Shown here one piece after another: positions 1-51,899 of a stretch of 51,899 nt of DNA. Origin of the DNA: an uncultured Flavobacteriaceae bacterium. Lineage in GTDB: Bacteria > Bacteroidota > Bacteroidia > Flavobacteriales > Flavobacteriaceae. How positions within the stretch are numbered: the first letter of the stretch is position 1; each line of letters begins with the position of its first letter. The notes beneath the pieces are model-generated. The model made no database searches. It was not told the origin of the DNA and saw only the letters and a program-made list of their open reading frames with translations. A program made the translations under genes and the position numbers. The stretch spans positions 1-51,899 of the forward strand of contig CALDUQ010000025.1 in the NCBI GenBank assembly GCA_937924845.1, in the 5' to 3' direction.

Positions 1-1
1 C

Positions 2-406
2 TATGAATTTAGTTTAGACGGAATTGAATGGCAAACCGAAAATAGGTTTGAGAATCTTAAATTTGGGCAGTATACAGTTTTTGTAAGAGATGTATTAAGT
101 TGTAATGCTTTGCAATCTAATACGGTAACTGTTATTGATTACCCTAGGTTTTTAACACCAAATAATGATGGAAATAATGATACCTGGCATATTCAAGGAG
201 CAGAAGAAATACCTGACGCTATAATTTATATTTTTGATCGTTATGGTAAATTACTTAAACAATTATTGCCTAATGGCGAAGGCTGGGATGGTACATACAA
301 TGGTGCGGTAATGCCGGCAACTGATTATTGGTTTACAGTAGAGTTTAATGAGCCAAACACTCAAATACGTAAGCAATTTAAAGCACATTTTGCTTTGAGG
401 CTATAA
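2..406 (+). CDS. T9SS type B sorting domain protein (C-terminal part)
   Basis: The reading frame is open from base 2, so this is the 3' end of a gene that starts outside the window; the TTG at 110 is internal. The last ~85 residues match the gliding-motility-associated C-terminal domain (type B sorting signal): the FLTPNNDGNND motif near the domain start, then IIYIFDRYGKLL, GWDGTYNG and MPATDYWF. Such domains direct a secreted protein through the type IX secretion system to the cell surface or medium. The residues before it look like the end of an Ig-like/PKD-type repeat. The functional domain lies upstream and cannot be named. Confidence 0.93.
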   Translation, partial: YEFSLDGIEWQTENRFENLKFGQYTVFVRDVLSCNALQSNTVTVIDYPRFLTPNNDGNNDTWHIQGAEEIPDAIIYIFDRYGKLLKQLLPNGEGWDGTYNGAVMPATDYWFTVEFNEPNTQIRKQFKAHFALRL

Positions 407-454
407 ATAGGTAAAACGGCATAAATTTTGATAATGGTACATAAACTTTAATTT

Positions 455-1618
455 ATGCGTTATCTTTTACTACTTTTTTTAACGTCAACTGTTGTTGCAC
501 AAAATACTTTTAAGGGTAAAATTATTGATGTCGAAACTAATAAACCATTGGAGTTTGTGTCAGTATTTAATAATTATGACAATACCATTACTAATGCCGA
601 TGGAAATTATATGTTCTCCTCAGATAAAGATTCTGTAATTATTTATCGTATGGGCTACGAAAAAATTCGTACAACTTTTAATGATTTAAAGCCTGTTGTT
701 AAATTACAAAAAAGCCCTTTTGAGCTCAACACTGTTGTTATAGGTAATACCAAAAAACTTTGGCAAACTATTAAAGATTCTCTTAATGTAAACTACGTTT
801 TTGAACCTTATCATGAAAAATTTACGTTAAGAACCCTTGTTAGATATAACGATACCATATCACGAATACAAGATATAAAAGGTAAACTAAAGCGTAAAAC
901 TTTAGTATATACAAAAACCATTGAGCCTTCAAAAAAAGATTATGAAGTTGAGTTTACCAACATGCGTAAAATAGGTGTTGTTACCGACCCTAATAATGTG
1001 TATTTTAAATTTCCAACCCTACACCAATTATTTTTAGATCACTTAGGACTTGTAAATGTGACAGCATCGGATAATTTTGAATTTAGTGAAATTCATTATG
1101 ACAATGAAAATAAAATTAAACTTGAGTTTATTACTAAACCTAAATTTGATAAAGCAACAGTTTCTGGGTATTATTTAATAAACGCTAAAAATAAAGCTAT
1201 TGAAGAGTTTTACTTTTTAAGACAAAATCATAATTTACCCTACGTCGAAAAAAGATGGTTAAAGTCTAGAACAACTTTTTTTGAAAAGCATTTGTTTTTT
1301 GAAGCTCATCCTAGCGCAAAAAAATACTATTTAAAAACAGCTAAAAGTAGAGGTGTAGTCGAAACCACAGATAAAGATAATTCGTTTTTAGACACCTATG
1401 ATGTAACCAATATACTTACAACCAATGATAATTTTGGTGATTTTACCGTCAAAAAAAATGTAAGTAGCCATAAAGATATTTTTAAATTAAAATACCCATA
1501 CCACCCAGAGTTTTGGGATAACCAAAATCAATTGCTTTTAACTGACGAAATGAATAGCTTTATTACCTTAATGAATAAAGAGGATAATGAGTTTAAAGTA
1601 AAAACCAATATGAAATAA
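455..1618 (+). CDS. Secreted carboxypeptidase-like regulatory domain protein
   Basis: A protein of 387 residues with a Sec signal peptide (residues 1-15, ending VVA-Q). Residues ~18-90 form a CarboxypepD_reg-like beta-sandwich (FKGKIIDVETNKPLEFVSV ... NADGNYMF), the module found at the N-terminus of many Bacteroidetes TonB-dependent receptors. The remaining ~290 residues are charged, with no recognisable catalytic motif and no membrane barrel. Related flavobacterial proteins are annotated only as carboxypeptidase-like regulatory domain-containing proteins. It follows the T9SS cargo gene by 48 bp on the same strand. Function is unknown; an envelope or periplasmic location is inferred from the signal peptide. 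Confidence 0.8.
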   Translation: MRYLLLLFLTSTVVAQNTFKGKIIDVETNKPLEFVSVFNNYDNTITNADGNYMFSSDKDSVIIYRMGYEKIRTTFNDLKPVVKLQKSPFELNTVVIGNTKKLWQTIKDSLNVNYVFEPYHEKFTLRTLVRYNDTISRIQDIKGKLKRKTLVYTKTIEPSKKDYEVEFTNMRKIGVVTDPNNVYFKFPTLHQLFLDHLGLVNVTASDNFEFSEIHYDNENKIKLEFITKPKFDKATVSGYYLINAKNKAIEEFYFLRQNHNLPYVEKRWLKSRTTFFEKHLFFEAHPSAKKYYLKTAKSRGVVETTDKDNSFLDTYDVTNILTTNDNFGDFTVKKNVSSHKDIFKLKYPYHPEFWDNQNQLLLTDEMNSFITLMNKEDNEFKVKTNMK

Positions 1619-1635
1619 TGAGCTGTTAATTTATA

Positions 1636-1655
1636 ATTCCTGCGAAAGCAGGAAT
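1636..1655. repeat. REP-like palindrome, copy 1 (GAAA loop)
   Basis: A perfect 8-bp inverted repeat, ATTCCTGC / GCAGGAAT, around a GAAA loop, followed by CTAAAAC. The same core recurs at 5596, 15324 (degenerate), 19666 and 19788, always between genes. Confidence 0.85.
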
Positions 1656-1699
1656 CTAAAACCGCAATGCAAAACGTAAATAAAATTTAATAAATTCCT

Positions 1700-1757
1700 T
1701 TATACAAGGGAATGACAGAGCGGTATATGAAAATTTCTAAAATTTACAAGCTAAAAT
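1700..1757 (+). repeat. Island-flanking noncoding repeat, left copy
   Basis: The segment beginning AATGACAG at 1711 and running through TTTACAAGCTAAAAT at 1757 matches 5532-5578 in the same orientation: 40 of 47 aligned bases are identical by hand count, with no gaps. The two copies bracket the WYL regulator and the three unknown genes. It is noncoding on both sides. Confidence 0.75.
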
Positions 1758-1788
1758 ATTCTAAACCTTTAATTATGTTTTTGTCGTT

Positions 1789-1796
1789 TACTTTTG
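1789..1796 (+). promoter_or_regulatory. Candidate -7 element of the WYL gene
   Basis: TACTTTTG matches the Bacteroidetes -7 consensus TAnnTTTG. It lies 42 bp before the WYL start codon, so a leader of roughly 35 nt is expected. A clear -33 TTTG partner at the usual spacing was not found. Confidence 0.45.
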
Positions 1797-1838
1797 TTAT
1801 TTTCAAAATATTAGCTAAAATTGAATAAACCTAATTGA

Positions 1839-2729
1839 ATGTCTCAAGAAAAAATAATTTTACGTCATAGCTTAATAATTAATAAAATTGAAAAATCAGC
1901 TTGTAATTGGAAAGATATAGAGGATTACCTGGCCTTGCAGTCAGAATATCATGATTATGATTTCAATATTTCTTTGCGTACTTTTCAGCGAGACCTTAAC
2001 AATTTACGAACAATTTATGGGATAGATATACAATACGATTCAAATACAGAGGTTTATAAAATAATTGAGGATAGTAACCAGTATAATAATCGACTTCTAG
2101 AAAGTTTAAACATAATTAACGCTACTATACTTGCTAAAAATACATCTAATTTTTTAAGTTTCGAGAAAAGAAAATCTAACGGAACCGAACATTTTTACGA
2201 AATATTACATTGTATTAAGCATAGTACAACATTAAAAATTAGACACAAAAAATTTAATGACGACGAACCAAAGGAAAGAGAGGTTGCTCCTTACTCATTA
2301 AAAGAATCTAAACATCGTTGGTATTTAATTGCAAAAGATTTAAATGAAGGAATAATAAAAAATTTTGGCTTAGACCGAATCGAAAGAATATCAAAAACAG
2401 TTAATAAATTTACGTACCCTGTTGATTTTAAAATCGAGGAACACACTAAACACAGTTTTGGTATTGTTTTTAGTACTGACCCGCCAGAAGAGATAATTTT
2501 ATCGTTTTCGGAATGGCAAGGGAGGTACGTCAAAGCATTACCCTTACACCATTCACAAGAAATTCTAGTTGATACTCCAGATGAATTTAGAATAAAATTA
2601 TACTTATGCCAAAGTTATGATTTTGAGATGGAACTTCTTTCTTTTGGAAAAGAAGTAACCGTAATTGAGCCTTTAAGTTTAAAAAACACTATTAAAGAAA
2701 AATTAAAAGCCACCTTAAATAATTATTAA
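1839..2729 (+). CDS. WYL domain transcriptional regulator
   Basis: A protein of 296 residues. The N-terminal ~75 residues resemble the winged helix-turn-helix of YafY/WYL regulators (IINKIEKSACNWKDIEDYL ... FNISLRTFQRDLNNLRTIYGIDI). The central WYL domain carries SLKESKHRWYLIAKD followed by FGLDRIERI, the hallmark Trp-Tyr-Leu plus downstream basic residues that in other family members bind nucleic acid or nucleotide ligands. The C-terminal ~80 residues form the WCX extension (DPPEEIILSFSEWQGRYVKALPLH...SQEI). WYL regulators are cytoplasmic and often control defence or DNA-repair genes. It is convergent with the unknown three-gene operon and lies within the same repeat-bracketed segment, so regulation of that operon is a reasonable inference but not shown. 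Confidence 0.9.
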   Translation: MSQEKIILRHSLIINKIEKSACNWKDIEDYLALQSEYHDYDFNISLRTFQRDLNNLRTIYGIDIQYDSNTEVYKIIEDSNQYNNRLLESLNIINATILAKNTSNFLSFEKRKSNGTEHFYEILHCIKHSTTLKIRHKKFNDDEPKEREVAPYSLKESKHRWYLIAKDLNEGIIKNFGLDRIERISKTVNKFTYPVDFKIEEHTKHSFGIVFSTDPPEEIILSFSEWQGRYVKALPLHHSQEILVDTPDEFRIKLYLCQSYDFEMELLSFGKEVTVIEPLSLKNTIKEKLKATLNNY

Positions 2730-2769
2730 AAAATACGCCTATTTTGTTCTTAAAATAGGCGTATTTTTT
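2728..2769. terminator. Bidirectional terminator
   Basis: An 18-bp perfect stem (2728-2745 with 2752-2769) with a 6-base loop GTTCTT. It begins with an A-run and ends with a T-run, so it can terminate both the WYL gene and the convergent operon. Confidence 0.92.
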
Positions 2770-2799
2770 AATAATTATAATATAAAACCTGTCTCTTTG

Positions 2800-3897
2800 T
2801 TAGTTTAAATTACTGCCGTAAAGCCATTTAATTAGCATTTTTCTATTCTTCTTTTTTAAATCATTACAAATAATAAACTTTTTGTTTTTCCACTCAAAAA
2901 ACGGCGTTTTGTAATAAACATCACTATTAACTGGACGAGATTTAGCGTGTATTATTTCATTAGTATCTCCTGTAACATCGACTAATAGCGGATAACTCAA
3001 TTTACATATTTCTTTTACCTTTTCATTATCTGTTAAACTAATAAAATCGCTAAAACCTATATCTTTTAAGTTTTCAAGAAATTTAAATATAAAATCTTTG
3101 TTTTTTAATTTTTTATCAAATTTAACATTGATGTCATATAAATCTAATTTCGGTTCACTTATCTCATCTTCTTTAGGCTTTATAAAATTTATTATATTAT
3201 TTTTAATCAAATCTTCTACAATTATAGTTTCATCTTTATATTTTGAATAATCTTCTTCAAAATCAAAGGCGCATTTAAAGATGCTGTTAATGCAATACAA
3301 TTTTTGATGTAAAATCTCCGTAATAATTTGTATTTTCTTGACTAAGGAACTATTGTTTTTTGATTTATCAAGTATAAAAGAAAACGTTTGAGGGATTAAT
3401 GAAATGTTCCACAATGAAGTAAAAAAGTAAGGATTACTTGTGTTACCCCATACATGTGAAATAGTATAATTTTTATAATCACTTATAGCACCTTGACTAA
3501 CTCTATAACCTGTATAATTAAATATTTCTTTTCGCACATAATAATTACCATCTTTATCCGTAAGAACTTTTATGTTACTTTCATTGTGAAATAAATCGTT
3601 AGCCTCAGCAAATATCCTAGCCTCTTTTCTGTTCTTAAAATTTTTACTATGTTTTTTATTTAAGTTGTTATTTTTATGAAAATAAAAATGCGCTTTTGCC
3701 TTTGTTGAAAATCTAACTGGGATTTTTTCGTTATTTTTTATATTCTCTTTAATTTTATTTGCTTGTATAGAGACACTTTTTGTGTCAAAAAACAAAACGC
3801 TAGAAAAATAATGATTAATAAATTCCCGTTCATTTTTAAACAAACATAAAATTGATTCTAAGCCATCTTTTTTATTAATAATTTCTGAATACCACAT
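2800..3897 (-). CDS. Unknown protein with HNH-like signature
   Basis: A protein of 365 residues, third gene of the minus-strand operon, with no signal peptide or membrane segment. I do not recognise the family. Around residues 145-180 the sequence reads YTISHVWGNTSNPYFF, then WNISLIPQTF and DKSKN. A His after a beta-strand, an Asn about 17 residues later in a W-N-I context and a following helix recall the ordering of an HNH (beta-beta-alpha-metal) nuclease core, but the canonical second His and zinc cysteines are absent. The N-terminal third is Lys/Asn-rich; the C-terminus (FFEWKNKKFIICNDL...IKWLYG) is probably beta-rich. A 63-bp gap separates it from the preceding gene. A restriction or defence nuclease is possible; confidence in any function is low, but the long ORF and operon position support a real gene. 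Confidence 0.72.
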   Translation of the reverse strand: MWYSEIINKKDGLESILCLFKNEREFINHYFSSVLFFDTKSVSIQANKIKENIKNNEKIPVRFSTKAKAHFYFHKNNNLNKKHSKNFKNRKEARIFAEANDLFHNESNIKVLTDKDGNYYVRKEIFNYTGYRVSQGAISDYKNYTISHVWGNTSNPYFFTSLWNISLIPQTFSFILDKSKNNSSLVKKIQIITEILHQKLYCINSIFKCAFDFEEDYSKYKDETIIVEDLIKNNIINFIKPKEDEISEPKLDLYDINVKFDKKLKNKDFIFKFLENLKDIGFSDFISLTDNEKVKEICKLSYPLLVDVTGDTNEIIHAKSRPVNSDVYYKTPFFEWKNKKFIICNDLKKKNRKMLIKWLYGSNLN

Positions 3898-3960
3898 ATT
3901 TTTTTAGTATTTAAAACATCTCGACTAATAAATGTAATTATATGAGCGAATGCCTTGTTT

Positions 3961-4458
3961 TTATTTTTCTTTGTTAATTAATATTTTAGTTTTTGAAGGC
4001 GTGTTTTTTTTTGTAGTAAAATAACATTTTTCAATCGCTAAATTTTTTGCTATTTCGTTTTTAAAACAACTTACGTTTTTACCAAAAACACGTATTTCTT
4101 TAGCGTTAAACCTGTTTAAATCATCACTATCAAAATCTTCTGATTCAAAAAAGCCTAGAGATATAAATTTTGACATATCATTTTTTCTTGCTTTTTTCAT
4201 GGCCTTTAAGCCAATAGCAAACATTTCGGAATCGTAAAACTCCTTTAAATGCTGTTGGGCATGTAAATCACCAACATAAAACAATCCTTTTGAGTTAAGT
4301 AAAACTTCAAGAATACTTTCGTAATAATTTATTGCTTTTTCTCTAGCCATTTGGTTTGTTTTTCCTTCAAATATTTTATCAAAAAAAACGTCTTCAAATT
4401 CTAAAAACTGATTGTTCCGATAAAGGCTTCCTGTAATTACATATTTAATTTTTTTCAT
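3961..4458 (-). CDS. Unknown island protein (165 aa)
   Basis: A soluble, Lys-rich protein with no signal peptide, family not recognised. It is the middle gene of the minus-strand trio, starting 7 bp after the stop of the 315-residue gene, so translational coupling is likely. Its N-terminus (IKYVITGSLY ... FFDKIFEGKTNQMAREKAINYYESIL) has the same arrangement as the N-terminus of the 315-residue neighbour: short beta-strands, a K-I-F motif, then an amphipathic helix with A-x-NY[YF]. A common N-terminal domain is suggested. No catalytic motif is visible. Confidence 0.72.
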   Translation of the reverse strand: MKKIKYVITGSLYRNNQFLEFEDVFFDKIFEGKTNQMAREKAINYYESILEVLLNSKGLFYVGDLHAQQHLKEFYDSEMFAIGLKAMKKARKNDMSKFISLGFFESEDFDSDDLNRFNAKEIRVFGKNVSCFKNEIAKNLAIEKCYFTTKKNTPSKTKILINKEK

Positions 4459-4465
4459 AATGAAC

Positions 4466-5413
4466 TTATAACCATTTCCTAATTGACGCTTTAATATTAA
4501 AAGGGCTTTTTTTTATTAAAACAGCTGTTTTTTGCAGTATTTTTTCTTGCTTTTTGGTTATTAAGTACTTGTATTCAGAAATTTTATCAAATAATTGCTC
4601 GCTATTTTCTAAAGTTAAATCATCAATTTTTTCTTCATTAACTAGATTGTAATAATTTAGCAATGAAGATATTTCTTTACTCACCTTTTCAAGTTTAAAA
4701 TTGATTTTGTTCATTTTACTTATGCGTAAATAATCCTCTACACTAGTGTTGTTTTTATATTTATTTTGAGTATTATCACTTGTGTAAAATTGAGGTGTCT
4801 CTATATAGTTTTGTCTTTTGTGTTTTATTATATCTCTTATTGTTTTTATGTATATAAATTCATTTTCATTAGCATAATAATCAAAATTATTGACCATATA
4901 ATTAAATAAATGCTTTTGCTTTACAAAGTTTTTAAACCGCTTAGCGTATGCAATTCTAATGTGATTTTGACTATAATATTCATATTCTATAAGTAAGTTA
5001 ATTTTTAATAAATCTTCTACTTTTTTTAAATTATTACCGATAGCACCAATAGGTAATAATTCCTCATTAGAAGGCTCAAAAATGTCATTTTTAACAATTA
5101 CAAATGATATGGTTACCTCTAAATTAAACAGCTGCCCTTTTGTGTAAATTGATACATCTGTTTCTTCTGCAAGACATAAAAATGGGTCTGTATGATAAGT
5201 TTGTTTTGATCTTTCGTTAAATAAATTTAATTTTTGACGTTTAACGTGATATTCATCACGTTTACGTTTAAAATAATTAAAAGCTCTAATACGTAATTTT
5301 AAAGGCGAGTCTAAAGCAAAAATTTTTGTTTCCTTTTGTGGCTTCTGCTTTTTTAGGCCTTTATCTACAGGCATTATAGTTTCAACGACATAATAAATGT
5401 TATAATTTTTCAT
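4466..5413 (-). CDS. Unknown island protein (315 aa)
   Basis: First gene of the island operon. It is soluble, AT-rich in codon use, and its family is not recognised. Residues 1-55 (NIYYVVETIMP ... ETKIFALDSPLKLRIRAFNYFKRKRDEY) resemble the start of the downstream 165-residue protein. Residues ~85-110 are beta-rich (DVSIYTKGQLFNLEVTISF). The C-terminal ~100 residues are helical and Lys-rich with coiled-coil character (KMNKINFKLEKVSKEISSLLNYY ... KQEKILQKTAVLIKK). A TAGTTTTG -7 element lies ~32 bp upstream on the minus strand. No nuclease, ATPase or methylase motif is seen. It could be a sensor or adaptor subunit working with the HNH-like protein, but that is inference only. Confidence 0.75.
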   Translation of the reverse strand: MKNYNIYYVVETIMPVDKGLKKQKPQKETKIFALDSPLKLRIRAFNYFKRKRDEYHVKRQKLNLFNERSKQTYHTDPFLCLAEETDVSIYTKGQLFNLEVTISFVIVKNDIFEPSNEELLPIGAIGNNLKKVEDLLKINLLIEYEYYSQNHIRIAYAKRFKNFVKQKHLFNYMVNNFDYYANENEFIYIKTIRDIIKHKRQNYIETPQFYTSDNTQNKYKNNTSVEDYLRISKMNKINFKLEKVSKEISSLLNYYNLVNEEKIDDLTLENSEQLFDKISEYKYLITKKQEKILQKTAVLIKKSPFNIKASIRKWL

Positions 5414-5452
5414 TTTGCATTATTTGGTTATAAATTATTTGATGCAAAACTA
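5413..5452 (-). promoter_or_regulatory. Promoter and inverted repeat before island operon
   Basis: On the minus strand, TAGTTTTG (5452-5445) fits the TAnnTTTG -7 consensus. Overlapping it is an inverted repeat TTTTGCAT (5413-5420) / ATGCAAAA (5442-5449), with a TTATTTG direct repeat inside (5420-5426 and 5435-5441). It covers the likely start site and start codon and could be the operator of the WYL regulator. Confidence 0.45.
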
Positions 5453-5519
5453 AAAACCGAGTACGCCATAACATGTCGTTTGTAAATGTAAAACGAATAA
5501 CATTATATATAGTGAGTTG

Positions 5520-5578
5520 TTTTTACAAAGAAATGACAGTGCGTTATGTGAAAATTTATAAAATTTACATACTATAAT
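5520..5578 (+). repeat. Island-flanking noncoding repeat, right copy
   Basis: The direct-orientation partner of 1700-1757, beginning AATGACAG at 5532 and ending TTTACATACTATAAT. Seven substitutions and no gaps separate the 47-base cores. Confidence 0.75.
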
Positions 5579-5595
5579 TTTAAATCGTTATTGTC

Positions 5596-5615
5596 ATTCC
5601 TGCGTAAGCAGGAAT
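5596..5615. repeat. REP-like palindrome, copy 2 (GTAA loop)
   Basis: A perfect 8-bp stem ATTCCTGC / GCAGGAAT with a GTAA (GNRA-type) loop, followed by CTAAAAC as in copy 1. Confidence 0.85.
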
Positions 5616-5640
5616 CTAAAACAATTATAATTTCACATAT

Positions 5641-5679
5641 ACATAAGTTTTTTATGCATAAGAAAATTATGTATATTTG
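5641..5679 (+). promoter_or_regulatory. PadR promoter and dyad operator
   Basis: ACATAA (5641-5646) and TTATGT (5667-5672) are exactly symmetric about a central TTATGCATAA (5652-5661), giving a 32-bp dyad centred at 5656.5. The -7 element TATATTTG occupies 5672-5679, immediately beside it, and the ATG follows only 6 bp later at 5686, so the transcript may be nearly leaderless. PadR repressors bind ATGT/ACAT-type dyads in their own promoters; autoregulation is inferred from this. Confidence 0.65.
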
Positions 5680-5685
5680 CAATCT

Positions 5686-6024
5686 ATGGCAAACTCAAAA
5701 CTATATAAAGGCAGTTTAATGACTATCATTTTAAAGCTTCTTGACGAGCATGATAAAATGTATGGTTATGAAATTACGCAGCATGTAAAGCAAATTACCA
5801 AAAACGAATTAAAAATCACCGAAGGCGCATTATACCCTGCATTACACAAATTAGAAGCCGATGGTTTTTTGGAGGTTGAAGTGGCAAAAGTAGATAATCG
5901 CCTACGAAAATATTATAAACTTACCGAGCAAGGCACCAAAGAGCAGGCCAGTAAACTAGCCGAGCTGGAGACTTATATTAAAACCATGCAAGCATTTATT
6001 AACCCCAAATTAAGTTTAAGTTAA
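5686..6024 (+). CDS. PadR family transcriptional regulator
   Basis: A protein of 112 residues from the ATG at 5686 (MANSKLYKGSLM); an upstream in-frame TTG at 5677 lies in the promoter and is not preferred. The PadR winged helix is clear: GSLMTIILKLLDEHDKMYGYEITQHV, then ITEGALYPALHKLEADGFLEVE and RKYYKLTEQG. Short PadR proteins of this s-PadR type act as dimeric repressors. The next gene starts directly after its stop codon, a common pairing of PadR with a membrane protein in Bacteroidetes and Firmicutes, where the pair often adjusts envelope functions. A dyad operator overlaps its own promoter. Confidence 0.92.
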   Translation: MANSKLYKGSLMTIILKLLDEHDKMYGYEITQHVKQITKNELKITEGALYPALHKLEADGFLEVEVAKVDNRLRKYYKLTEQGTKEQASKLAELETYIKTMQAFINPKLSLS

Positions 6025-6720
6025 ATGAAACTCACCCCACAGCACATCACCCAGCTATACACATTTACGCGTCAACATTATGTTGAGTTTTACGATTTGC
6101 AAACTGAGTTGGTAGACCATTTAGCTAATGATATTGAGCAAATATGGGCGGTTGAACCCAAGATTTCATTTGAAGATGCTCGAGATAAAGCCTTTAAAAA
6201 ATTCGGGATATTTGGTTTTATGGATGTGGTTGAGCAAAAACAAGGCGCATTAAATAAAAAATACTATAAGCTCATTTTTAAGGAGATAAAAACATATTTT
6301 AAGCTGCCAAAAATTATTTTAACCTTGTTTGCCGTTTGGCTTGTTTATGAGTTATTTCAGTCATTTAACAGTAAATACTTTGCTCTTATACCTTTTTTAA
6401 CTGCACTTACAGTATTGTCAATTAATTGGTACAAAGAACGTAAACAGATAAAAATAAGAGAAAAACAAACAGGTAAAAAGTGGTTACTCGATCAAATGTT
6501 ACTAAGTTTAGGAGGGTTTATTCATATAATAAATTTTATACTTCAAATGGTAATGACACCTATAAATGCGCAAAAAACATTATCACCTATAACCAATTTA
6601 GTTTTTGCTGTAATGTTGGTTTTAGTTTGCCTAATTGTATATGTTGCTGTATCTGTTGTAGGGCCAAATTTAAGAGTTAAACTAAATAACGAGCATCCAG
6701 AATATTTGTTGATTAATTAA
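6025..6720 (+). CDS. PadR-associated membrane protein
   Basis: A protein of 231 residues whose ATG abuts the PadR stop codon with no gap. Residues 1-75 are a cytoplasmic helical domain (TPQHITQLYTFTRQHYVEFYDLQTELVDHLANDIE ... DARDKAFKKFG), resembling the permease-prefix/DUF1700-type domain that accompanies PadR genes. Four membrane segments follow at about 95-110, 118-135, 155-177 and 192-213. No transport or catalytic motif is seen. It is likely an inner-membrane partner of the PadR protein, expressed from the same promoter; its molecular role is unknown. The last 4 bases overlap the end of the convergent M14 gene. Confidence 0.8.
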   Translation: MKLTPQHITQLYTFTRQHYVEFYDLQTELVDHLANDIEQIWAVEPKISFEDARDKAFKKFGIFGFMDVVEQKQGALNKKYYKLIFKEIKTYFKLPKIILTLFAVWLVYELFQSFNSKYFALIPFLTALTVLSINWYKERKQIKIREKQTGKKWLLDQMLLSLGGFIHIINFILQMVMTPINAQKTLSPITNLVFAVMLVLVCLIVYVAVSVVGPNLRVKLNNEHPEYLLIN

Positions 6721-7790
6721 ATGTTATTGGCCTCAGTAATGGTTTTAATACCCGAGGCGATAAATTGCCACTGCAGGCGTAATTGAGCTTCCCAAGGCAT
6801 TGGTTTTACATTTAAAGCCTTCATTTCGGCAAGTAAATTAGCTTCGGTAAGTTTTCCTGATATTATATCACGTTTCCAATTAGCAAATTGTGAGCTCCAC
6901 TGTTTTAAATAGGGGTCTGGCCAGTTGAGTATACGCTCTTTTTTTGGGAATATAAACAAGGGCATTTCTGTCACTAAAGTTAAACAATCGCCGCCCAAGC
7001 TTCGTATAGATTCCATCGAGCTGGGGTGAAATTTATTAGCCATATTTTGGTCGTTTAATGCTAAAAAGTGTTTTCTCATGCCTTCGGAATCTGGACGTGT
7101 TGAAAAGCCTTCGGCAATCCTAAAAAAACCTTTTTCACCATTTCTATCTAAATCAAACAAATCATAACCCATTTGGTGCGTTAGTAATTTGCAATCAGCT
7201 TGTAATTGTCTCGTTTTGTCTGCCCAGTGTTGATCTATTAAAAACCATGCGCCATAACTTTTACCCATGCCATGCAATGAAGCGTGTAAATTAAAAGGTG
7301 AGTTGGCGGTTTTCCAAAAGTTGTAAACAGCTTCATTTTCGGGTCGTAAACAATCTATTTTATTTTTTATGGGGTAGCCAAACTCCATATCATCGCCTGG
7401 TAATTCGCGCAAAGCATATTTAAAGTATCGATAAAGGCTTGTTTCAGTATCTGTATAATCATACCATTTTAAGTTGTGTTGTTCGCCATCGGGATTGGTA
7501 TGCGGTATAATATACCACGAATACCTGCTTAATAAATCGTGGTTTTTTTCTAGAGTACTTAAAAACGACACTAGTTTTTTAAGCAATAAAGGGCCAATGG
7601 GTTCATCAGCATGATTGCCAGCAATTAAGCTAATGTTTAAAGTGCCGTTGCCAAATTTAAAGCCTTCGATTTTTGTTCCCTTTCGGGAGAAACCAATAGC
7701 AATGCCATGACAATTGGTGTGTGGCTGTTTTAAAATTGTATCGATGTGTTTATAGATATTCAAAGTGCTTATGTGTTTGGCATTCTTCAA
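6717..7790 (-). CDS. M14 family zinc carboxypeptidase
   Basis: A protein of 357 residues with no signal peptide, so probably cytoplasmic. Zinc-site motifs of family M14 are in order: H60-x-x-E63 in AGNHADEP, the NPDGEQHN loop near residue 99, His173 in SLHGMGKSYG, and a candidate general-base Glu275 in VTEMP. The NHADEPIG context resembles the succinylglutamate desuccinylase/aspartoacylase side of the clan as well as peptide carboxypeptidases, so the substrate may be a small acyl-amino acid or a peptide. It is convergent with the PadR operon. The flanking AATTTG-rich spacer separates it from the divergent FAD protein. Confidence 0.85.
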   Translation of the reverse strand: MKNAKHISTLNIYKHIDTILKQPHTNCHGIAIGFSRKGTKIEGFKFGNGTLNISLIAGNHADEPIGPLLLKKLVSFLSTLEKNHDLLSRYSWYIIPHTNPDGEQHNLKWYDYTDTETSLYRYFKYALRELPGDDMEFGYPIKNKIDCLRPENEAVYNFWKTANSPFNLHASLHGMGKSYGAWFLIDQHWADKTRQLQADCKLLTHQMGYDLFDLDRNGEKGFFRIAEGFSTRPDSEGMRKHFLALNDQNMANKFHPSSMESIRSLGGDCLTLVTEMPLFIFPKKERILNWPDPYLKQWSSQFANWKRDIISGKLTEANLLAEMKALNVKPMPWEAQLRLQWQFIASGIKTITEANNI

Positions 7791-7828
7791 ATTTAATTAA
7801 ACTCCATAAAAAGTCTATACTTTTTAAC

Positions 7829-7861
7829 TAAATTTGTAGTCTTTATAAGCACTTAAATTTG
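7829..7861 (+). promoter_or_regulatory. Tandem TAAATTTG elements before FAD gene
   Basis: TAAATTTG occurs at 7829-7836 and again at 7854-7861, both matching the TAnnTTTG -7 consensus and lying 57 and 32 bp before the start codon. Either or both may serve the dehydrogenase gene. Confidence 0.45.
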
Positions 7862-7892
7862 TGTTTTTTTTGACTTCAATATTTTTATTCAA

Positions 7893-9449
7893 ATGGTAAA
7901 ATCGCTGCAATTACGTATTAATCTTCATCAAGAAGCAAAATCAGATGGATTGCTAAACAAAGCAGCGTATGATTTGGGGTTAGAGCCCGCCAAGATATCG
8001 GGTATAAAAGTGTTGCGTAAATCAATAGACGCGCGTAAACCTACTATTATGTTTAATTATAAAGTTGAGGTTTATATTGATGAACCTTTGCCTAATAATT
8101 CAAATTACACTTTTAATTATCAGGATGTGTCGCAAGCCAAACCCATACATATTATTGGTTTTGGGCCAGCAGGAATGTGGGCGGCTTTGCGTTGTATTGA
8201 GCTTGGTTTTAAACCAATTGTTTTAGAGCGAGGTAAAAATGTACAAGATCGTCGTCGAGATTTAAAAGCCATTAATCAAGATCATTTTGTTAATGAAGAC
8301 TCTAATTATTGTTTTGGCGAAGGCGGTGCAGGCACTTATAGCGATGGCAAATTATACACACGTAGTTTAAAGCGTGGTGATGTGCGTCGAATTTTTGAAA
8401 ATCTAGTATTTCATGGGGCAACCGAACAAATTTTAATTGATGCTCATCCGCATATAGGTACTAATAAATTGCCTAAAGTGGTAAAAAATGTTAGAGAAAC
8501 CATTTTAAAATACGGTGGTGAAGTTCATTTTGAAACCCGAGTAACCAATTTTACTTTGGATGCTAATAAAATTAAAGCATTACAACTTAAAAACGGCAGC
8601 GAACTTGCTGTAGATAAAGTAATTTTGGCTACAGGACATTCGGCCAGAGATATTTTTTATTTATTACATGATAAAAATGTGGGCTTAAAGGCCAAATCAT
8701 TTGCTATGGGTGTTCGTGTTGAGCATCCGCAGCAGGTTATTGATGGCATACAATACCACTGTAAAGGTGAACCTAGGCATGAGTTATTGCCTGCCGCCGC
8801 TTACAGTTTGGTGCAACAAGTAAATGGTCGGGGAGTGTATTCATTTTGTATGTGTCCTGGCGGCTTTATTGTGCCAGCAGCAACTGCAAATGGCGAAGTT
8901 GTGGTTAACGGCATGTCGCCATCAAAACGGAATAATACATTTGCAAACTCAGGCATTGTTACCGAAATTAATGTTGAAAGAGATTTAAAAAGTTATGAAA
9001 AATTTGGAGCTTTAAAGGCGTTAGAATATCAAAAAAATTTAGAACGTTTGGCGTTTACCGCAGGCGGAAGAAATCAAACCGCACCAGCCCAAACATTAAC
9101 CGATTTTGTTGAAGGTAAACTATCTAGCAGTTTAAACCCAACCTCATATCAGCCAGGCTTAAAATCGGCGCCGTTACATTCATTATTCCCAAAACTTATT
9201 GGCTCATCATTACGAAAAGGTTTTAAAGCCTTTGGTCAAAAAATGAATGGCTATTATACTAAAGAAGCAAATATTATTGGTGTAGAATCTAGAACATCAT
9301 CGCCAGTAAATATTCCTCGAACAGAACGTTTGTCCCATCCCGAAATCAGCAACTTGTTTCCTTGTGGTGAGGGCGGAGGTTATGCCGGTGGTATTATTTC
9401 GGCAGCAATGGATGGCGAGCGGTGTGCCGAGGCAGCTACAGGTTTTTAA
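7893..9449 (+). CDS. FAD-dependent dehydrogenase (COG2509-like)
   Basis: A protein of 518 residues. An N-terminal ~85-residue domain precedes the dinucleotide-binding fold HIIGFGPAGMWAALRCIELG (about residue 86 on), followed by PIVLERG, the GEGGAGTYSDGKL loop and a C-terminal FAD-binding segment FPCGEGGGYAGGIISAAMDG. This layout is that of the uncharacterised FAD-dependent dehydrogenases grouped as COG2509, typically ~520 residues and cytoplasmic. Proteins of this group are also auto-named NAD(P)/FAD-dependent oxidoreductase. The substrate is unknown. It is monocistronic: the next gene is convergent 21 bp downstream. Confidence 0.92.
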   Translation: MVKSLQLRINLHQEAKSDGLLNKAAYDLGLEPAKISGIKVLRKSIDARKPTIMFNYKVEVYIDEPLPNNSNYTFNYQDVSQAKPIHIIGFGPAGMWAALRCIELGFKPIVLERGKNVQDRRRDLKAINQDHFVNEDSNYCFGEGGAGTYSDGKLYTRSLKRGDVRRIFENLVFHGATEQILIDAHPHIGTNKLPKVVKNVRETILKYGGEVHFETRVTNFTLDANKIKALQLKNGSELAVDKVILATGHSARDIFYLLHDKNVGLKAKSFAMGVRVEHPQQVIDGIQYHCKGEPRHELLPAAAYSLVQQVNGRGVYSFCMCPGGFIVPAATANGEVVVNGMSPSKRNNTFANSGIVTEINVERDLKSYEKFGALKALEYQKNLERLAFTAGGRNQTAPAQTLTDFVEGKLSSSLNPTSYQPGLKSAPLHSLFPKLIGSSLRKGFKAFGQKMNGYYTKEANIIGVESRTSSPVNIPRTERLSHPEISNLFPCGEGGGYAGGIISAAMDGERCAEAATGF

Positions 9450-9470
9450 TGTCTTTGTAGGTAAATGGAA

Positions 9471-10346
9471 TTAAAATAGGTTTTGGTTTTGTGTAGTAAT
9501 ACTAATTGATTTTCCGTTTTTAAACTTTTCAATAGTCGTGCAATCTTCAATTTTATTATACGTAAGTATAGCGCTAATTTTGGTTTTATAATATTTAATA
9601 CGCGTGTTGGTGGTTTTTTCAAACGTATCATAGCTTTGTTTTTCACCAACATAATTGTAGTTAGTACGGTTTTTTAAATTTCCATTTTGATAGGTTTCTT
9701 TATTAATAATAACGTTTTGGTTTTTAAAATTAATAGTGTTTTCTTTCCACACGCCATCACGTTTTCCGTTAGTATAATTGCCTTCCCAATAATGGTTTAA
9801 ACTAGTATTGCTATAGTATTTCCAAACACCAATAGGCTGCATGTTTTTTAAGCGCCCTTTAGCTATAAGCGTTTTGTTTTGGTAAAAGGTGTTATGAGTA
9901 TTGTTAGCGGTTTTTATAATGGTATTTATATAAGATAAATAAGGGTCTTTTTGTGTAGTTGGCTTACTTAACATGCAATATTTATGATTTGTGGATGCGC
10001 TAAGTTGTAAAACTTCCTTTCCGTTAATTGTTGAATTTGAGCTAAAAACAATCCATTTTTGACCTTTAAATATGGTGCTGATATGATGAAAAACAGCATT
10101 ATGTTCCTTGTCCTTAGCTACACTATAAAAAATGAATTTTGAAGAAGCTTGTCCTTTGTAAATTTTAGATAATAAAAACGTTAGGTGTGTTTTGTTTTCG
10201 TCATACTTAATATCCGATAATATTGCAGTTGCAACAATATCTGAGTTATTTATATCTAATATATCAATTTTTGGTTTTGCAATACATTCGCAAGCAAAAC
10301 TATATTGCAGTAGGAGTAAGCTAATAATACTTAAAAAGCATTTCAT
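9471..10346 (-). CDS. Secreted TIMP-like / MORN-variant repeat protein
   Basis: A protein of 291 residues. After a signal peptide of ~18 residues the predicted mature protein begins CECIAKP, then NNSDIVATAILSDIKYD ... LSKIYKGQ. A C-x-C N-terminus followed by a D-I-V-x-A strand is the pattern of the netrin/TIMP-like (NTR) fold. Residues ~160-235 hold MORN-variant repeats (GRLKNMQPIGVWKYY, WEGNYTNGKRDGVWKE, TYQNGNLKNRTNY) like those of YwqK-type proteins. The cysteine could alternatively be a lipidation site, though the preceding residues (YSFA) are a poor lipobox. Role unknown; likely an exported surface or periplasmic protein. Confidence 0.75.
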   Translation of the reverse strand: MKCFLSIISLLLLQYSFACECIAKPKIDILDINNSDIVATAILSDIKYDENKTHLTFLLSKIYKGQASSKFIFYSVAKDKEHNAVFHHISTIFKGQKWIVFSSNSTINGKEVLQLSASTNHKYCMLSKPTTQKDPYLSYINTIIKTANNTHNTFYQNKTLIAKGRLKNMQPIGVWKYYSNTSLNHYWEGNYTNGKRDGVWKENTINFKNQNVIINKETYQNGNLKNRTNYNYVGEKQSYDTFEKTTNTRIKYYKTKISAILTYNKIEDCTTIEKFKNGKSISITTQNQNLF

Positions 10347-10491
10347 TTAGTGATAATGTTTGATTTTGGTTGAAATAAAAAATAGTGTTTTCGTTTAGAA
10401 ATTTAACGAAAACAAATTTATAATGTTGTAGTTACAGCCTAAATTATCACTTATTTTTGTTGTGTACAACAAACTAAGGGATGTAAAAAAA

Positions 10492-11082
10492 TTAATTAGC
10501 AAATTTATTTAACCTTGCTACATATTTGCCAATTACATCAAACTCTAAGTTTACCTTTGTGCCTACTTTAAAGTCTTTAAATCCTGTATGTTCGTATGTG
10601 TAAGGAATAATTGCTACGCTAAAACTGTTTTTGCCTGAATTTAATACCGTAAGGCTAACGCCATTAATGGTTATCGAGCCTTTTTCGATAGTAATATTGC
10701 CAAGATTTTGGTCGTATGTAAAGGTAAATATCCAACTGCCGTTTTCATTTTCAATAGTAGTGCAAGTGCCTATTTGGTCAACATGGCCTTGTACAATATG
10801 GCCGTCAAGGCGGTCACCAAGTTTCATAGCACGCTCAAGGTTTATAATATCATTAACTTTTAATTGGCTAAGATTAGTTTTGTCAAGTGTTTCTTTTATT
10901 GCAGTAACAACATATTGATTGTTGTTGATTTCAACTACAGTTAAGCAAACCCCATTGTGTGCTACACTTTGGTCTATTTTTAGCTGAGGTGTAAGCGTGC
11001 TTTTAACAGTAATATTTAGGTTGGTTAAATCTGTTTTTAGTGCAGTAATTGTTCCTAAATTTTCAATAATTCCTGTAAACAT
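10492..11082 (-). CDS. ribE: Riboflavin synthase, alpha subunit
   Basis: A protein of 196 residues, starting MFTGIIENLGTI, the invariant N-terminus of the enzyme. It has two lumazine-binding repeats: residues ~1-90 (HNGVCLTVVEI ... LERAMKLGDRLDGHIVQGHVD) and ~91-190 (ITINGVSLTVLN ... VIPYTYEHTG ... NLEFDVIGKYV). It dismutates two 6,7-dimethyl-8-ribityllumazine molecules to riboflavin and the pyrimidinedione, the last step of riboflavin synthesis in the cytoplasm. It is divergent from pdxA with 63 bp between start codons. No FMN riboswitch is visible upstream. Confidence 0.97.
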   Translation of the reverse strand: MFTGIIENLGTITALKTDLTNLNITVKSTLTPQLKIDQSVAHNGVCLTVVEINNNQYVVTAIKETLDKTNLSQLKVNDIINLERAMKLGDRLDGHIVQGHVDQIGTCTTIENENGSWIFTFTYDQNLGNITIEKGSITINGVSLTVLNSGKNSFSVAIIPYTYEHTGFKDFKVGTKVNLEFDVIGKYVARLNKFAN

Positions 11083-11116
11083 AGTATTTGGGTTTATTTC
11101 GTTATTTTCGCTTATT

Positions 11117-11124
11117 CAAATTTA
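11117..11124 (-). promoter_or_regulatory. ribE -7 element
   Basis: On the minus strand the sequence reads TAAATTTG, matching TAnnTTTG, 35 bp before the ribE ATG in the divergent ribE/pdxA spacer. Confidence 0.45.
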
Positions 11125-11145
11125 CAAACAAAAGCAGTATTTTTA

Positions 11146-12186
11146 ATGAGTCAAGGTGAAAAAATAAAAGTAGGGATTTCGGTAGGTGATTTAAATGGTA
11201 TTGGTAGCGAGATAATTATTAGAACATTTGAAGATAATCGAATGTTAGATTTTTGCACACCAATACTTTTTTGTTCTATAAAAACAATGTCTTTTTTTAA
11301 GAAATATTATAAAAGTAGTATTGTTTTTCATAGTATTAATGACTTAAAACAAGTAGTACATAATAAAGTTAATGTTTTTAATGTATGGCAAGAGCCTGTT
11401 AAAATTAATTTTGGTAAAGAAGATGTTAAAATTGGGGAGTATGCTATAAAATCACTTACAGCAGCAACCAAAGCTTTAAAAGCAGATGAGATTGATGTAT
11501 TGCTTACAGCACCAATTAATAAGCATAACATACAATCGGACGCATTTAAATTTCCTGGGCATACCGATTATTTAAACCAAGAGTTACAAGGTGATAGCTT
11601 AATGTTTATGGTGACCGAAAATTTAAAAGTAGGTTTGTTAACCGATCATGTTCCGGTAAAGGACGTCTCACAACATATTACAAAAACGCTAATTGATACT
11701 AAAATTAACACCATAAACTCAACTTTAATTACCGATTTTGGTATTAGACGACCAAAAATAGCGGTGTTAGGTATTAATCCTCATACTGGCGATAATGGTG
11801 TTATTGGTACAGAGGATGACGATGTTTTACGACCAGCACTTAAAACTATGCAGGACAATGGCGTATTGGTTTATGGTCCATATGCTGCCGATAGTTTTTT
11901 TGGATCTAATGCTTACAAAAATTTTGATGCAGTTATAGCGGCATACCACGACCAAGGCTTAATACCTTTTAAAACGTTATCTTTTGGTCAAGGTGTTAAT
12001 TTTACAGCAGGGTTAAATAAAGTTCGTGTATCGCCCGATCATGGCACGGCATACGAAATAGCTGGTAAGGGAAAAGCTGATATTTCATCTTTTAAAGAAG
12101 CCTTATTTACGGGGATTAAAATTTTTAAAACTCGTACTGAAAATATAGCACTTTCAGCCAATGAGCTAAAAAGTAGTGGTAAGTAG
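11146..12186 (+). CDS. pdxA: 4-hydroxythreonine-4-phosphate dehydrogenase
   Basis: A protein of 346 residues. It oxidises 4-phosphohydroxy-L-threonine in the DXP-dependent pyridoxal phosphate pathway, using NAD and a divalent metal. Diagnostic stretches: ISVGDLNGIGSEIIIR at the N-terminus, APINKHNI, FPGHTDYL (metal-ligand His), INPHTGDNG, AAYHDQGLIPFK and SPDHGTAYEIAGKG near the C-terminus. Length and order fit the family. It is divergent from ribE; in other Bacteroidetes it often precedes DUF177 and rpmF, but here a BlaI operon follows. Confidence 0.97.
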   Translation: MSQGEKIKVGISVGDLNGIGSEIIIRTFEDNRMLDFCTPILFCSIKTMSFFKKYYKSSIVFHSINDLKQVVHNKVNVFNVWQEPVKINFGKEDVKIGEYAIKSLTAATKALKADEIDVLLTAPINKHNIQSDAFKFPGHTDYLNQELQGDSLMFMVTENLKVGLLTDHVPVKDVSQHITKTLIDTKINTINSTLITDFGIRRPKIAVLGINPHTGDNGVIGTEDDDVLRPALKTMQDNGVLVYGPYAADSFFGSNAYKNFDAVIAAYHDQGLIPFKTLSFGQGVNFTAGLNKVRVSPDHGTAYEIAGKGKADISSFKEALFTGIKIFKTRTENIALSANELKSSGK

Positions 12187-12233
12187 TATTTAAATCCCTG
12201 TAACAAAAATAATTCAAGAAACCCATTCTATTT

Positions 12234-12277
12234 TATAACTAAAAATTTAGTTTAAACTAATTTTTTAGTTATATTTG
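12234..12277 (+). promoter_or_regulatory. BlaI promoter and 40-bp dyad operator
   Basis: Bases 12234-12273 are a 40-bp dyad centred at 12253.5. The inner 14 bp TTAGTTTAAACTAA (12247-12260) and the outer 12-bp arms (TATAACTAAAAA and its complement) pair exactly, with only the 12246/12261 pair broken. The TATATTTG -7 element (12270-12277) overlaps the right arm, so bound repressor would block RNA polymerase. BlaI/MecI dimers bind paired dyads of this kind; autoregulation is inferred. Confidence 0.8.
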
Positions 12278-12298
12278 TAATATATCTAAAATATTACA

Positions 12299-12658
12299 AT
12301 GAAAATACTTACCAAAGCCGAAGAGGATATTATGCAAGTTTTATGGGTGCTAAAAAAGGCTAATGTAAAGGCTATAATAGCCGAGTTTCCTGAGCCTAAA
12401 CCAGCCTATAATACCGTTTCTACAATTGTAAGAATTCTTGAAAATAAAGGTATTGTGAGTTATGAAAAGCAAGGTAAAGGTCATGTGTATTTTCCTATTC
12501 TTCAAAAAGAAGATTATAGTAAGCAGTCTATAAATAAATTGGTTGACAACTATTTTCAAGGCTCATTTAAGCACTTAGTTTCGTTCTTTATGAAAGAAAA
12601 TAACATAGACTTAAAGGACATGGAGTCTGTATTAAAAAACATTAATAAAAACGATTAA
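12299..12658 (+). CDS. BlaI/MecI/CopY family repressor
   Basis: A protein of 119 residues. The N-terminal winged helix is typical: LTKAEEDIMQVLWVLKKANVKAIIAEF, then PAYNTVSTIVRILENKGIVSYEKQGKGHVYFPIL. The C-terminal ~40 residues (VDNYFQGSFKHLVSFFMKENNIDL) are the dimerisation helices. In the classical system the repressor is inactivated by proteolysis triggered by the membrane sensor BlaR1, encoded 2 bp downstream here. No beta-lactamase gene is nearby, so the regulated target is likely the operon itself or distant genes. Confidence 0.95.
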   Translation: MKILTKAEEDIMQVLWVLKKANVKAIIAEFPEPKPAYNTVSTIVRILENKGIVSYEKQGKGHVYFPILQKEDYSKQSINKLVDNYFQGSFKHLVSFFMKENNIDLKDMESVLKNINKND

Positions 12659-12660
12659 AT

Positions 12661-14085
12661 ATGTGGCATTATATCCTTCAAACGTTAGTGTGTCAAGTAC
12701 TGTTTTTAGTAATTTATGATTTGTTTTTAAAATCACACACCTTTTTTAATTGGAATAGGGCTTATTTGTTAATTACCGTTATACTATCTGTTGTTTTGCC
12801 ATTAATACAAGTAGAGGCTTTTAAAAACGTGGTCCCTAATTCAATTATTAACGAAATGCCAGTTGTTTTTATAGGAAGTAATAGCGAGTTAGGCATGCCT
12901 TCGGAAAATGTGCTTGAAAGCACTGTGTTTAATTGGCAATATGTAATTTATGGAGGTAGTGTTTTGGCAACATTAGTATTGGTGTTAAAAATAAGTAAGC
13001 TGATAAGACTAGCAAGTAAAAACCCAAAACGTTGGAAAAACGAAGTGCTTATTGTTAGTTTATTAAATAGTAATGCGGCATTTTCATTTTTTCATTATGT
13101 GTTTTTGGGCGAACAAATACCTGTAAACGAAAAAGAAAATATTTTAAAGCATGAGCTAATACATGTGCAGCAAAAACATAGTTTAGATTTAATGCTACTC
13201 GAAGTGTTTAAAATTACATTCTGGTTTAATCCGCTGGTGTATATGTATCAATCGCGATTACGAGTTTTACATGAGTATATAGCCGATGCTCAAGTGGTTA
13301 AGCAAACCTCAAAAACTGAATATTATCAAAATTTATTATCAACCGTATTTGGCATCTCATCAGTGTCATTTACAAATTCATTTTTCAATAAATCATTAAT
13401 CAAAAAACGAATCGTTATGTTAAGTAAAACAAAATCAAATCAATTATCAAAAATTAAGTATGCCTTAGTATTGCCAATTATGTTTGGACTTTTAGTGTAT
13501 ACATCGTGCGAAAAAGATGTTGTTGTGGAGGAAGTAAGCACTGAAGCTTCGATAACCCAGAAAATTGAAGAGTTACAAGCTTTAATTAATTCTAATAAAG
13601 GAGTTGTTTCTAAAGAAGACTCTAAAAAACTTATGCGATTATCTTTAGATGCAGTCAATCCAAATATTAATAAGAAATTAAAAGAAATAAAAGAATCTAA
13701 AGTTTTAGAATATGAAAATTTAACCGAAGACTCAGAAGTCCCTTTCGCCGTAATTGACGATGTTCCTGTTTACCCCGGTTGTGAAAATAGTGCCAACAAA
13801 AAGCAATGCATGAGCGATGCCATAGCAAAACATATTGCTAATAATTTTAATACAGAGATTGCTAATAACGAAGGTTTAAAGGGGAGGCAACGTATTAATA
13901 CAATTTTTAAAATTGATACCAATGGTATGATTACAGGTATACGCTCTAGAGCACCACACCCTGCGTTAGAAACAGAAGCAGAACGTGTAATAAATACCTT
14001 ACCAAAAATGCAACCAGGTAAACATAAAGGCGTAGCCGTTACCGTACCATATTCGTTACCAATTATATTTCAAATTAAAGAATAA
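12661..14085 (+). CDS. BlaR1-type M56 peptidase with TonB C-terminal domain
   Basis: A protein of 474 residues. Membrane segments lie at ~4-22, ~34-50 and ~94-111, followed by the M56 metalloprotease motif H164-E-L-I-H168 in KHELIHVQQKHSLDLMLLEV, with FWFNPLVYMYQ and HEYIADAQV downstream. A further membrane segment occurs at ~263-281. In place of a penicillin-binding sensor domain, the periplasmic C-terminus (~370-474) is a TonB C-terminal-like domain (VPVYPGCENSANKKQC ... LPKMQPGKHKGVAVTVPYSLPI). It probably cleaves or triggers cleavage of the upstream BlaI in response to an envelope signal. It is translationally coupled to BlaI and to the TPR gene 2 bp downstream. Confidence 0.93.
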   Translation: MWHYILQTLVCQVLFLVIYDLFLKSHTFFNWNRAYLLITVILSVVLPLIQVEAFKNVVPNSIINEMPVVFIGSNSELGMPSENVLESTVFNWQYVIYGGSVLATLVLVLKISKLIRLASKNPKRWKNEVLIVSLLNSNAAFSFFHYVFLGEQIPVNEKENILKHELIHVQQKHSLDLMLLEVFKITFWFNPLVYMYQSRLRVLHEYIADAQVVKQTSKTEYYQNLLSTVFGISSVSFTNSFFNKSLIKKRIVMLSKTKSNQLSKIKYALVLPIMFGLLVYTSCEKDVVVEEVSTEASITQKIEELQALINSNKGVVSKEDSKKLMRLSLDAVNPNINKKLKEIKESKVLEYENLTEDSEVPFAVIDDVPVYPGCENSANKKQCMSDAIAKHIANNFNTEIANNEGLKGRQRINTIFKIDTNGMITGIRSRAPHPALETEAERVINTLPKMQPGKHKGVAVTVPYSLPIIFQIKE

Positions 14086-14087
14086 AC

Positions 14088-15251
14088 GTGAATAAATACA
14101 TTTTAATTTTATTACTAAGTATTTGCATTAAAGCCGAGGCACAATTCTCGGCTTTAACCAATGCAGAACATTTGTTTGCAACGGGTAACTACTCTAAAGC
14201 CATTGAGGCTTATAAAAAACAACCAAATCAAAGCGCTGTATTTAGTAAAATTGCTAAAGCTTATATTGCCATAGGAAATTATGACGAAGCATTGGTATTT
14301 TATCAAAAAAGTATCGAAGCTAATCCTAATAATTTATTGTATAAACTAGAGTATGGTAAATTGTTATTTAAAGTAAAAAAATATGAAGACGCTTCGCTTG
14401 TTTTTGATAATTTAATCAAAACTGACTCTGTAAATCCAAATTATTATTACCATAAAGGGTTGTGTTATGCAGCCACAAAAGATACTTTAGATAATGCTCA
14501 AAAAATGTTTAAAAAAGCGTTTGCTTTAGATAATAAACATCAAAAAGTTATTGCTAAACTAGCACGTTGGCACTTGGTAAAACGACAACATTCTACAGTA
14601 GATTATTATACCAACTTGGGCTTAAAAAATTATGCTAATAATAAAACGCTAATTAGTATAAAAGCACAAAATTATTATTGGAAAGAAGAATATGAAAATG
14701 CAGCAAAATGGTTTGAAAAACTCATTGCTCTAAACGAAAATAAACAATCGTATTACGAAAAATTAAGCTTTTGTTACGCTCAAATTTATGAAAATAAAAA
14801 AGCGATTGAATATGGTTTAAAGGCATTAAAAATGCAGCCCAACAATACTACAAATTTAATTATTCAATCTCAATTATATTTAAAAGAAGCTTCATATTTT
14901 AATAGGAAAGAAGATTATGATAATGCTGAAAAATATATAACGTTGGCATTAAATTTTTTAGACCAACCCTTACATGCCGAGTATTTACAGTTAGCCTCAA
15001 TTTATGGCCAAAAAAAGCAATATGATAAAGCTATAAACTATACAAAAATAGCTATTGATGAAGATCCAACTAATGATTATATACACTATAGGTTACTGCT
15101 TTTAAAAAGCCGATATTATAAAGATGACACAGCTAAACTTAAAGTTTACGAGGGTTTTGTAGAAAAATTTCCAAACTCTCAATATGTTGAACTAGTTAAT
15201 TTTTATAGAAAAAAAATAAAAGAATCTAACTTTTTAAAAACATCTAATTAA
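14088..15251 (+). CDS. Exported TPR repeat protein
   Basis: A protein of 387 residues starting with GTG 2 bp after the BlaR1 stop; the next residues form a Sec signal peptide (NKYILILLLSICIKAEA-Q), which supports this start. From ~25 to ~370 it consists of tetratricopeptide repeats, for example GNYDEALVFYQKSIEANPNN, KYEDASLVFDNLIKTD, ENAAKWFEKLIALNEN and KQYDKAINYTKIAIDEDP. It is a predicted periplasmic scaffold and the third gene of the BlaI-BlaR1 operon. TPR proteins recur beside BlaI/BlaR1 pairs in Flavobacteriia, suggesting a role in sensing or an output in the envelope. The binding partner is unknown. Confidence 0.88.
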   Translation: MNKYILILLLSICIKAEAQFSALTNAEHLFATGNYSKAIEAYKKQPNQSAVFSKIAKAYIAIGNYDEALVFYQKSIEANPNNLLYKLEYGKLLFKVKKYEDASLVFDNLIKTDSVNPNYYYHKGLCYAATKDTLDNAQKMFKKAFALDNKHQKVIAKLARWHLVKRQHSTVDYYTNLGLKNYANNKTLISIKAQNYYWKEEYENAAKWFEKLIALNENKQSYYEKLSFCYAQIYENKKAIEYGLKALKMQPNNTTNLIIQSQLYLKEASYFNRKEDYDNAEKYITLALNFLDQPLHAEYLQLASIYGQKKQYDKAINYTKIAIDEDPTNDYIHYRLLLLKSRYYKDDTAKLKVYEGFVEKFPNSQYVELVNFYRKKIKESNFLKTSN

Positions 15252-15323
15252 CTATAATGCTAAAAATTTGTGTTTTGTAAGCGTGAATAATGTGTTAATA
15301 GTGTAGTAGTTAATGTGTTTGGT

Positions 15324-15342
15324 GTTCTTGCGTAAGCAGGTA
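15324..15342. repeat. Degenerate REP-like palindrome, copy 3
   Basis: GTTCTTGC-GTAA-GCAGGTA followed by CTAAAAAC: the REP core with two stem mismatches but the same GTAA loop and trailing CTAAAA. Confidence 0.6.
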
Positions 15343-15361
15343 CTAAAAACAAAACGATACA

Positions 15362-15427
15362 GTTGCGCTTTACCAGCTAACCACTAATAAACTTGTGGTT
15401 ATATTGTAAAGCGCAACAACTTTTTTA
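15362..15427 (+). terminator. Long two-segment hairpin with T-run
   Basis: GTTGCGCTTTAC (15362-15373) pairs with GTAAAGCGCAAC (15406-15417). After a 4-nt internal loop each side, TAACCAC (15378-15384) pairs with GTGGTTA (15395-15401) around a 10-nt loop. AACTTTTTT follows. It probably terminates the BlaI-BlaR1-TPR operon 110 bp downstream of its last stop, but the interrupted stem is long for a plain terminator. Confidence 0.75.
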
Positions 15428-15504
15428 TTATGTAAATGCATATTTTAACAAGTTTGGGCTTGCTAATAGGGATAATTAAATTAATTTAACGTTTTATTAT
15501 TACT

Positions 15505-15981
15505 ATGATGAAGTGTATTGCTTTTTTATTGATATTAGGTGTTGTTAGTTGTAGTAAATACGACTACAAAAAAGTGTCACCGCAAGAAATTGTTAGCAGC
15601 GAATTAAAAGCTTTAAATTGGACAGAGGTTGATGAATATCCAAATTTTAAAAGTTGTGCTCAGCTTAATTTAAAAAGTGAGCGAAAGCAGTGTTTTAGTA
15701 CAACCTTAAGTAATCGTATATCAACGTATTTGTCTAGTAAAAATCTTAGAGTTACAAAAGTAGTAAGTGATACAGTAATTGCATCATTATTAATATCAAA
15801 TAATGGAACTGTTAGTTTAGATAGTTTAAAAGTTACTCCTTTGTTTAGGCAACAAGTGCCTGCTATTGATAGCTTGGTAAATCATGTAATACGTGATATG
15901 CCAACACTGCTTCCTGCAATTAAACGTGGGCAAAAAGTTACTTCAGTTATACAATTGCCTATAGTTATCAGTGCAAAATAG
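15505..15981 (+). CDS. Lipoprotein with TonB C-terminal-like domain
   Basis: A protein of 158 residues. Its signal peptide ends in a lipobox-like LGVVSC, so it is a probable lipoprotein with Cys16 or Cys17 acylated, depending on which of two adjacent ATGs starts it. The rest follows the same pattern as the C-terminus of the BlaR1 protein 1.5 kb upstream: VDEYPNFKSC ... RKQCFSTTLSNRISTYL, and finally LPAIKRGQKVTSVIQLPIVI, matching YPGCEN...KKQC...IAKHIANNF and MQPGKHKGVAVTVPYSLPI. The paired cysteines are kept. It is therefore read as a free-standing TonB-CTD-like lipoprotein, probably linked to the BlaR1 signalling cluster. Function unknown. Confidence 0.8.
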   Translation: MMKCIAFLLILGVVSCSKYDYKKVSPQEIVSSELKALNWTEVDEYPNFKSCAQLNLKSERKQCFSTTLSNRISTYLSSKNLRVTKVVSDTVIASLLISNNGTVSLDSLKVTPLFRQQVPAIDSLVNHVIRDMPTLLPAIKRGQKVTSVIQLPIVISAK

Positions 15982-16288
15982 TGTTTAGATATTTATAGTG
16001 CTTTAATTTGATTTGAAATATAAGTGTTATAAATTTGTTGTTTTAAAACTTAAATTAAACGTCGTTAGATTGCGGTGTTAAAAATACAAACCTTTTTTAG
16101 GTTTAAACAATGTTGTGTTGGCCCATTAGGGCAAGGTTTATGTAGTTGAACCGATGGAAAGCTTTCCTTTTCTGATTTATCAGAATCGGGATGCTTTTTT
16201 GTTTTAAGATTATTGCAAATAAATTTTAACAATTCGTTAACAAATATTGAGAGTAATACTATTATATTTACGCTATTAAATCTCAATT
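15982..16288. other. 307-bp intergenic region
   Basis: Contains small hairpins: AAACC/GGTTT around 16088-16105 and TTCTGA/TCAGAA at 16170-16185. A likely promoter for the following plus-strand gene is TTG at 16244 and TATATTTA at 16263-16270. An open minus-strand frame (16065-16286) is present, but I do not accept it as a gene. Confidence 0.5.
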
Positions 16289-16594
16289 TTGACTAAATTT
16301 ATAACCTCTTTTGTATTTACATTGTTGCTGTTGTCTGCGTTGACAGTGCCAACTATAATAGCCTTGATGGATGATAAATCTGATGATGTTATGGTGTATT
16401 TTGATGGTTCGGAAGAAGAAGAAAGTGGTAATGAAGAGTCGAAGAGTGAACAAAAAATTGAGTTTTTAAAAGAAAATCTACGCGAATTTTGTTTGATATC
16501 AATAAAATCTACGATTTTTATGGATGATCATATTTGTATGTATTGTTCTGTATTTAGGCAAATATATTCGCCACCTCCCGAAACAATAGTTTAA
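16289..16594 (+). CDS. Small exported protein upstream of sulP
   Basis: A protein of 101 residues. The frame is closed by a stop at 16277, so the start is the TTG at 16289; the first ATG (16364) would remove the signal peptide (TKFITSFVFTLLLLSALTVPTIIA). The mature part is acidic (DGSEEEESGNEESKSEQK), followed by a short Cys/His segment (DDHICMYCSVF) and a PPP near the end. Small proteins of this kind, with signal peptide, acidic middle and PPP tail, are frequent in flavobacteria without a known role. A TTG...TATATTTA promoter precedes it. It sits 102 bp before the SulP gene and may be co-expressed. Confidence 0.65.
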   Translation: MTKFITSFVFTLLLLSALTVPTIIALMDDKSDDVMVYFDGSEEEESGNEESKSEQKIEFLKENLREFCLISIKSTIFMDDHICMYCSVFRQIYSPPPETIV

Positions 16595-16657
16595 GTTTTG
16601 TTTGTATTGTACGTTTAATATAATTTGCGTGCATTACTATTACTATTATTTATTAAC

Positions 16658-16684
16658 ATCCTTAATTAAAAACGTATTAAGGAT
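16658..16684 (+). promoter_or_regulatory. Leader hairpin just before sulP
   Basis: ATCCTTAAT (16658-16666) pairs perfectly with ATTAAGGAT (16676-16684) around a 9-nt loop, ending 12 nt before the sulP ATG. There is no T-run, so a terminator is unlikely. Placed over the ribosome landing site, it could affect translation initiation or mark an RNA processing point. Confidence 0.4.
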
Positions 16685-16696
16685 AAAATTTTCATT

Positions 16697-18280
16697 ATGT
16701 TTAAATATTTAAAAAATGACTTGCCAGCGAGTATAGTCGTATTTTTTGTTGCATTACCCTTATGTTTGGGTATAGCATTAGCTAGTGGTGCGCCACTATT
16801 TTCAGGACTAATTGCAGGTATCGTTGGTGGTATTGTAGTAGGTGCATTAAGTGGATCTAAAATTGGAGTAAGCGGACCAGCAGCTGGTTTGGCTGCTATA
16901 GTACTAACCGCAATAACTTCTTTAGGTTATGAAAACTTTTTAGTTGCTGTTGTTTTAGCAGGTGTTATACAGCTTTTATTTGGTGCCTTACGATTAGGGA
17001 TTATTGGTTACTTTTTTCCGTCTTCTGTTATTAAAGGCATGTTAACAGGTATCGGTATTATTATTATACTTAAGCAAATTGGTTTTTTCTTTGGTATGAA
17101 AAAAGGAATTAAAGGCGATATCGATTTTCTTAATGTTGAATGGAATAATTTATTGTCAGGTTTATTAAATGATATTAATTCATTATTAAGTGGAAATATA
17201 AGTTTAGGGGCTACTTTTATTGGTGTTGCTTCCATAGCAATCTTACTTTTATGGTCTAATGTGCTTTCTGAAAAAGGAAAAATATTTCAGTTAGTACAAG
17301 GGCCACTGGTAGTTGTTGTTCTTGGAATTGTGTTTTATAAATTAACCAAGGGCGGCGCTTTAGAAATCAATCAGCTAGTTGAGGTACCAAGTAGTTTTGA
17401 CGACATAAAAATGCAAATGCGATTCCCAAATTTTTCTGCAATAGGACTTATGGAAGTGTGGATTACAGCGTTTACTATGGCTCTTGTAGCTTCACTTGAA
17501 ACCTTATTGTGTGTAGAAGCTACAGACAAATTAGATCCACATAAAAATGTAACACCAACCAATAGAGAGTTATTTGCTCAAGGTGCAGGAAACTTAGTTT
17601 CAGGTTTAATTGGAGGATTACCGATTACTCAAGTAATTGTAAGAAGTTCTGCTAATATTCAATCGGGTGGACGTTCTAAAATGTCAGCTATAATACATGG
17701 TTTCTTTTTAATTATTTCGGTATTACTTATTCCTGTTTTGCTTAATCAAATTCCGTTAGCCGTTTTGGCAGCTATATTGTTTATTGTTGGTTTTAAATTA
17801 GCAAAACCGTCAACTTTTAAAACTATGTTTAGTTTAGGTTGGAAGCAATGGCTACCGTTCATGGCAACAGTTTTGCCTATGGTTATAACTGGCGATTTAT
17901 TATTAGGTATAGGTTTGGGTCTTGCTGTTGGTATTGTAGTTATTTTACTTAAGAGTTATCAAAACTCACACTTTTTACATAAAGAAGGTGAGGCTACAAA
18001 TGATGGGAAAATAAAGATGACACTTGCCGAAGAAGTAACATTTTTTAATAAAGGTGCTATTTTAAATGAATTAGACAATCTTCCTGAAAACTCTAGTTTA
18101 GAGTTAGATGTAACAAAAACTAGATTTTTAGATCATGACATTATTGAAATTCTTGAAGATTTTGCATTTAAGGCAAAAAACAGAAACATAAATATTAAAT
18201 TGATATCTGAAAGAGGTGATATTGATAACCCTGATAGTTATATCGAATTTTTTAAACTAAGAGAAAAAACAACAGCATAA
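16697..18280 (+). CDS. SulP family anion (bicarbonate) transporter
   Basis: A protein of 527 residues. SulP/SLC26 core: DLPASIVVFFVALPLCLGIALASGAPLFSGLIAGIVGG at the N-terminus with the SGPAAGLAA motif, about 12-14 membrane segments to residue ~425, and the NRELFAQGAGNLVSGLIGGLPIT segment. The cytoplasmic C-terminus (~440-525) is a STAS domain (NNLPENSSLELDVTKTRFLDHDIIEILEDF). The carbonic anhydrase gene 17 bp downstream implies bicarbonate as the physiological substrate, by analogy with BicA-type SulP proteins; sulfate cannot be excluded from sequence alone. Confidence 0.95.
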   Translation: MFKYLKNDLPASIVVFFVALPLCLGIALASGAPLFSGLIAGIVGGIVVGALSGSKIGVSGPAAGLAAIVLTAITSLGYENFLVAVVLAGVIQLLFGALRLGIIGYFFPSSVIKGMLTGIGIIIILKQIGFFFGMKKGIKGDIDFLNVEWNNLLSGLLNDINSLLSGNISLGATFIGVASIAILLLWSNVLSEKGKIFQLVQGPLVVVVLGIVFYKLTKGGALEINQLVEVPSSFDDIKMQMRFPNFSAIGLMEVWITAFTMALVASLETLLCVEATDKLDPHKNVTPTNRELFAQGAGNLVSGLIGGLPITQVIVRSSANIQSGGRSKMSAIIHGFFLIISVLLIPVLLNQIPLAVLAAILFIVGFKLAKPSTFKTMFSLGWKQWLPFMATVLPMVITGDLLLGIGLGLAVGIVVILLKSYQNSHFLHKEGEATNDGKIKMTLAEEVTFFNKGAILNELDNLPENSSLELDVTKTRFLDHDIIEILEDFAFKAKNRNINIKLISERGDIDNPDSYIEFFKLREKTTA

Positions 18281-18297
18281 ACTTAAATTTATAAAAT

Positions 18298-18924
18298 ATG
18301 AAAGCACTTACTAAAGAGACACAAGCCGAAATTACGCCAGCAAGCGCATTACATTTATTAAAAGAAGGAAATTTAAGATTTCAAGAAGCAAAACAAGCTA
18401 ACAGAAATTTAAACGAGCAAGTTAAAGCTACAAGCACCGGGCAGTACCCATTTGCTACAATTTTACATTGTATAGACTCTCGCGTTTCTGCCGAGCTTAT
18501 TTTTGATCAAGGTATTGGCGATGTTTTTAGTGTTAGAATTGCAGGTAACTTTATAAATCAAGATATACTTGGTAGCATGGAGTTTGCTTCCAAACTTGCA
18601 GGAACAAAAATTATTGTTGTGTTAGGCCATACAGCATGTGGTGCTGTAAAAGGCGCTTGCGATAATGCTGAATTAGGAAATTTAACAAGCATGCTAGAAA
18701 AAATTAAACCAGCTGTAAACGCTGTTGCCGAGCCTGCGGATCAAAGCCAAAGAAATTCGGGTAATATTGATTTTGTAAACGAAGTTGCTAAAAAAAATGT
18801 TGAACTATCAATACAACGTATTATGGACGAAAGCAGCGTACTTGCCGATATGAAAAATAATGGCGAAATTGATATTGTTGGTGGTATGTATGATATTAAA
18901 ACAGGTGCAGTAAACTTTTATTAA
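18298..18924 (+). CDS. Beta-class carbonic anhydrase
   Basis: A protein of 208 residues. It interconverts CO2 and bicarbonate using one zinc. Zinc ligands and the Asp-Arg dyad are in place: C58-I-D60-S-R62 in LHCIDSRVSAELIFDQGIGD, and H111-T-A-C114 in VLGHTACGAVKG. No signal peptide is seen, so it acts in the cytoplasm. It lies in the same operon as the SulP transporter (17 bp upstream) and the DUF2490 gene (12 bp downstream), forming a bicarbonate supply module likely feeding anaplerotic carboxylation and biosynthesis. Confidence 0.96.
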   Translation: MKALTKETQAEITPASALHLLKEGNLRFQEAKQANRNLNEQVKATSTGQYPFATILHCIDSRVSAELIFDQGIGDVFSVRIAGNFINQDILGSMEFASKLAGTKIIVVLGHTACGAVKGACDNAELGNLTSMLEKIKPAVNAVAEPADQSQRNSGNIDFVNEVAKKNVELSIQRIMDESSVLADMKNNGEIDIVGGMYDIKTGAVNFY

Positions 18925-18936
18925 TCAAAAAGATAA

Positions 18937-19626
18937 ATGAAAAGCACAAATTTAATAGGGGCAATATTAGCAGTAATGTTAATATTGCCTTTTTCTAAAA
19001 TAGAAGCGCAAGACAGCGATTTTGGAAACTGGTTAATTTACATTGGTAATAAAAAGCTAAATAAAGGCTGGAATATACATAACGAGGTACAATACAGAAA
19101 TTATAATGCCATTGGCGATTTAGAGCAATTATTATTGCGTACAGGTGTTGGGTATAATCTTACCGAAAACAACAATAATGTTTTACTAGGATACGGTTAT
19201 ATTTTATCAAGAAATTATTTAAGGAATACAGATGAAACAATTGATGTCAATGAACACCGTATTTTTCAGCAATATACAACCAATCAAAGCGTATTAGGTG
19301 TGGGTATAACACACCGTTACCGATTTGAAGAGCGTTTTGTTGAAGACGAATTTAAATTTAGATTCAGATATTTTTTAAGCCTTAAAATGCCCTTAGGAAA
19401 AAAAGCATTGGATGAAAATGAAGTTGATAAGCGAAAATTTTATCTATCGGCCTACAATGAAATATTTTTAAACTCCGAAACTACTGTGTTTGATCGCAAT
19501 CGCGTATATGGTGGGTTAGGCTATAATTTAAGTAAAAATGTGAGGATTGAAGCGGGCTATATGAATCAGTTTTTTGAAAACTCTAGCCTAGATCAATTTA
19601 ATATGATTGCTTTTGTAACCTTTTAA
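18937..19626 (+). CDS. DUF2490 outer-membrane protein
   Basis: A protein of 229 residues with a signal peptide (~24 residues, ending IEA-Q). The mature part starts DSDFGNWLIYIGNKKLNKGWNIHNEVQYRNYN and continues with alternating beta-strands rich in Tyr and Arg (HRIFQQYTTNQ, GITHRYRFEERF, KFRFRYFLSLKMPLG), ending in FNMIAFVTF with a terminal Phe typical of outer-membrane barrels. This matches DUF2490. Its position as third gene after SulP and carbonic anhydrase suggests a pore or envelope function tied to bicarbonate uptake, but no substrate is known. Confidence 0.88.
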   Translation: MKSTNLIGAILAVMLILPFSKIEAQDSDFGNWLIYIGNKKLNKGWNIHNEVQYRNYNAIGDLEQLLLRTGVGYNLTENNNNVLLGYGYILSRNYLRNTDETIDVNEHRIFQQYTTNQSVLGVGITHRYRFEERFVEDEFKFRFRYFLSLKMPLGKKALDENEVDKRKFYLSAYNEIFLNSETTVFDRNRVYGGLGYNLSKNVRIEAGYMNQFFENSSLDQFNMIAFVTF

Positions 19627-19665
19627 TTTAATGAGCTTGCCTAACGTTGGTTTATGATTTATTGA

Positions 19666-19679
19666 CCTGCATACGCAGG
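19666..19679. repeat. REP-like palindrome, copy 4
   Basis: CCTGC-ATAC-GCAGG followed by AATGAAAC; a shorter version of the REP core, 40 bp after the DUF2490 stop. Confidence 0.7.
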
Positions 19680-19741
19680 AATGAAACTAGTGTTAATCGT
19701 CAAGTGTCAATAAAATATAGTTTTCACTCACTGCTGTACTG

Positions 19742-19810
19742 TCATTACTTCGAAAATAGCGAATCTATTACAGTTTATTTAGCATAGATTCCTGCGTACG
19801 CAGGAATAAC
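19742..19810. repeat. Head-to-head REP pair (BIME-like)
   Basis: A degenerate copy, TCATTACTTCGAAAATAGCG then AATCTA (19742-19767), faces a perfect inverted copy, TAGATTCCTGC-GTAC-GCAGGAAT (core 19788-19807), across a short spacer. GAATCTA and TAGATTC can also pair with each other, so the pair can form one larger structure. This is the arrangement of bacterial interspersed mosaic elements. Confidence 0.7.
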
Positions 19811-19820
19811 AAAAAAAACA

Positions 19821-19863
19821 TATCTTTGTATATCAAACAGCTTATTTTATAAGCTGTTTTTTT
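19821..19863 (+). terminator. Promoter-like TATCTTTG followed at once by hairpin and T-run
   Basis: An 11-bp stem (AAACAGCTTAT 19835-19845 with ATAAGCTGTTT 19849-19859) and a T-run to 19863 form a good terminator. TATCTTTG (19821-19828) fits the -7 consensus and would place the start site at about 19835, the first base of the hairpin. It may end upstream transcription, or form a very short terminated leader RNA ahead of the DUF3108 gene. Confidence 0.65.
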
Positions 19864-19919
19864 GGAATAAAATTTGATTCATAACAACATGTATCTATAA
19901 ATTTTATAACAGCAAAGCA

Positions 19920-20699
19920 ATGAAAAACAAAAACATCTTTTTAATCATCTTATGCGTCGTTCAAATGATGTCAGCACAACAAAACAAGGCTTTTCAGGAT
20001 GGCGAATGGTTTAAGTTTAAGATGAGTTATAGTAATTTTTTAAAGGCCGGTGAAGCAACGCTCGAAGTTAAAGACGAAATGCTAAACGGTAAATCGGTTT
20101 ATCATGTTATAGGTAATGGTTGGACTACGGGTATGGTAAATTGGTTTTTTCCTGTTAAAGATTTGTATGAAAGCTATTTTGATAAAATTACAAATAAGCC
20201 TTATAAATTTATAAGAAAAATAAATGAAGGCGGACATACTAAAGATATCGTAATTGATTTTGATCATGCCAGCTTAAAAGCACACATTAATAATAAAAAG
20301 TATAACAAAAAAACCGAAGTTACATTTCTTGAAAACGCTCAAGATATGATTTCTGCCTTTTATTACCTTCGGAACACTTATGACACCAAAACAATTAAAA
20401 TTGGAGAAGAAAAAAGCTTTGTAATGTTTTTTGATGCCGAAAACTTTAATTTTAAATTAAAATTTTTAGGCTATGACACTATAGAAACAAAATTTGGTAA
20501 GGTCAAATGTCTTAAATTTAGACCCTCAGTATTAGCAGGTCGTGTGTTTAAAGAAAAAGAAAGTTTAACACTTTGGGTAAGCCATGATGATAATAAAATG
20601 CCACTGCGATTAAAAGCAAACTTAGCTGTTGGTTCAATGCGTGCCGATTTGATAGAGTTTAAAGGCTTAAAACACCCTTTTAAAGTAGAATTGGATTAA
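19920..20699 (+). CDS. DUF3108 domain protein
   Basis: A protein of 259 residues with a signal peptide (ILCVVQMMSA-Q). The mature part begins FQDGEWFKFKMSYSNFLKAGEATLEV and contains VIGNGWTTGMVNWFFPVKDLYESYFD, DMISAFYYLRN and KESLTLWVSHDDNKMPLRLKANLAVGSMRADLIEF, the recurring pattern of DUF3108 proteins of Bacteroidetes and Proteobacteria (~230-260 residues). The fold is predicted as a periplasmic beta-barrel-like sheet; the function is unknown. Tryptophan dioxygenase follows after 9 bp and is probably in the same transcript. Confidence 0.9.
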   Translation: MKNKNIFLIILCVVQMMSAQQNKAFQDGEWFKFKMSYSNFLKAGEATLEVKDEMLNGKSVYHVIGNGWTTGMVNWFFPVKDLYESYFDKITNKPYKFIRKINEGGHTKDIVIDFDHASLKAHINNKKYNKKTEVTFLENAQDMISAFYYLRNTYDTKTIKIGEEKSFVMFFDAENFNFKLKFLGYDTIETKFGKVKCLKFRPSVLAGRVFKEKESLTLWVSHDDNKMPLRLKANLAVGSMRADLIEFKGLKHPFKVELD

Positions 20700-20708
20700 A
20701 TAATAAAT

Positions 20709-21641
20709 ATGTCAGATCAAAATAACAACGCTACATTGCTACAAGATATACAAAAAAAATATGCGTTACTTGACCAAGATGCTGAAACGCATCTAGAAGG
20801 GTTATTGCATAGTAAGCCTATTAATTATTGGGATTATGTGCAAACCGATGCGTTGTTAAGTTTACAAAATCAGCGTACCGTTTTGCCCGACGAAATGGTG
20901 TTTATAATGTATCATCAAGTAAACGAGCTGTTGTTTAAAATGATATTGTGGGAAATAGATCAAGTAGCTCATAAAAAAGATATTTGTGCAGTATTTTTTT
21001 CGGATAAAATGATGCGAATTAGCCGTTATTTTGACATGCTTACCTCATCATTTACCATCATGAAAGACGGGATGGATGTTGATCAATATAATAAGTTTAG
21101 AGCAACATTAACACCAGCAAGCGGATTTCAAAGTGCACAGTATCGAAAAATTGAATTTGCATCTACCGAGTTAATTAACCTAATCGACAATAGGTTTAGA
21201 GATACAATTGATAGAAACACTGATTATGAGCATGCTTTTGAACATTTATATTGGCAAGCGGCTGGTAAAAATTATAAAACGGGCAAAAAATCTTACACAC
21301 TTACCGATTTTGAAAATAGGTATAAAGATGAGTTTATAAGATTTACTAAATTTTATAATACACATAATTTATGGACTATTTTTAAGAGTTTGCCCAAAGC
21401 TGTAAAAGAAAACCAAAAACTTATTGATGCCATGCGTCATTATGATTATACTGTAAATATAAAATGGGTTATGGCGCATTATAATACCGCAAATCATTAC
21501 TTAAATATTGGTGGAGAAACAGCCGAAGCTACTGGTGGTAGCGAATGGGTTAAGTACATGCATCCTAAATATCAAAGACGAATATTTTTTCCAGAATTAT
21601 GGACAACAAAAGAATTAGAAGAATGGGGAGAAAACGCTTAG
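20709..21641 (+). CDS. Tryptophan 2,3-dioxygenase family protein
   Basis: A protein of 310 residues, without signal peptide. Haem-dependent dioxygenase opening the indole ring of L-tryptophan to N-formylkynurenine, first step of the kynurenine route. Family marks: DEMVFIMYHQVNELLFKMILWEIDQ (the substrate-site helix), SGFQSAQYRKIEF, a candidate haem-ligand His in KWVMAHYNTANHYL, and the ATGGSEWVKYMHP loop near the C-terminus. Flavobacterial members of this length are known. No kynureninase or formamidase gene is adjacent. The downstream M23 gene overlaps its 3' end by 19 bp. Confidence 0.92.
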   Translation: MSDQNNNATLLQDIQKKYALLDQDAETHLEGLLHSKPINYWDYVQTDALLSLQNQRTVLPDEMVFIMYHQVNELLFKMILWEIDQVAHKKDICAVFFSDKMMRISRYFDMLTSSFTIMKDGMDVDQYNKFRATLTPASGFQSAQYRKIEFASTELINLIDNRFRDTIDRNTDYEHAFEHLYWQAAGKNYKTGKKSYTLTDFENRYKDEFIRFTKFYNTHNLWTIFKSLPKAVKENQKLIDAMRHYDYTVNIKWVMAHYNTANHYLNIGGETAEATGGSEWVKYMHPKYQRRIFFPELWTTKELEEWGENA

Positions 21642-22915
21642 TAGCAGCGCTACTTATTGCAATTACGTTTGCGTGTAATAAAACACAAAATGCAGTAGTT
21701 GTTGAAAGTAAAAATGTAGTTGAAAAAGTAATTAAACCGAAAATTGAATTTGGGTTTAATTTAAATGACTATACTGTTGTGCGGGATACGGTAAAAAAAG
21801 GCGATAGCTTTGGCCAAATTCTAGAAAAAAACAATATAGGCTATCCGCAAATTTTTAACATTGCTAATAAGGCAAAAGATAGTTTTGATATTCGAAAAAT
21901 AAATGTTGGTAAGCCTTATGCATTGCTTTGCTCAAAGGATTCACTTCAAAAACCACTTAAATTTATTTATCAAAAAAGTAAAGAAAACTATGCGGTTGTA
22001 AGTTTACAAGATTCAATTTATGCGTATAATGCTAAAAAACCTGTTACATATGTAGAGCGTGTTGCGACAGGAGTTATTGAAAATAATATTTCTGAAACAC
22101 TCGATAAGCAAGGTATAAGTGTTGTTTTGGCCTATAAGTTGGCTGATAATATTTTTGCTTGGACTATTGATTTTAGGCGCTTGCAAAAAGGTGATCGTTT
22201 TAAAGTTATTTATGAAGATAAATATATAGATGATACCTTGTACGCTGGTGTTAGTAACGTCAAAGCTGCTTTTTTTGAACATCGCAATAAGCCGTTTTAT
22301 GCATTTTCATTTATGACTGATAGCGTAAATAATAAAGAAGAATACTTTAATGAAGCGGCTAAAAATTTACGCCGAGCGTTTTTAAAAGCACCTGTTCAAT
22401 TTAGCCGAATTTCGTCAAGATATAATTTAAAACGACGTATAGCGCATTATGGTTATAAGGTAAAACCACATCGTGGCACCGATTTTGCTGCGGCTAACGG
22501 TACGCCAATTATGGCAACTTCCAACGGCACAATTACCAAATCGGCTTACACAAAAGGTAATGGTAAATATGTTAAAATTAGACATAATGCCACCTACGAA
22601 ACGCAATATTTACACATGTCAAAGCGCGCAGTAAAGGTTGGGCAATATGTTAAACAGGGCGATGTTATTGGTTATGTAGGTAATACGGGTAGCTCGTCGG
22701 GCAATCACGTATGTTATCGTTTTTGGAAAAACGGAAAGCAAGTAGATCCATTTGCTTTAAAATTACCAGCAGCCGAGTCTATTATTGATACCTTAAAACC
22801 GCAATATTTAGAGTTTATTAAGCCAATTAAAAAGCGATTAGATTCGATAAAAATTAAAGGTAGTGAGCCATTAATTAATTTGGTAGAAACTGATTCTCTT
22901 GTAGCTAAACTGTAA
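21623..22915 (+). CDS. M23 family peptidoglycan endopeptidase lipoprotein
   Basis: A protein of 430 residues from the ATG at 21623. This start is preferred to the ATG at 21599 because the following residues form a lipoprotein signal (RKRLVAALLIAITFAC). Residues ~25-290 include a LysM/opacity-like region (DTVKKGDSFGQILEKNNI). The C-terminal M23 (LytM) domain has YGYKVKPHRGTDFAAANGTPIMATSNG (zinc His and Asp), YLHMSKRAVKVGQYV and GNTGSSSGNHVCYRFWKNG. The usual H-x-H is present as NHVCYRF, where the second ligand appears to be C rather than H (typically H-L-H-F/Y), so activity should be judged with caution. Likely a cell-wall hydrolase or regulator. Confidence 0.9.
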   Translation: MGRKRLVAALLIAITFACNKTQNAVVVESKNVVEKVIKPKIEFGFNLNDYTVVRDTVKKGDSFGQILEKNNIGYPQIFNIANKAKDSFDIRKINVGKPYALLCSKDSLQKPLKFIYQKSKENYAVVSLQDSIYAYNAKKPVTYVERVATGVIENNISETLDKQGISVVLAYKLADNIFAWTIDFRRLQKGDRFKVIYEDKYIDDTLYAGVSNVKAAFFEHRNKPFYAFSFMTDSVNNKEEYFNEAAKNLRRAFLKAPVQFSRISSRYNLKRRIAHYGYKVKPHRGTDFAAANGTPIMATSNGTITKSAYTKGNGKYVKIRHNATYETQYLHMSKRAVKVGQYVKQGDVIGYVGNTGSSSGNHVCYRFWKNGKQVDPFALKLPAAESIIDTLKPQYLEFIKPIKKRLDSIKIKGSEPLINLVETDSLVAKL

Positions 22916-22935
22916 CAAAAACTTAAAATCATTTT

Positions 22936-24582
22936 ATGAGCTTACCTAAAGTCAACCCAACTCGAACTGCGGCATGGCAGGCGCTTTTAAAGCATTTTGA
23001 AGAAGTTAAGGATGAAAAAATACTTAGTTTTTTTGAAAAAAATAAAAATAGAGCTAATGATTTGTCGTTTAAATGGGAAGATTTTTATGTCGACGTTTCA
23101 AAAAATAGACTTACAACAAAAACATTACGTCTTTTACTTGACCTTGCTGAGCAAATTAATTTAAAGCAAGCCATTTCAAGTTGTTTTTCGGGTGATAAAA
23201 TTAATGAAACCGAAGATAGGGCAGTGCTACATACGGCACTTAGAAACCCAAATGCAAACAAACTTTTAGTTGATGGGCTTAATATTGTGCCTCAAATACA
23301 CGAAACTAAGCTTAAAATAAAAGCATTTACCGATGCCGTAGTATCTGGCGAAAAAATAGGCTATACCGGAAAAGCAATCACTACCATTGTAAATATAGGT
23401 ATTGGAGGCTCAGATTTGGGGCCTGCTATGGTAGTTGATGCTTTACAATATTATAAAAATCATTTAACAACTTACTTTGTTAGTAATGTTGATGGCGATC
23501 ATGTTAATGAAGTTGTAAAAAAATTAGATCCCGAAACTACTTTATTTGTAATTGTTTCAAAAACGTTTACAACCCAAGAAACCCTTTCTAATGCGAATAC
23601 GCTTAGAAATTGGTTTTTGCAAACAGCGCCAAGCGAAGCTGTTGCAAAGCACTTTGTAGCCGTATCCACAAATATTGAAAAAGTTAAGGCCTTTGGTATT
23701 TCCGAAGATGCGATTTTTCCGATGTGGAACTGGGTAGGTGGTCGTTTTTCACTTTGGAGTGCTGTAGGATTGTCTATTAGTTTGTCTGTAGGTTATGCCC
23801 ATTTTGAAAGTTTGTTGGATGGCGCTTATAAAATGGATATGCATTTTAAAAATGAAAGTTTTGATAACAATATCCCAGTAATTTTAGCGCTGATTGGTAT
23901 TTGGTATACCAATTTTTTTAATGCCGAAAGCGAAGCTGTTATTGCTTACTCTCAGTATTTAAATCAATTTGCCAGTTATCTACAGCAAGCGTCTATGGAA
24001 AGTAACGGAAAATCTATAGATCGTAATGGTAATTCTGTTAAATATCAAACAGGAAGTATTGTTTGGGGTGAGCCTGGAACTAACTCTCAACACGCATTTT
24101 TTCAATTAATACATCAAGGTACAAAGCTTATACCTGCAGATTTTATAGGGTTTACACAATCGCTTCATGGTAATCAAGAGCATCAAGATAAACTGATGTC
24201 CAATTTTATTGCGCAAACCGAAGCATTATTAAACGGAAAAACCACTATTGAGGTTTTAGAAGAGTTTAAAAGCTCAAATTTTTCTGATAAAAAGCAACAA
24301 TCCCTATTAAATTTTAAAATTTTTGAAGGTAACAAGCCAACAAATACAATATTTATTAAAAAATTAACCCCCCAAAGTTTAGGTAAACTCGTTGCAATGT
24401 ATGAGCATAAAATATTTGTGCAAGGTGTAATTTGGAATGTTTTTAGCTTTGATCAATACGGCGTGGAGTTAGGCAAACAATTGGCAAATACAATCCTGGC
24501 TGAGTTTGATACTTCAAATAATAATGTGACGCATGACCCATCAACTACAAACTTAATTGCGCATTATAAAAGCAATAAATAG
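22936..24582 (+). CDS. pgi: Glucose-6-phosphate isomerase
   Basis: A protein of 548 residues. It interconverts glucose-6-phosphate and fructose-6-phosphate in glycolysis and gluconeogenesis. The two family signatures are present, VGGRFSLWSAVGLSI near residue 267 and FDQYGVELGKQLA near residue 510, plus NIGIGGSDLGPAMV, SKTFTTQET and HQGTKLIPADFIGF with the catalytic His of SLHGNQEHQ. Length is typical for the long bacterial form. It starts 20 bp after the M23 gene and may be read through with it. Confidence 0.97.
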   Translation: MSLPKVNPTRTAAWQALLKHFEEVKDEKILSFFEKNKNRANDLSFKWEDFYVDVSKNRLTTKTLRLLLDLAEQINLKQAISSCFSGDKINETEDRAVLHTALRNPNANKLLVDGLNIVPQIHETKLKIKAFTDAVVSGEKIGYTGKAITTIVNIGIGGSDLGPAMVVDALQYYKNHLTTYFVSNVDGDHVNEVVKKLDPETTLFVIVSKTFTTQETLSNANTLRNWFLQTAPSEAVAKHFVAVSTNIEKVKAFGISEDAIFPMWNWVGGRFSLWSAVGLSISLSVGYAHFESLLDGAYKMDMHFKNESFDNNIPVILALIGIWYTNFFNAESEAVIAYSQYLNQFASYLQQASMESNGKSIDRNGNSVKYQTGSIVWGEPGTNSQHAFFQLIHQGTKLIPADFIGFTQSLHGNQEHQDKLMSNFIAQTEALLNGKTTIEVLEEFKSSNFSDKKQQSLLNFKIFEGNKPTNTIFIKKLTPQSLGKLVAMYEHKIFVQGVIWNVFSFDQYGVELGKQLANTILAEFDTSNNNVTHDPSTTNLIAHYKSNK

Positions 24583-24665
24583 TGTTGATTATAAGTGTAT
24601 TGTGTGTTATAACCTATGTTAACAATTTCTTAACATTAGTGTATTAAAACAAATAAATAATGTCT

Positions 24666-24673
24666 TACTTTTG
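24666..24673 (+). promoter_or_regulatory. Promoter -7 element of Oar-like receptor gene
   Basis: TACTTTTG matches TAnnTTTG, 34 bp before the start codon. A repeated TTAACA (TTAACAATTTCTTAACATTA) lies further upstream, around 24617-24637. Confidence 0.5.
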
Positions 24674-24707
24674 TACTGATTTTTATTTAAAAAACTAATA
24701 ATTTCAA

Positions 24708-27700
24708 ATGAAAAATTTTACTAAAGTAGTATTTACGCTAATGCTGATAGCATTGTCGTCAAACATTTTTGCACAAGGGGTTACAACCTCTTCGATGAAT
24801 GGGAAGGTTACCGATGCTAACGGCCCTTTACCAGGAGCTAATGTAGTTGCTATACACGTGCCGTCTGGTACGAAATATGGATCTTCTACAGATTTTGATG
24901 GGTTTTACCGAATGTCAAACATGAGAGTAGGTGGGCCATACCAGATAACTATTACTTATGTAGGTTATCAAGAATTTAAAGAAAGTAATATTTATCTTAA
25001 TCTAGGTGAATCAAGAAGGCTTAGTGTTACTTTACAAGAATCTGCAAATGCTTTAGATGAAGTTGTTATTGTTGGTTCAGCTACACCTGAAAAAGATGGA
25101 GCGGCAACAAAAGTAGGTAGAAAACAAATTGATGCGCTACCAACATTAAGTCGTTCAATTGCTGACTTTGCAAGATTAACACCTCAAGCTCAGGTTAATT
25201 CTAATGGAGCTATTTCAATTAGTGGTCAAAATAATCGTTTTAACTCGATATATCTTGATGGTGCTGTTAATAATGATGTTTTTGGCTTGTCAAGCTCAGG
25301 GACAAATGGAGGTAGTACAGGAGTTAGCCCAATTTCTTTAGACGCTGTTGAATCTTTTCAAATTAATGTGTCGCCTTTTGATGTAAAGCAATCTGGTTTT
25401 GCAGGAGGTAGTATTAATGCTGTAACACGTTCAGGTACAAATGAATTAAGCGGATCAGTATATAGTTTATATCGTGACGAAAGTTTAGCTGGCAAGACAC
25501 CAGTAGATTTATTAGGAACTGGTGATACTCGTGAAAAATTGCCTGAATTTAGAAATTTAACGTACGGAGCGCGTTTAGGCGGAGCTATTATTAAAGATAA
25601 ATTGTTTTATTTTGTAAATTATGAGCGTCAAGATAATGAGGCTCCTACTTCTTTTTTGTTTAATAATTATAATGGAAATGCATCAGAAGCAGATTTAGCA
25701 AACTTAAGTAATTTTTTAATAGATAATTATGGTTACAATCCAAGAGGTTACACACAAGCAAATAATGCATTGACGAGTAATAAATTAATTGCTAAAATTG
25801 ATTGGAACATTAACGATAATCATAAATTATCTTTAAAACATAGTTACGTTGGTGCATTAGCTGACGATCCAGCTAGTTCAAATTCAGGAGCTATAAGATT
25901 TCAAAATGGAGCCGTAATAAGAGATTCTAAGACAAATACAACCTCTCTTGAACTTAGCTCAAATTTTGGTAGCAAATATTCAAATAATTTGGTCATAGGT
26001 TATACAAAGGTAGTTGATGATAGAGGGTTTGCTGGTAATCCATTCCCTAATGTTGAAATTCAAGATGGAGGAGGGCGAATATTTTTTGGCTCTGAAGCAT
26101 TTTCGACTGCAAACTTATTAGAAACTTCAGTTTTAACATTTACAGATAATTTTGAGATTTATTCAGGGCGCCATAAGGTAACTATTGGAACACACAATGA
26201 ATTTACAAGTGTTAAAAATTTATTTTTTGGTCGAAACTTTGGATATTACAGATTTAGTAGTTTAAATGATTTTTTAACAGGAGTTAATGCTAATAGATAT
26301 CGTTTAGGTTATTCATTACTTGGAGGAAATGGTGATTCATCACTTGGCGCTGCTGAATTTGATTCTGCTCAAATAGGATTTTATGTGCAAGATGAGGTAG
26401 ACGTTACCGATCGTTTAAAGATAACTGGAGGTTTACGTTTTGACGTACCATTTTATTCAGATGGACTAGCAAATGATAATTTTAACACTGATACGGTGCC
26501 TTTATTGTTAGCCGCAGGTAAAGATTTAAAAGGCGCTCAAGTTGGTAATGGTATCGCTCCTACTGTTCACGTTTCACCTCGTTTAGGGTTTAATTGGGAC
26601 ATACTAGGAAATAAAAAAACTGTTATTCGCGGTGGTTTAGGTGTTTTTGTTTCAAGAATACCAGCAGTTTGGCCAGGAGGTGTATACAATAATAACGGGC
26701 TTACAGCAGGAAGCTTAGATATTAGAGACGGTTCAGTGGCATTTAATCCTGATGTAAATAGTCAATTTACAAACCCAGCTCCAGGTAGTGGAGCAACAGG
26801 AGGAGTTGTTGATTTATTTTCAAGTGACTTTCAATTACCTCAATTATTTAAAGTTAATTTAGCAATTGATCAAAAATTACCAAAAAACTTTAATTTTTCA
26901 GCTGATTTATTATTAAACGAGACGATTAGAGGAATTCAATATGAAAATTTAAACTTAGCTGGACCGGAGTATAATACAAATGAAACTGGAAGTAGACCTG
27001 TATTTAATAACAGATTAATTGATGGGTCTTACCCAGGAATCTATCTAGCATCAAATACATCACAAGGGCATTCTTGGAATATATCTGGAACATTAGGAAA
27101 AAATTATTACAATGATTTTATTGATATAAGAGCGCAAGTTACTTATTCTTACGGGGACTCTTATGTTTTAAATGACGCAACATCTTCTCAAAACAGTTCA
27201 CAATGGGAAAATGTTGAAAATGTTAGAGGTGCTAATAATTTAGACTTATCAAGATCAGATTTTTCACAAGGACACAGAGTGCTTTCTCAAGTATCTATAG
27301 ATTTGAAATGGAATAAAAGTAATAAAACTACGTTAGGATTATTTTATAATGGTAATGAAGGTAATGTATTTAGTTATGTATATAATGATTTTGGAAATAT
27401 AGCAGACGATACAGGTCGAAATACTTCTTTAATTTACGTACCTCAAAATGCTTCTGAAATTAATTTAATTGATACATCTGATTTATCGGCAGCAGATCAA
27501 TGGACAGCGTTAAATGCATTTATTGAAGGTGATGAATATTTAAGTAGTAGGCGAGGACGATTTGCAGAACGTAATGGCGATCGTAATGATTGGAGTCACA
27601 TTGTAGATTTTAAGTTTACACACGAAATACGTTTTAACAAAAATGCTCTTGAGTTTACAGCAGATATTTTTAATTTCACTAATTTATTAAATAAAGAGTG

Positions 27701-27881
27701 GGGGAATAGCTTAAATTCTGGTTCAAGAGTTAGTTTAATTGATTTTGAAGGTTTTGAAGCAGATGGAAGAACTCCTCAATATTCTTACGATCCTTCTAAT
27801 ATAGAAAACTCGTTAAATCAACCTGCTTTTATCGATTCTAGATGGAGAATGCAATTAGGATTACGTTATAAATTTAACTAA
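24708..27881 (+). CDS. Oar-like TonB-dependent receptor
   Basis: A protein of 1057 residues. Signal peptide (~22 residues, NIFA-Q), then a CarboxypepD_reg domain (~28-112: MNGKVTDANGPLPGANVVAIHVPSGT ... TDFDGFYRMSN), a plug domain (~125-240: ISISGQNNRFNSIYLDGAVNNDVFGL, PFDVKQSGFAGGSINAVTRSGTN) and a long beta-barrel ending QLGLRYKFN with an aromatic-x-aromatic pair. This is the Oar (OmpA-related) branch of TonB receptors, of which family members take part in transport and outer-membrane vesicle or protease export functions; the substrate cannot be told. It has its own promoter and a strong terminator and no SusD partner. Confidence 0.95.
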   Translation: MKNFTKVVFTLMLIALSSNIFAQGVTTSSMNGKVTDANGPLPGANVVAIHVPSGTKYGSSTDFDGFYRMSNMRVGGPYQITITYVGYQEFKESNIYLNLGESRRLSVTLQESANALDEVVIVGSATPEKDGAATKVGRKQIDALPTLSRSIADFARLTPQAQVNSNGAISISGQNNRFNSIYLDGAVNNDVFGLSSSGTNGGSTGVSPISLDAVESFQINVSPFDVKQSGFAGGSINAVTRSGTNELSGSVYSLYRDESLAGKTPVDLLGTGDTREKLPEFRNLTYGARLGGAIIKDKLFYFVNYERQDNEAPTSFLFNNYNGNASEADLANLSNFLIDNYGYNPRGYTQANNALTSNKLIAKIDWNINDNHKLSLKHSYVGALADDPASSNSGAIRFQNGAVIRDSKTNTTSLELSSNFGSKYSNNLVIGYTKVVDDRGFAGNPFPNVEIQDGGGRIFFGSEAFSTANLLETSVLTFTDNFEIYSGRHKVTIGTHNEFTSVKNLFFGRNFGYYRFSSLNDFLTGVNANRYRLGYSLLGGNGDSSLGAAEFDSAQIGFYVQDEVDVTDRLKITGGLRFDVPFYSDGLANDNFNTDTVPLLLAAGKDLKGAQVGNGIAPTVHVSPRLGFNWDILGNKKTVIRGGLGVFVSRIPAVWPGGVYNNNGLTAGSLDIRDGSVAFNPDVNSQFTNPAPGSGATGGVVDLFSSDFQLPQLFKVNLAIDQKLPKNFNFSADLLLNETIRGIQYENLNLAGPEYNTNETGSRPVFNNRLIDGSYPGIYLASNTSQGHSWNISGTLGKNYYNDFIDIRAQVTYSYGDSYVLNDATSSQNSSQWENVENVRGANNLDLSRSDFSQGHRVLSQVSIDLKWNKSNKTTLGLFYNGNEGNVFSYVYNDFGNIADDTGRNTSLIYVPQNASEINLIDTSDLSAADQWTALNAFIEGDEYLSSRRGRFAERNGDRNDWSHIVDFKFTHEIRFNKNALEFTADIFNFTNLLNKEWGNSLNSGSRVSLIDFEGFEADGRTPQYSYDPSNIENSLNQPAFIDSRWRMQLGLRYKFN

Positions 27882-27900
27882 TCTTATTTTATCATAAATT

Positions 27901-27935
27901 AAAAATCCCGTTTCATAACATGAAACGGGATTTTT
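27901..27935. terminator. Strong terminator after Oar-like gene
   Basis: A 16-bp perfect stem (AAAAATCCCGTTTCAT and complement) with a 3-nt AAC loop and T-run. Confidence 0.95.
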
Positions 27936-27950
27936 GTTTACATTAATTAC

Positions 27951-27958
27951 TACCTTTG
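27951..27958 (+). promoter_or_regulatory. -7 element of small membrane protein gene
   Basis: TACCTTTG matches TAnnTTTG and lies 25 bp before the start codon at 27984, directly after the terminator of the previous gene. Confidence 0.5.
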
Positions 27959-27983
27959 TTTTACTTTTAAAATTTATATTATT

Positions 27984-28373
27984 ATGTACAACGCATTACA
28001 TCAATTACATTCATATTGGGCATATTTAGTACTAGCCATGCTGGTTATAGCATCTGTAAACAGTTTGTTTAAGCTTATTACAAAAAAGGAATATGTGCCT
28101 AAAGATTTTAGAATTAACTTATTTACACTTATCGTAGTACATATGATGTTTTTAATTGGGTTAGTTTTGCTTTTGGTGCCACCAATGGGCTTAAAAGGTG
28201 TTAAAATTGACCACCCAATTGTGATGATATTAGTTGCTGCTTTAGTGACTATTGGGTATTCTAAGCATAAAAAAAAGTTGGTGTCGGGTGCAAAGTTTAA
28301 AATGACAGCTATATTTTACACTATAGCTTTAGTATTTTGTTTGTCTAGAATTCCATGGTCAAATTGGATGTAA
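27984..28373 (+). CDS. Small integral membrane protein (cytochrome-B-like)
   Basis: A protein of 129 residues with four predicted membrane helices at about 12-30, 44-64, 76-92 and 103-122. The sequence MYNALHQLHSYWAYLVLAMLVIASVNSL matches a family commonly found in flavobacteria and auto-named cytochrome B; haem ligands are not convincingly conserved (His6 and His9 in the first helix, His53 in the second and His77 are candidates). It is monocistronic, framed by terminators on both sides. Function is not established. Confidence 0.8.
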   Translation: MYNALHQLHSYWAYLVLAMLVIASVNSLFKLITKKEYVPKDFRINLFTLIVVHMMFLIGLVLLLVPPMGLKGVKIDHPIVMILVAALVTIGYSKHKKKLVSGAKFKMTAIFYTIALVFCLSRIPWSNWM

Positions 28374-28391
28374 ATAGACATAATTCATCTA

Positions 28392-28436
28392 AAAAAATGC
28401 GCTATCGTTTTAATACAAAACTATAGCGCATTTTTT
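28392..28436. terminator. Bidirectional terminator between convergent genes
   Basis: A 14-bp stem, AAAAAATGCGCTAT (28392-28405) with its complement 28423-28436, around a 17-nt loop. The right arm overlaps the last base pairs of the ABC ATPase gene. Confidence 0.88.
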
Positions 28437-29172
28437 ATTCCTGTATGCTTACTTTGTAATTAATACCGTATGTTTTGGTAAGGTTGTTATCATTAAATAT
28501 TTCTTTAACAGGGCCTGTAGCAATTTTTTTAACATTTAAAAAAGTTACCCAATCAAAATATTCGGGTACAGTTTGTAAATCGTGATGTACCACCACAACA
28601 GTTTTACCTGCTTTTCGTAATTCTTTTAAAATATTTATTATGGCGATTTCGGTGGTTGCGTCAACACCTTGAAAAGGTTCGTCCATAAAGTAAATAGAAG
28701 CGTTTTGTACTAGAGCGCGCGCTAAAAATATACGTTGTTGTTGCCCACCAGATAACTGACTTATTTGTCGGTTTTTAAAGGCAAGCATGCCAACTTTTTC
28801 TAAGGCTTCTAAGGCTGCTTTTTTTTCTTTTTGACGTGGACGTTTAATCCACCCTAAACTTCCGTAGGTACCCATAAGCACAACGTCTAGAGCTGTAGTA
28901 GGAAAATCCCAATCAACACTACCTTTTTGTGGTACGTATGCCACAAGTTTACGTTGTTTAGTATAAGGTTTGTCATATATGCGTATACTGCCAGCAATTG
29001 GTGTTAAAATACCTAAAATTGACTTTATTAATGTTGACTTTCCTGCGCCATTAGGCCCTACAATTGCCATAAGTACCCCTTCGGGTATTTTGAGGTCAAT
29101 ATCCCATAGTACAGGCTTGTAATTATAGGCAACGGTTAAATCATCTACTTTTACAGCTATTTTTTTATCCAT
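28435..29172 (-). CDS. Metal ABC transporter ATP-binding protein
   Basis: A protein of 245 residues. Walker [10 protein letters not shown] (39-47), Q-loop [15 protein letters not shown] (~78-92), ABC signature LSGGQQQR (139-146), Walker B IYFMDEP (159-165), H-loop VVVHHD. The SVDWDFP sequence after the Q-loop is typical of the Mn/Zn/Fe ABC ATPases (MntB/ZnuC/SitB group). It energises metal import through the two permeases encoded at 31.7-34 kb. Its ATG lies 4 bp after the substrate-binding protein stop, in the operon mntR-SBP-ATPase. Confidence 0.95.
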
Positions 29173-29176
29173 AATG

Positions 29177-30091
29177 CTATTTTAATGCGTTTACAATAGT
29201 GTTTACATTGTGTTTAAACATACCTATATAAGTGCCTTCAATAGTCCCTTTATTTCCTAAAGCATCTGAATATAGTGTGCCGCCAATTATCACGTCGTGA
29301 CCTTTTGATTTTACAGCAGCTTTAAGGGCTTCAATTGTACGTTTTGGTACTGATGTTTCAATAAAAATTGCCTTAATGTTTTTTTCAATGATAAAAGTTG
29401 CTAAATTTTGAACATCTTGTACACCAGCTTCTGTAGCAGTTGATAAGCCTTGTAAACCAACAACTTCAAAATTATAGTTTTCTCCAAAATAATTAAAGGC
29501 ATCGTGTGCTGTTACAAGTACACGTTTGTCTTGCGGTAGGGTGTTTATTTTTTTTAAAACTTCGGTTTCGAGTAAATCTAGTTGTTTTTGGTAATCTGTA
29601 TTATTGCTTATATAATACGTCTTGTTTTTAGGGTCAGTTTGTGTAAGCGTTTTTGTTACAGTATTTGCAAATTGTTTGAAATATTGTATATTAAACCAAA
29701 CATGAGGGTCGTAATTTGAAGCAAAATACTCCGAACTAATAAGGTGTTTGCTATCAAGTGCATCAGCAAGTGCAACTTGAGTTGTTTTGTTATTGCGTGC
29801 CATTTTTTGAAAAACATCAACTAATTTACCTTCAAGATGTAAGCCATTGTAAAAAATAACATCAGCATTAAATAGTTTGCTAACATCACCCTCACTGGCT
29901 TTGTAAAGGTGCGGATCAACACCACTACCCATTAAACCTTCTAAATTAATATGCGTGCCGCCAATATTTTTTAATATATCGGTTATCATTGTTGTAGTAG
30001 TGACTACATTTAGTTTTCCGTTTTTTGGTTTGTCTTCCGTTTTACAGGCAATTAAAATAATGGTTGTAATTAGTAATGTAATTTTTTTCAT
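29177..30091 (-). CDS. Metal ABC transporter substrate-binding protein
   Basis: A protein of 304 residues, ZnuA/MntA/TroA family (cluster A-I). A lipoprotein signal is likely ([13 protein letters not shown], Cys16), followed by [41 protein letters not shown]. Metal ligands of the family are visible: His in GVDPHLY, His in NYDPHVWFN, Glu in FIETSVP and an Asp in LYSDALG, with no His-rich loop. Absence of that loop fits Mn or Fe more than Zn, as does the adjacent MntR-type repressor. It captures the metal in the periplasm for the permease pair. Confidence 0.95.
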
Positions 30092-30093
30092 AA

Positions 30094-30753
30094 TTATAGT
30101 TTTGGGTTAACAAACACTTGTTTTGTAAAATTTTCATGAAGTAAAAGTGTACTGTTATTAATGCTAATTTGGGTCATTTTACTTGTTGTAAACTGCTTGA
30201 TGACTTGTAAATTACTACCGTATTTTAAATTATTAAGTAAACAAAAGTCAAAAAAATCTTTATCATCACTCGTTAGTTTGGCAATAGTATAACTTGTGTT
30301 TTCACTAGCCAAAGCTAAGGTAATTGACGTGTCAATGGTTGTTATTTTGCCTTCGGAATTTGGTATAGGCTCTCCATGAGGGTCAAATTTAGGATGTCCT
30401 AAAAATGCACTTATTTTATTTGCTAAAAATGCTGAGGTTTCATGTTCAAGTAGTTCAGCTTCGCGATGAATTTCATGCAGCGACATATCAAATAATTTAA
30501 ATAAAAGTGACTCCCATAGGCGATGTTTTCTAATCACCTCCAAGGCCATTTTTTTGCCTTTATCTGTTAAAGTAAGCTTTTGGTATTTTTGATAATTAAT
30601 TAAGTCTTTACTAGCTAATTTTTTTGCCATATCGGTAGCTGCCGCACTAGTTGTTCCAAGTTTCTTGGCAATGGTACTAGGTTTTGTATTAGCATTATCT
30701 TCTATACTATTGTTATAGATTGCTTTTATAAAATTTTCTATGGCTACGGACAT
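30094..30753 (-). CDS. mntR: DtxR/MntR family metal-dependent repressor
   Basis: A protein of 219 residues. N-terminal winged helix (ENFIKAIYNNS ... KPSTIAKKLGTTSAAATDMAKKLASKDLINYQKYQKLTLTDKG, ~5-68), then the metal-binding/dimerisation domain (RKHRLWESLLFKLFDMSLHEIHREAELLEHETS, ~75-110, and FDPHGEPIP) and a C-terminal SH3/FeoA-like domain (~150-219). With bound Mn(II) or Fe(II) the dimer represses uptake genes. A DtxR-type palindrome lies 21 bp before its start codon, so it is probably autoregulated and controls the two downstream transporter genes in the same operon (2 bp spacing to the next). Confidence 0.93.
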   Translation of the reverse strand: MSVAIENFIKAIYNNSIEDNANTKPSTIAKKLGTTSAAATDMAKKLASKDLINYQKYQKLTLTDKGKKMALEVIRKHRLWESLLFKLFDMSLHEIHREAELLEHETSAFLANKISAFLGHPKFDPHGEPIPNSEGKITTIDTSITLALASENTSYTIAKLTSDDKDFFDFCLLNNLKYGSNLQVIKQFTTSKMTQISINNSTLLLHENFTKQVFVNPKL

Positions 30754-30773
30754 TTAGTTTGCTTTATAAAATT

Positions 30774-30796
30774 TTTAAGTAAACTTAAATTAAGTT
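30774..30796 (-). promoter_or_regulatory. Candidate MntR box
   Basis: TTTAAGTAAACTTAAA (30774-30789) is a 16-bp palindrome, and AACTTAA-A-TTAAGTT (30782-30796) is a second overlapping one. DtxR/MntR operators have the same form (TTTAGGT...ACCTAAA). It lies 21 bp upstream of the mntR start. Confidence 0.65.
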
Positions 30797-30838
30797 GTAA
30801 AAATAAATATTTATTTTTTGACTAATACACTACTTCAT

Positions 30839-30871
30839 AAAAAAAGATTGCTCAAAAAGCAATCTTTTTTT
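30839..30871. terminator. Terminator after the secreted basic-tail gene
   Basis: A 14-bp perfect stem (30839-30852 with 30858-30871) around CAAAA, with A- and T-runs on the two sides. It ends transcription of the minus-strand gene at 30894 before mntR, which must therefore have its own promoter. Confidence 0.92.
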
Positions 30872-30893
30872 ATGAGTTAAGATATGATTGTGA

Positions 30894-31646
30894 TTAACTG
30901 TTTAAATTGGCATCCACCCAAATTGCAATTGATTTTGATTGTTTTGGTCTTTCTTGATCAGATTTTCCTTTAGAGTCACGAGCCTTTTGTCTACTACCAC
31001 CCCGTTGACCACCTCCTAACTTAGAACCTTGTTGTCTTCTTCCTTTTCCGCCACTGTTTCCTAGACTAAACTGTGCACTTTGATTACCGTCTTTATTCAT
31101 AGGTTTTACAGAAACAATACCAACACTAAGTTTAGATAAATTATTAGTTTTTAGTGTAATAGCGGTTTTAGGTATTTTTAAGTTGTATACTACGGCGCCG
31201 TGTTCTGTTATATCAAAATTTATACTGATATCTTGAGCGTTTAAGTCTAGGTTAAAGGTTTCTTTAAGATCAAAGTAATTGTATTCTGCTTCGCGAGGTA
31301 AATCTTCTAAAATTTTACTTAAGTGTTGTCTTTTTTGTTCTTGTTGTTTTTCCTGATTGACTCTATATCCTTTTTGCGGTGGTGGACCCATACGTTTAAT
31401 TGGCTGTTCAATTAATGGATATCTAACACTTACGTTTTTCTTTTTTTTGCCTTTGGTGTCAAAGTACACATAAAATCCTGTATGGAGTAAAGCAGATAAT
31501 GCCCTAGGTTCTTTAAACATTAAATTGATATAAACATAATTGTTGTCACTTGAAATTTTTGGTTCTAGTTGCTGAGATTTTTCTGGGTTTTGTGCTAATA
31601 TTGTAAACCCTGTGAATAAAATTAACGCAATTACATGCTGTTTCAT
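30894..31646 (-). CDS. Secreted protein with Gly/Arg/Gln-rich tail
   Basis: A protein of 250 residues, family not recognised. Signal peptide (~18 residues, FTILA-Q). The first ~165 mature residues look like a beta-rich domain (NNYVYINLMFKEPRALSALLHTGFYVYFDTKGKKKKNVSVRYPL ... DISINFDITEHGAVVYNLKIPKTAI). Residues ~195-238 are low complexity and basic (GNSGGKGRRQQGSKLGGGQR, GGSRQKARDSKGKS), followed by a last strand SIAIWVDANL. It lies between the metal permease genes and mntR, with its own terminator, so it is not obviously part of the transporter. A role in the envelope is inferred only from export. Confidence 0.75.
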   Translation of the reverse strand: MKQHVIALILFTGFTILAQNPEKSQQLEPKISSDNNYVYINLMFKEPRALSALLHTGFYVYFDTKGKKKKNVSVRYPLIEQPIKRMGPPPQKGYRVNQEKQQEQKRQHLSKILEDLPREAEYNYFDLKETFNLDLNAQDISINFDITEHGAVVYNLKIPKTAITLKTNNLSKLSVGIVSVKPMNKDGNQSAQFSLGNSGGKGRRQQGSKLGGGQRGGSRQKARDSKGKSDQERPKQSKSIAIWVDANLNS

Positions 31647-31726
31647 AAGTTTTTATTTTTAATGATATCCTTTAGATTCATTAAAAATTATAAGGTTTAA
31701 TTGTAAATCATTTTATTAAGAAATTT

Positions 31727-32887
31727 TTAACCTCTAAACAAAAAGAAATCAGCTTTCATATGTTCAATTTTTGAATCCTCGTTAGTAATTATATAATCAA
31801 TAGCTTGTGTGGTAAATTTTACACCTTTTTTTGTTAGCGACACAATATCCTTGTCAATAGTAATCATATTATTTTGTAAAGCTAAATTTAAAACGGTTTT
31901 TGCTCTTATTTTTTGCCAATTGATATGCTCATTTAAGTGATTGACGTGGCGTTCTTCAATTTCATTATGGTTATTTAAGTGCAGTAAAAAGGTTAGTAAT
32001 GATACTTCAATGCGTTGTTGTTTTTCTCTAAAATATACAGCAATTACACCTTTTTTAGGTGCAAATAAGTAAACTAATAAAAATACTAACCCAAGTATAG
32101 TTGTAATTGAACCAGATATAGAAGCATCTAGTGCATGTGCTAGCCAATAGCCGCTAATTGCTGAACCTATGCCAATTATTATGGCTAATACTAACATTTT
32201 TTTTAAGTCTAATGTAATTAAATAGGCAGCAGCAGCAGGCGCTATCATTAGTGCTACAACTAGTATTGCGCCTACAGCATCAAAAGCACCAACGGTTGTT
32301 ATAGATGATACCGTCATTAAACCGTAGTGTAGTATTACGGGAGAAAATCCTAACGAGGCAGTTAACCCTGCGTCAAAAGTGCTGATTTTTAATTCTTTAA
32401 AAAACAAAAACAACAATATCAGCGTGGTTATCAAGATCGATCCAATAACCCATAAGGCTTTTGGTCCCACATCGACACCACTTATGTGTAAGCGATCAAG
32501 AGGTGCAAAAGCAATTTCGCCCAATAAAACCGCATCTACGTCAAGATGCACATCATTGGCATGTTTAGCAATCATAATAACGCCAATACTAAACAATGCT
32601 GGAAACACTAGTCCAATTGCCGTATCTTTTTTAACAAGGCCAGTTTTTTGAATGTATTCAACCAAAAATACGGTAAGTACGCCAGTAAAAGCTGCTAAAA
32701 AAATTAATAGCGGTGAGTTTAAGTTGTGCGTTATAAAAAAGCCAATAACAATACCAGGTAATATTGAGTGGCTTATGGCGTCACTTATCATGGCCATTTT
32801 GCGTAAAACCAAAAACGTACCAGGGATAGCGCATGCAATAGCTACCAATGCGGCTATTAATTGTATTTCTAGTTGAGCGCTATTCAT
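31727..32887 (-). CDS. Metal ABC permease with C-terminal winged-helix-like domain (second)
   Basis: A protein of 386 residues against ~270-290 for ordinary family members. Residues 1-~275 are the ABC-3 (ZnuB/MntC) permease with ~8 membrane helices (GTFLVLRKMAMISDAISHSILPGIVIGF, AFDAVGAILVVALMIAPAAAAYLITLDL). The extra ~105 residues are soluble (EVSLLTFLLHLNNHNEIEERHVNHLNEHINWQKIRAKTVLNLALQNNMITIDKDIVSLTKKGVKF...) and follow a winged-helix pattern ending in LTKKG, like DtxR-type DNA-binding domains. It overlaps the first permease gene by 8 bp. The fusion may sense metal at the membrane or gate transport. Confidence 0.92.
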   Translation of the reverse strand: MNSAQLEIQLIAALVAIACAIPGTFLVLRKMAMISDAISHSILPGIVIGFFITHNLNSPLLIFLAAFTGVLTVFLVEYIQKTGLVKKDTAIGLVFPALFSIGVIMIAKHANDVHLDVDAVLLGEIAFAPLDRLHISGVDVGPKALWVIGSILITTLILLFLFFKELKISTFDAGLTASLGFSPVILHYGLMTVSSITTVGAFDAVGAILVVALMIAPAAAAYLITLDLKKMLVLAIIIGIGSAISGYWLAHALDASISGSITTILGLVFLLVYLFAPKKGVIAVYFREKQQRIEVSLLTFLLHLNNHNEIEERHVNHLNEHINWQKIRAKTVLNLALQNNMITIDKDIVSLTKKGVKFTTQAIDYIITNEDSKIEHMKADFFLFRG

Positions 32888-34010
32888 TATTGTTTTTTAA
32901 TTGGTTGTATAAATTTGCTGCGGTATGAAATCCTTCATCAGTTAAGCTCCACATGTTTTTGTTGTGTAAAACCACATAGTTTTTGTCAACCAATTTTTTA
33001 AGGCTTGAGCGTGTGTAGCCTTGAAAGTTGTTTAATATTTTTACCGTATGCGGATGTGAGATGTCTTTATGTGTTTTGGCAATATCATGCATAAAGGCTA
33101 AAGTTTTTTGTAGTTTTAAATTTCTGCGATTTTTTATAAATCGAATACGTTTAAAAATAAGGCCACGTTTGGGTGAAAAAACAAACGAAAACAATACAAA
33201 AATACTGGCAACTATAACAATAACAGGGCCGGTTGAAAGGTTGTTTTGGCTAGCACTAACGGCAGTACCTATTACGCCCGATGTTGCACCAAATATTGCT
33301 GATAGTATGACCATATTTGATAAGCTATTTGTCCATTGCCTTGCCGCAGCAGCAGGAGCTAAAAGCATTGCACTCATTAGTATAACGCCCACACTTTGAA
33401 GACCTAGTACAATGGCAATTACTATAAAACTGGTAATAAGTATATCTATGATTTTTGTATTAAACCCTAGTGTTTTAGTATAGTCGGCATCAAATAATAG
33501 TATTTTAAACTCTTTCCAAAATACTAAAATGATTAATAGGCAAATGCTTGTAACAATTGTCATTAGCCATACGTCACTTTCGAGCAAAGTTGAAGCTTGT
33601 CCAAATAAATAATTGTCAAGTCCGGCTTGGTTTGCATTAGGTTGCTTTTGAATGAAGGTGAGTAATAACATACCAAAACCAAAAAATAACGATAAAATTA
33701 GCCCAAGCGCAGTATCTGATTTTAAGTGAGTTTTGGTAATAATATTTCTAATCCAAAATGTGCCAATTAAACCACTAATAAGGGCGCCTAACAGTAAAAC
33801 ATTACTGTCCTTAACACCTGTAATTAAAAAGGCAATAGCAATACCAGGCAAGGCAGCATGGGATATGGCATCACCTAATAAACTTTGTTTACGGAGTACT
33901 GCAAAACTACCTAGCATACCAGTTACTGTGCCTAATATAGCAGTGCCAAGTGTTATAGTACGCAGCGTATAATCAGATATTACTAATTTTAAATACTCAT
34001 TTAAGTCCAT
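32880..34010 (-). CDS. Metal ABC permease with C-terminal winged-helix-like domain (first)
   Basis: A protein of 376 residues. ABC-3 permease to ~275 (GMLGSFAVLRKQSLLGDAISHAALPGIAIAF, LQSVGVILMSAMLLAPAAAARQWT), then a ~95-residue cytoplasmic extension (KTLAFMHDIAKTHKDISHPHTVKILNNF...SSLKKLVDKNYVVLHNKNMWSLTDEGFHTAANLY). That extension resembles a MarR/DtxR wing ending in LTDEGF. It begins 23 bp after lspA on the same strand. The two permeases would form a heterodimer with the ATPase and binding protein encoded 3-5 kb downstream. Confidence 0.92.
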   Translation of the reverse strand: MDLNEYLKLVISDYTLRTITLGTAILGTVTGMLGSFAVLRKQSLLGDAISHAALPGIAIAFLITGVKDSNVLLLGALISGLIGTFWIRNIITKTHLKSDTALGLILSLFFGFGMLLLTFIQKQPNANQAGLDNYLFGQASTLLESDVWLMTIVTSICLLIILVFWKEFKILLFDADYTKTLGFNTKIIDILITSFIVIAIVLGLQSVGVILMSAMLLAPAAAARQWTNSLSNMVILSAIFGATSGVIGTAVSASQNNLSTGPVIVIVASIFVLFSFVFSPKRGLIFKRIRFIKNRRNLKLQKTLAFMHDIAKTHKDISHPHTVKILNNFQGYTRSSLKKLVDKNYVVLHNKNMWSLTDEGFHTAANLYNQLKNNNE

Positions 34011-34033
34011 TATGTTTTATGTCGATTTTGCTG

Positions 34034-34525
34034 TTATTTTGACACTTTATTTGATTTAAAATTTGAAATCAATAAAAGTATCATTCCTCCTGTTACAGAC
34101 ATATCGGCAACATTAAAAATGCCTGTTTTAAAAACACCTCCAAGGTTTATAAATAAAAAATCGGTTACCGATCCGTAGGCAAAACGATCAAAAACATTTG
34201 CTATTCCACCGCCAATTATCATTGCAAAGGCGATAACAGAGGTTTTGTCAAGATTTTTGTCTTTAACCACATAATAAATTACGCCTGCTAAAACAATAAC
34301 AGGTAAGGCTAGTAGTAATAGTATACGTAAAGGTTCGCTTAAATCACTGCCTAAGCCTAAGAAAGCACCAGAATTTTCGACATTTAAAATTTGAAAATAT
34401 GACCCTAATACTGAAATTGTTTCTGTAGGGTCAATAGTTTTTCGGATGTATATTTTAGATACTTGATCTAAAATGATATTTAAAATTATAATAAGAATAA
34501 AGTTAATATTCCGAGTGTTTTTCAT
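34034..34525 (-). CDS. lspA: Lipoprotein signal peptidase (signal peptidase II)
   Basis: A protein of 163 residues, taking the ATG at 34525 (MKNTRNINFILIII); a longer frame would overlap fabD. An inner-membrane aspartyl protease that removes lipoprotein signal peptides. Four membrane helices; conserved boxes NVENSGAFLGLG, IGGGIANVFDRFAYGSVTDF with the first catalytic Asp, and GIFNVADMSVTGG with the second. It lies between fabD (10 bp upstream) and the metal permease genes (23 bp downstream) on one strand. Confidence 0.95.
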   Translation of the reverse strand: MKNTRNINFILIIILNIILDQVSKIYIRKTIDPTETISVLGSYFQILNVENSGAFLGLGSDLSEPLRILLLLALPVIVLAGVIYYVVKDKNLDKTSVIAFAMIIGGGIANVFDRFAYGSVTDFLFINLGGVFKTGIFNVADMSVTGGMILLLISNFKSNKVSK

Positions 34526-34535
34526 ATCAAAAGTT

Positions 34536-35417
34536 TTATATGGTAGCCGATGTGGTTTCCGCTTGACGGTGAATTTTTTTAACCAGTCCTTGTAATACTT
34601 TTCCTGGGCCAAATTCGGTAAAATGTGTTGCGCCATCGGCAACCATTTGTTCTACAGATTGTGTCCAACGTACTGGCGCTGTTAACTGTGATATAAGATT
34701 TTTTTTGATTTCAGTTTCATCATTTACTGCAGTTGCAGTAACATTTTGATAGATTGGGCAAGTTGGCTTGTTAAATGTAGTTGCTTCTATTGCTGCAGCT
34801 AATTCTTCTCTAGCAGGTTCCATTAATGGTGAATGAAAAGCGCCACCTACAGGAAGTACTAATGCTCGTCTAGCGCCTTCGTTTTTAAGAGTTTCACATG
34901 CTAAGTTAATAGCCTCGACTTCTCCAGAAATCACTAATTGCCCAGGACAGTTGTAGTTTGCGGCTACAACAACGCCTTTAGTGTTTTCACATACATTTTC
35001 AACAATTGTATCATCAAGCCCTAATACGGCTGCCATTGTGCTTTTTTGAAGTTCGCACGCTTTTTGCATAGCTAAGGCACGTTTTGACACTAATTTTAAA
35101 GCATCGGTAAAATTTAATGTGTTGTTAGCTACAAGTGCCGAAAATTCGCCTAAAGAATGTCCTGCAACCATATCTGGATTAAAAGAGGCTTCTAAGGTTT
35201 TAGCTAAAATTACAGAGTGTAAAAATATAGCAGGCTGTGTAACTTTTGTTTCTTTAAGGGCTTCAGCAGTGCCTTCAAACATAATATCGGTGATTGAAAA
35301 CCCTAAAATGTTATTGGCGATTTCAAAAAGCTCTTGTGCTATAGGAGATTTTTCGTATAGATCAAGACCCATTCCAGTAAATTGTGCGCCTTGACCAGGG
35401 AATATATATGCATTCAT
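34536..35417 (-). CDS. fabD: Malonyl-CoA:ACP transacylase
   Basis: A protein of 293 residues from the ATG at 35417 (MNAYIFPGQGAQFTGMG), the standard N-terminus; an earlier in-frame start would add seven residues without similarity. It loads malonyl groups onto acyl carrier protein for fatty acid synthesis. Catalytic Ser in GHSLGEFSA (~residue 88), His in GGAFHSPLM, and the C-terminal ARWTQ-like segment RWTQSVEQMVADGATHFTEFGPG. The cytoplasmic enzyme gene heads a minus-strand run with lspA and the metal permeases. Confidence 0.97.
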   Translation of the reverse strand: MNAYIFPGQGAQFTGMGLDLYEKSPIAQELFEIANNILGFSITDIMFEGTAEALKETKVTQPAIFLHSVILAKTLEASFNPDMVAGHSLGEFSALVANNTLNFTDALKLVSKRALAMQKACELQKSTMAAVLGLDDTIVENVCENTKGVVVAANYNCPGQLVISGEVEAINLACETLKNEGARRALVLPVGGAFHSPLMEPAREELAAAIEATTFNKPTCPIYQNVTATAVNDETEIKKNLISQLTAPVRWTQSVEQMVADGATHFTEFGPGKVLQGLVKKIHRQAETTSATI

Positions 35418-35481
35418 AAGTTTTAGTTTTAAATGCACAAAAGTAATAATAAAATCTTAGTCTTTGTTTGGGGTTAAATTT

Positions 35482-36111
35482 TTATAGTAAGCCTTTGGTG
35501 TAAGCTTCTTTAATAAGCCCAGCTGTGTTACGTACTTCAAATTTTTGAAGTAAATTGTTACGATGGCTTTCTACAGTTTTTATACTTATAAAAAGTGTAT
35601 CTGCAATTTCTTGATTTGTTAGTTCTTCGGCAATTTTTTCTAATACTTCTTTTTCGCGTCGCGTTAATTTAGGTATGAAAGAGTTACTTTTTACGCCAAA
35701 GCTATCTTCTAATAATTTATCTTTAATGCTTGATGGTAAGTAATTTTCACCATTGTAAACTATTTGAATAGCTTTAACTAATTCATCTTGTGAGGTGTTT
35801 TTTAGTAGGTACCCTTTAGCACCGTTTCGCATCATATTTTTTACAAAGCTAATTTCATTATAGTTTGTAAGTGCAATTATTTTAATTTCGGGATATTGTT
35901 TGTTAATAGTTTTGCATAAATCTAATCCGCTAATGTCGGGTAAATTGATGTCTAGTAAAAGTATGTCAGGTTTTGTGGTTTCTAATGTATCCAACAAAAC
36001 TTGACCTGTATGAAATATATTAATTATGTTAAAATTATCAATGGTCTCCAACATTGATTTTAGCCCTTTTGTTACCATTACGTGGTCATCAGTAATTATA
36101 ATATTTATCAT
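35482..36111 (-). CDS. NarL/FixJ-type response regulator
   Basis: A protein of 209 residues. Receiver domain 1-~120 with the acidic pair D8-D9, phospho-acceptor Asp54 in ILLLDINLPDISG, the Thr/Ser position in ALTNYNE and the Lys in GYLLKNTS. The C-terminal LuxR helix-turn-helix (~145-200) reads LTRREKEVLEKIAEELTNQEIADTLFISIKTVESHRNNLLQKF. It is a DNA-binding transcriptional regulator. It follows the partner kinase gene by 12 bp. All receiver residues are intact, in contrast to the altered kinase. Confidence 0.95.
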   Translation of the reverse strand: MINIIITDDHVMVTKGLKSMLETIDNFNIINIFHTGQVLLDTLETTKPDILLLDINLPDISGLDLCKTINKQYPEIKIIALTNYNEISFVKNMMRNGAKGYLLKNTSQDELVKAIQIVYNGENYLPSSIKDKLLEDSFGVKSNSFIPKLTRREKEVLEKIAEELTNQEIADTLFISIKTVESHRNNLLQKFEVRNTAGLIKEAYTKGLL

Positions 36112-36123
36112 TTGTTGAGTATG

Positions 36124-38052
36124 TTAATTGTGTTTGACTGTTATTGAAACAGTGGTTCCTTTTTTGTTTGATTCTACATTCAAGTTACCGTTAATTTTTG
36201 TTAGACGGTTTTGTATGCTTTGCATTCCAATGCCTTTTGTTATTGCTTTTGTGTTAAAGCCAATGCCATTATCTTTAACGGATAAATAAATATGCGTATT
36301 AGTATTGGCTAGTTTAACTATTGCTGTACTGGCTTTAGCATGCGTGATAATGTTTTTTAAAAGTTCTTGAACTATTCTATAAAGTTCAACTTTTTGTTCT
36401 TGATTTGTTTTTAAGTTTAATGTAAAATTATTAAATATTATTTTAGTATCAGTAAAACTATTCGTTTTATCGCAATATTTTTTTAACAAATCTTTTAAGT
36501 CATATTCAAAATTAGTGTCGTTTTCTAAATTTTTAGAGATGTTTTGTATTTCATTACTGGTTTTTTTAAGTTGAAAAACAATATCGTTAAGTTTTGTTTT
36601 GAGTGCTGGTGATAATTTTTTTCCAGTAATTGCTGCTAACTTAAAGGTTAAGTTATTGATGTTAGAATTGATGACATAGTTTAAGTTTTGAGCCAAGCGT
36701 TTTCGTTCATTTTCTTCACTTTCTATTACTGCATTTAATTTTATGGTTTTCTTTTCAACCAAAAGGGTGTTTAGTTTTTTTGAGTTTAATGTTTTGTGAT
36801 TTTTTATACTAATTAAAAGTTGAATGCTAAATACAATTAAAACAAATAAACTTATATATAAAATTGATGCCTGTTGTTGCTTTTTTTTGAGTTTATTTTG
36901 TTGTTTAAGTATAACTTTTTTTTGTGACGCTAATTCTGTGTTTTTATAATTTTGCTCATTTAAAATGGCTAATGAACCAGATGTTTTTTTTGAATTAAAA
37001 ATTGATTCGAAATTTTTTAATTCAGTAAGTTGGTTTTTAAATTTAAAAGCCTTTTTGTGATTGCCTTCCTTATTATAGATTTTTGATAAAAAAGCTAACG
37101 CCTTTTTTTTGTAATATGTTTTTTGCTTATTCGTTGCAGAATCTAATATGTTGTGAAAAATAGTTTTGGATAAACTTATACGTCCTGTATTAAAGTAAAC
37201 GTTTCCTAATAGTGTCAACGCCTCGTTTTTATGACCAGCTGCAGCTGTGTATTCGCACAAATTTAGTGCGCTTTTAGCATGATTTTCGGCAAGTTTAAGT
37301 TTTTCAATTTTTAAATAATAATTAGCAAGTCTGTTGTTTAGCCATATTTTGTTGTAATTGTTATTTAGTTTTTCTGCATATACGCCAGCTTTTTTATAAT
37401 GTTTTAGAGCAAGGTCTAATTTGTTTTGTGAGGTTAAGGCATCCCCTAAGCAAATGTATAATTCTGTAAAAACTCTGTTGGGGTTTTCAAGTTTTGATTT
37501 GTTAGAATCAGCAATACTTTTTGCTTTGTTGTAATGGTTTAAAGCTTTTTCAAATTGTTTTAATGATGTGTAAATGACAGCAATGCGTTGATTAATTTTA
37601 ATACTTTGATCAGCATTGTTTTTTAGATAATTTAATGCTTTAAAACCGTGATGTAATGCTGATGTGTAATCATTAAGGTAGCTATAAGAAAACGCTAAGC
37701 AAGTATGCGTAATACCAATTACTTCATTGTATTTAGGGTTGTTTTTTGATACTTCAAAATCAATGTTTTCTAAATAATAATTTTTAGATTCTTGATGAAG
37801 GTTGCGATAAAAATAGCTATTTCCAATTACAATATTCGCGTTTAGATAGCCTTTGAAATACCCTGTTTTTAGAGCAATTGTTTTTGCTTCAATGCCTAAA
37901 TCAATTGTTTTTTGGGGATGTGTTGTGTAAAATGTTTTAGCTTTTGCTAATAAATTAGTAACATATATCGAATCATTTACTGCAGCACCGTAGCTTAGTA
38001 GGGATGATATTAAAATATATAGGGTTACTATGTTTTTTTTTGTTATTAGCAT
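36124..38052 (-). CDS. TPR sensor histidine kinase lacking phospho-acceptor His
   Basis: A protein of 642 residues. Signal peptide (~23), then TPR repeats (~30-360), a coiled coil (KKVILKQQNKLKKKQQQ), a membrane helix at ~396-416, a HisKA_3-like dimerisation helix at ~440-510 and an HATPase_c domain (~525-640). The N-box (QELLKNIITHAKAS), G1 (VKDNGIGFN) and G2 (GIGMQSIQNRL) are present. In the X-box, where the family has E-R-x-R-[IL]-A-x-D-L-H-D, this protein has ERKRLAQNLNY: Asn458 (codon at 36681-36679) stands in place of His, and both neighbouring Asp are also changed. It is probably an ATP-binding pseudokinase, or receives phosphate elsewhere. Confidence 0.9.
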   Translation of the reverse strand: MLITKKNIVTLYILISSLLSYGAAVNDSIYVTNLLAKAKTFYTTHPQKTIDLGIEAKTIALKTGYFKGYLNANIVIGNSYFYRNLHQESKNYYLENIDFEVSKNNPKYNEVIGITHTCLAFSYSYLNDYTSALHHGFKALNYLKNNADQSIKINQRIAVIYTSLKQFEKALNHYNKAKSIADSNKSKLENPNRVFTELYICLGDALTSQNKLDLALKHYKKAGVYAEKLNNNYNKIWLNNRLANYYLKIEKLKLAENHAKSALNLCEYTAAAGHKNEALTLLGNVYFNTGRISLSKTIFHNILDSATNKQKTYYKKKALAFLSKIYNKEGNHKKAFKFKNQLTELKNFESIFNSKKTSGSLAILNEQNYKNTELASQKKVILKQQNKLKKKQQQASILYISLFVLIVFSIQLLISIKNHKTLNSKKLNTLLVEKKTIKLNAVIESEENERKRLAQNLNYVINSNINNLTFKLAAITGKKLSPALKTKLNDIVFQLKKTSNEIQNISKNLENDTNFEYDLKDLLKKYCDKTNSFTDTKIIFNNFTLNLKTNQEQKVELYRIVQELLKNIITHAKASTAIVKLANTNTHIYLSVKDNGIGFNTKAITKGIGMQSIQNRLTKINGNLNVESNKKGTTVSITVKHN

Positions 38053-38101
38053 TGTAGCTTTATCTCTGTTTGAGTATTAGTTTTATAGTAATGAAATAAC
38101 A

Positions 38102-39652
38102 TTATTTTCCTCCTAAAAATAAGCAATTTTTTAATTTTTCCATACCATTAAAGGGCACAGGTGTTTTTTCGTAGTTATAGGTGTTATTTATTTTGCGTGA
38201 TAAATTATGATCGTCAACATTAATTTGGATATCTTGCATTGTAAATTGAGCAGGATGTTCATAGCCCGCAGCATGAGTTAGCTCAATAAATTCTTTTTTA
38301 AATGTTTTGAAGTATTGTGCTAATCGTTCGGATTTTAAAGGGATATTAATTCCGTTTTGCAGCCATTTGTTTTGTGTTGCAATGCCCGCCGGACAGCGAT
38401 TAGTATGGCATACCTGTGCTTGTATGCAACCAATACTCATCATTGCTTCGCGAGCCACATTAATACAGTCTACACCCATGGCAAATGCCATAGCGGCCTT
38501 GGCAGGAAAACCTAACTTACCACTACCTATAAAAACAATACGTTCGGTTAGCTTTTTTGACTGAAATAATTTGTATAAACTACTAAAACCGTACACCCAA
38601 GGTAAAGACACATGGTCAGCAAAACTTGGGGGAGCCGCCCCAGTGCCGCCTTCACCGCCATCAACGGTTATAAAATCAGGGCCTTTTCCTGTTTTTGTCA
38701 TTATATCAGCAAGCTCTTCCCATTGGTCTAATTTTCCTATAGCAGCTTTGATGCCCACCGGTAACCCTGTTGCATCAGCGATAGTTTCAATAAGTTCAAG
38801 GAGTTCTGATACATTTGAAAATGCAGAATGATTTGGTGGTGAAAGAACATCTTTGCCAATTTCAACACCTCGTATTTGCGCTAATTCTTCTGTGATTTTT
38901 GATCCAGGTAAAACACCACCTTTTCCAGGCTTAGCACCTTGTGAAAGTTTAATTTCGATAGCTTTTATAAACGGATTGTTTTCAACGAGTTTAATTAATT
39001 TTTCTAATGAAAAAGTTCCATCTTCATTTCTTACCCCAAAATAACCCGTCCCAAAATGAAACACAACATCACCGCCATTACTGTGATATGGCGATAAGCC
39101 ACCTTCGCCAGTATTATGATAGGCATTTGCTATCTTTACACCTTTATTTAGTGACTCTATAGCTTTTGCCGATAATGAGCCAAAACTCATTGCTGATACA
39201 TTGATAACTGATGCTGGGCGATAAGGTTTTTTACGTTTATTAAAAGCGCCAATAACCTTTGCGCAGGGTAAAAAATAAGGGTCAATAGCGTTGGGGTGAG
39301 ACGCATTTATTTTATAAGGCATCATGGCATTATTTATAAATACATGATGGTAAGCATGTATATCTCTATCAGTACCAAAACCTTCATAGTTGTTTTCTTT
39401 TTTAGCTGATGCATAAATCCAACCGCGCTCTATACGATTAAAAGGAAGTTCCTCTCTGTTGTTTGCAACTAAATACTGTCGTAATTCAGGGCCAATATGT
39501 TCTAAAATATATCTAAAATGCCCAAGTATTGGGAAATTATGACTTATTGTGTGTTTGGGCTGTAATATATCTCTTATGGCAATACTTATTAAAGCTATAA
39601 TTAACCAAGCCCACCAAGGTAGTTGTGTAATGAAATGTAAAACCGTTTCCAT
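38102..39652 (-). CDS. FMN-binding glutamate synthase family protein
   Basis: A protein of 516 residues with one N-terminal membrane helix (~12-27: WWAWLIIALISIAI). The rest corresponds to the FMN/Glu_synthase domain of GltB: VSAMSFGSLSAKAIESLN, NTGEGGLSPYH, IEIKLSQGAKPGKGGVLPG, FITVDGGEGGTGAAPPSF, and the 3Fe-4S cysteines in GCIQAQVCHTNRCPAGIATQ. It lacks the class II glutaminase and the C-terminal GXGXG domain, as in the membrane-anchored archaeal-type GltB-like proteins. It is a likely redox enzyme on the cytoplasmic face; glutamate synthesis has not been shown for this short type. No gltD partner is adjacent. Confidence 0.94.
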   Translation of the reverse strand: METVLHFITQLPWWAWLIIALISIAIRDILQPKHTISHNFPILGHFRYILEHIGPELRQYLVANNREELPFNRIERGWIYASAKKENNYEGFGTDRDIHAYHHVFINNAMMPYKINASHPNAIDPYFLPCAKVIGAFNKRKKPYRPASVINVSAMSFGSLSAKAIESLNKGVKIANAYHNTGEGGLSPYHSNGGDVVFHFGTGYFGVRNEDGTFSLEKLIKLVENNPFIKAIEIKLSQGAKPGKGGVLPGSKITEELAQIRGVEIGKDVLSPPNHSAFSNVSELLELIETIADATGLPVGIKAAIGKLDQWEELADIMTKTGKGPDFITVDGGEGGTGAAPPSFADHVSLPWVYGFSSLYKLFQSKKLTERIVFIGSGKLGFPAKAAMAFAMGVDCINVAREAMMSIGCIQAQVCHTNRCPAGIATQNKWLQNGINIPLKSERLAQYFKTFKKEFIELTHAAGYEHPAQFTMQDIQINVDDHNLSRKINNTYNYEKTPVPFNGMEKLKNCLFLGGK

Positions 39653-39744
39653 TTAAAAAAAATTTATTTCAAATTTAATAAAATTAATACGAATTATTAG
39701 ACTTAACATTTTTATCGATAATACAAAACAAGAATTACTTTTTA

Positions 39745-39752
39745 TACCTTTG
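39745..39752 (+). promoter_or_regulatory. purD -7 element
   Basis: TACCTTTG matches TAnnTTTG, 40 bp before the purD ATG. Confidence 0.5.
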
Positions 39753-39792
39753 TGTTGGGATGAAATAAACGTGCCATAATAAAAATTTACTT

Positions 39793-41067
39793 ATGAATAT
39801 TTTAATAATAGGATCTGGGGGAAGAGAACATACTTTAGCTTGGAAAATTGACCAAAGCCCACTTTGTAATCAAATTTTTGTCGCGCCAGGTAATTCAGGA
39901 ACAGCTCAAATAGCTACAAATATAGCGGTTAAAGTAAATGATTTTGAAGCGATAAAAACCATAGTAATTTCAAATGATATCAATATGGTAATTGTTGGTC
40001 CTGAAGATCCTTTAGTAAATGGAATTCATGATTTTTTTATATCGGATAACGATTTAAAACACGTCTCGGTTATTGGTCCCCAAAAAGCAGCGGCAAAGCT
40101 TGAAGGTAGTAAGGCATTTGCTAAGCAGTTTATGAGTCGACATGACATTCCAACGGCAAAATATAAAAGTTTTGATGTGAATAATTTGGATGAGGGTTAT
40201 TTGTTTTTGGAAACGTTAATGCCACCGTATGTGCTAAAAGCAGATGGCTTGGCGGCTGGTAAAGGGGTGCTTATTTTACATGATTTGAACGAAGCTAAGG
40301 CTGAATTAAAAGCAATGCTAGTCGATGCTAAGTTTGGTCAAGCTAGCACAAAAGTTGTTATTGAAGAGTTTTTGGATGGTATTGAGTTAAGTTGCTTTGT
40401 GTTAACCGACGGGAAGAGTTATAAAATCTTACCAATGGCAAAGGATTATAAGCGTATTGGCGAAGGCGATACAGGTTTAAATACTGGAGGTATGGGAGCT
40501 ATTTCTCCGGTTCCGTTTGTTGATAATGATTTTTTAAATAAAATTGAAACGCAAATTGTAATTCCAACTATAAATGGGCTCAAAAAAGATAAATTGCCAT
40601 ATAAAGGTTTTGTGTTTATAGGACTTATTAAAGTAGGCGATCAGCCAAAGGTAATAGAATATAATGTTAGGCTTGGCGACCCTGAAACCGAAGTTGTTTT
40701 ACCTCGATTAAAAACTGATTTACTAGTTTTGTTCAATTCGTTGCGCTTAGAAACTTTAGGTGGTATGACTATAGAAGTCGATGATAGAGCTGCAGCAACA
40801 GTTATGTTAGTATCTGGCGGATACCCCGAATCTTATCAAAAAGAAAAGGTTATAACTGGATTAGATAATGTTGTAAATTCAATACCATTTCATGCAGGTG
40901 CTAAATTTGATAGTAACAACAATATTGTGAGTTCGGGAGGTCGAGTAGTAGCAATAACATCTTATGGCAAATCGTATCAAAAGGCCATAGAAAAGTCATA
41001 TCAATCTATATCAAAAATACAGTTTGAAGGGATGAACTATCGAAAAGATATAGGGTTTGACTTATAA
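39793..41067 (+). CDS. purD: Phosphoribosylamine-glycine ligase
   Basis: A protein of 424 residues. ATP-dependent ligation of glycine to 5-phosphoribosylamine, second step of purine synthesis. It starts MNILIIGSGGREHTLAWKI, the invariant N-terminus, followed by GPEDPLVNGI, the ATP-grasp segment PYVLKADGLAAGKGVLIL, GDTGLNTGGMGAISPVP and the signature NVRLGDPETEVVLPRL. It is cytoplasmic. The end overlaps by 6 bp the stop region of the convergent DUF6341 gene. The purD-DUF6341-DUF6427 order is common in Flavobacteriaceae. Confidence 0.97.
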   Translation: MNILIIGSGGREHTLAWKIDQSPLCNQIFVAPGNSGTAQIATNIAVKVNDFEAIKTIVISNDINMVIVGPEDPLVNGIHDFFISDNDLKHVSVIGPQKAAAKLEGSKAFAKQFMSRHDIPTAKYKSFDVNNLDEGYLFLETLMPPYVLKADGLAAGKGVLILHDLNEAKAELKAMLVDAKFGQASTKVVIEEFLDGIELSCFVLTDGKSYKILPMAKDYKRIGEGDTGLNTGGMGAISPVPFVDNDFLNKIETQIVIPTINGLKKDKLPYKGFVFIGLIKVGDQPKVIEYNVRLGDPETEVVLPRLKTDLLVLFNSLRLETLGGMTIEVDDRAAATVMLVSGGYPESYQKEKVITGLDNVVNSIPFHAGAKFDSNNNIVSSGGRVVAITSYGKSYQKAIEKSYQSISKIQFEGMNYRKDIGFDL

Positions 41068-41289
41068 ATAAGAATGTGAGCTAATGCTTTTGTCTTCTTC
41101 TCCATTATCATTGTATGCTTTAAGTTGTAACATCCAATACGTAATTGCAACAGCGCCAATTATTATAAAAATGAAAGACATAAAGTTTGCAGCCCACCAA
41201 TTGTTTAATTCTAAGGCTCTTAATGCATCTAATGGCAAAAATAAAACATTAACAAATAAATCTTGTATAGCGTAAAATAGATCTTTCAT
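41062..41289 (-). CDS. DUF6341 family small membrane protein
   Basis: A protein of 75 residues from the ATG at 41289 (MKDLFYAIQDLFVNVLFLPLDALRALELNNWW); a longer frame begins inside the divergent gene and is rejected. It has one membrane helix at ~39-57 and the conserved tail NGEEDKSISSHSYL. Members of this family are widely mis-named uracil phosphoribosyltransferase, but no PRPP-binding motif exists here. It is restricted to Flavobacteriia, and its function is unknown. A minus-strand TATATTTG (41322-41315) provides a promoter. Confidence 0.88.
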   Translation of the reverse strand: MKDLFYAIQDLFVNVLFLPLDALRALELNNWWAANFMSFIFIIIGAVAITYWMLQLKAYNDNGEEDKSISSHSYL

Positions 41290-41334
41290 AATTTTTAATC
41301 TTATATTTATACAGCAAATATACAAACTCTTTAA

Positions 41335-42259
41335 ATGATTACAAGTTTTTTTAAAACAACTAAGCCGATACATTATGTTATGACAATAACATATTTGTTA
41401 TTAGTTTTTGTGGGCTTTCAAATTAATAGTTTATCAAATAATTTTAGTTGGGTTAGTGTTTTTAAAAGCGCTTTACTATTTGTACTGCTAGTTTTTATAA
41501 TGCTTTTGTTGGATTTTATTTCTAAAAAAAATGCGTTGACAAAAATAAATAGTTTTAAAATATTGTTTTTCACACTACTGCTTTGTTTATGTCCATTTTC
41601 CTTTCAATCATTAGATATAGCCGTGTCTGCAATTTTTATTTTATTAGCATTTAGAAGAATATTAAGCCTTAAATCGGATGTTAATTTATACAAAAAAACA
41701 TTTGATATAGGCTTATGGATTGCTTTTGCTACTGTATTTCATTTTTGGAACTGTTTATTTTTTGTTGTGCTTATTTTCGCGTTAGCTATATATAATATTA
41801 GGCAAATAAAATATTGGTTAACTATTATATTTGGTATAGCAACAGTAGCGTTATTAACACTAAATTATAATATTATTTTTAATGATGTTTTTTTTTGCCA
41901 AAAGTAATTTTGATACAGGTATAAGCTTTGAGTTTACATCATACAATAATATAGGTTTAATTGTTGGTTTAACAGTGATTTTAACTTTAGGTGTATGGGC
42001 TTTGGTGTATTTTATAAAAACAATAATTTTAAAAAAGCAAGTTAATAAGGGGACTCGACTTATACTATTGTTAGCTTTTTTGACTAGTGTTTTTGTAACT
42101 CTATTTACTCCAATGAAAACAGGCTCGGAGTTGCTGTTTTTGTTGATTTTTTTGTCGTTAATAATGTCTAATTATGTTGAGCAAATCAAAGACAGGTGGT
42201 TTGCCGAAATTTATGTGTGGATATTGTTTTTAGCGCCAATAATATACTTGGTAAATTAA
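41335..42259 (+). pseudogene. DUF6427 membrane protein, frameshifted at a 9-T run
   Basis: The first frame (41335-41907, 190 residues) holds the N-terminal part of DUF6427 (MITSFFKTTKPIHYV ... ILFFTLLLCLCPF ... FRRILSLKSD), with about 6 membrane helices. The second frame (41882-42259) holds the C-terminal part (SNFDTGISFEFTSYNNIGLIVGL ... TPMKTGSELLFLL). They join at a run of nine T (41888-41896): removing one T reads N-D-V-F-F-A-K-S-N-F and gives a continuous protein of about 307 residues, the normal length of the family. A true mutation, a phase-variable tract, slippage during expression or a sequencing error would all explain it. Confidence 0.88.
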
Positions 42260-42319
42260 CCTTTTATGTCATAATTGATAAATAATTTAAAATCATTAAA
42301 TTTTATTAAATTGATAATG

Positions 42320-42327
42320 TATATTTG
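42320..42327 (+). promoter_or_regulatory. gdhA -7 element
   Basis: TATATTTG matches TAnnTTTG, 40 bp before the gdhA ATG. Confidence 0.5.
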
Positions 42328-42352
42328 TGTTTATTAATGACAATTACAATAA

Positions 42353-43711
<1,359 letters not shown>

Positions 43712-43733
43712 TGTTATTTTAATTCAACATAAT

Positions 43734-43769
43734 AAAAAAGCTTTCAAAGTAGTATTTGAAAGCTTTTTT
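43734..43769. terminator. Terminator after gdhA
   Basis: A 15-bp perfect stem (AAAAAAGCTTTCAAA and complement) around GTAGTA, flanked by an A-run and T-run. Confidence 0.95.
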
Positions 43770-43791
43770 TATGATATTTAACAGTGTTACA

Positions 43792-44511
43792 ATGTTAATA
43801 TCCACAAAAGCAATTGTGCTTTCTAAAATTAAGTATAAAGATAGTGACCTTATAGTAAAATGTTTTACTGAAAAGTTAGGGGTTAAAAGCTATATGCTTA
43901 AAGGTGTGTTGAAATCAAAAAAAGGAAAGTTAAAGGTTGCATACTTTCAGCCCTTAACCTTATTGCAGGTTGAAGCCGAATATAAGCCTAATCGTTCACT
44001 TCATTATTTTAAAGAGGTAAAATTATTAAAACCATACAAAAGCTTACATACTAATATACACAAAAGTACTGTGGTTATTTTTTTGTCAGAATTGTTAAAC
44101 TCTATTCTTGTTGAGGAAGAGGAAAACCTAGGGTTGTATAATTATATTGAAACTGCTTTAATGTGGTTTGATGATGTAGCTCATCAATCAAATTTTCACT
44201 TTCTTTTTTTAGTAGAGCTGTCTAAATACTTAGGGTTTTATCCAGATAAAAAAAACATTACGCAGCCTTACTTTAACCTTCAAGAAGGTTGCTTTGAGCG
44301 CCATTGTATTGATAAATTCTGCGTAAGCGAAAAACAATCACAAAATTTAAAACTCCTTTTAGGTACAAATTTTGATGAGGTTAATAAACTTGTATTTGAT
44401 AAGGATGAAAAGCACAAACTTTTAAATATGATTTTAGTGTATTTTAAATTACATTTGGAGGGTTTTAAAACACCAAAATCTCTCGAGGTGTTAAATAGTG
44501 TATATAGTTAA
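43792..44511 (+). CDS. recO: DNA repair protein RecO
   Basis: A protein of 239 residues from the ATG at 43792 (MLISTKAIVLSKIKYKDSDLIVKCFTEKLG). An earlier in-frame ATG at 43756 lies inside the gdhA terminator and is not used. OB-fold N-terminal domain (1-~78), then a helical C-terminal domain (LSELLNSILVEEEENLGLYNYIETAL ... FLFLVELSKYLGFYPD). The usual C-terminal zinc cysteines appear reduced (GCFERHCIDKFC). RecO loads RecA onto SSB-coated DNA with RecR. The TonB receptor gene begins 2 bp after it. Confidence 0.93.
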   Translation: MLISTKAIVLSKIKYKDSDLIVKCFTEKLGVKSYMLKGVLKSKKGKLKVAYFQPLTLLQVEAEYKPNRSLHYFKEVKLLKPYKSLHTNIHKSTVVIFLSELLNSILVEEEENLGLYNYIETALMWFDDVAHQSNFHFLFLVELSKYLGFYPDKKNITQPYFNLQEGCFERHCIDKFCVSEKQSQNLKLLLGTNFDEVNKLVFDKDEKHKLLNMILVYFKLHLEGFKTPKSLEVLNSVYS

Positions 44512-44513
44512 TT

Positions 44514-46922
44514 ATGAGGTATTTGTTAGTATTTTTATTTGGTGTCGTTACCCTAAGTTTAAGTGGGCAGCAAATTAAAATTTTGGATATTAAAACTAAC
44601 GAACCCGTTAGCGGCGTTGTTATATACACACTTAATAAGGATAAAACTAGTACTACTAACCTAGATGGTGTAGCTAATTTGAATGATTTTAAAAGTGATG
44701 CGCTTCTTTTTTTTAAACATATATCTTATAGGCTAGAAAAACGCTTAAAAAATAAGCTTAAATCTGTTATTTTATTACATGAAGATACTCAGGGTTTGGG
44801 TGAAGTTGTGATTTCGGCATCAAAATTTAAGCAATTTAAACGTGATATACCTCAAAAAATTCGTTCGCTCTCTAGTGAAAATATTAAATTTTCTAATCCG
44901 CAAACCAGTGCCGACTTGTTGGCTACAAGCGGGCCGGTTTTTGTTCAAAAAAGCCAGCTTGGTGGTGGTAGCCCAATAATAAGAGGGTTTTCAACTAATA
45001 GGGTGTCGCTATTTGTTGATGGTGTACGTTTTAATAATGCTATTTTTAGGAGTGGTAATGTTCAAAATGTAATTTCGATAGACCCCTTTAATATAAAGAG
45101 TACAGATGTAACTTTAGGGCCAGGGTCTGTTATATATGGTAGTGATGCTATTGGTGGTGTAGTAAATTTTTACACTTTAAAGCCTAAATTATCCCAGTCT
45201 AATAGCTTTAAAATACAAGGGAATTTTGCTTTGCGTTATGCAAGTGCTTCTAATGAAAATACAGGACATTTTGATGTTAATTTTGGATTGAAAAAATGGG
45301 CGTTTTTAACCAGTGTAAGTTATACCGATTTTGATGATTTAGTAGCAGGTAAAAATGGCCCAAATGATTTTTTACGACCAGATTTTGTGCGAATTATTGA
45401 TGGAGTTGATACGGTTGTAGAAAATGATAACCCAAAAAATCAAGTTGGTTCAGGCTTTAATCAAATCAATTTATCACAAAAAGCTTATTTTAAAGCTAGT
45501 GAGCGTTTAAGTTTTGATTTTGGATTGCAGTATTCGTCAACATCAAATTACAATCGTTATGATAGATTAACACGTCGAAATAACGATGGTACGTTGCGCT
45601 CGGCTCAATGGTTTTTTGGTCCTCAGCAATGGGTTATGGCAAATGCACAGCTAACTAAACTAAGTAGCTCATCAAATTTATATGACAAAATAAAAGCAAC
45701 GCTAGCCTATCAAAACTCAAAAGAAAGTAGAAATGACAGAAACTTTGGTGCTTCTAACCTACGTACTCGTCATGAACAAGTAGATGCGTTGTCATTTAAT
45801 ATTGATTTTGAAAAATCAATAACAAAACCTTCAAAGCTTTTTTATGGTGCCGAATATGTTTATAATTTAGTAGGTTCAAAGGCGTTTCAAACCGATATCT
45901 TTACCAAACTAACTCAATCTATTTCTTCACGTTATCCTAATGGCTCAACGTGGCAATCACTAGCAGCCTACGTTAGTTATAAATTTAAGCCAAGCGAAAC
46001 GTTAACTTTTCAATCGGGATTGCGGTATAATCAAATATTAATTAATGCTAAACTAGCGGGGAATAATGCATTTTTTGATTCGTTTTTTAAAAACGAACAA
46101 ACAAACAATAGCGCTATAACAGGTTCGGCAGGGATAAGTTGGTCACCTAATAAAATAATGCATTGGAAACTAAATGCCTCTACAGCTTTTAGGGCGCCAA
46201 ACATTGATGATATAGGTAAAGTTTTTGATTCTGAACCAGGCTCAGTAGTTGTGCCAAACGCTAATTTAAAACCCGAATATGCTTATAATGGTGAGCTAGG
46301 TGTGGCAATTAATTGTAGTGATATTGTGATTTTAGATATGGGTGTTTATGCCACATTTTTAGATAATGCTTTAATTAGGCGTCCGTTTGAGCTTAATGGT
46401 AATAGTCAAGTTGTTTTTGATGATGAGTTGAGTGATGTTTTGGCAATACAAAATGCATCACAAGCTTATATTTATGGCCTTGAAGTTGGGTTGAAAATAA
46501 ATGTTACGCCACATTTAAAATTAGTGTCTCAATATAATATAGTTCGAGGTGAAGAAGAAGACGCTGATGGGGTAAACGTACCCGTAAGGCATGTTGTGCC
46601 TGATTTTGGCAACACTCACTTAATTTGGCATAAAAATAAATTAAAACTTGATGCATTTGCAGATTATAGTGCACAATTAGCTTTTAATCAAATTTCGCCT
46701 AGTATTGTAAGTTCTAATTTTTTGTTTGCTACAGATGCTAACGGAAATCCTTTTTCACCCTCATGGTATACCTTAAATTTAAGGTCGCAATATCAAATTA
46801 ATGAGCGGATAAGTGTAACGGCAACTGCCGAAAATATTACCAATCAATTATACCGTACCTACTCATCAGGTATTTCGGCACCAGGCTTAAATATTATTGC
46901 AGCTTTACGTTATAAGTTTTAA
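44514..46922 (+). CDS. TonB-dependent receptor
   Basis: A protein of 802 residues. Signal peptide (~18, LSLSG-Q), a short CarboxypepD_reg-like domain (~20-90), then the TonB-box-like LGEVVISASKF, the plug (~110-225: DLLATSGPVFVQKSQLGGGSPIIRGFSTNRVSLFVDGVRFN ... GPGSVIYGSDAIGGVVNFYT) and a 22-strand-type barrel ending IIAALRYKF. A FRAP motif (STAFRAPNIDDIGKV) followed by VPNANLKPE is shared with haem and cobalamin/siderophore receptors; the substrate remains open. It is coupled with recO upstream and recX 3 bp downstream, an odd operon mixing transport and recombination. Confidence 0.95.
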   Translation: MRYLLVFLFGVVTLSLSGQQIKILDIKTNEPVSGVVIYTLNKDKTSTTNLDGVANLNDFKSDALLFFKHISYRLEKRLKNKLKSVILLHEDTQGLGEVVISASKFKQFKRDIPQKIRSLSSENIKFSNPQTSADLLATSGPVFVQKSQLGGGSPIIRGFSTNRVSLFVDGVRFNNAIFRSGNVQNVISIDPFNIKSTDVTLGPGSVIYGSDAIGGVVNFYTLKPKLSQSNSFKIQGNFALRYASASNENTGHFDVNFGLKKWAFLTSVSYTDFDDLVAGKNGPNDFLRPDFVRIIDGVDTVVENDNPKNQVGSGFNQINLSQKAYFKASERLSFDFGLQYSSTSNYNRYDRLTRRNNDGTLRSAQWFFGPQQWVMANAQLTKLSSSSNLYDKIKATLAYQNSKESRNDRNFGASNLRTRHEQVDALSFNIDFEKSITKPSKLFYGAEYVYNLVGSKAFQTDIFTKLTQSISSRYPNGSTWQSLAAYVSYKFKPSETLTFQSGLRYNQILINAKLAGNNAFFDSFFKNEQTNNSAITGSAGISWSPNKIMHWKLNASTAFRAPNIDDIGKVFDSEPGSVVVPNANLKPEYAYNGELGVAINCSDIVILDMGVYATFLDNALIRRPFELNGNSQVVFDDELSDVLAIQNASQAYIYGLEVGLKINVTPHLKLVSQYNIVRGEEEDADGVNVPVRHVVPDFGNTHLIWHKNKLKLDAFADYSAQLAFNQISPSIVSSNFLFATDANGNPFSPSWYTLNLRSQYQINERISVTATAENITNQLYRTYSSGISAPGLNIIAALRYKF

Positions 46923-46925
46923 ATT

Positions 46926-47402
46926 ATGAATTTGCCCGCTAAGGTTTATACAATTGATGACGCAAAACGAAAGTTAGAACGGTATTGTGTTTATCAAGAG
47001 CGATGCCATTTTGAAGTGGTTAATAAGCTTAAAGAAATGCGAATGATACCTCAAGCAATTGATATTGTTTTGGTACATTTAATTTCTCATAATTTTTTAA
47101 ATGAAGAGCGCTATGCTAAGGCGTATACACGAGGTAAGTTTAATGCAAAAAAATGGGGTAGAGTTAGAATTACAATAGAGCTTAAGCGCAAACAAATTAC
47201 ACTTTATAATATTAAAATTGCTTTGCAAGAACTTGATGAAACTAATTACATAAATACATTTAATGCTTTGGCAGAAAAAAAAGAAGCCACCATAAAAGAA
47301 ACAAATGTGTATAAAAAACGTAAAAAACTAGCAGATTACTTACTGTATCGAGGTTGGGAATCTCATTTAGTTTATGAAAAAGTCAATGCACTTGTAAAGT
47401 AG
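46926..47402 (+). CDS. recX: Regulatory protein RecX
   Basis: A protein of 158 residues made of three-helix repeats: YTIDDAKRKLERYCVYQERCHFEVVNKLKEM, LISHNFLNEERYAKAYTRGKFNAKKWGRVRITIELKRKQI and the C-terminal KRKKLADYLLYRGWESHLVYEKVNALV. It binds RecA filaments and limits strand exchange. recX and recO both flank the TonB receptor gene, so the three may be co-transcribed. Followed by a small hairpin. Confidence 0.95.
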   Translation: MNLPAKVYTIDDAKRKLERYCVYQERCHFEVVNKLKEMRMIPQAIDIVLVHLISHNFLNEERYAKAYTRGKFNAKKWGRVRITIELKRKQITLYNIKIALQELDETNYINTFNALAEKKEATIKETNVYKKRKKLADYLLYRGWESHLVYEKVNALVK

Positions 47403-47418
47403 CTGCTAAGCTATTTTT

Positions 47419-47446
47419 TATAGTTCTGCTTCGCAGAAAAGCTATA
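47419..47446. terminator. Hairpin between recX and the asparaginase gene
   Basis: TTCTGC (47424-47429) pairs with GCAGAA (47433-47438) around TTC; TATAG and CTATA extend it with a bulge. There is no T-run after it in either direction, so termination is uncertain. Confidence 0.4.
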
Positions 47447-47502
47447 AACACTATGGCGTTTATTACAATAAAATTGATGTTTTGTTAGCGCTGTGCTGTA
47501 GT

Positions 47503-48522
47503 TTAAATTTCGCCACGTAAAGAGGTTTCAAAATGAACTTTGAGTTCGTTTAAGCTTAAATTTTTGTTTAATAAATACATAAGCTTAGTTATAGCCGCTT
47601 CGGTGGTCATATTTTTTCCCGAAATTAAACCAATAGATTTTAGTTTTGTGCTAGTTTCATATTGACCCATTATAACATAACCGCCCGAGCATTGTGTAAC
47701 GTTAATGATAGGTATACCTTTTTGAATGGTTTTTGTTAAGGCGTCAATAAACCATTGGCAGGTGGTTGTGTTGCCCGATCCAAAGGTTTCTAATACAACA
47801 CCTTGTAAATTAGGTATATTGAGCATGGCATTAATTACCGATTCGCATATTCCAGGAAATAATTTAATAATTATAACATTTGCATTTAGCGACGTGTGTA
47901 CTTTTAGCGGCAGGTTAGTTTTTGGTTTTAGTAAGTGCTGATCATTAACTTTTAAATGTACGCCCGATTCTACCAAAGTAGGGTAATTTAGTGAGGCAAA
48001 GGCTTCAAAATGTTCTGCATTTATTTTGGTTGTACGATTTGCTCTGTAAAGTTTGTATTCAAAATATAGTGCAACTTCTTTAATCACTGGCTCACCTTTA
48101 CGTTTTAAAGACGCAATTTGTATGGATGTAATTAAATTTTCTTTAGCATCAGTTCTTAAATCTCCAACGGGTAATTGTGATCCTGTAAAAATTACTGGTT
48201 TATTTAAGTTTTCTAGCATAAAACTTAATGCAGATGCGGTGTAACTCATGGTATCACTACCATGTAGAATTACAAAGCCATCATAAATTTTATAATTTGT
48301 TTCAATTATTTGGGCAATATCAACCCAATAATTTTGATTCATGTTTGATGAGTCAATAGGGTTTTTAAAAGAAATGGTGTTAATATTACAGTCAAGTAAT
48401 TTTAATTCGGGTACTCTTAATAATAAGTTGTTAAAATCAAAAGCTCTAAGTCCGCCAGTGTCAAGATCTTTAATCATGCCGATGGTTCCGCCCGTGTAAA
48501 TTAATAAAATTTTTGTTTTCAT
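47503..48522 (-). CDS. ansA: Type I asparaginase
   Basis: A protein of 339 residues from the ATG at 48522 (MKTKILLIYTGGTIGM). It hydrolyses L-asparagine to aspartate and ammonia in the cytoplasm. Catalytic threonines: T in YTGGTIGM and T in HGSDTMSYTASALSF, with the Asp of GSDTM and the Lys of DAKENLITS. Further matches: VIFTGSQLPVGDLRTDAKEN, VVLETFGSGNT and NVTQCSGGYVIMGQYETS. The start codon is one base past the tatD stop codon, so the two genes are tightly coupled. Confidence 0.93.
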   Translation of the reverse strand: MKTKILLIYTGGTIGMIKDLDTGGLRAFDFNNLLLRVPELKLLDCNINTISFKNPIDSSNMNQNYWVDIAQIIETNYKIYDGFVILHGSDTMSYTASALSFMLENLNKPVIFTGSQLPVGDLRTDAKENLITSIQIASLKRKGEPVIKEVALYFEYKLYRANRTTKINAEHFEAFASLNYPTLVESGVHLKVNDQHLLKPKTNLPLKVHTSLNANVIIIKLFPGICESVINAMLNIPNLQGVVLETFGSGNTTTCQWFIDALTKTIQKGIPIINVTQCSGGYVIMGQYETSTKLKSIGLISGKNMTTEAAITKLMYLLNKNLSLNELKVHFETSLRGEI

Positions 48523-48523
48523 A

Positions 48524-49291
48524 TTAAATCCCAAATACGGTTTTAGAGTTGGCGGTAGTGATATTGGCTAAGGTTGTTAAATCAATATTGTAAATACTAC
48601 AAAGTTTCTCGGCAATTAGTGTAATAAAGCTACTTTCATTACGTTTGCCACGATGTGGTGTTGGTGACAAATAAGGCGCATCAGTTTCTAAAACAATATG
48701 CTTAATATCAATTTGATTTAAAAACTGATCTATTTTTCCGTTTTTAAAGGTAACAACACCTCCAATACCAAGTTTCATATTGTAGCTTATTGCTTGTTTA
48801 GCTTGCTCAATATTTCCTGTAAAACAGTGAAAAATACCAAATAAGTCATCAGATTTTTCGGTTTCTAAAATTTCAAAAACTTCATCAAATGCATCTCGAC
48901 AATGAATAACAATAGGTAGCTTATACTGTTTTGCTAATTTTATTTGGTGTTTAAAAGCGGCTTGTTGTATTTTAAGTGTTGATTTGTCCCAATATAAATC
49001 AATCCCAATTTCTCCTATGGCAATAAACCGTCTTTTTGTAAGTAGGTTTTCTACATGTTTGATCTCGGTTAGGTAGTCATTTTTTATGCTTGTTGGGTGT
49101 ACCCCAGTCATTAAATGCATGTGTTTGGGGTAATCGGCTTCAAGTTTTAACATGGCCTCAGTATGCGACGAGTCAATTGCGGGTATAAAAAATCGAGTAA
49201 CGTTGGCGTCAAGTGCACGCTGTATTACTTGGGCTCTATCATTGTCAAAAACATCACTATATAAATGCGTGTGGGTGTCGGTAAATTGCAT
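48524..49291 (-). CDS. TatD family metal-dependent hydrolase
   Basis: A protein of 255 residues. TIM-barrel amidohydrolase-type nuclease. Metal ligands: DTHTHLY (His pair), the Glu of AIGEIGIDLYWD, the His of IVIHCRDAF, the His of GIFHCFTGN and the Asp of LETDAPYLSPTPHRGKRNE. It is typically a 3'-5' exonuclease acting on DNA in repair or degradation. Cytoplasmic. It is the first gene of a two-gene operon with the asparaginase. Confidence 0.95.
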   Translation of the reverse strand: MQFTDTHTHLYSDVFDNDRAQVIQRALDANVTRFFIPAIDSSHTEAMLKLEADYPKHMHLMTGVHPTSIKNDYLTEIKHVENLLTKRRFIAIGEIGIDLYWDKSTLKIQQAAFKHQIKLAKQYKLPIVIHCRDAFDEVFEILETEKSDDLFGIFHCFTGNIEQAKQAISYNMKLGIGGVVTFKNGKIDQFLNQIDIKHIVLETDAPYLSPTPHRGKRNESSFITLIAEKLCSIYNIDLTTLANITTANSKTVFGI

Positions 49292-49404
49292 TTTACAAAA
49301 GTAAGTTTTTATGTGCCTTAAGCCAAGTTATTTGTACTGTTGTAGGCGACTGTATATTGCAAAATAATTAAAATGTACGCGTTTATTAACTGTGTTGTTA
49401 GTGT

Positions 49405-50154
49405 TTATTTTTTTGAATTTGCCTCTCTAATGTATTTTTCTAAAGCCATTGTCATTGAAGGTGTTTTGGGTTTTGGCGCAGCAATATCAACCCGTAAACC
49501 TTTATTTTCGGCAGCTTTTACTGTGGTATCTCCAAACACAGCAATACGTGTGTCGTTTTGTTTGTAGTTTGGAAAATTATGAAATAATGAATCTATTCCC
49601 GAAGGGCTAAAAAATACTAATATGTCGTAAAACACATTTTCTAATTCAGAAAGATCACTAATTACTGTACGATAAAATGTTGCTTGTTTCCATTTTATTT
49701 TTAATTCGTCTAATAATGCAGGTACAGATGGTTTTAGTTTATCTGAACTTGGTAGTAAAAACGATTCGTCTTTATATTTTTTTATAAGAGGAATTAAGTC
49801 TTTAAAAAGGCGTTTACCAACATAAATTTTACGTTTTCTAAACACTACATATTTTTGAAGGTAATAGGCTACGGCTTCTGATTGACAAAAATATTTCATT
49901 GTGTCGGGTACTTTAAAGCGCATTTCTTCGGCAACTCTAAAGTAATGATCAACGGCATTTCTACTTGTAAGTATAATAGCAGAGTAATTGTGTAAGTCTA
50001 TTTTTTGGACTCTAATTTCCTTAGAATTAAGGCCTTCTACATGAATAAACGGAACAAAATCAATTTTTACACGTTGGTTATCAATTAAATCAAAGTAAGG
50101 TGAGTTTTCTGCTTTAGGTTCAGGTTGAGAAACCAAAATTGTTTTAACTTTCAT
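49405..50154 (-). CDS. hemD: Uroporphyrinogen-III synthase
   Basis: A protein of 249 residues. Cyclises hydroxymethylbilane with inversion of ring D in haem synthesis. The family is weakly conserved, but the layout is seen: KTILVSQPEPK at the N-terminus, YSAIILTSRNAVDHYFRVAEE, YFCQSEAVAYYLQKY, DILVFFSPSGIDSLFHNFP and TRIAVFGDTTVKAAENKGLRVDIAAPKPKTPSMTMALEKYI. In flavobacteria it neighbours the DUF4271 gene, as here (27 bp upstream). Confidence 0.92.
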   Translation of the reverse strand: MKVKTILVSQPEPKAENSPYFDLIDNQRVKIDFVPFIHVEGLNSKEIRVQKIDLHNYSAIILTSRNAVDHYFRVAEEMRFKVPDTMKYFCQSEAVAYYLQKYVVFRKRKIYVGKRLFKDLIPLIKKYKDESFLLPSSDKLKPSVPALLDELKIKWKQATFYRTVISDLSELENVFYDILVFFSPSGIDSLFHNFPNYKQNDTRIAVFGDTTVKAAENKGLRVDIAAPKPKTPSMTMALEKYIREANSKK

Positions 50155-50181
50155 AAATTACGTGCTTACTGTTTTGTTTAA

Positions 50182-50826
50182 TTAGCCGCTAATTAACTTA
50201 AATAAAATTACATACGGTGTAATTTCAAGAGCGCAAATATACAAAATAAAATAAAACAAATTGGAGCTGATAATTTTTTGCTGTTTTTTAAACGAATTAA
50301 TAAAACCAATACTGTTTATTAGGGCAATACAGGCAAAAGTGGTATAAAATATATACGCACTATTGATTTTTAAATAGCAAATAAAAATGTTGCTTACTAC
50401 CAATAATATGCCAACAAAATTAGTGTAACTTGATTTTTTAAAGCTAAACTGATAAATTAAATCTTTTAAATTAAGCGTAACAGCAATAAATAATTCAAAT
50501 AGTTTTTTTGAAATTATATAAAACAGTAATGACGCACTTATTTTTAAAATTAAATAATAATCAAAATTTAAATTGGTAAAAAAAAACTGCAACCCCAGAT
50601 ATATAAATAACGATGTTGATAAAATTAGGTTAATATATAATAGGATATTAAAATTATCAAAATACTTTTGTTGTCTATAAAATACTTTAAAATATTTGGT
50701 GTTACCTAAAATTAGTAAAAAACTATAAAACCTACTCGTATTATTATGTTTTGCTATAGCCAGTATGACTAAGCAAAATGTAATTATTAAAGTGTAAATT
50801 TCTATAGAAATGATTTGACGTAACAT
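50182..50826 (-). CDS. DUF4271 membrane protein
   Basis: A protein of 214 residues from the ATG at 50826 (MLRQIISIEIYTLII), which matches the usual N-terminus of the family; an in-frame ATG at 50865 would add 13 residues and cannot be ruled out. About six membrane segments (for example IITFCLVILAIAK, LYINLILSTSLFIYLGLQFFF, SASLLFYIISKKLFELFIA and FVGILLVVSNIFICYLKI). The NTKYFKVFYRQQKYFDNFNILLY stretch fits DUF4271. Function is unknown; in its operon with hemD it may have an envelope role. It is divergent from the glycosyltransferase gene. Confidence 0.88.
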   Translation of the reverse strand: MLRQIISIEIYTLIITFCLVILAIAKHNNTSRFYSFLLILGNTKYFKVFYRQQKYFDNFNILLYINLILSTSLFIYLGLQFFFTNLNFDYYLILKISASLLFYIISKKLFELFIAVTLNLKDLIYQFSFKKSSYTNFVGILLVVSNIFICYLKINSAYIFYTTFACIALINSIGFINSFKKQQKIISSNLFYFILYICALEITPYVILFKLISG

Positions 50827-50905
50827 AATAAATGCTAAACTATATATTTTTTTTGTAATATTCATACTTTAAAAAACACTTACTTTTACTCAAATAAATT
50901 GACCA

Positions 50906-51637
50906 ATGACCGACGCTGTTGTAATCATACCTACTTTTAATGAAATAGATAATATAGAGGATGTTATACGTGCAGTTTTTTCATTAGAAAAAAAATTTCA
51001 TATCCTTGTTGTTGACGATAGTTCTCCCGATTTAACCTGGAAAACCGTTGAAACGTTGCAAGAGGAGTTTTTAGGGCAATTATTTTTAGAAAAACGTACC
51101 GAAAAGTCTGGTCTTGGTACGGCTTATATCCACGGCTTTAAATGGTGTTTAGAAAAAAAGTATGATTATATTTTTGAAATGGATGCTGATTTTTCACATA
51201 ATCCTTTAGATTTAACGCGCTTATACAATTGTTGTACACAAACTAACGTTGATATGGTTATAGGTTCAAGGTATGTAAAAGGTGTTAATGTTGTTAATTG
51301 GCCTATGAGTAGGGTTTTATTATCATATTTTGCATCAAAATATGTGCGTTTTATTACCGGAATGAAAATACATGATACAACTGCAGGTTTTATTTGTTAT
51401 AAGCGTGAAGTTTTAGAGCATATACAATTAAATGATATTAAATTTATAGGGTATGCTTTTCAAATAGAAATGAAATTTAAAGCATATTTGCAGGGATTTA
51501 ATATCAAAGAAATACCTGTAATATTTACAGACCGAACAAAAGGTGAATCTAAATTGAGCAATGGTATTATATCCGAAGCTATTTTTGGAGTTTTATCAAT
51601 GAAAATTAAAAGTTTATTTAACCCCAATAAACCATGA
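50906..51637 (+). CDS. Polyprenol-phosphate mannosyltransferase-like GT2 (DPM1-like)
   Basis: A protein of 243 residues. GT-A fold family 2: VVIIPTFNEIDNIEDVI, the nucleotide-binding LVVDDSSPDLTWKTVE, the metal motif EMDADFSHNP, then MVIGSRYVKGVNVVNWPMSRVLLSYFASKYVRFITGM and the DTTAGFICYKREVLE acceptor-side loop. It lacks C-terminal membrane helices, as in bacterial and fungal DPM1 soluble types. It transfers a sugar (mannose or glucose) from a nucleotide to polyprenyl phosphate for use in glycan or protein glycosylation. Its stop codon overlaps the start of the dihydroorotase gene (ATGA). Confidence 0.93.
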   Translation: MTDAVVIIPTFNEIDNIEDVIRAVFSLEKKFHILVVDDSSPDLTWKTVETLQEEFLGQLFLEKRTEKSGLGTAYIHGFKWCLEKKYDYIFEMDADFSHNPLDLTRLYNCCTQTNVDMVIGSRYVKGVNVVNWPMSRVLLSYFASKYVRFITGMKIHDTTAGFICYKREVLEHIQLNDIKFIGYAFQIEMKFKAYLQGFNIKEIPVIFTDRTKGESKLSNGIISEAIFGVLSMKIKSLFNPNKP

Positions 51638-51899
51638 CAACACTTATTAAAAATGCCCAAATTGTAAACGAAGGGCAAATTATGAAAGGCGATATTTTGA
51701 TTAAAGATGAATATATAGCCGAAATAGCAACATCAATAAGCCCTAAATCGGCTGACGTTAAAATTATAGATGCCGAAAATAGTTTTGTGATACCAGGCGC
51801 AATTGATGATCAAGTGCATTTTAGAGAGCCTGGTCTAACTCATAAGGCCAACATCCAAACAGAGTCGAGAGCTGCAATAGCAGGAGGTATTACCTCGTT
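51634..51899 (+). CDS. pyrC: Dihydroorotase, N-terminal part
   Basis: The first 88 codons of a gene running off the right edge. It overlaps the preceding stop by 4 bp. The start MTTLIKNAQIVNEG and the motif GAIDDQVHFREPGLTHKAN match the cyclic amidohydrolase family. The D-x-H-F-R pattern (metal-ligand His, substrate-binding Arg) is that of class I dihydroorotase; allantoinase is the close alternative. It closes the dihydroorotate ring in pyrimidine synthesis. The rest lies outside the window. Confidence 0.9.
   Translation, partial: MTTLIKNAQIVNEGQIMKGDILIKDEYIAEIATSISPKSADVKIIDAENSFVIPGAIDDQVHFREPGLTHKANIQTESRAAIAGGITS

Follow-up and report, generated by a model that had tools for sequence, protein, structure and literature searches.

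A WYL-associated gene block in a flavobacterial genome as a probable divergent member of a mobile cassette with an exchangeable last gene

Introduction

Some modular systems, for example CBASS and Thoeris, have exchangeable effectors. WYL regulators are documented to bind inverted repeats and to repress defence operons (PMC9122601, PMC9122588). Two protein domains matter for the comparison below. The NOV_C domain has been described as a REase and occurs in restriction loci (PMC3710099). Among bacterial Schlafen/AlbA_2 proteins, some are reported to be anti-phage, according to a preprint as cited in PMC12839542.

Here we analyse a locus in an uncultured Flavobacteriaceae bacterium (assembly GCA_937924845.1). 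The window, that is the whole stretch of DNA analysed, comprises 51,899 nucleotides of contig CALDUQ010000025.1. A preliminary description had proposed that three genes and a convergent WYL gene near its left end form an undescribed accessory system. We put at about 0.58 the probability that this block belongs, as a divergent flavobacterial form, to a mobile WYL-associated cassette, most likely anti-phage or anti-plasmid in function.

Results

The block contains three genes on the minus strand and a WYL gene on the plus strand. We name the three genes g1, g2 and g3 after their counterparts in the cassettes described below. The features are, from left to right:

1636-1662, unstranded: left border repeat, 27-mer (blastn within the window)
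1699-1765, unstranded: left border repeat, 67-mer (blastn within the window)
1839-2729, plus strand: WYL/WCX transcription regulator, 296 aa, convergent with the trio (Pfam)
2719-2778, unstranded: hairpin, probable bidirectional terminator between the convergent stops
2800-3897, minus strand: g3, 365-aa putative HNH-like nuclease effector (g3 HMM, homologues in Chryseobacterium cassettes, homology to a compact family)
3298-3570, minus strand: predicted nuclease core of g3, residues 110-200 (high-confidence part of the model)
3367-3369, minus strand: core residue D177, invariant
3406-3408, minus strand: core residue N164, invariant
3454-3456, minus strand: core residue H148, invariant
3961-4458, minus strand: g2, 165 aa, carries the N-terminal domain of g2 (residues 4-56) and lacks AlbA_2
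4466-5413, minus strand: 315-aa protein in the g1 position (by position and size only)
5444-5452, minus strand: -7 box of a Bacteroidota-type promoter, TAGTTTTGC, upstream of the trio (read directly)
5461-5481, minus strand: candidate operator, imperfect palindrome AAACGACATGTTATGGCGTAC, at the conserved inverted-repeat position
5520-5584, unstranded: right border repeat, 67-mer (blastn within the window)
5596-5622, unstranded: right border repeat, 27-mer (blastn within the window)

An operon for proteins of 315, 165 and 365 aa that faces a WYL gene over a terminator had been described here, and reading frames, orientation and hairpin (-32.2 kcal/mol, z -10.4) are confirmed. Each of the four ORFs is long and intact, and the block has 24-29% GC. 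The trio had also been called strikingly AT-rich and Lys/Asn-rich. The richness is real but only moderate, about 2 SD: GC lies 1.7-2.2 SD below, and Lys plus Asn content 1.8-2.5 SD above, the window's other ORFs. Outside the block, a 642-aa ORF at 36124-38052 (27% GC) has the window's top Lys/Asn content, 26%. The neighbours of the locus are ordinary genes, for example PadR and a carboxypeptidase, and no defence genes were identified around it.

None of the three proteins has a convincing family match in Pfam, NCBIfam, PADLOC or PHROGs, so that the assertion that they belong to no known family is borne out in four libraries. The 165-aa protein also had a phosphorylase match in NCBIfam (2e-4), which was rejected because it is confined to a single short stretch inside the protein and lies far below the cut-off. 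Direct searches of viral contigs, phages and plasmids with the 315-aa and 165-aa proteins gave no match.

Boundary repeats had been claimed as well, and direct copies of a 27-mer (96% identity) and of a 67-mer (82% identity) are found at both borders, each pair in the same orientation by blastn. The exact core of the 27-mer has three copies in the 1.95-Mb assembly, two of them at the borders of the locus. Since degenerate copies occur elsewhere in the genome, the 27-mer is a low-copy dispersed repeat. For the 67-mer, the only strong copy in the genome is the one at the other border. A third copy of the 27-mer border palindrome lies on the opposite strand at 19785-19813 of the window.

Related loci were reached through the 365-aa protein. 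It gave a weak local match in plasmids, which led to alignments of a compact family of about 220 aa and from these to further loci; the compact-family alignments fetched 4 viral contigs and 47 genomic loci. Two Chryseobacterium loci (L017, L018) hold near full-length matches to the 365-aa protein. Their surroundings form a four-gene cassette, with proteins of 337, 284 and 352 aa and a convergent WYL gene. A further copy (L064) is on a plasmid of Chryseobacterium oryzae. Of 296 Chryseobacterium-family genomes searched with a profile, 11 had a match, and their regions were extracted and read. Intact cassettes are present at 10 loci in 9 Weeksellaceae genomes (L017, L018, L064 and L077-L083); L084 and L085 are decayed copies.

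The order g1-g2-g3 followed by a convergent WYL gene, directly after the last gene, is found in 10 of 10 intact loci. The window locus matches it in order and orientation. Most of the cassette loci found look chromosomal, and in relatives the cassette is sporadic, on a plasmid and at differing sites. L078 and L079, for instance, have similar cassettes at different genomic sites. L017 and L083, from different genera, share one kind of neighbour gene (201/219-aa protein, similar by eye) and have different effectors. A classical HNH endonuclease gene (L085:4999-5871) adjoins one decayed cassette. We found no paper on this cassette in the open-access literature; preprints and most subscription papers were outside the scope of that search, and an earlier description with priority, for example in a preprint, is possible.

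The last gene of the cassettes is of four unrelated types:

HNH-like: L017 and L018, L064, remnant L085
NOV_C/DUF3883: L078, L079, L083
285 aa, no recognised domain (type d): L080-L082
219 aa, no recognised domain: L077

The NOV_C (DUF3883) matches of the second type are at 5e-11 and 8e-12. Between L064 and L077, the g1, g2 and WYL proteins are 90, 92 and 92% identical, and the g3 proteins are unrelated. Hence the last gene has been exchanged between copies. The L078-L079 group and the L080-L082 group likewise combine near-identical partners with unrelated last genes. Since the 219-aa and 285-aa effectors carry no recognised domain, both are presumed nucleases. Type d was considered as an HNH protein, as its SH...N..IPK string resembles the core, but hhalign does not support this and we rejected the assignment.

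In the cassettes, g2 joins a new N-terminal domain to a Schlafen AlbA_2 domain (5.7e-12 in the 284-aa g2); against PADLOC it has only a weak match to PDC-S09 (0.012). The window's 165-aa protein matches the g2 HMM over its first 50 residues (E 1.1e-4 among 54 ORFs), takes rank 1 of 54 by hhalign, and ends before the AlbA_2 domain (alignment A11). The 315-aa protein agrees with the g1 family (about 316-337 aa) in size and position. HMM and hhalign show no homology between the two, and forced alignment gives 14-22% identity.

The window's g3 matches the g3 HMM at E 2.3e-25. Homology between the g3 group and the compact family (99%, E 1.9e-18) extends over most of the length of the compact protein. 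Members of that family have about 220 aa and the motif NYQ(V/I)SH(I/V)(F/W)G.TKN...F.APWNI...PK..DPFTGHE. These 'SHxxG...N...GHE' proteins occur in many phyla and have no entry in the libraries searched.

The model of the window's g3 is confident at residues of about 20-60, 110-200 and 220-240, whereas the final 115 residues are poorly modelled; in the core, pLDDT is about 80-94 per block. In this model, a beta-beta-alpha unit is made up of two strands (144-148, 165-169) and a helix (170-177); H148 ends strand 1 and N164 lies just before strand 2. D114, N118, H148, N164, P169 and D177 are invariant (alignments A12, A14). The third canonical HNH residue, a His, is not conserved in g3; D177 is conserved there. 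A compact relative (L022), modelled at a mean pLDDT of 96, has the same unit. Among solved structures, the HNH domain of ScoMcrA is the best plausible match for both models, and all such matches are weak (Z 2.5-3.5). In the VIA-align lists, ScoMcrA stands at the top for the window model, with EcoKMcrA second, and ScoMcrA for L022, and the Foldseek matches of the g3 folds are weak (E 0.6 or worse). No curated HNH match in Pfam or NCBIfam was obtained for the window's g3 or the scanned compact members. From the predicted fold and the conserved residues, we read the window's g3 as an HNH-like nuclease of putative activity.

The compact family also occurs in other surroundings. The idea that it is generally one half of a restriction-modification pair was dropped: a motif search found few m5C-like neighbours (L016/L061, L034, L047). 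A general link to WYL genes was not found either, with a Selenomonas plasmid (L006) and one weak case (L051) as exceptions. On the Selenomonas plasmid, a compact HNH-like gene lies together with genes for a TPR protein and, convergently, a WYL regulator (L006:5632-8511), possibly an independent pairing of the compact nuclease family with WYL. In Pasteurella multocida, the histidine operon contains a compact HNH-like gene between hisB and hisH (L008:5674-6336), and copies in Actinobacillus, Mesocricetibacter and P. bettyae (L020, L021, L023) have similar-looking neighbours. A block of helix-turn-helix regulator, ImmA/IrrE-like peptidase and compact HNH-like gene, named by eye, recurs at L013, L015, L027, L041 and L048; it adjoins recombinase-like genes and occurs on viral contigs and in marine Gammaproteobacteria.

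The window's WYL protein has Pfam WYL (1.4e-13) and WCX (8.5e-9) domains and matches the cassette-WYL HMM at 1.9e-38. It groups with a branch other than the cassette WYLs (support 0.91-0.99), namely with second WYLs encoded near L077, L080, L081 and L082. No other WYL gene was found in the window's genome, which is 88% complete. The second WYL genes lie at L077:9894-11978, L080:10591-11511, L081:10703-11623 and L082:4153-5154; that of L077 adjoins a PDDEXK_4 nuclease gene. Since g2 ends without AlbA_2, g1 homology is undetected and the WYL protein belongs to another branch, the window locus is a divergent relative and not a typical copy.

Bacteroidota promoters have a -7 box and a -33 element. 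When the regions upstream of g1 are aligned on the TTTGC promoter box, the Weeksellaceae cassettes show an inverted repeat of 21 bp whose centre lies 23 nt upstream of that box (AACTACCTGTTTTTGGTAGTT in L083). On average 5.8 of 8 pairs match, and none of 2000 shuffles, which keep base composition only, is as good. The repeat and the expected -33 element overlap, which is where a repressor would be placed to act. As predicted from the sequence, this conserved repeat is likely the WYL operator. The window's palindrome has the same centre as the Weeksellaceae repeat and is marginal taken alone (P about 0.05).

Beyond the window's genome, the sampled Flavobacteriaceae gave no cassette match: neither with g2 (396 other genomes) nor with g3 (198 other genomes), and the 315-aa protein found no match in 298. 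These counts are samples and not the whole family, and matches to AlbA_2 alone cover the common domain and not the g2 N-terminal domain. A single g2 sequence found no match in the window's class. The first HNH profile gave only three weak, unrelated-looking matches in a sample of the phylum outside the window's genome. We thus do not see the trio as core genes conserved at this locus, an outcome the preliminary description had named as contrary to its proposal. The proposal itself stands in part. Relatives of the 165-aa and 365-aa proteins recur together with a convergent WYL gene, but the 315-aa protein shows no detectable homology to g1 and the window's own WYL lies on another branch.

Discussion

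Cassettes of fixed gene order with a convergent WYL gene and an exchanged last gene, in most cases a probable DNA-cutting enzyme, are what one would expect of a defence system that is undescribed and under tight regulation, and defence would be the role of the window block as well. As a divergent member of this mobile cassette, the window locus may be remodelled or decaying.

We propose the following mechanism. The convergently encoded WYL protein would bind the inverted repeat at the promoter of the first gene and hold the operon low. Release would come from a ligand, a nucleotide or nucleic acid, that arises upon infection or DNA damage. The first two proteins would sense or bind nucleic acid of the invader, g2 through AlbA_2 where present, and license the last protein, an interchangeable nuclease. 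In the window, this effector would be an HNH-like enzyme whose general base is H148, with N164 and D177 in the active site of its predicted fold. The effector would cut DNA or RNA of the invader or of the host. The analysis itself shows the conserved order of the genes, the exchange of the last one, its nuclease-like core, the conserved inverted repeat and the tie to WYL, whereas sensing, triggering and defence are inferred.

More generally, the cassettes may form an undescribed class of immune cassettes: two sensors that share an N-terminal motif, interchangeable nucleases (HNH-like, NOV_C and two without a recognised domain), a convergent WYL repressor, and a new HNH-like family of many phyla that also occurs alone. 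This wider reading is tentative, and we rate it somewhat below even odds.

How the effector would act is a question on which a second reading differs. In a restriction-like system of type IV style, the HNH-like or NOV_C protein would cut modified or foreign DNA recognised by g1 and g2, and the host would not be sacrificed. The best structural relatives of the core, ScoMcrA and EcoKMcrA, are modification-dependent, and NOV_C has its place in restriction loci. However, the fold matches are weak, the core is common to all HNH enzymes, and the exchange of effectors is silent on direct versus suicidal action. We consider such a system rather unlikely.

The exchangeable, toxic-looking last gene would also suit an addiction module similar to toxin-antitoxin systems, in which a nuclease toxin is restrained by the first two proteins and the block serves mainly to maintain plasmids or islands. 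The plasmid copy in Chryseobacterium oryzae, the repeats that flank the window block and the decayed remnants L084 and L085 agree with this. A size of three genes, a dedicated WYL regulator at all intact loci and the presence of AlbA_2 would be unusual for such a module, however, and most loci found look chromosomal. We consider an addiction module unlikely.

Equally unlikely, in our judgement, is that the window locus alone is a broken or repurposed remnant, which inherited the nuclease-like gene and the g2 N-terminal domain and has the 315-aa gene and the WYL gene as unrelated neighbours. Undetected g1 homology, the missing AlbA_2 domain, the WYL branch and the decayed copies elsewhere (L084, L085) all fit a remnant. 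Yet the four ORFs are long, intact and in cassette order and orientation within a block of low GC, the promoter box and the palindrome are kept at cassette spacing, and the WYL gene is the only one found in the genome.

That the block is simply a housekeeping operon of the Flavobacteriaceae chromosome, as the ordinary neighbours (PadR, carboxypeptidase) might suggest, is very improbable and largely refuted by sampling, given its absence from sampled family members and the sporadic occurrence, plasmid copy and differing sites in relatives.

If the preferred reading of a mobile defence cassette is true, it adds a modular system that is absent from the PADLOC, Pfam and NCBIfam libraries searched. 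L064 and L077 would then be a natural pair in which only the last gene is exchanged, and through which sensing could be separated from killing. The analysis also brings out a widespread nuclease-like family without an entry in the searched libraries, and the conserved repeat gives a predicted WYL operator.

Among known systems, the g3 core shares with ScoMcrA and EcoKMcrA the beta-beta-alpha unit, a His that ends strand 1 and an Asn before strand 2. Unlike them, g3 has no Pfam HNH match, a weak Z and an Asp in place of the last His, and no known DNA-reader domain was matched in it. Bacterial Schlafen/AlbA_2 proteins have their domain in common with g2 of the intact Weeksellaceae cassettes. Here, in contrast, g2 stands as a protein of its own, starts with a new N-terminal domain and belongs to a cassette that also has exchangeable nucleases and a WYL gene.

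A scan with PADLOC 2.0.0 found no core genes, only WYL and domain-level matches to TmtA/HmaA for the NOV_C effectors. BREX core genes (pglZ, brxC, methyltransferase) were absent from the PADLOC scan of the trio, the WYL gene and the cassette genes; no BREX genes were recognised among neighbouring ORFs, and no CBASS genes were seen at the locus. The regulation is nevertheless comparable: BrxR of BREX and CapW of CBASS (PMC9122601, PMC9122588) are WYL proteins, like the regulator here. There as here, the regulator is linked to an accessory operon whose products act on nucleic acid, and the likely operator is an inverted repeat at the promoter. The difference is one of place, as the WYL gene here faces the operon from its 3' end and does not lie at its promoter end. 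No cyclase, TIR domain or other known sensor or signal enzyme was detected in the cassette, which sets it apart from CBASS and Thoeris. With these two systems it shares its architecture, a conserved sensing part combined with a variable killing part.
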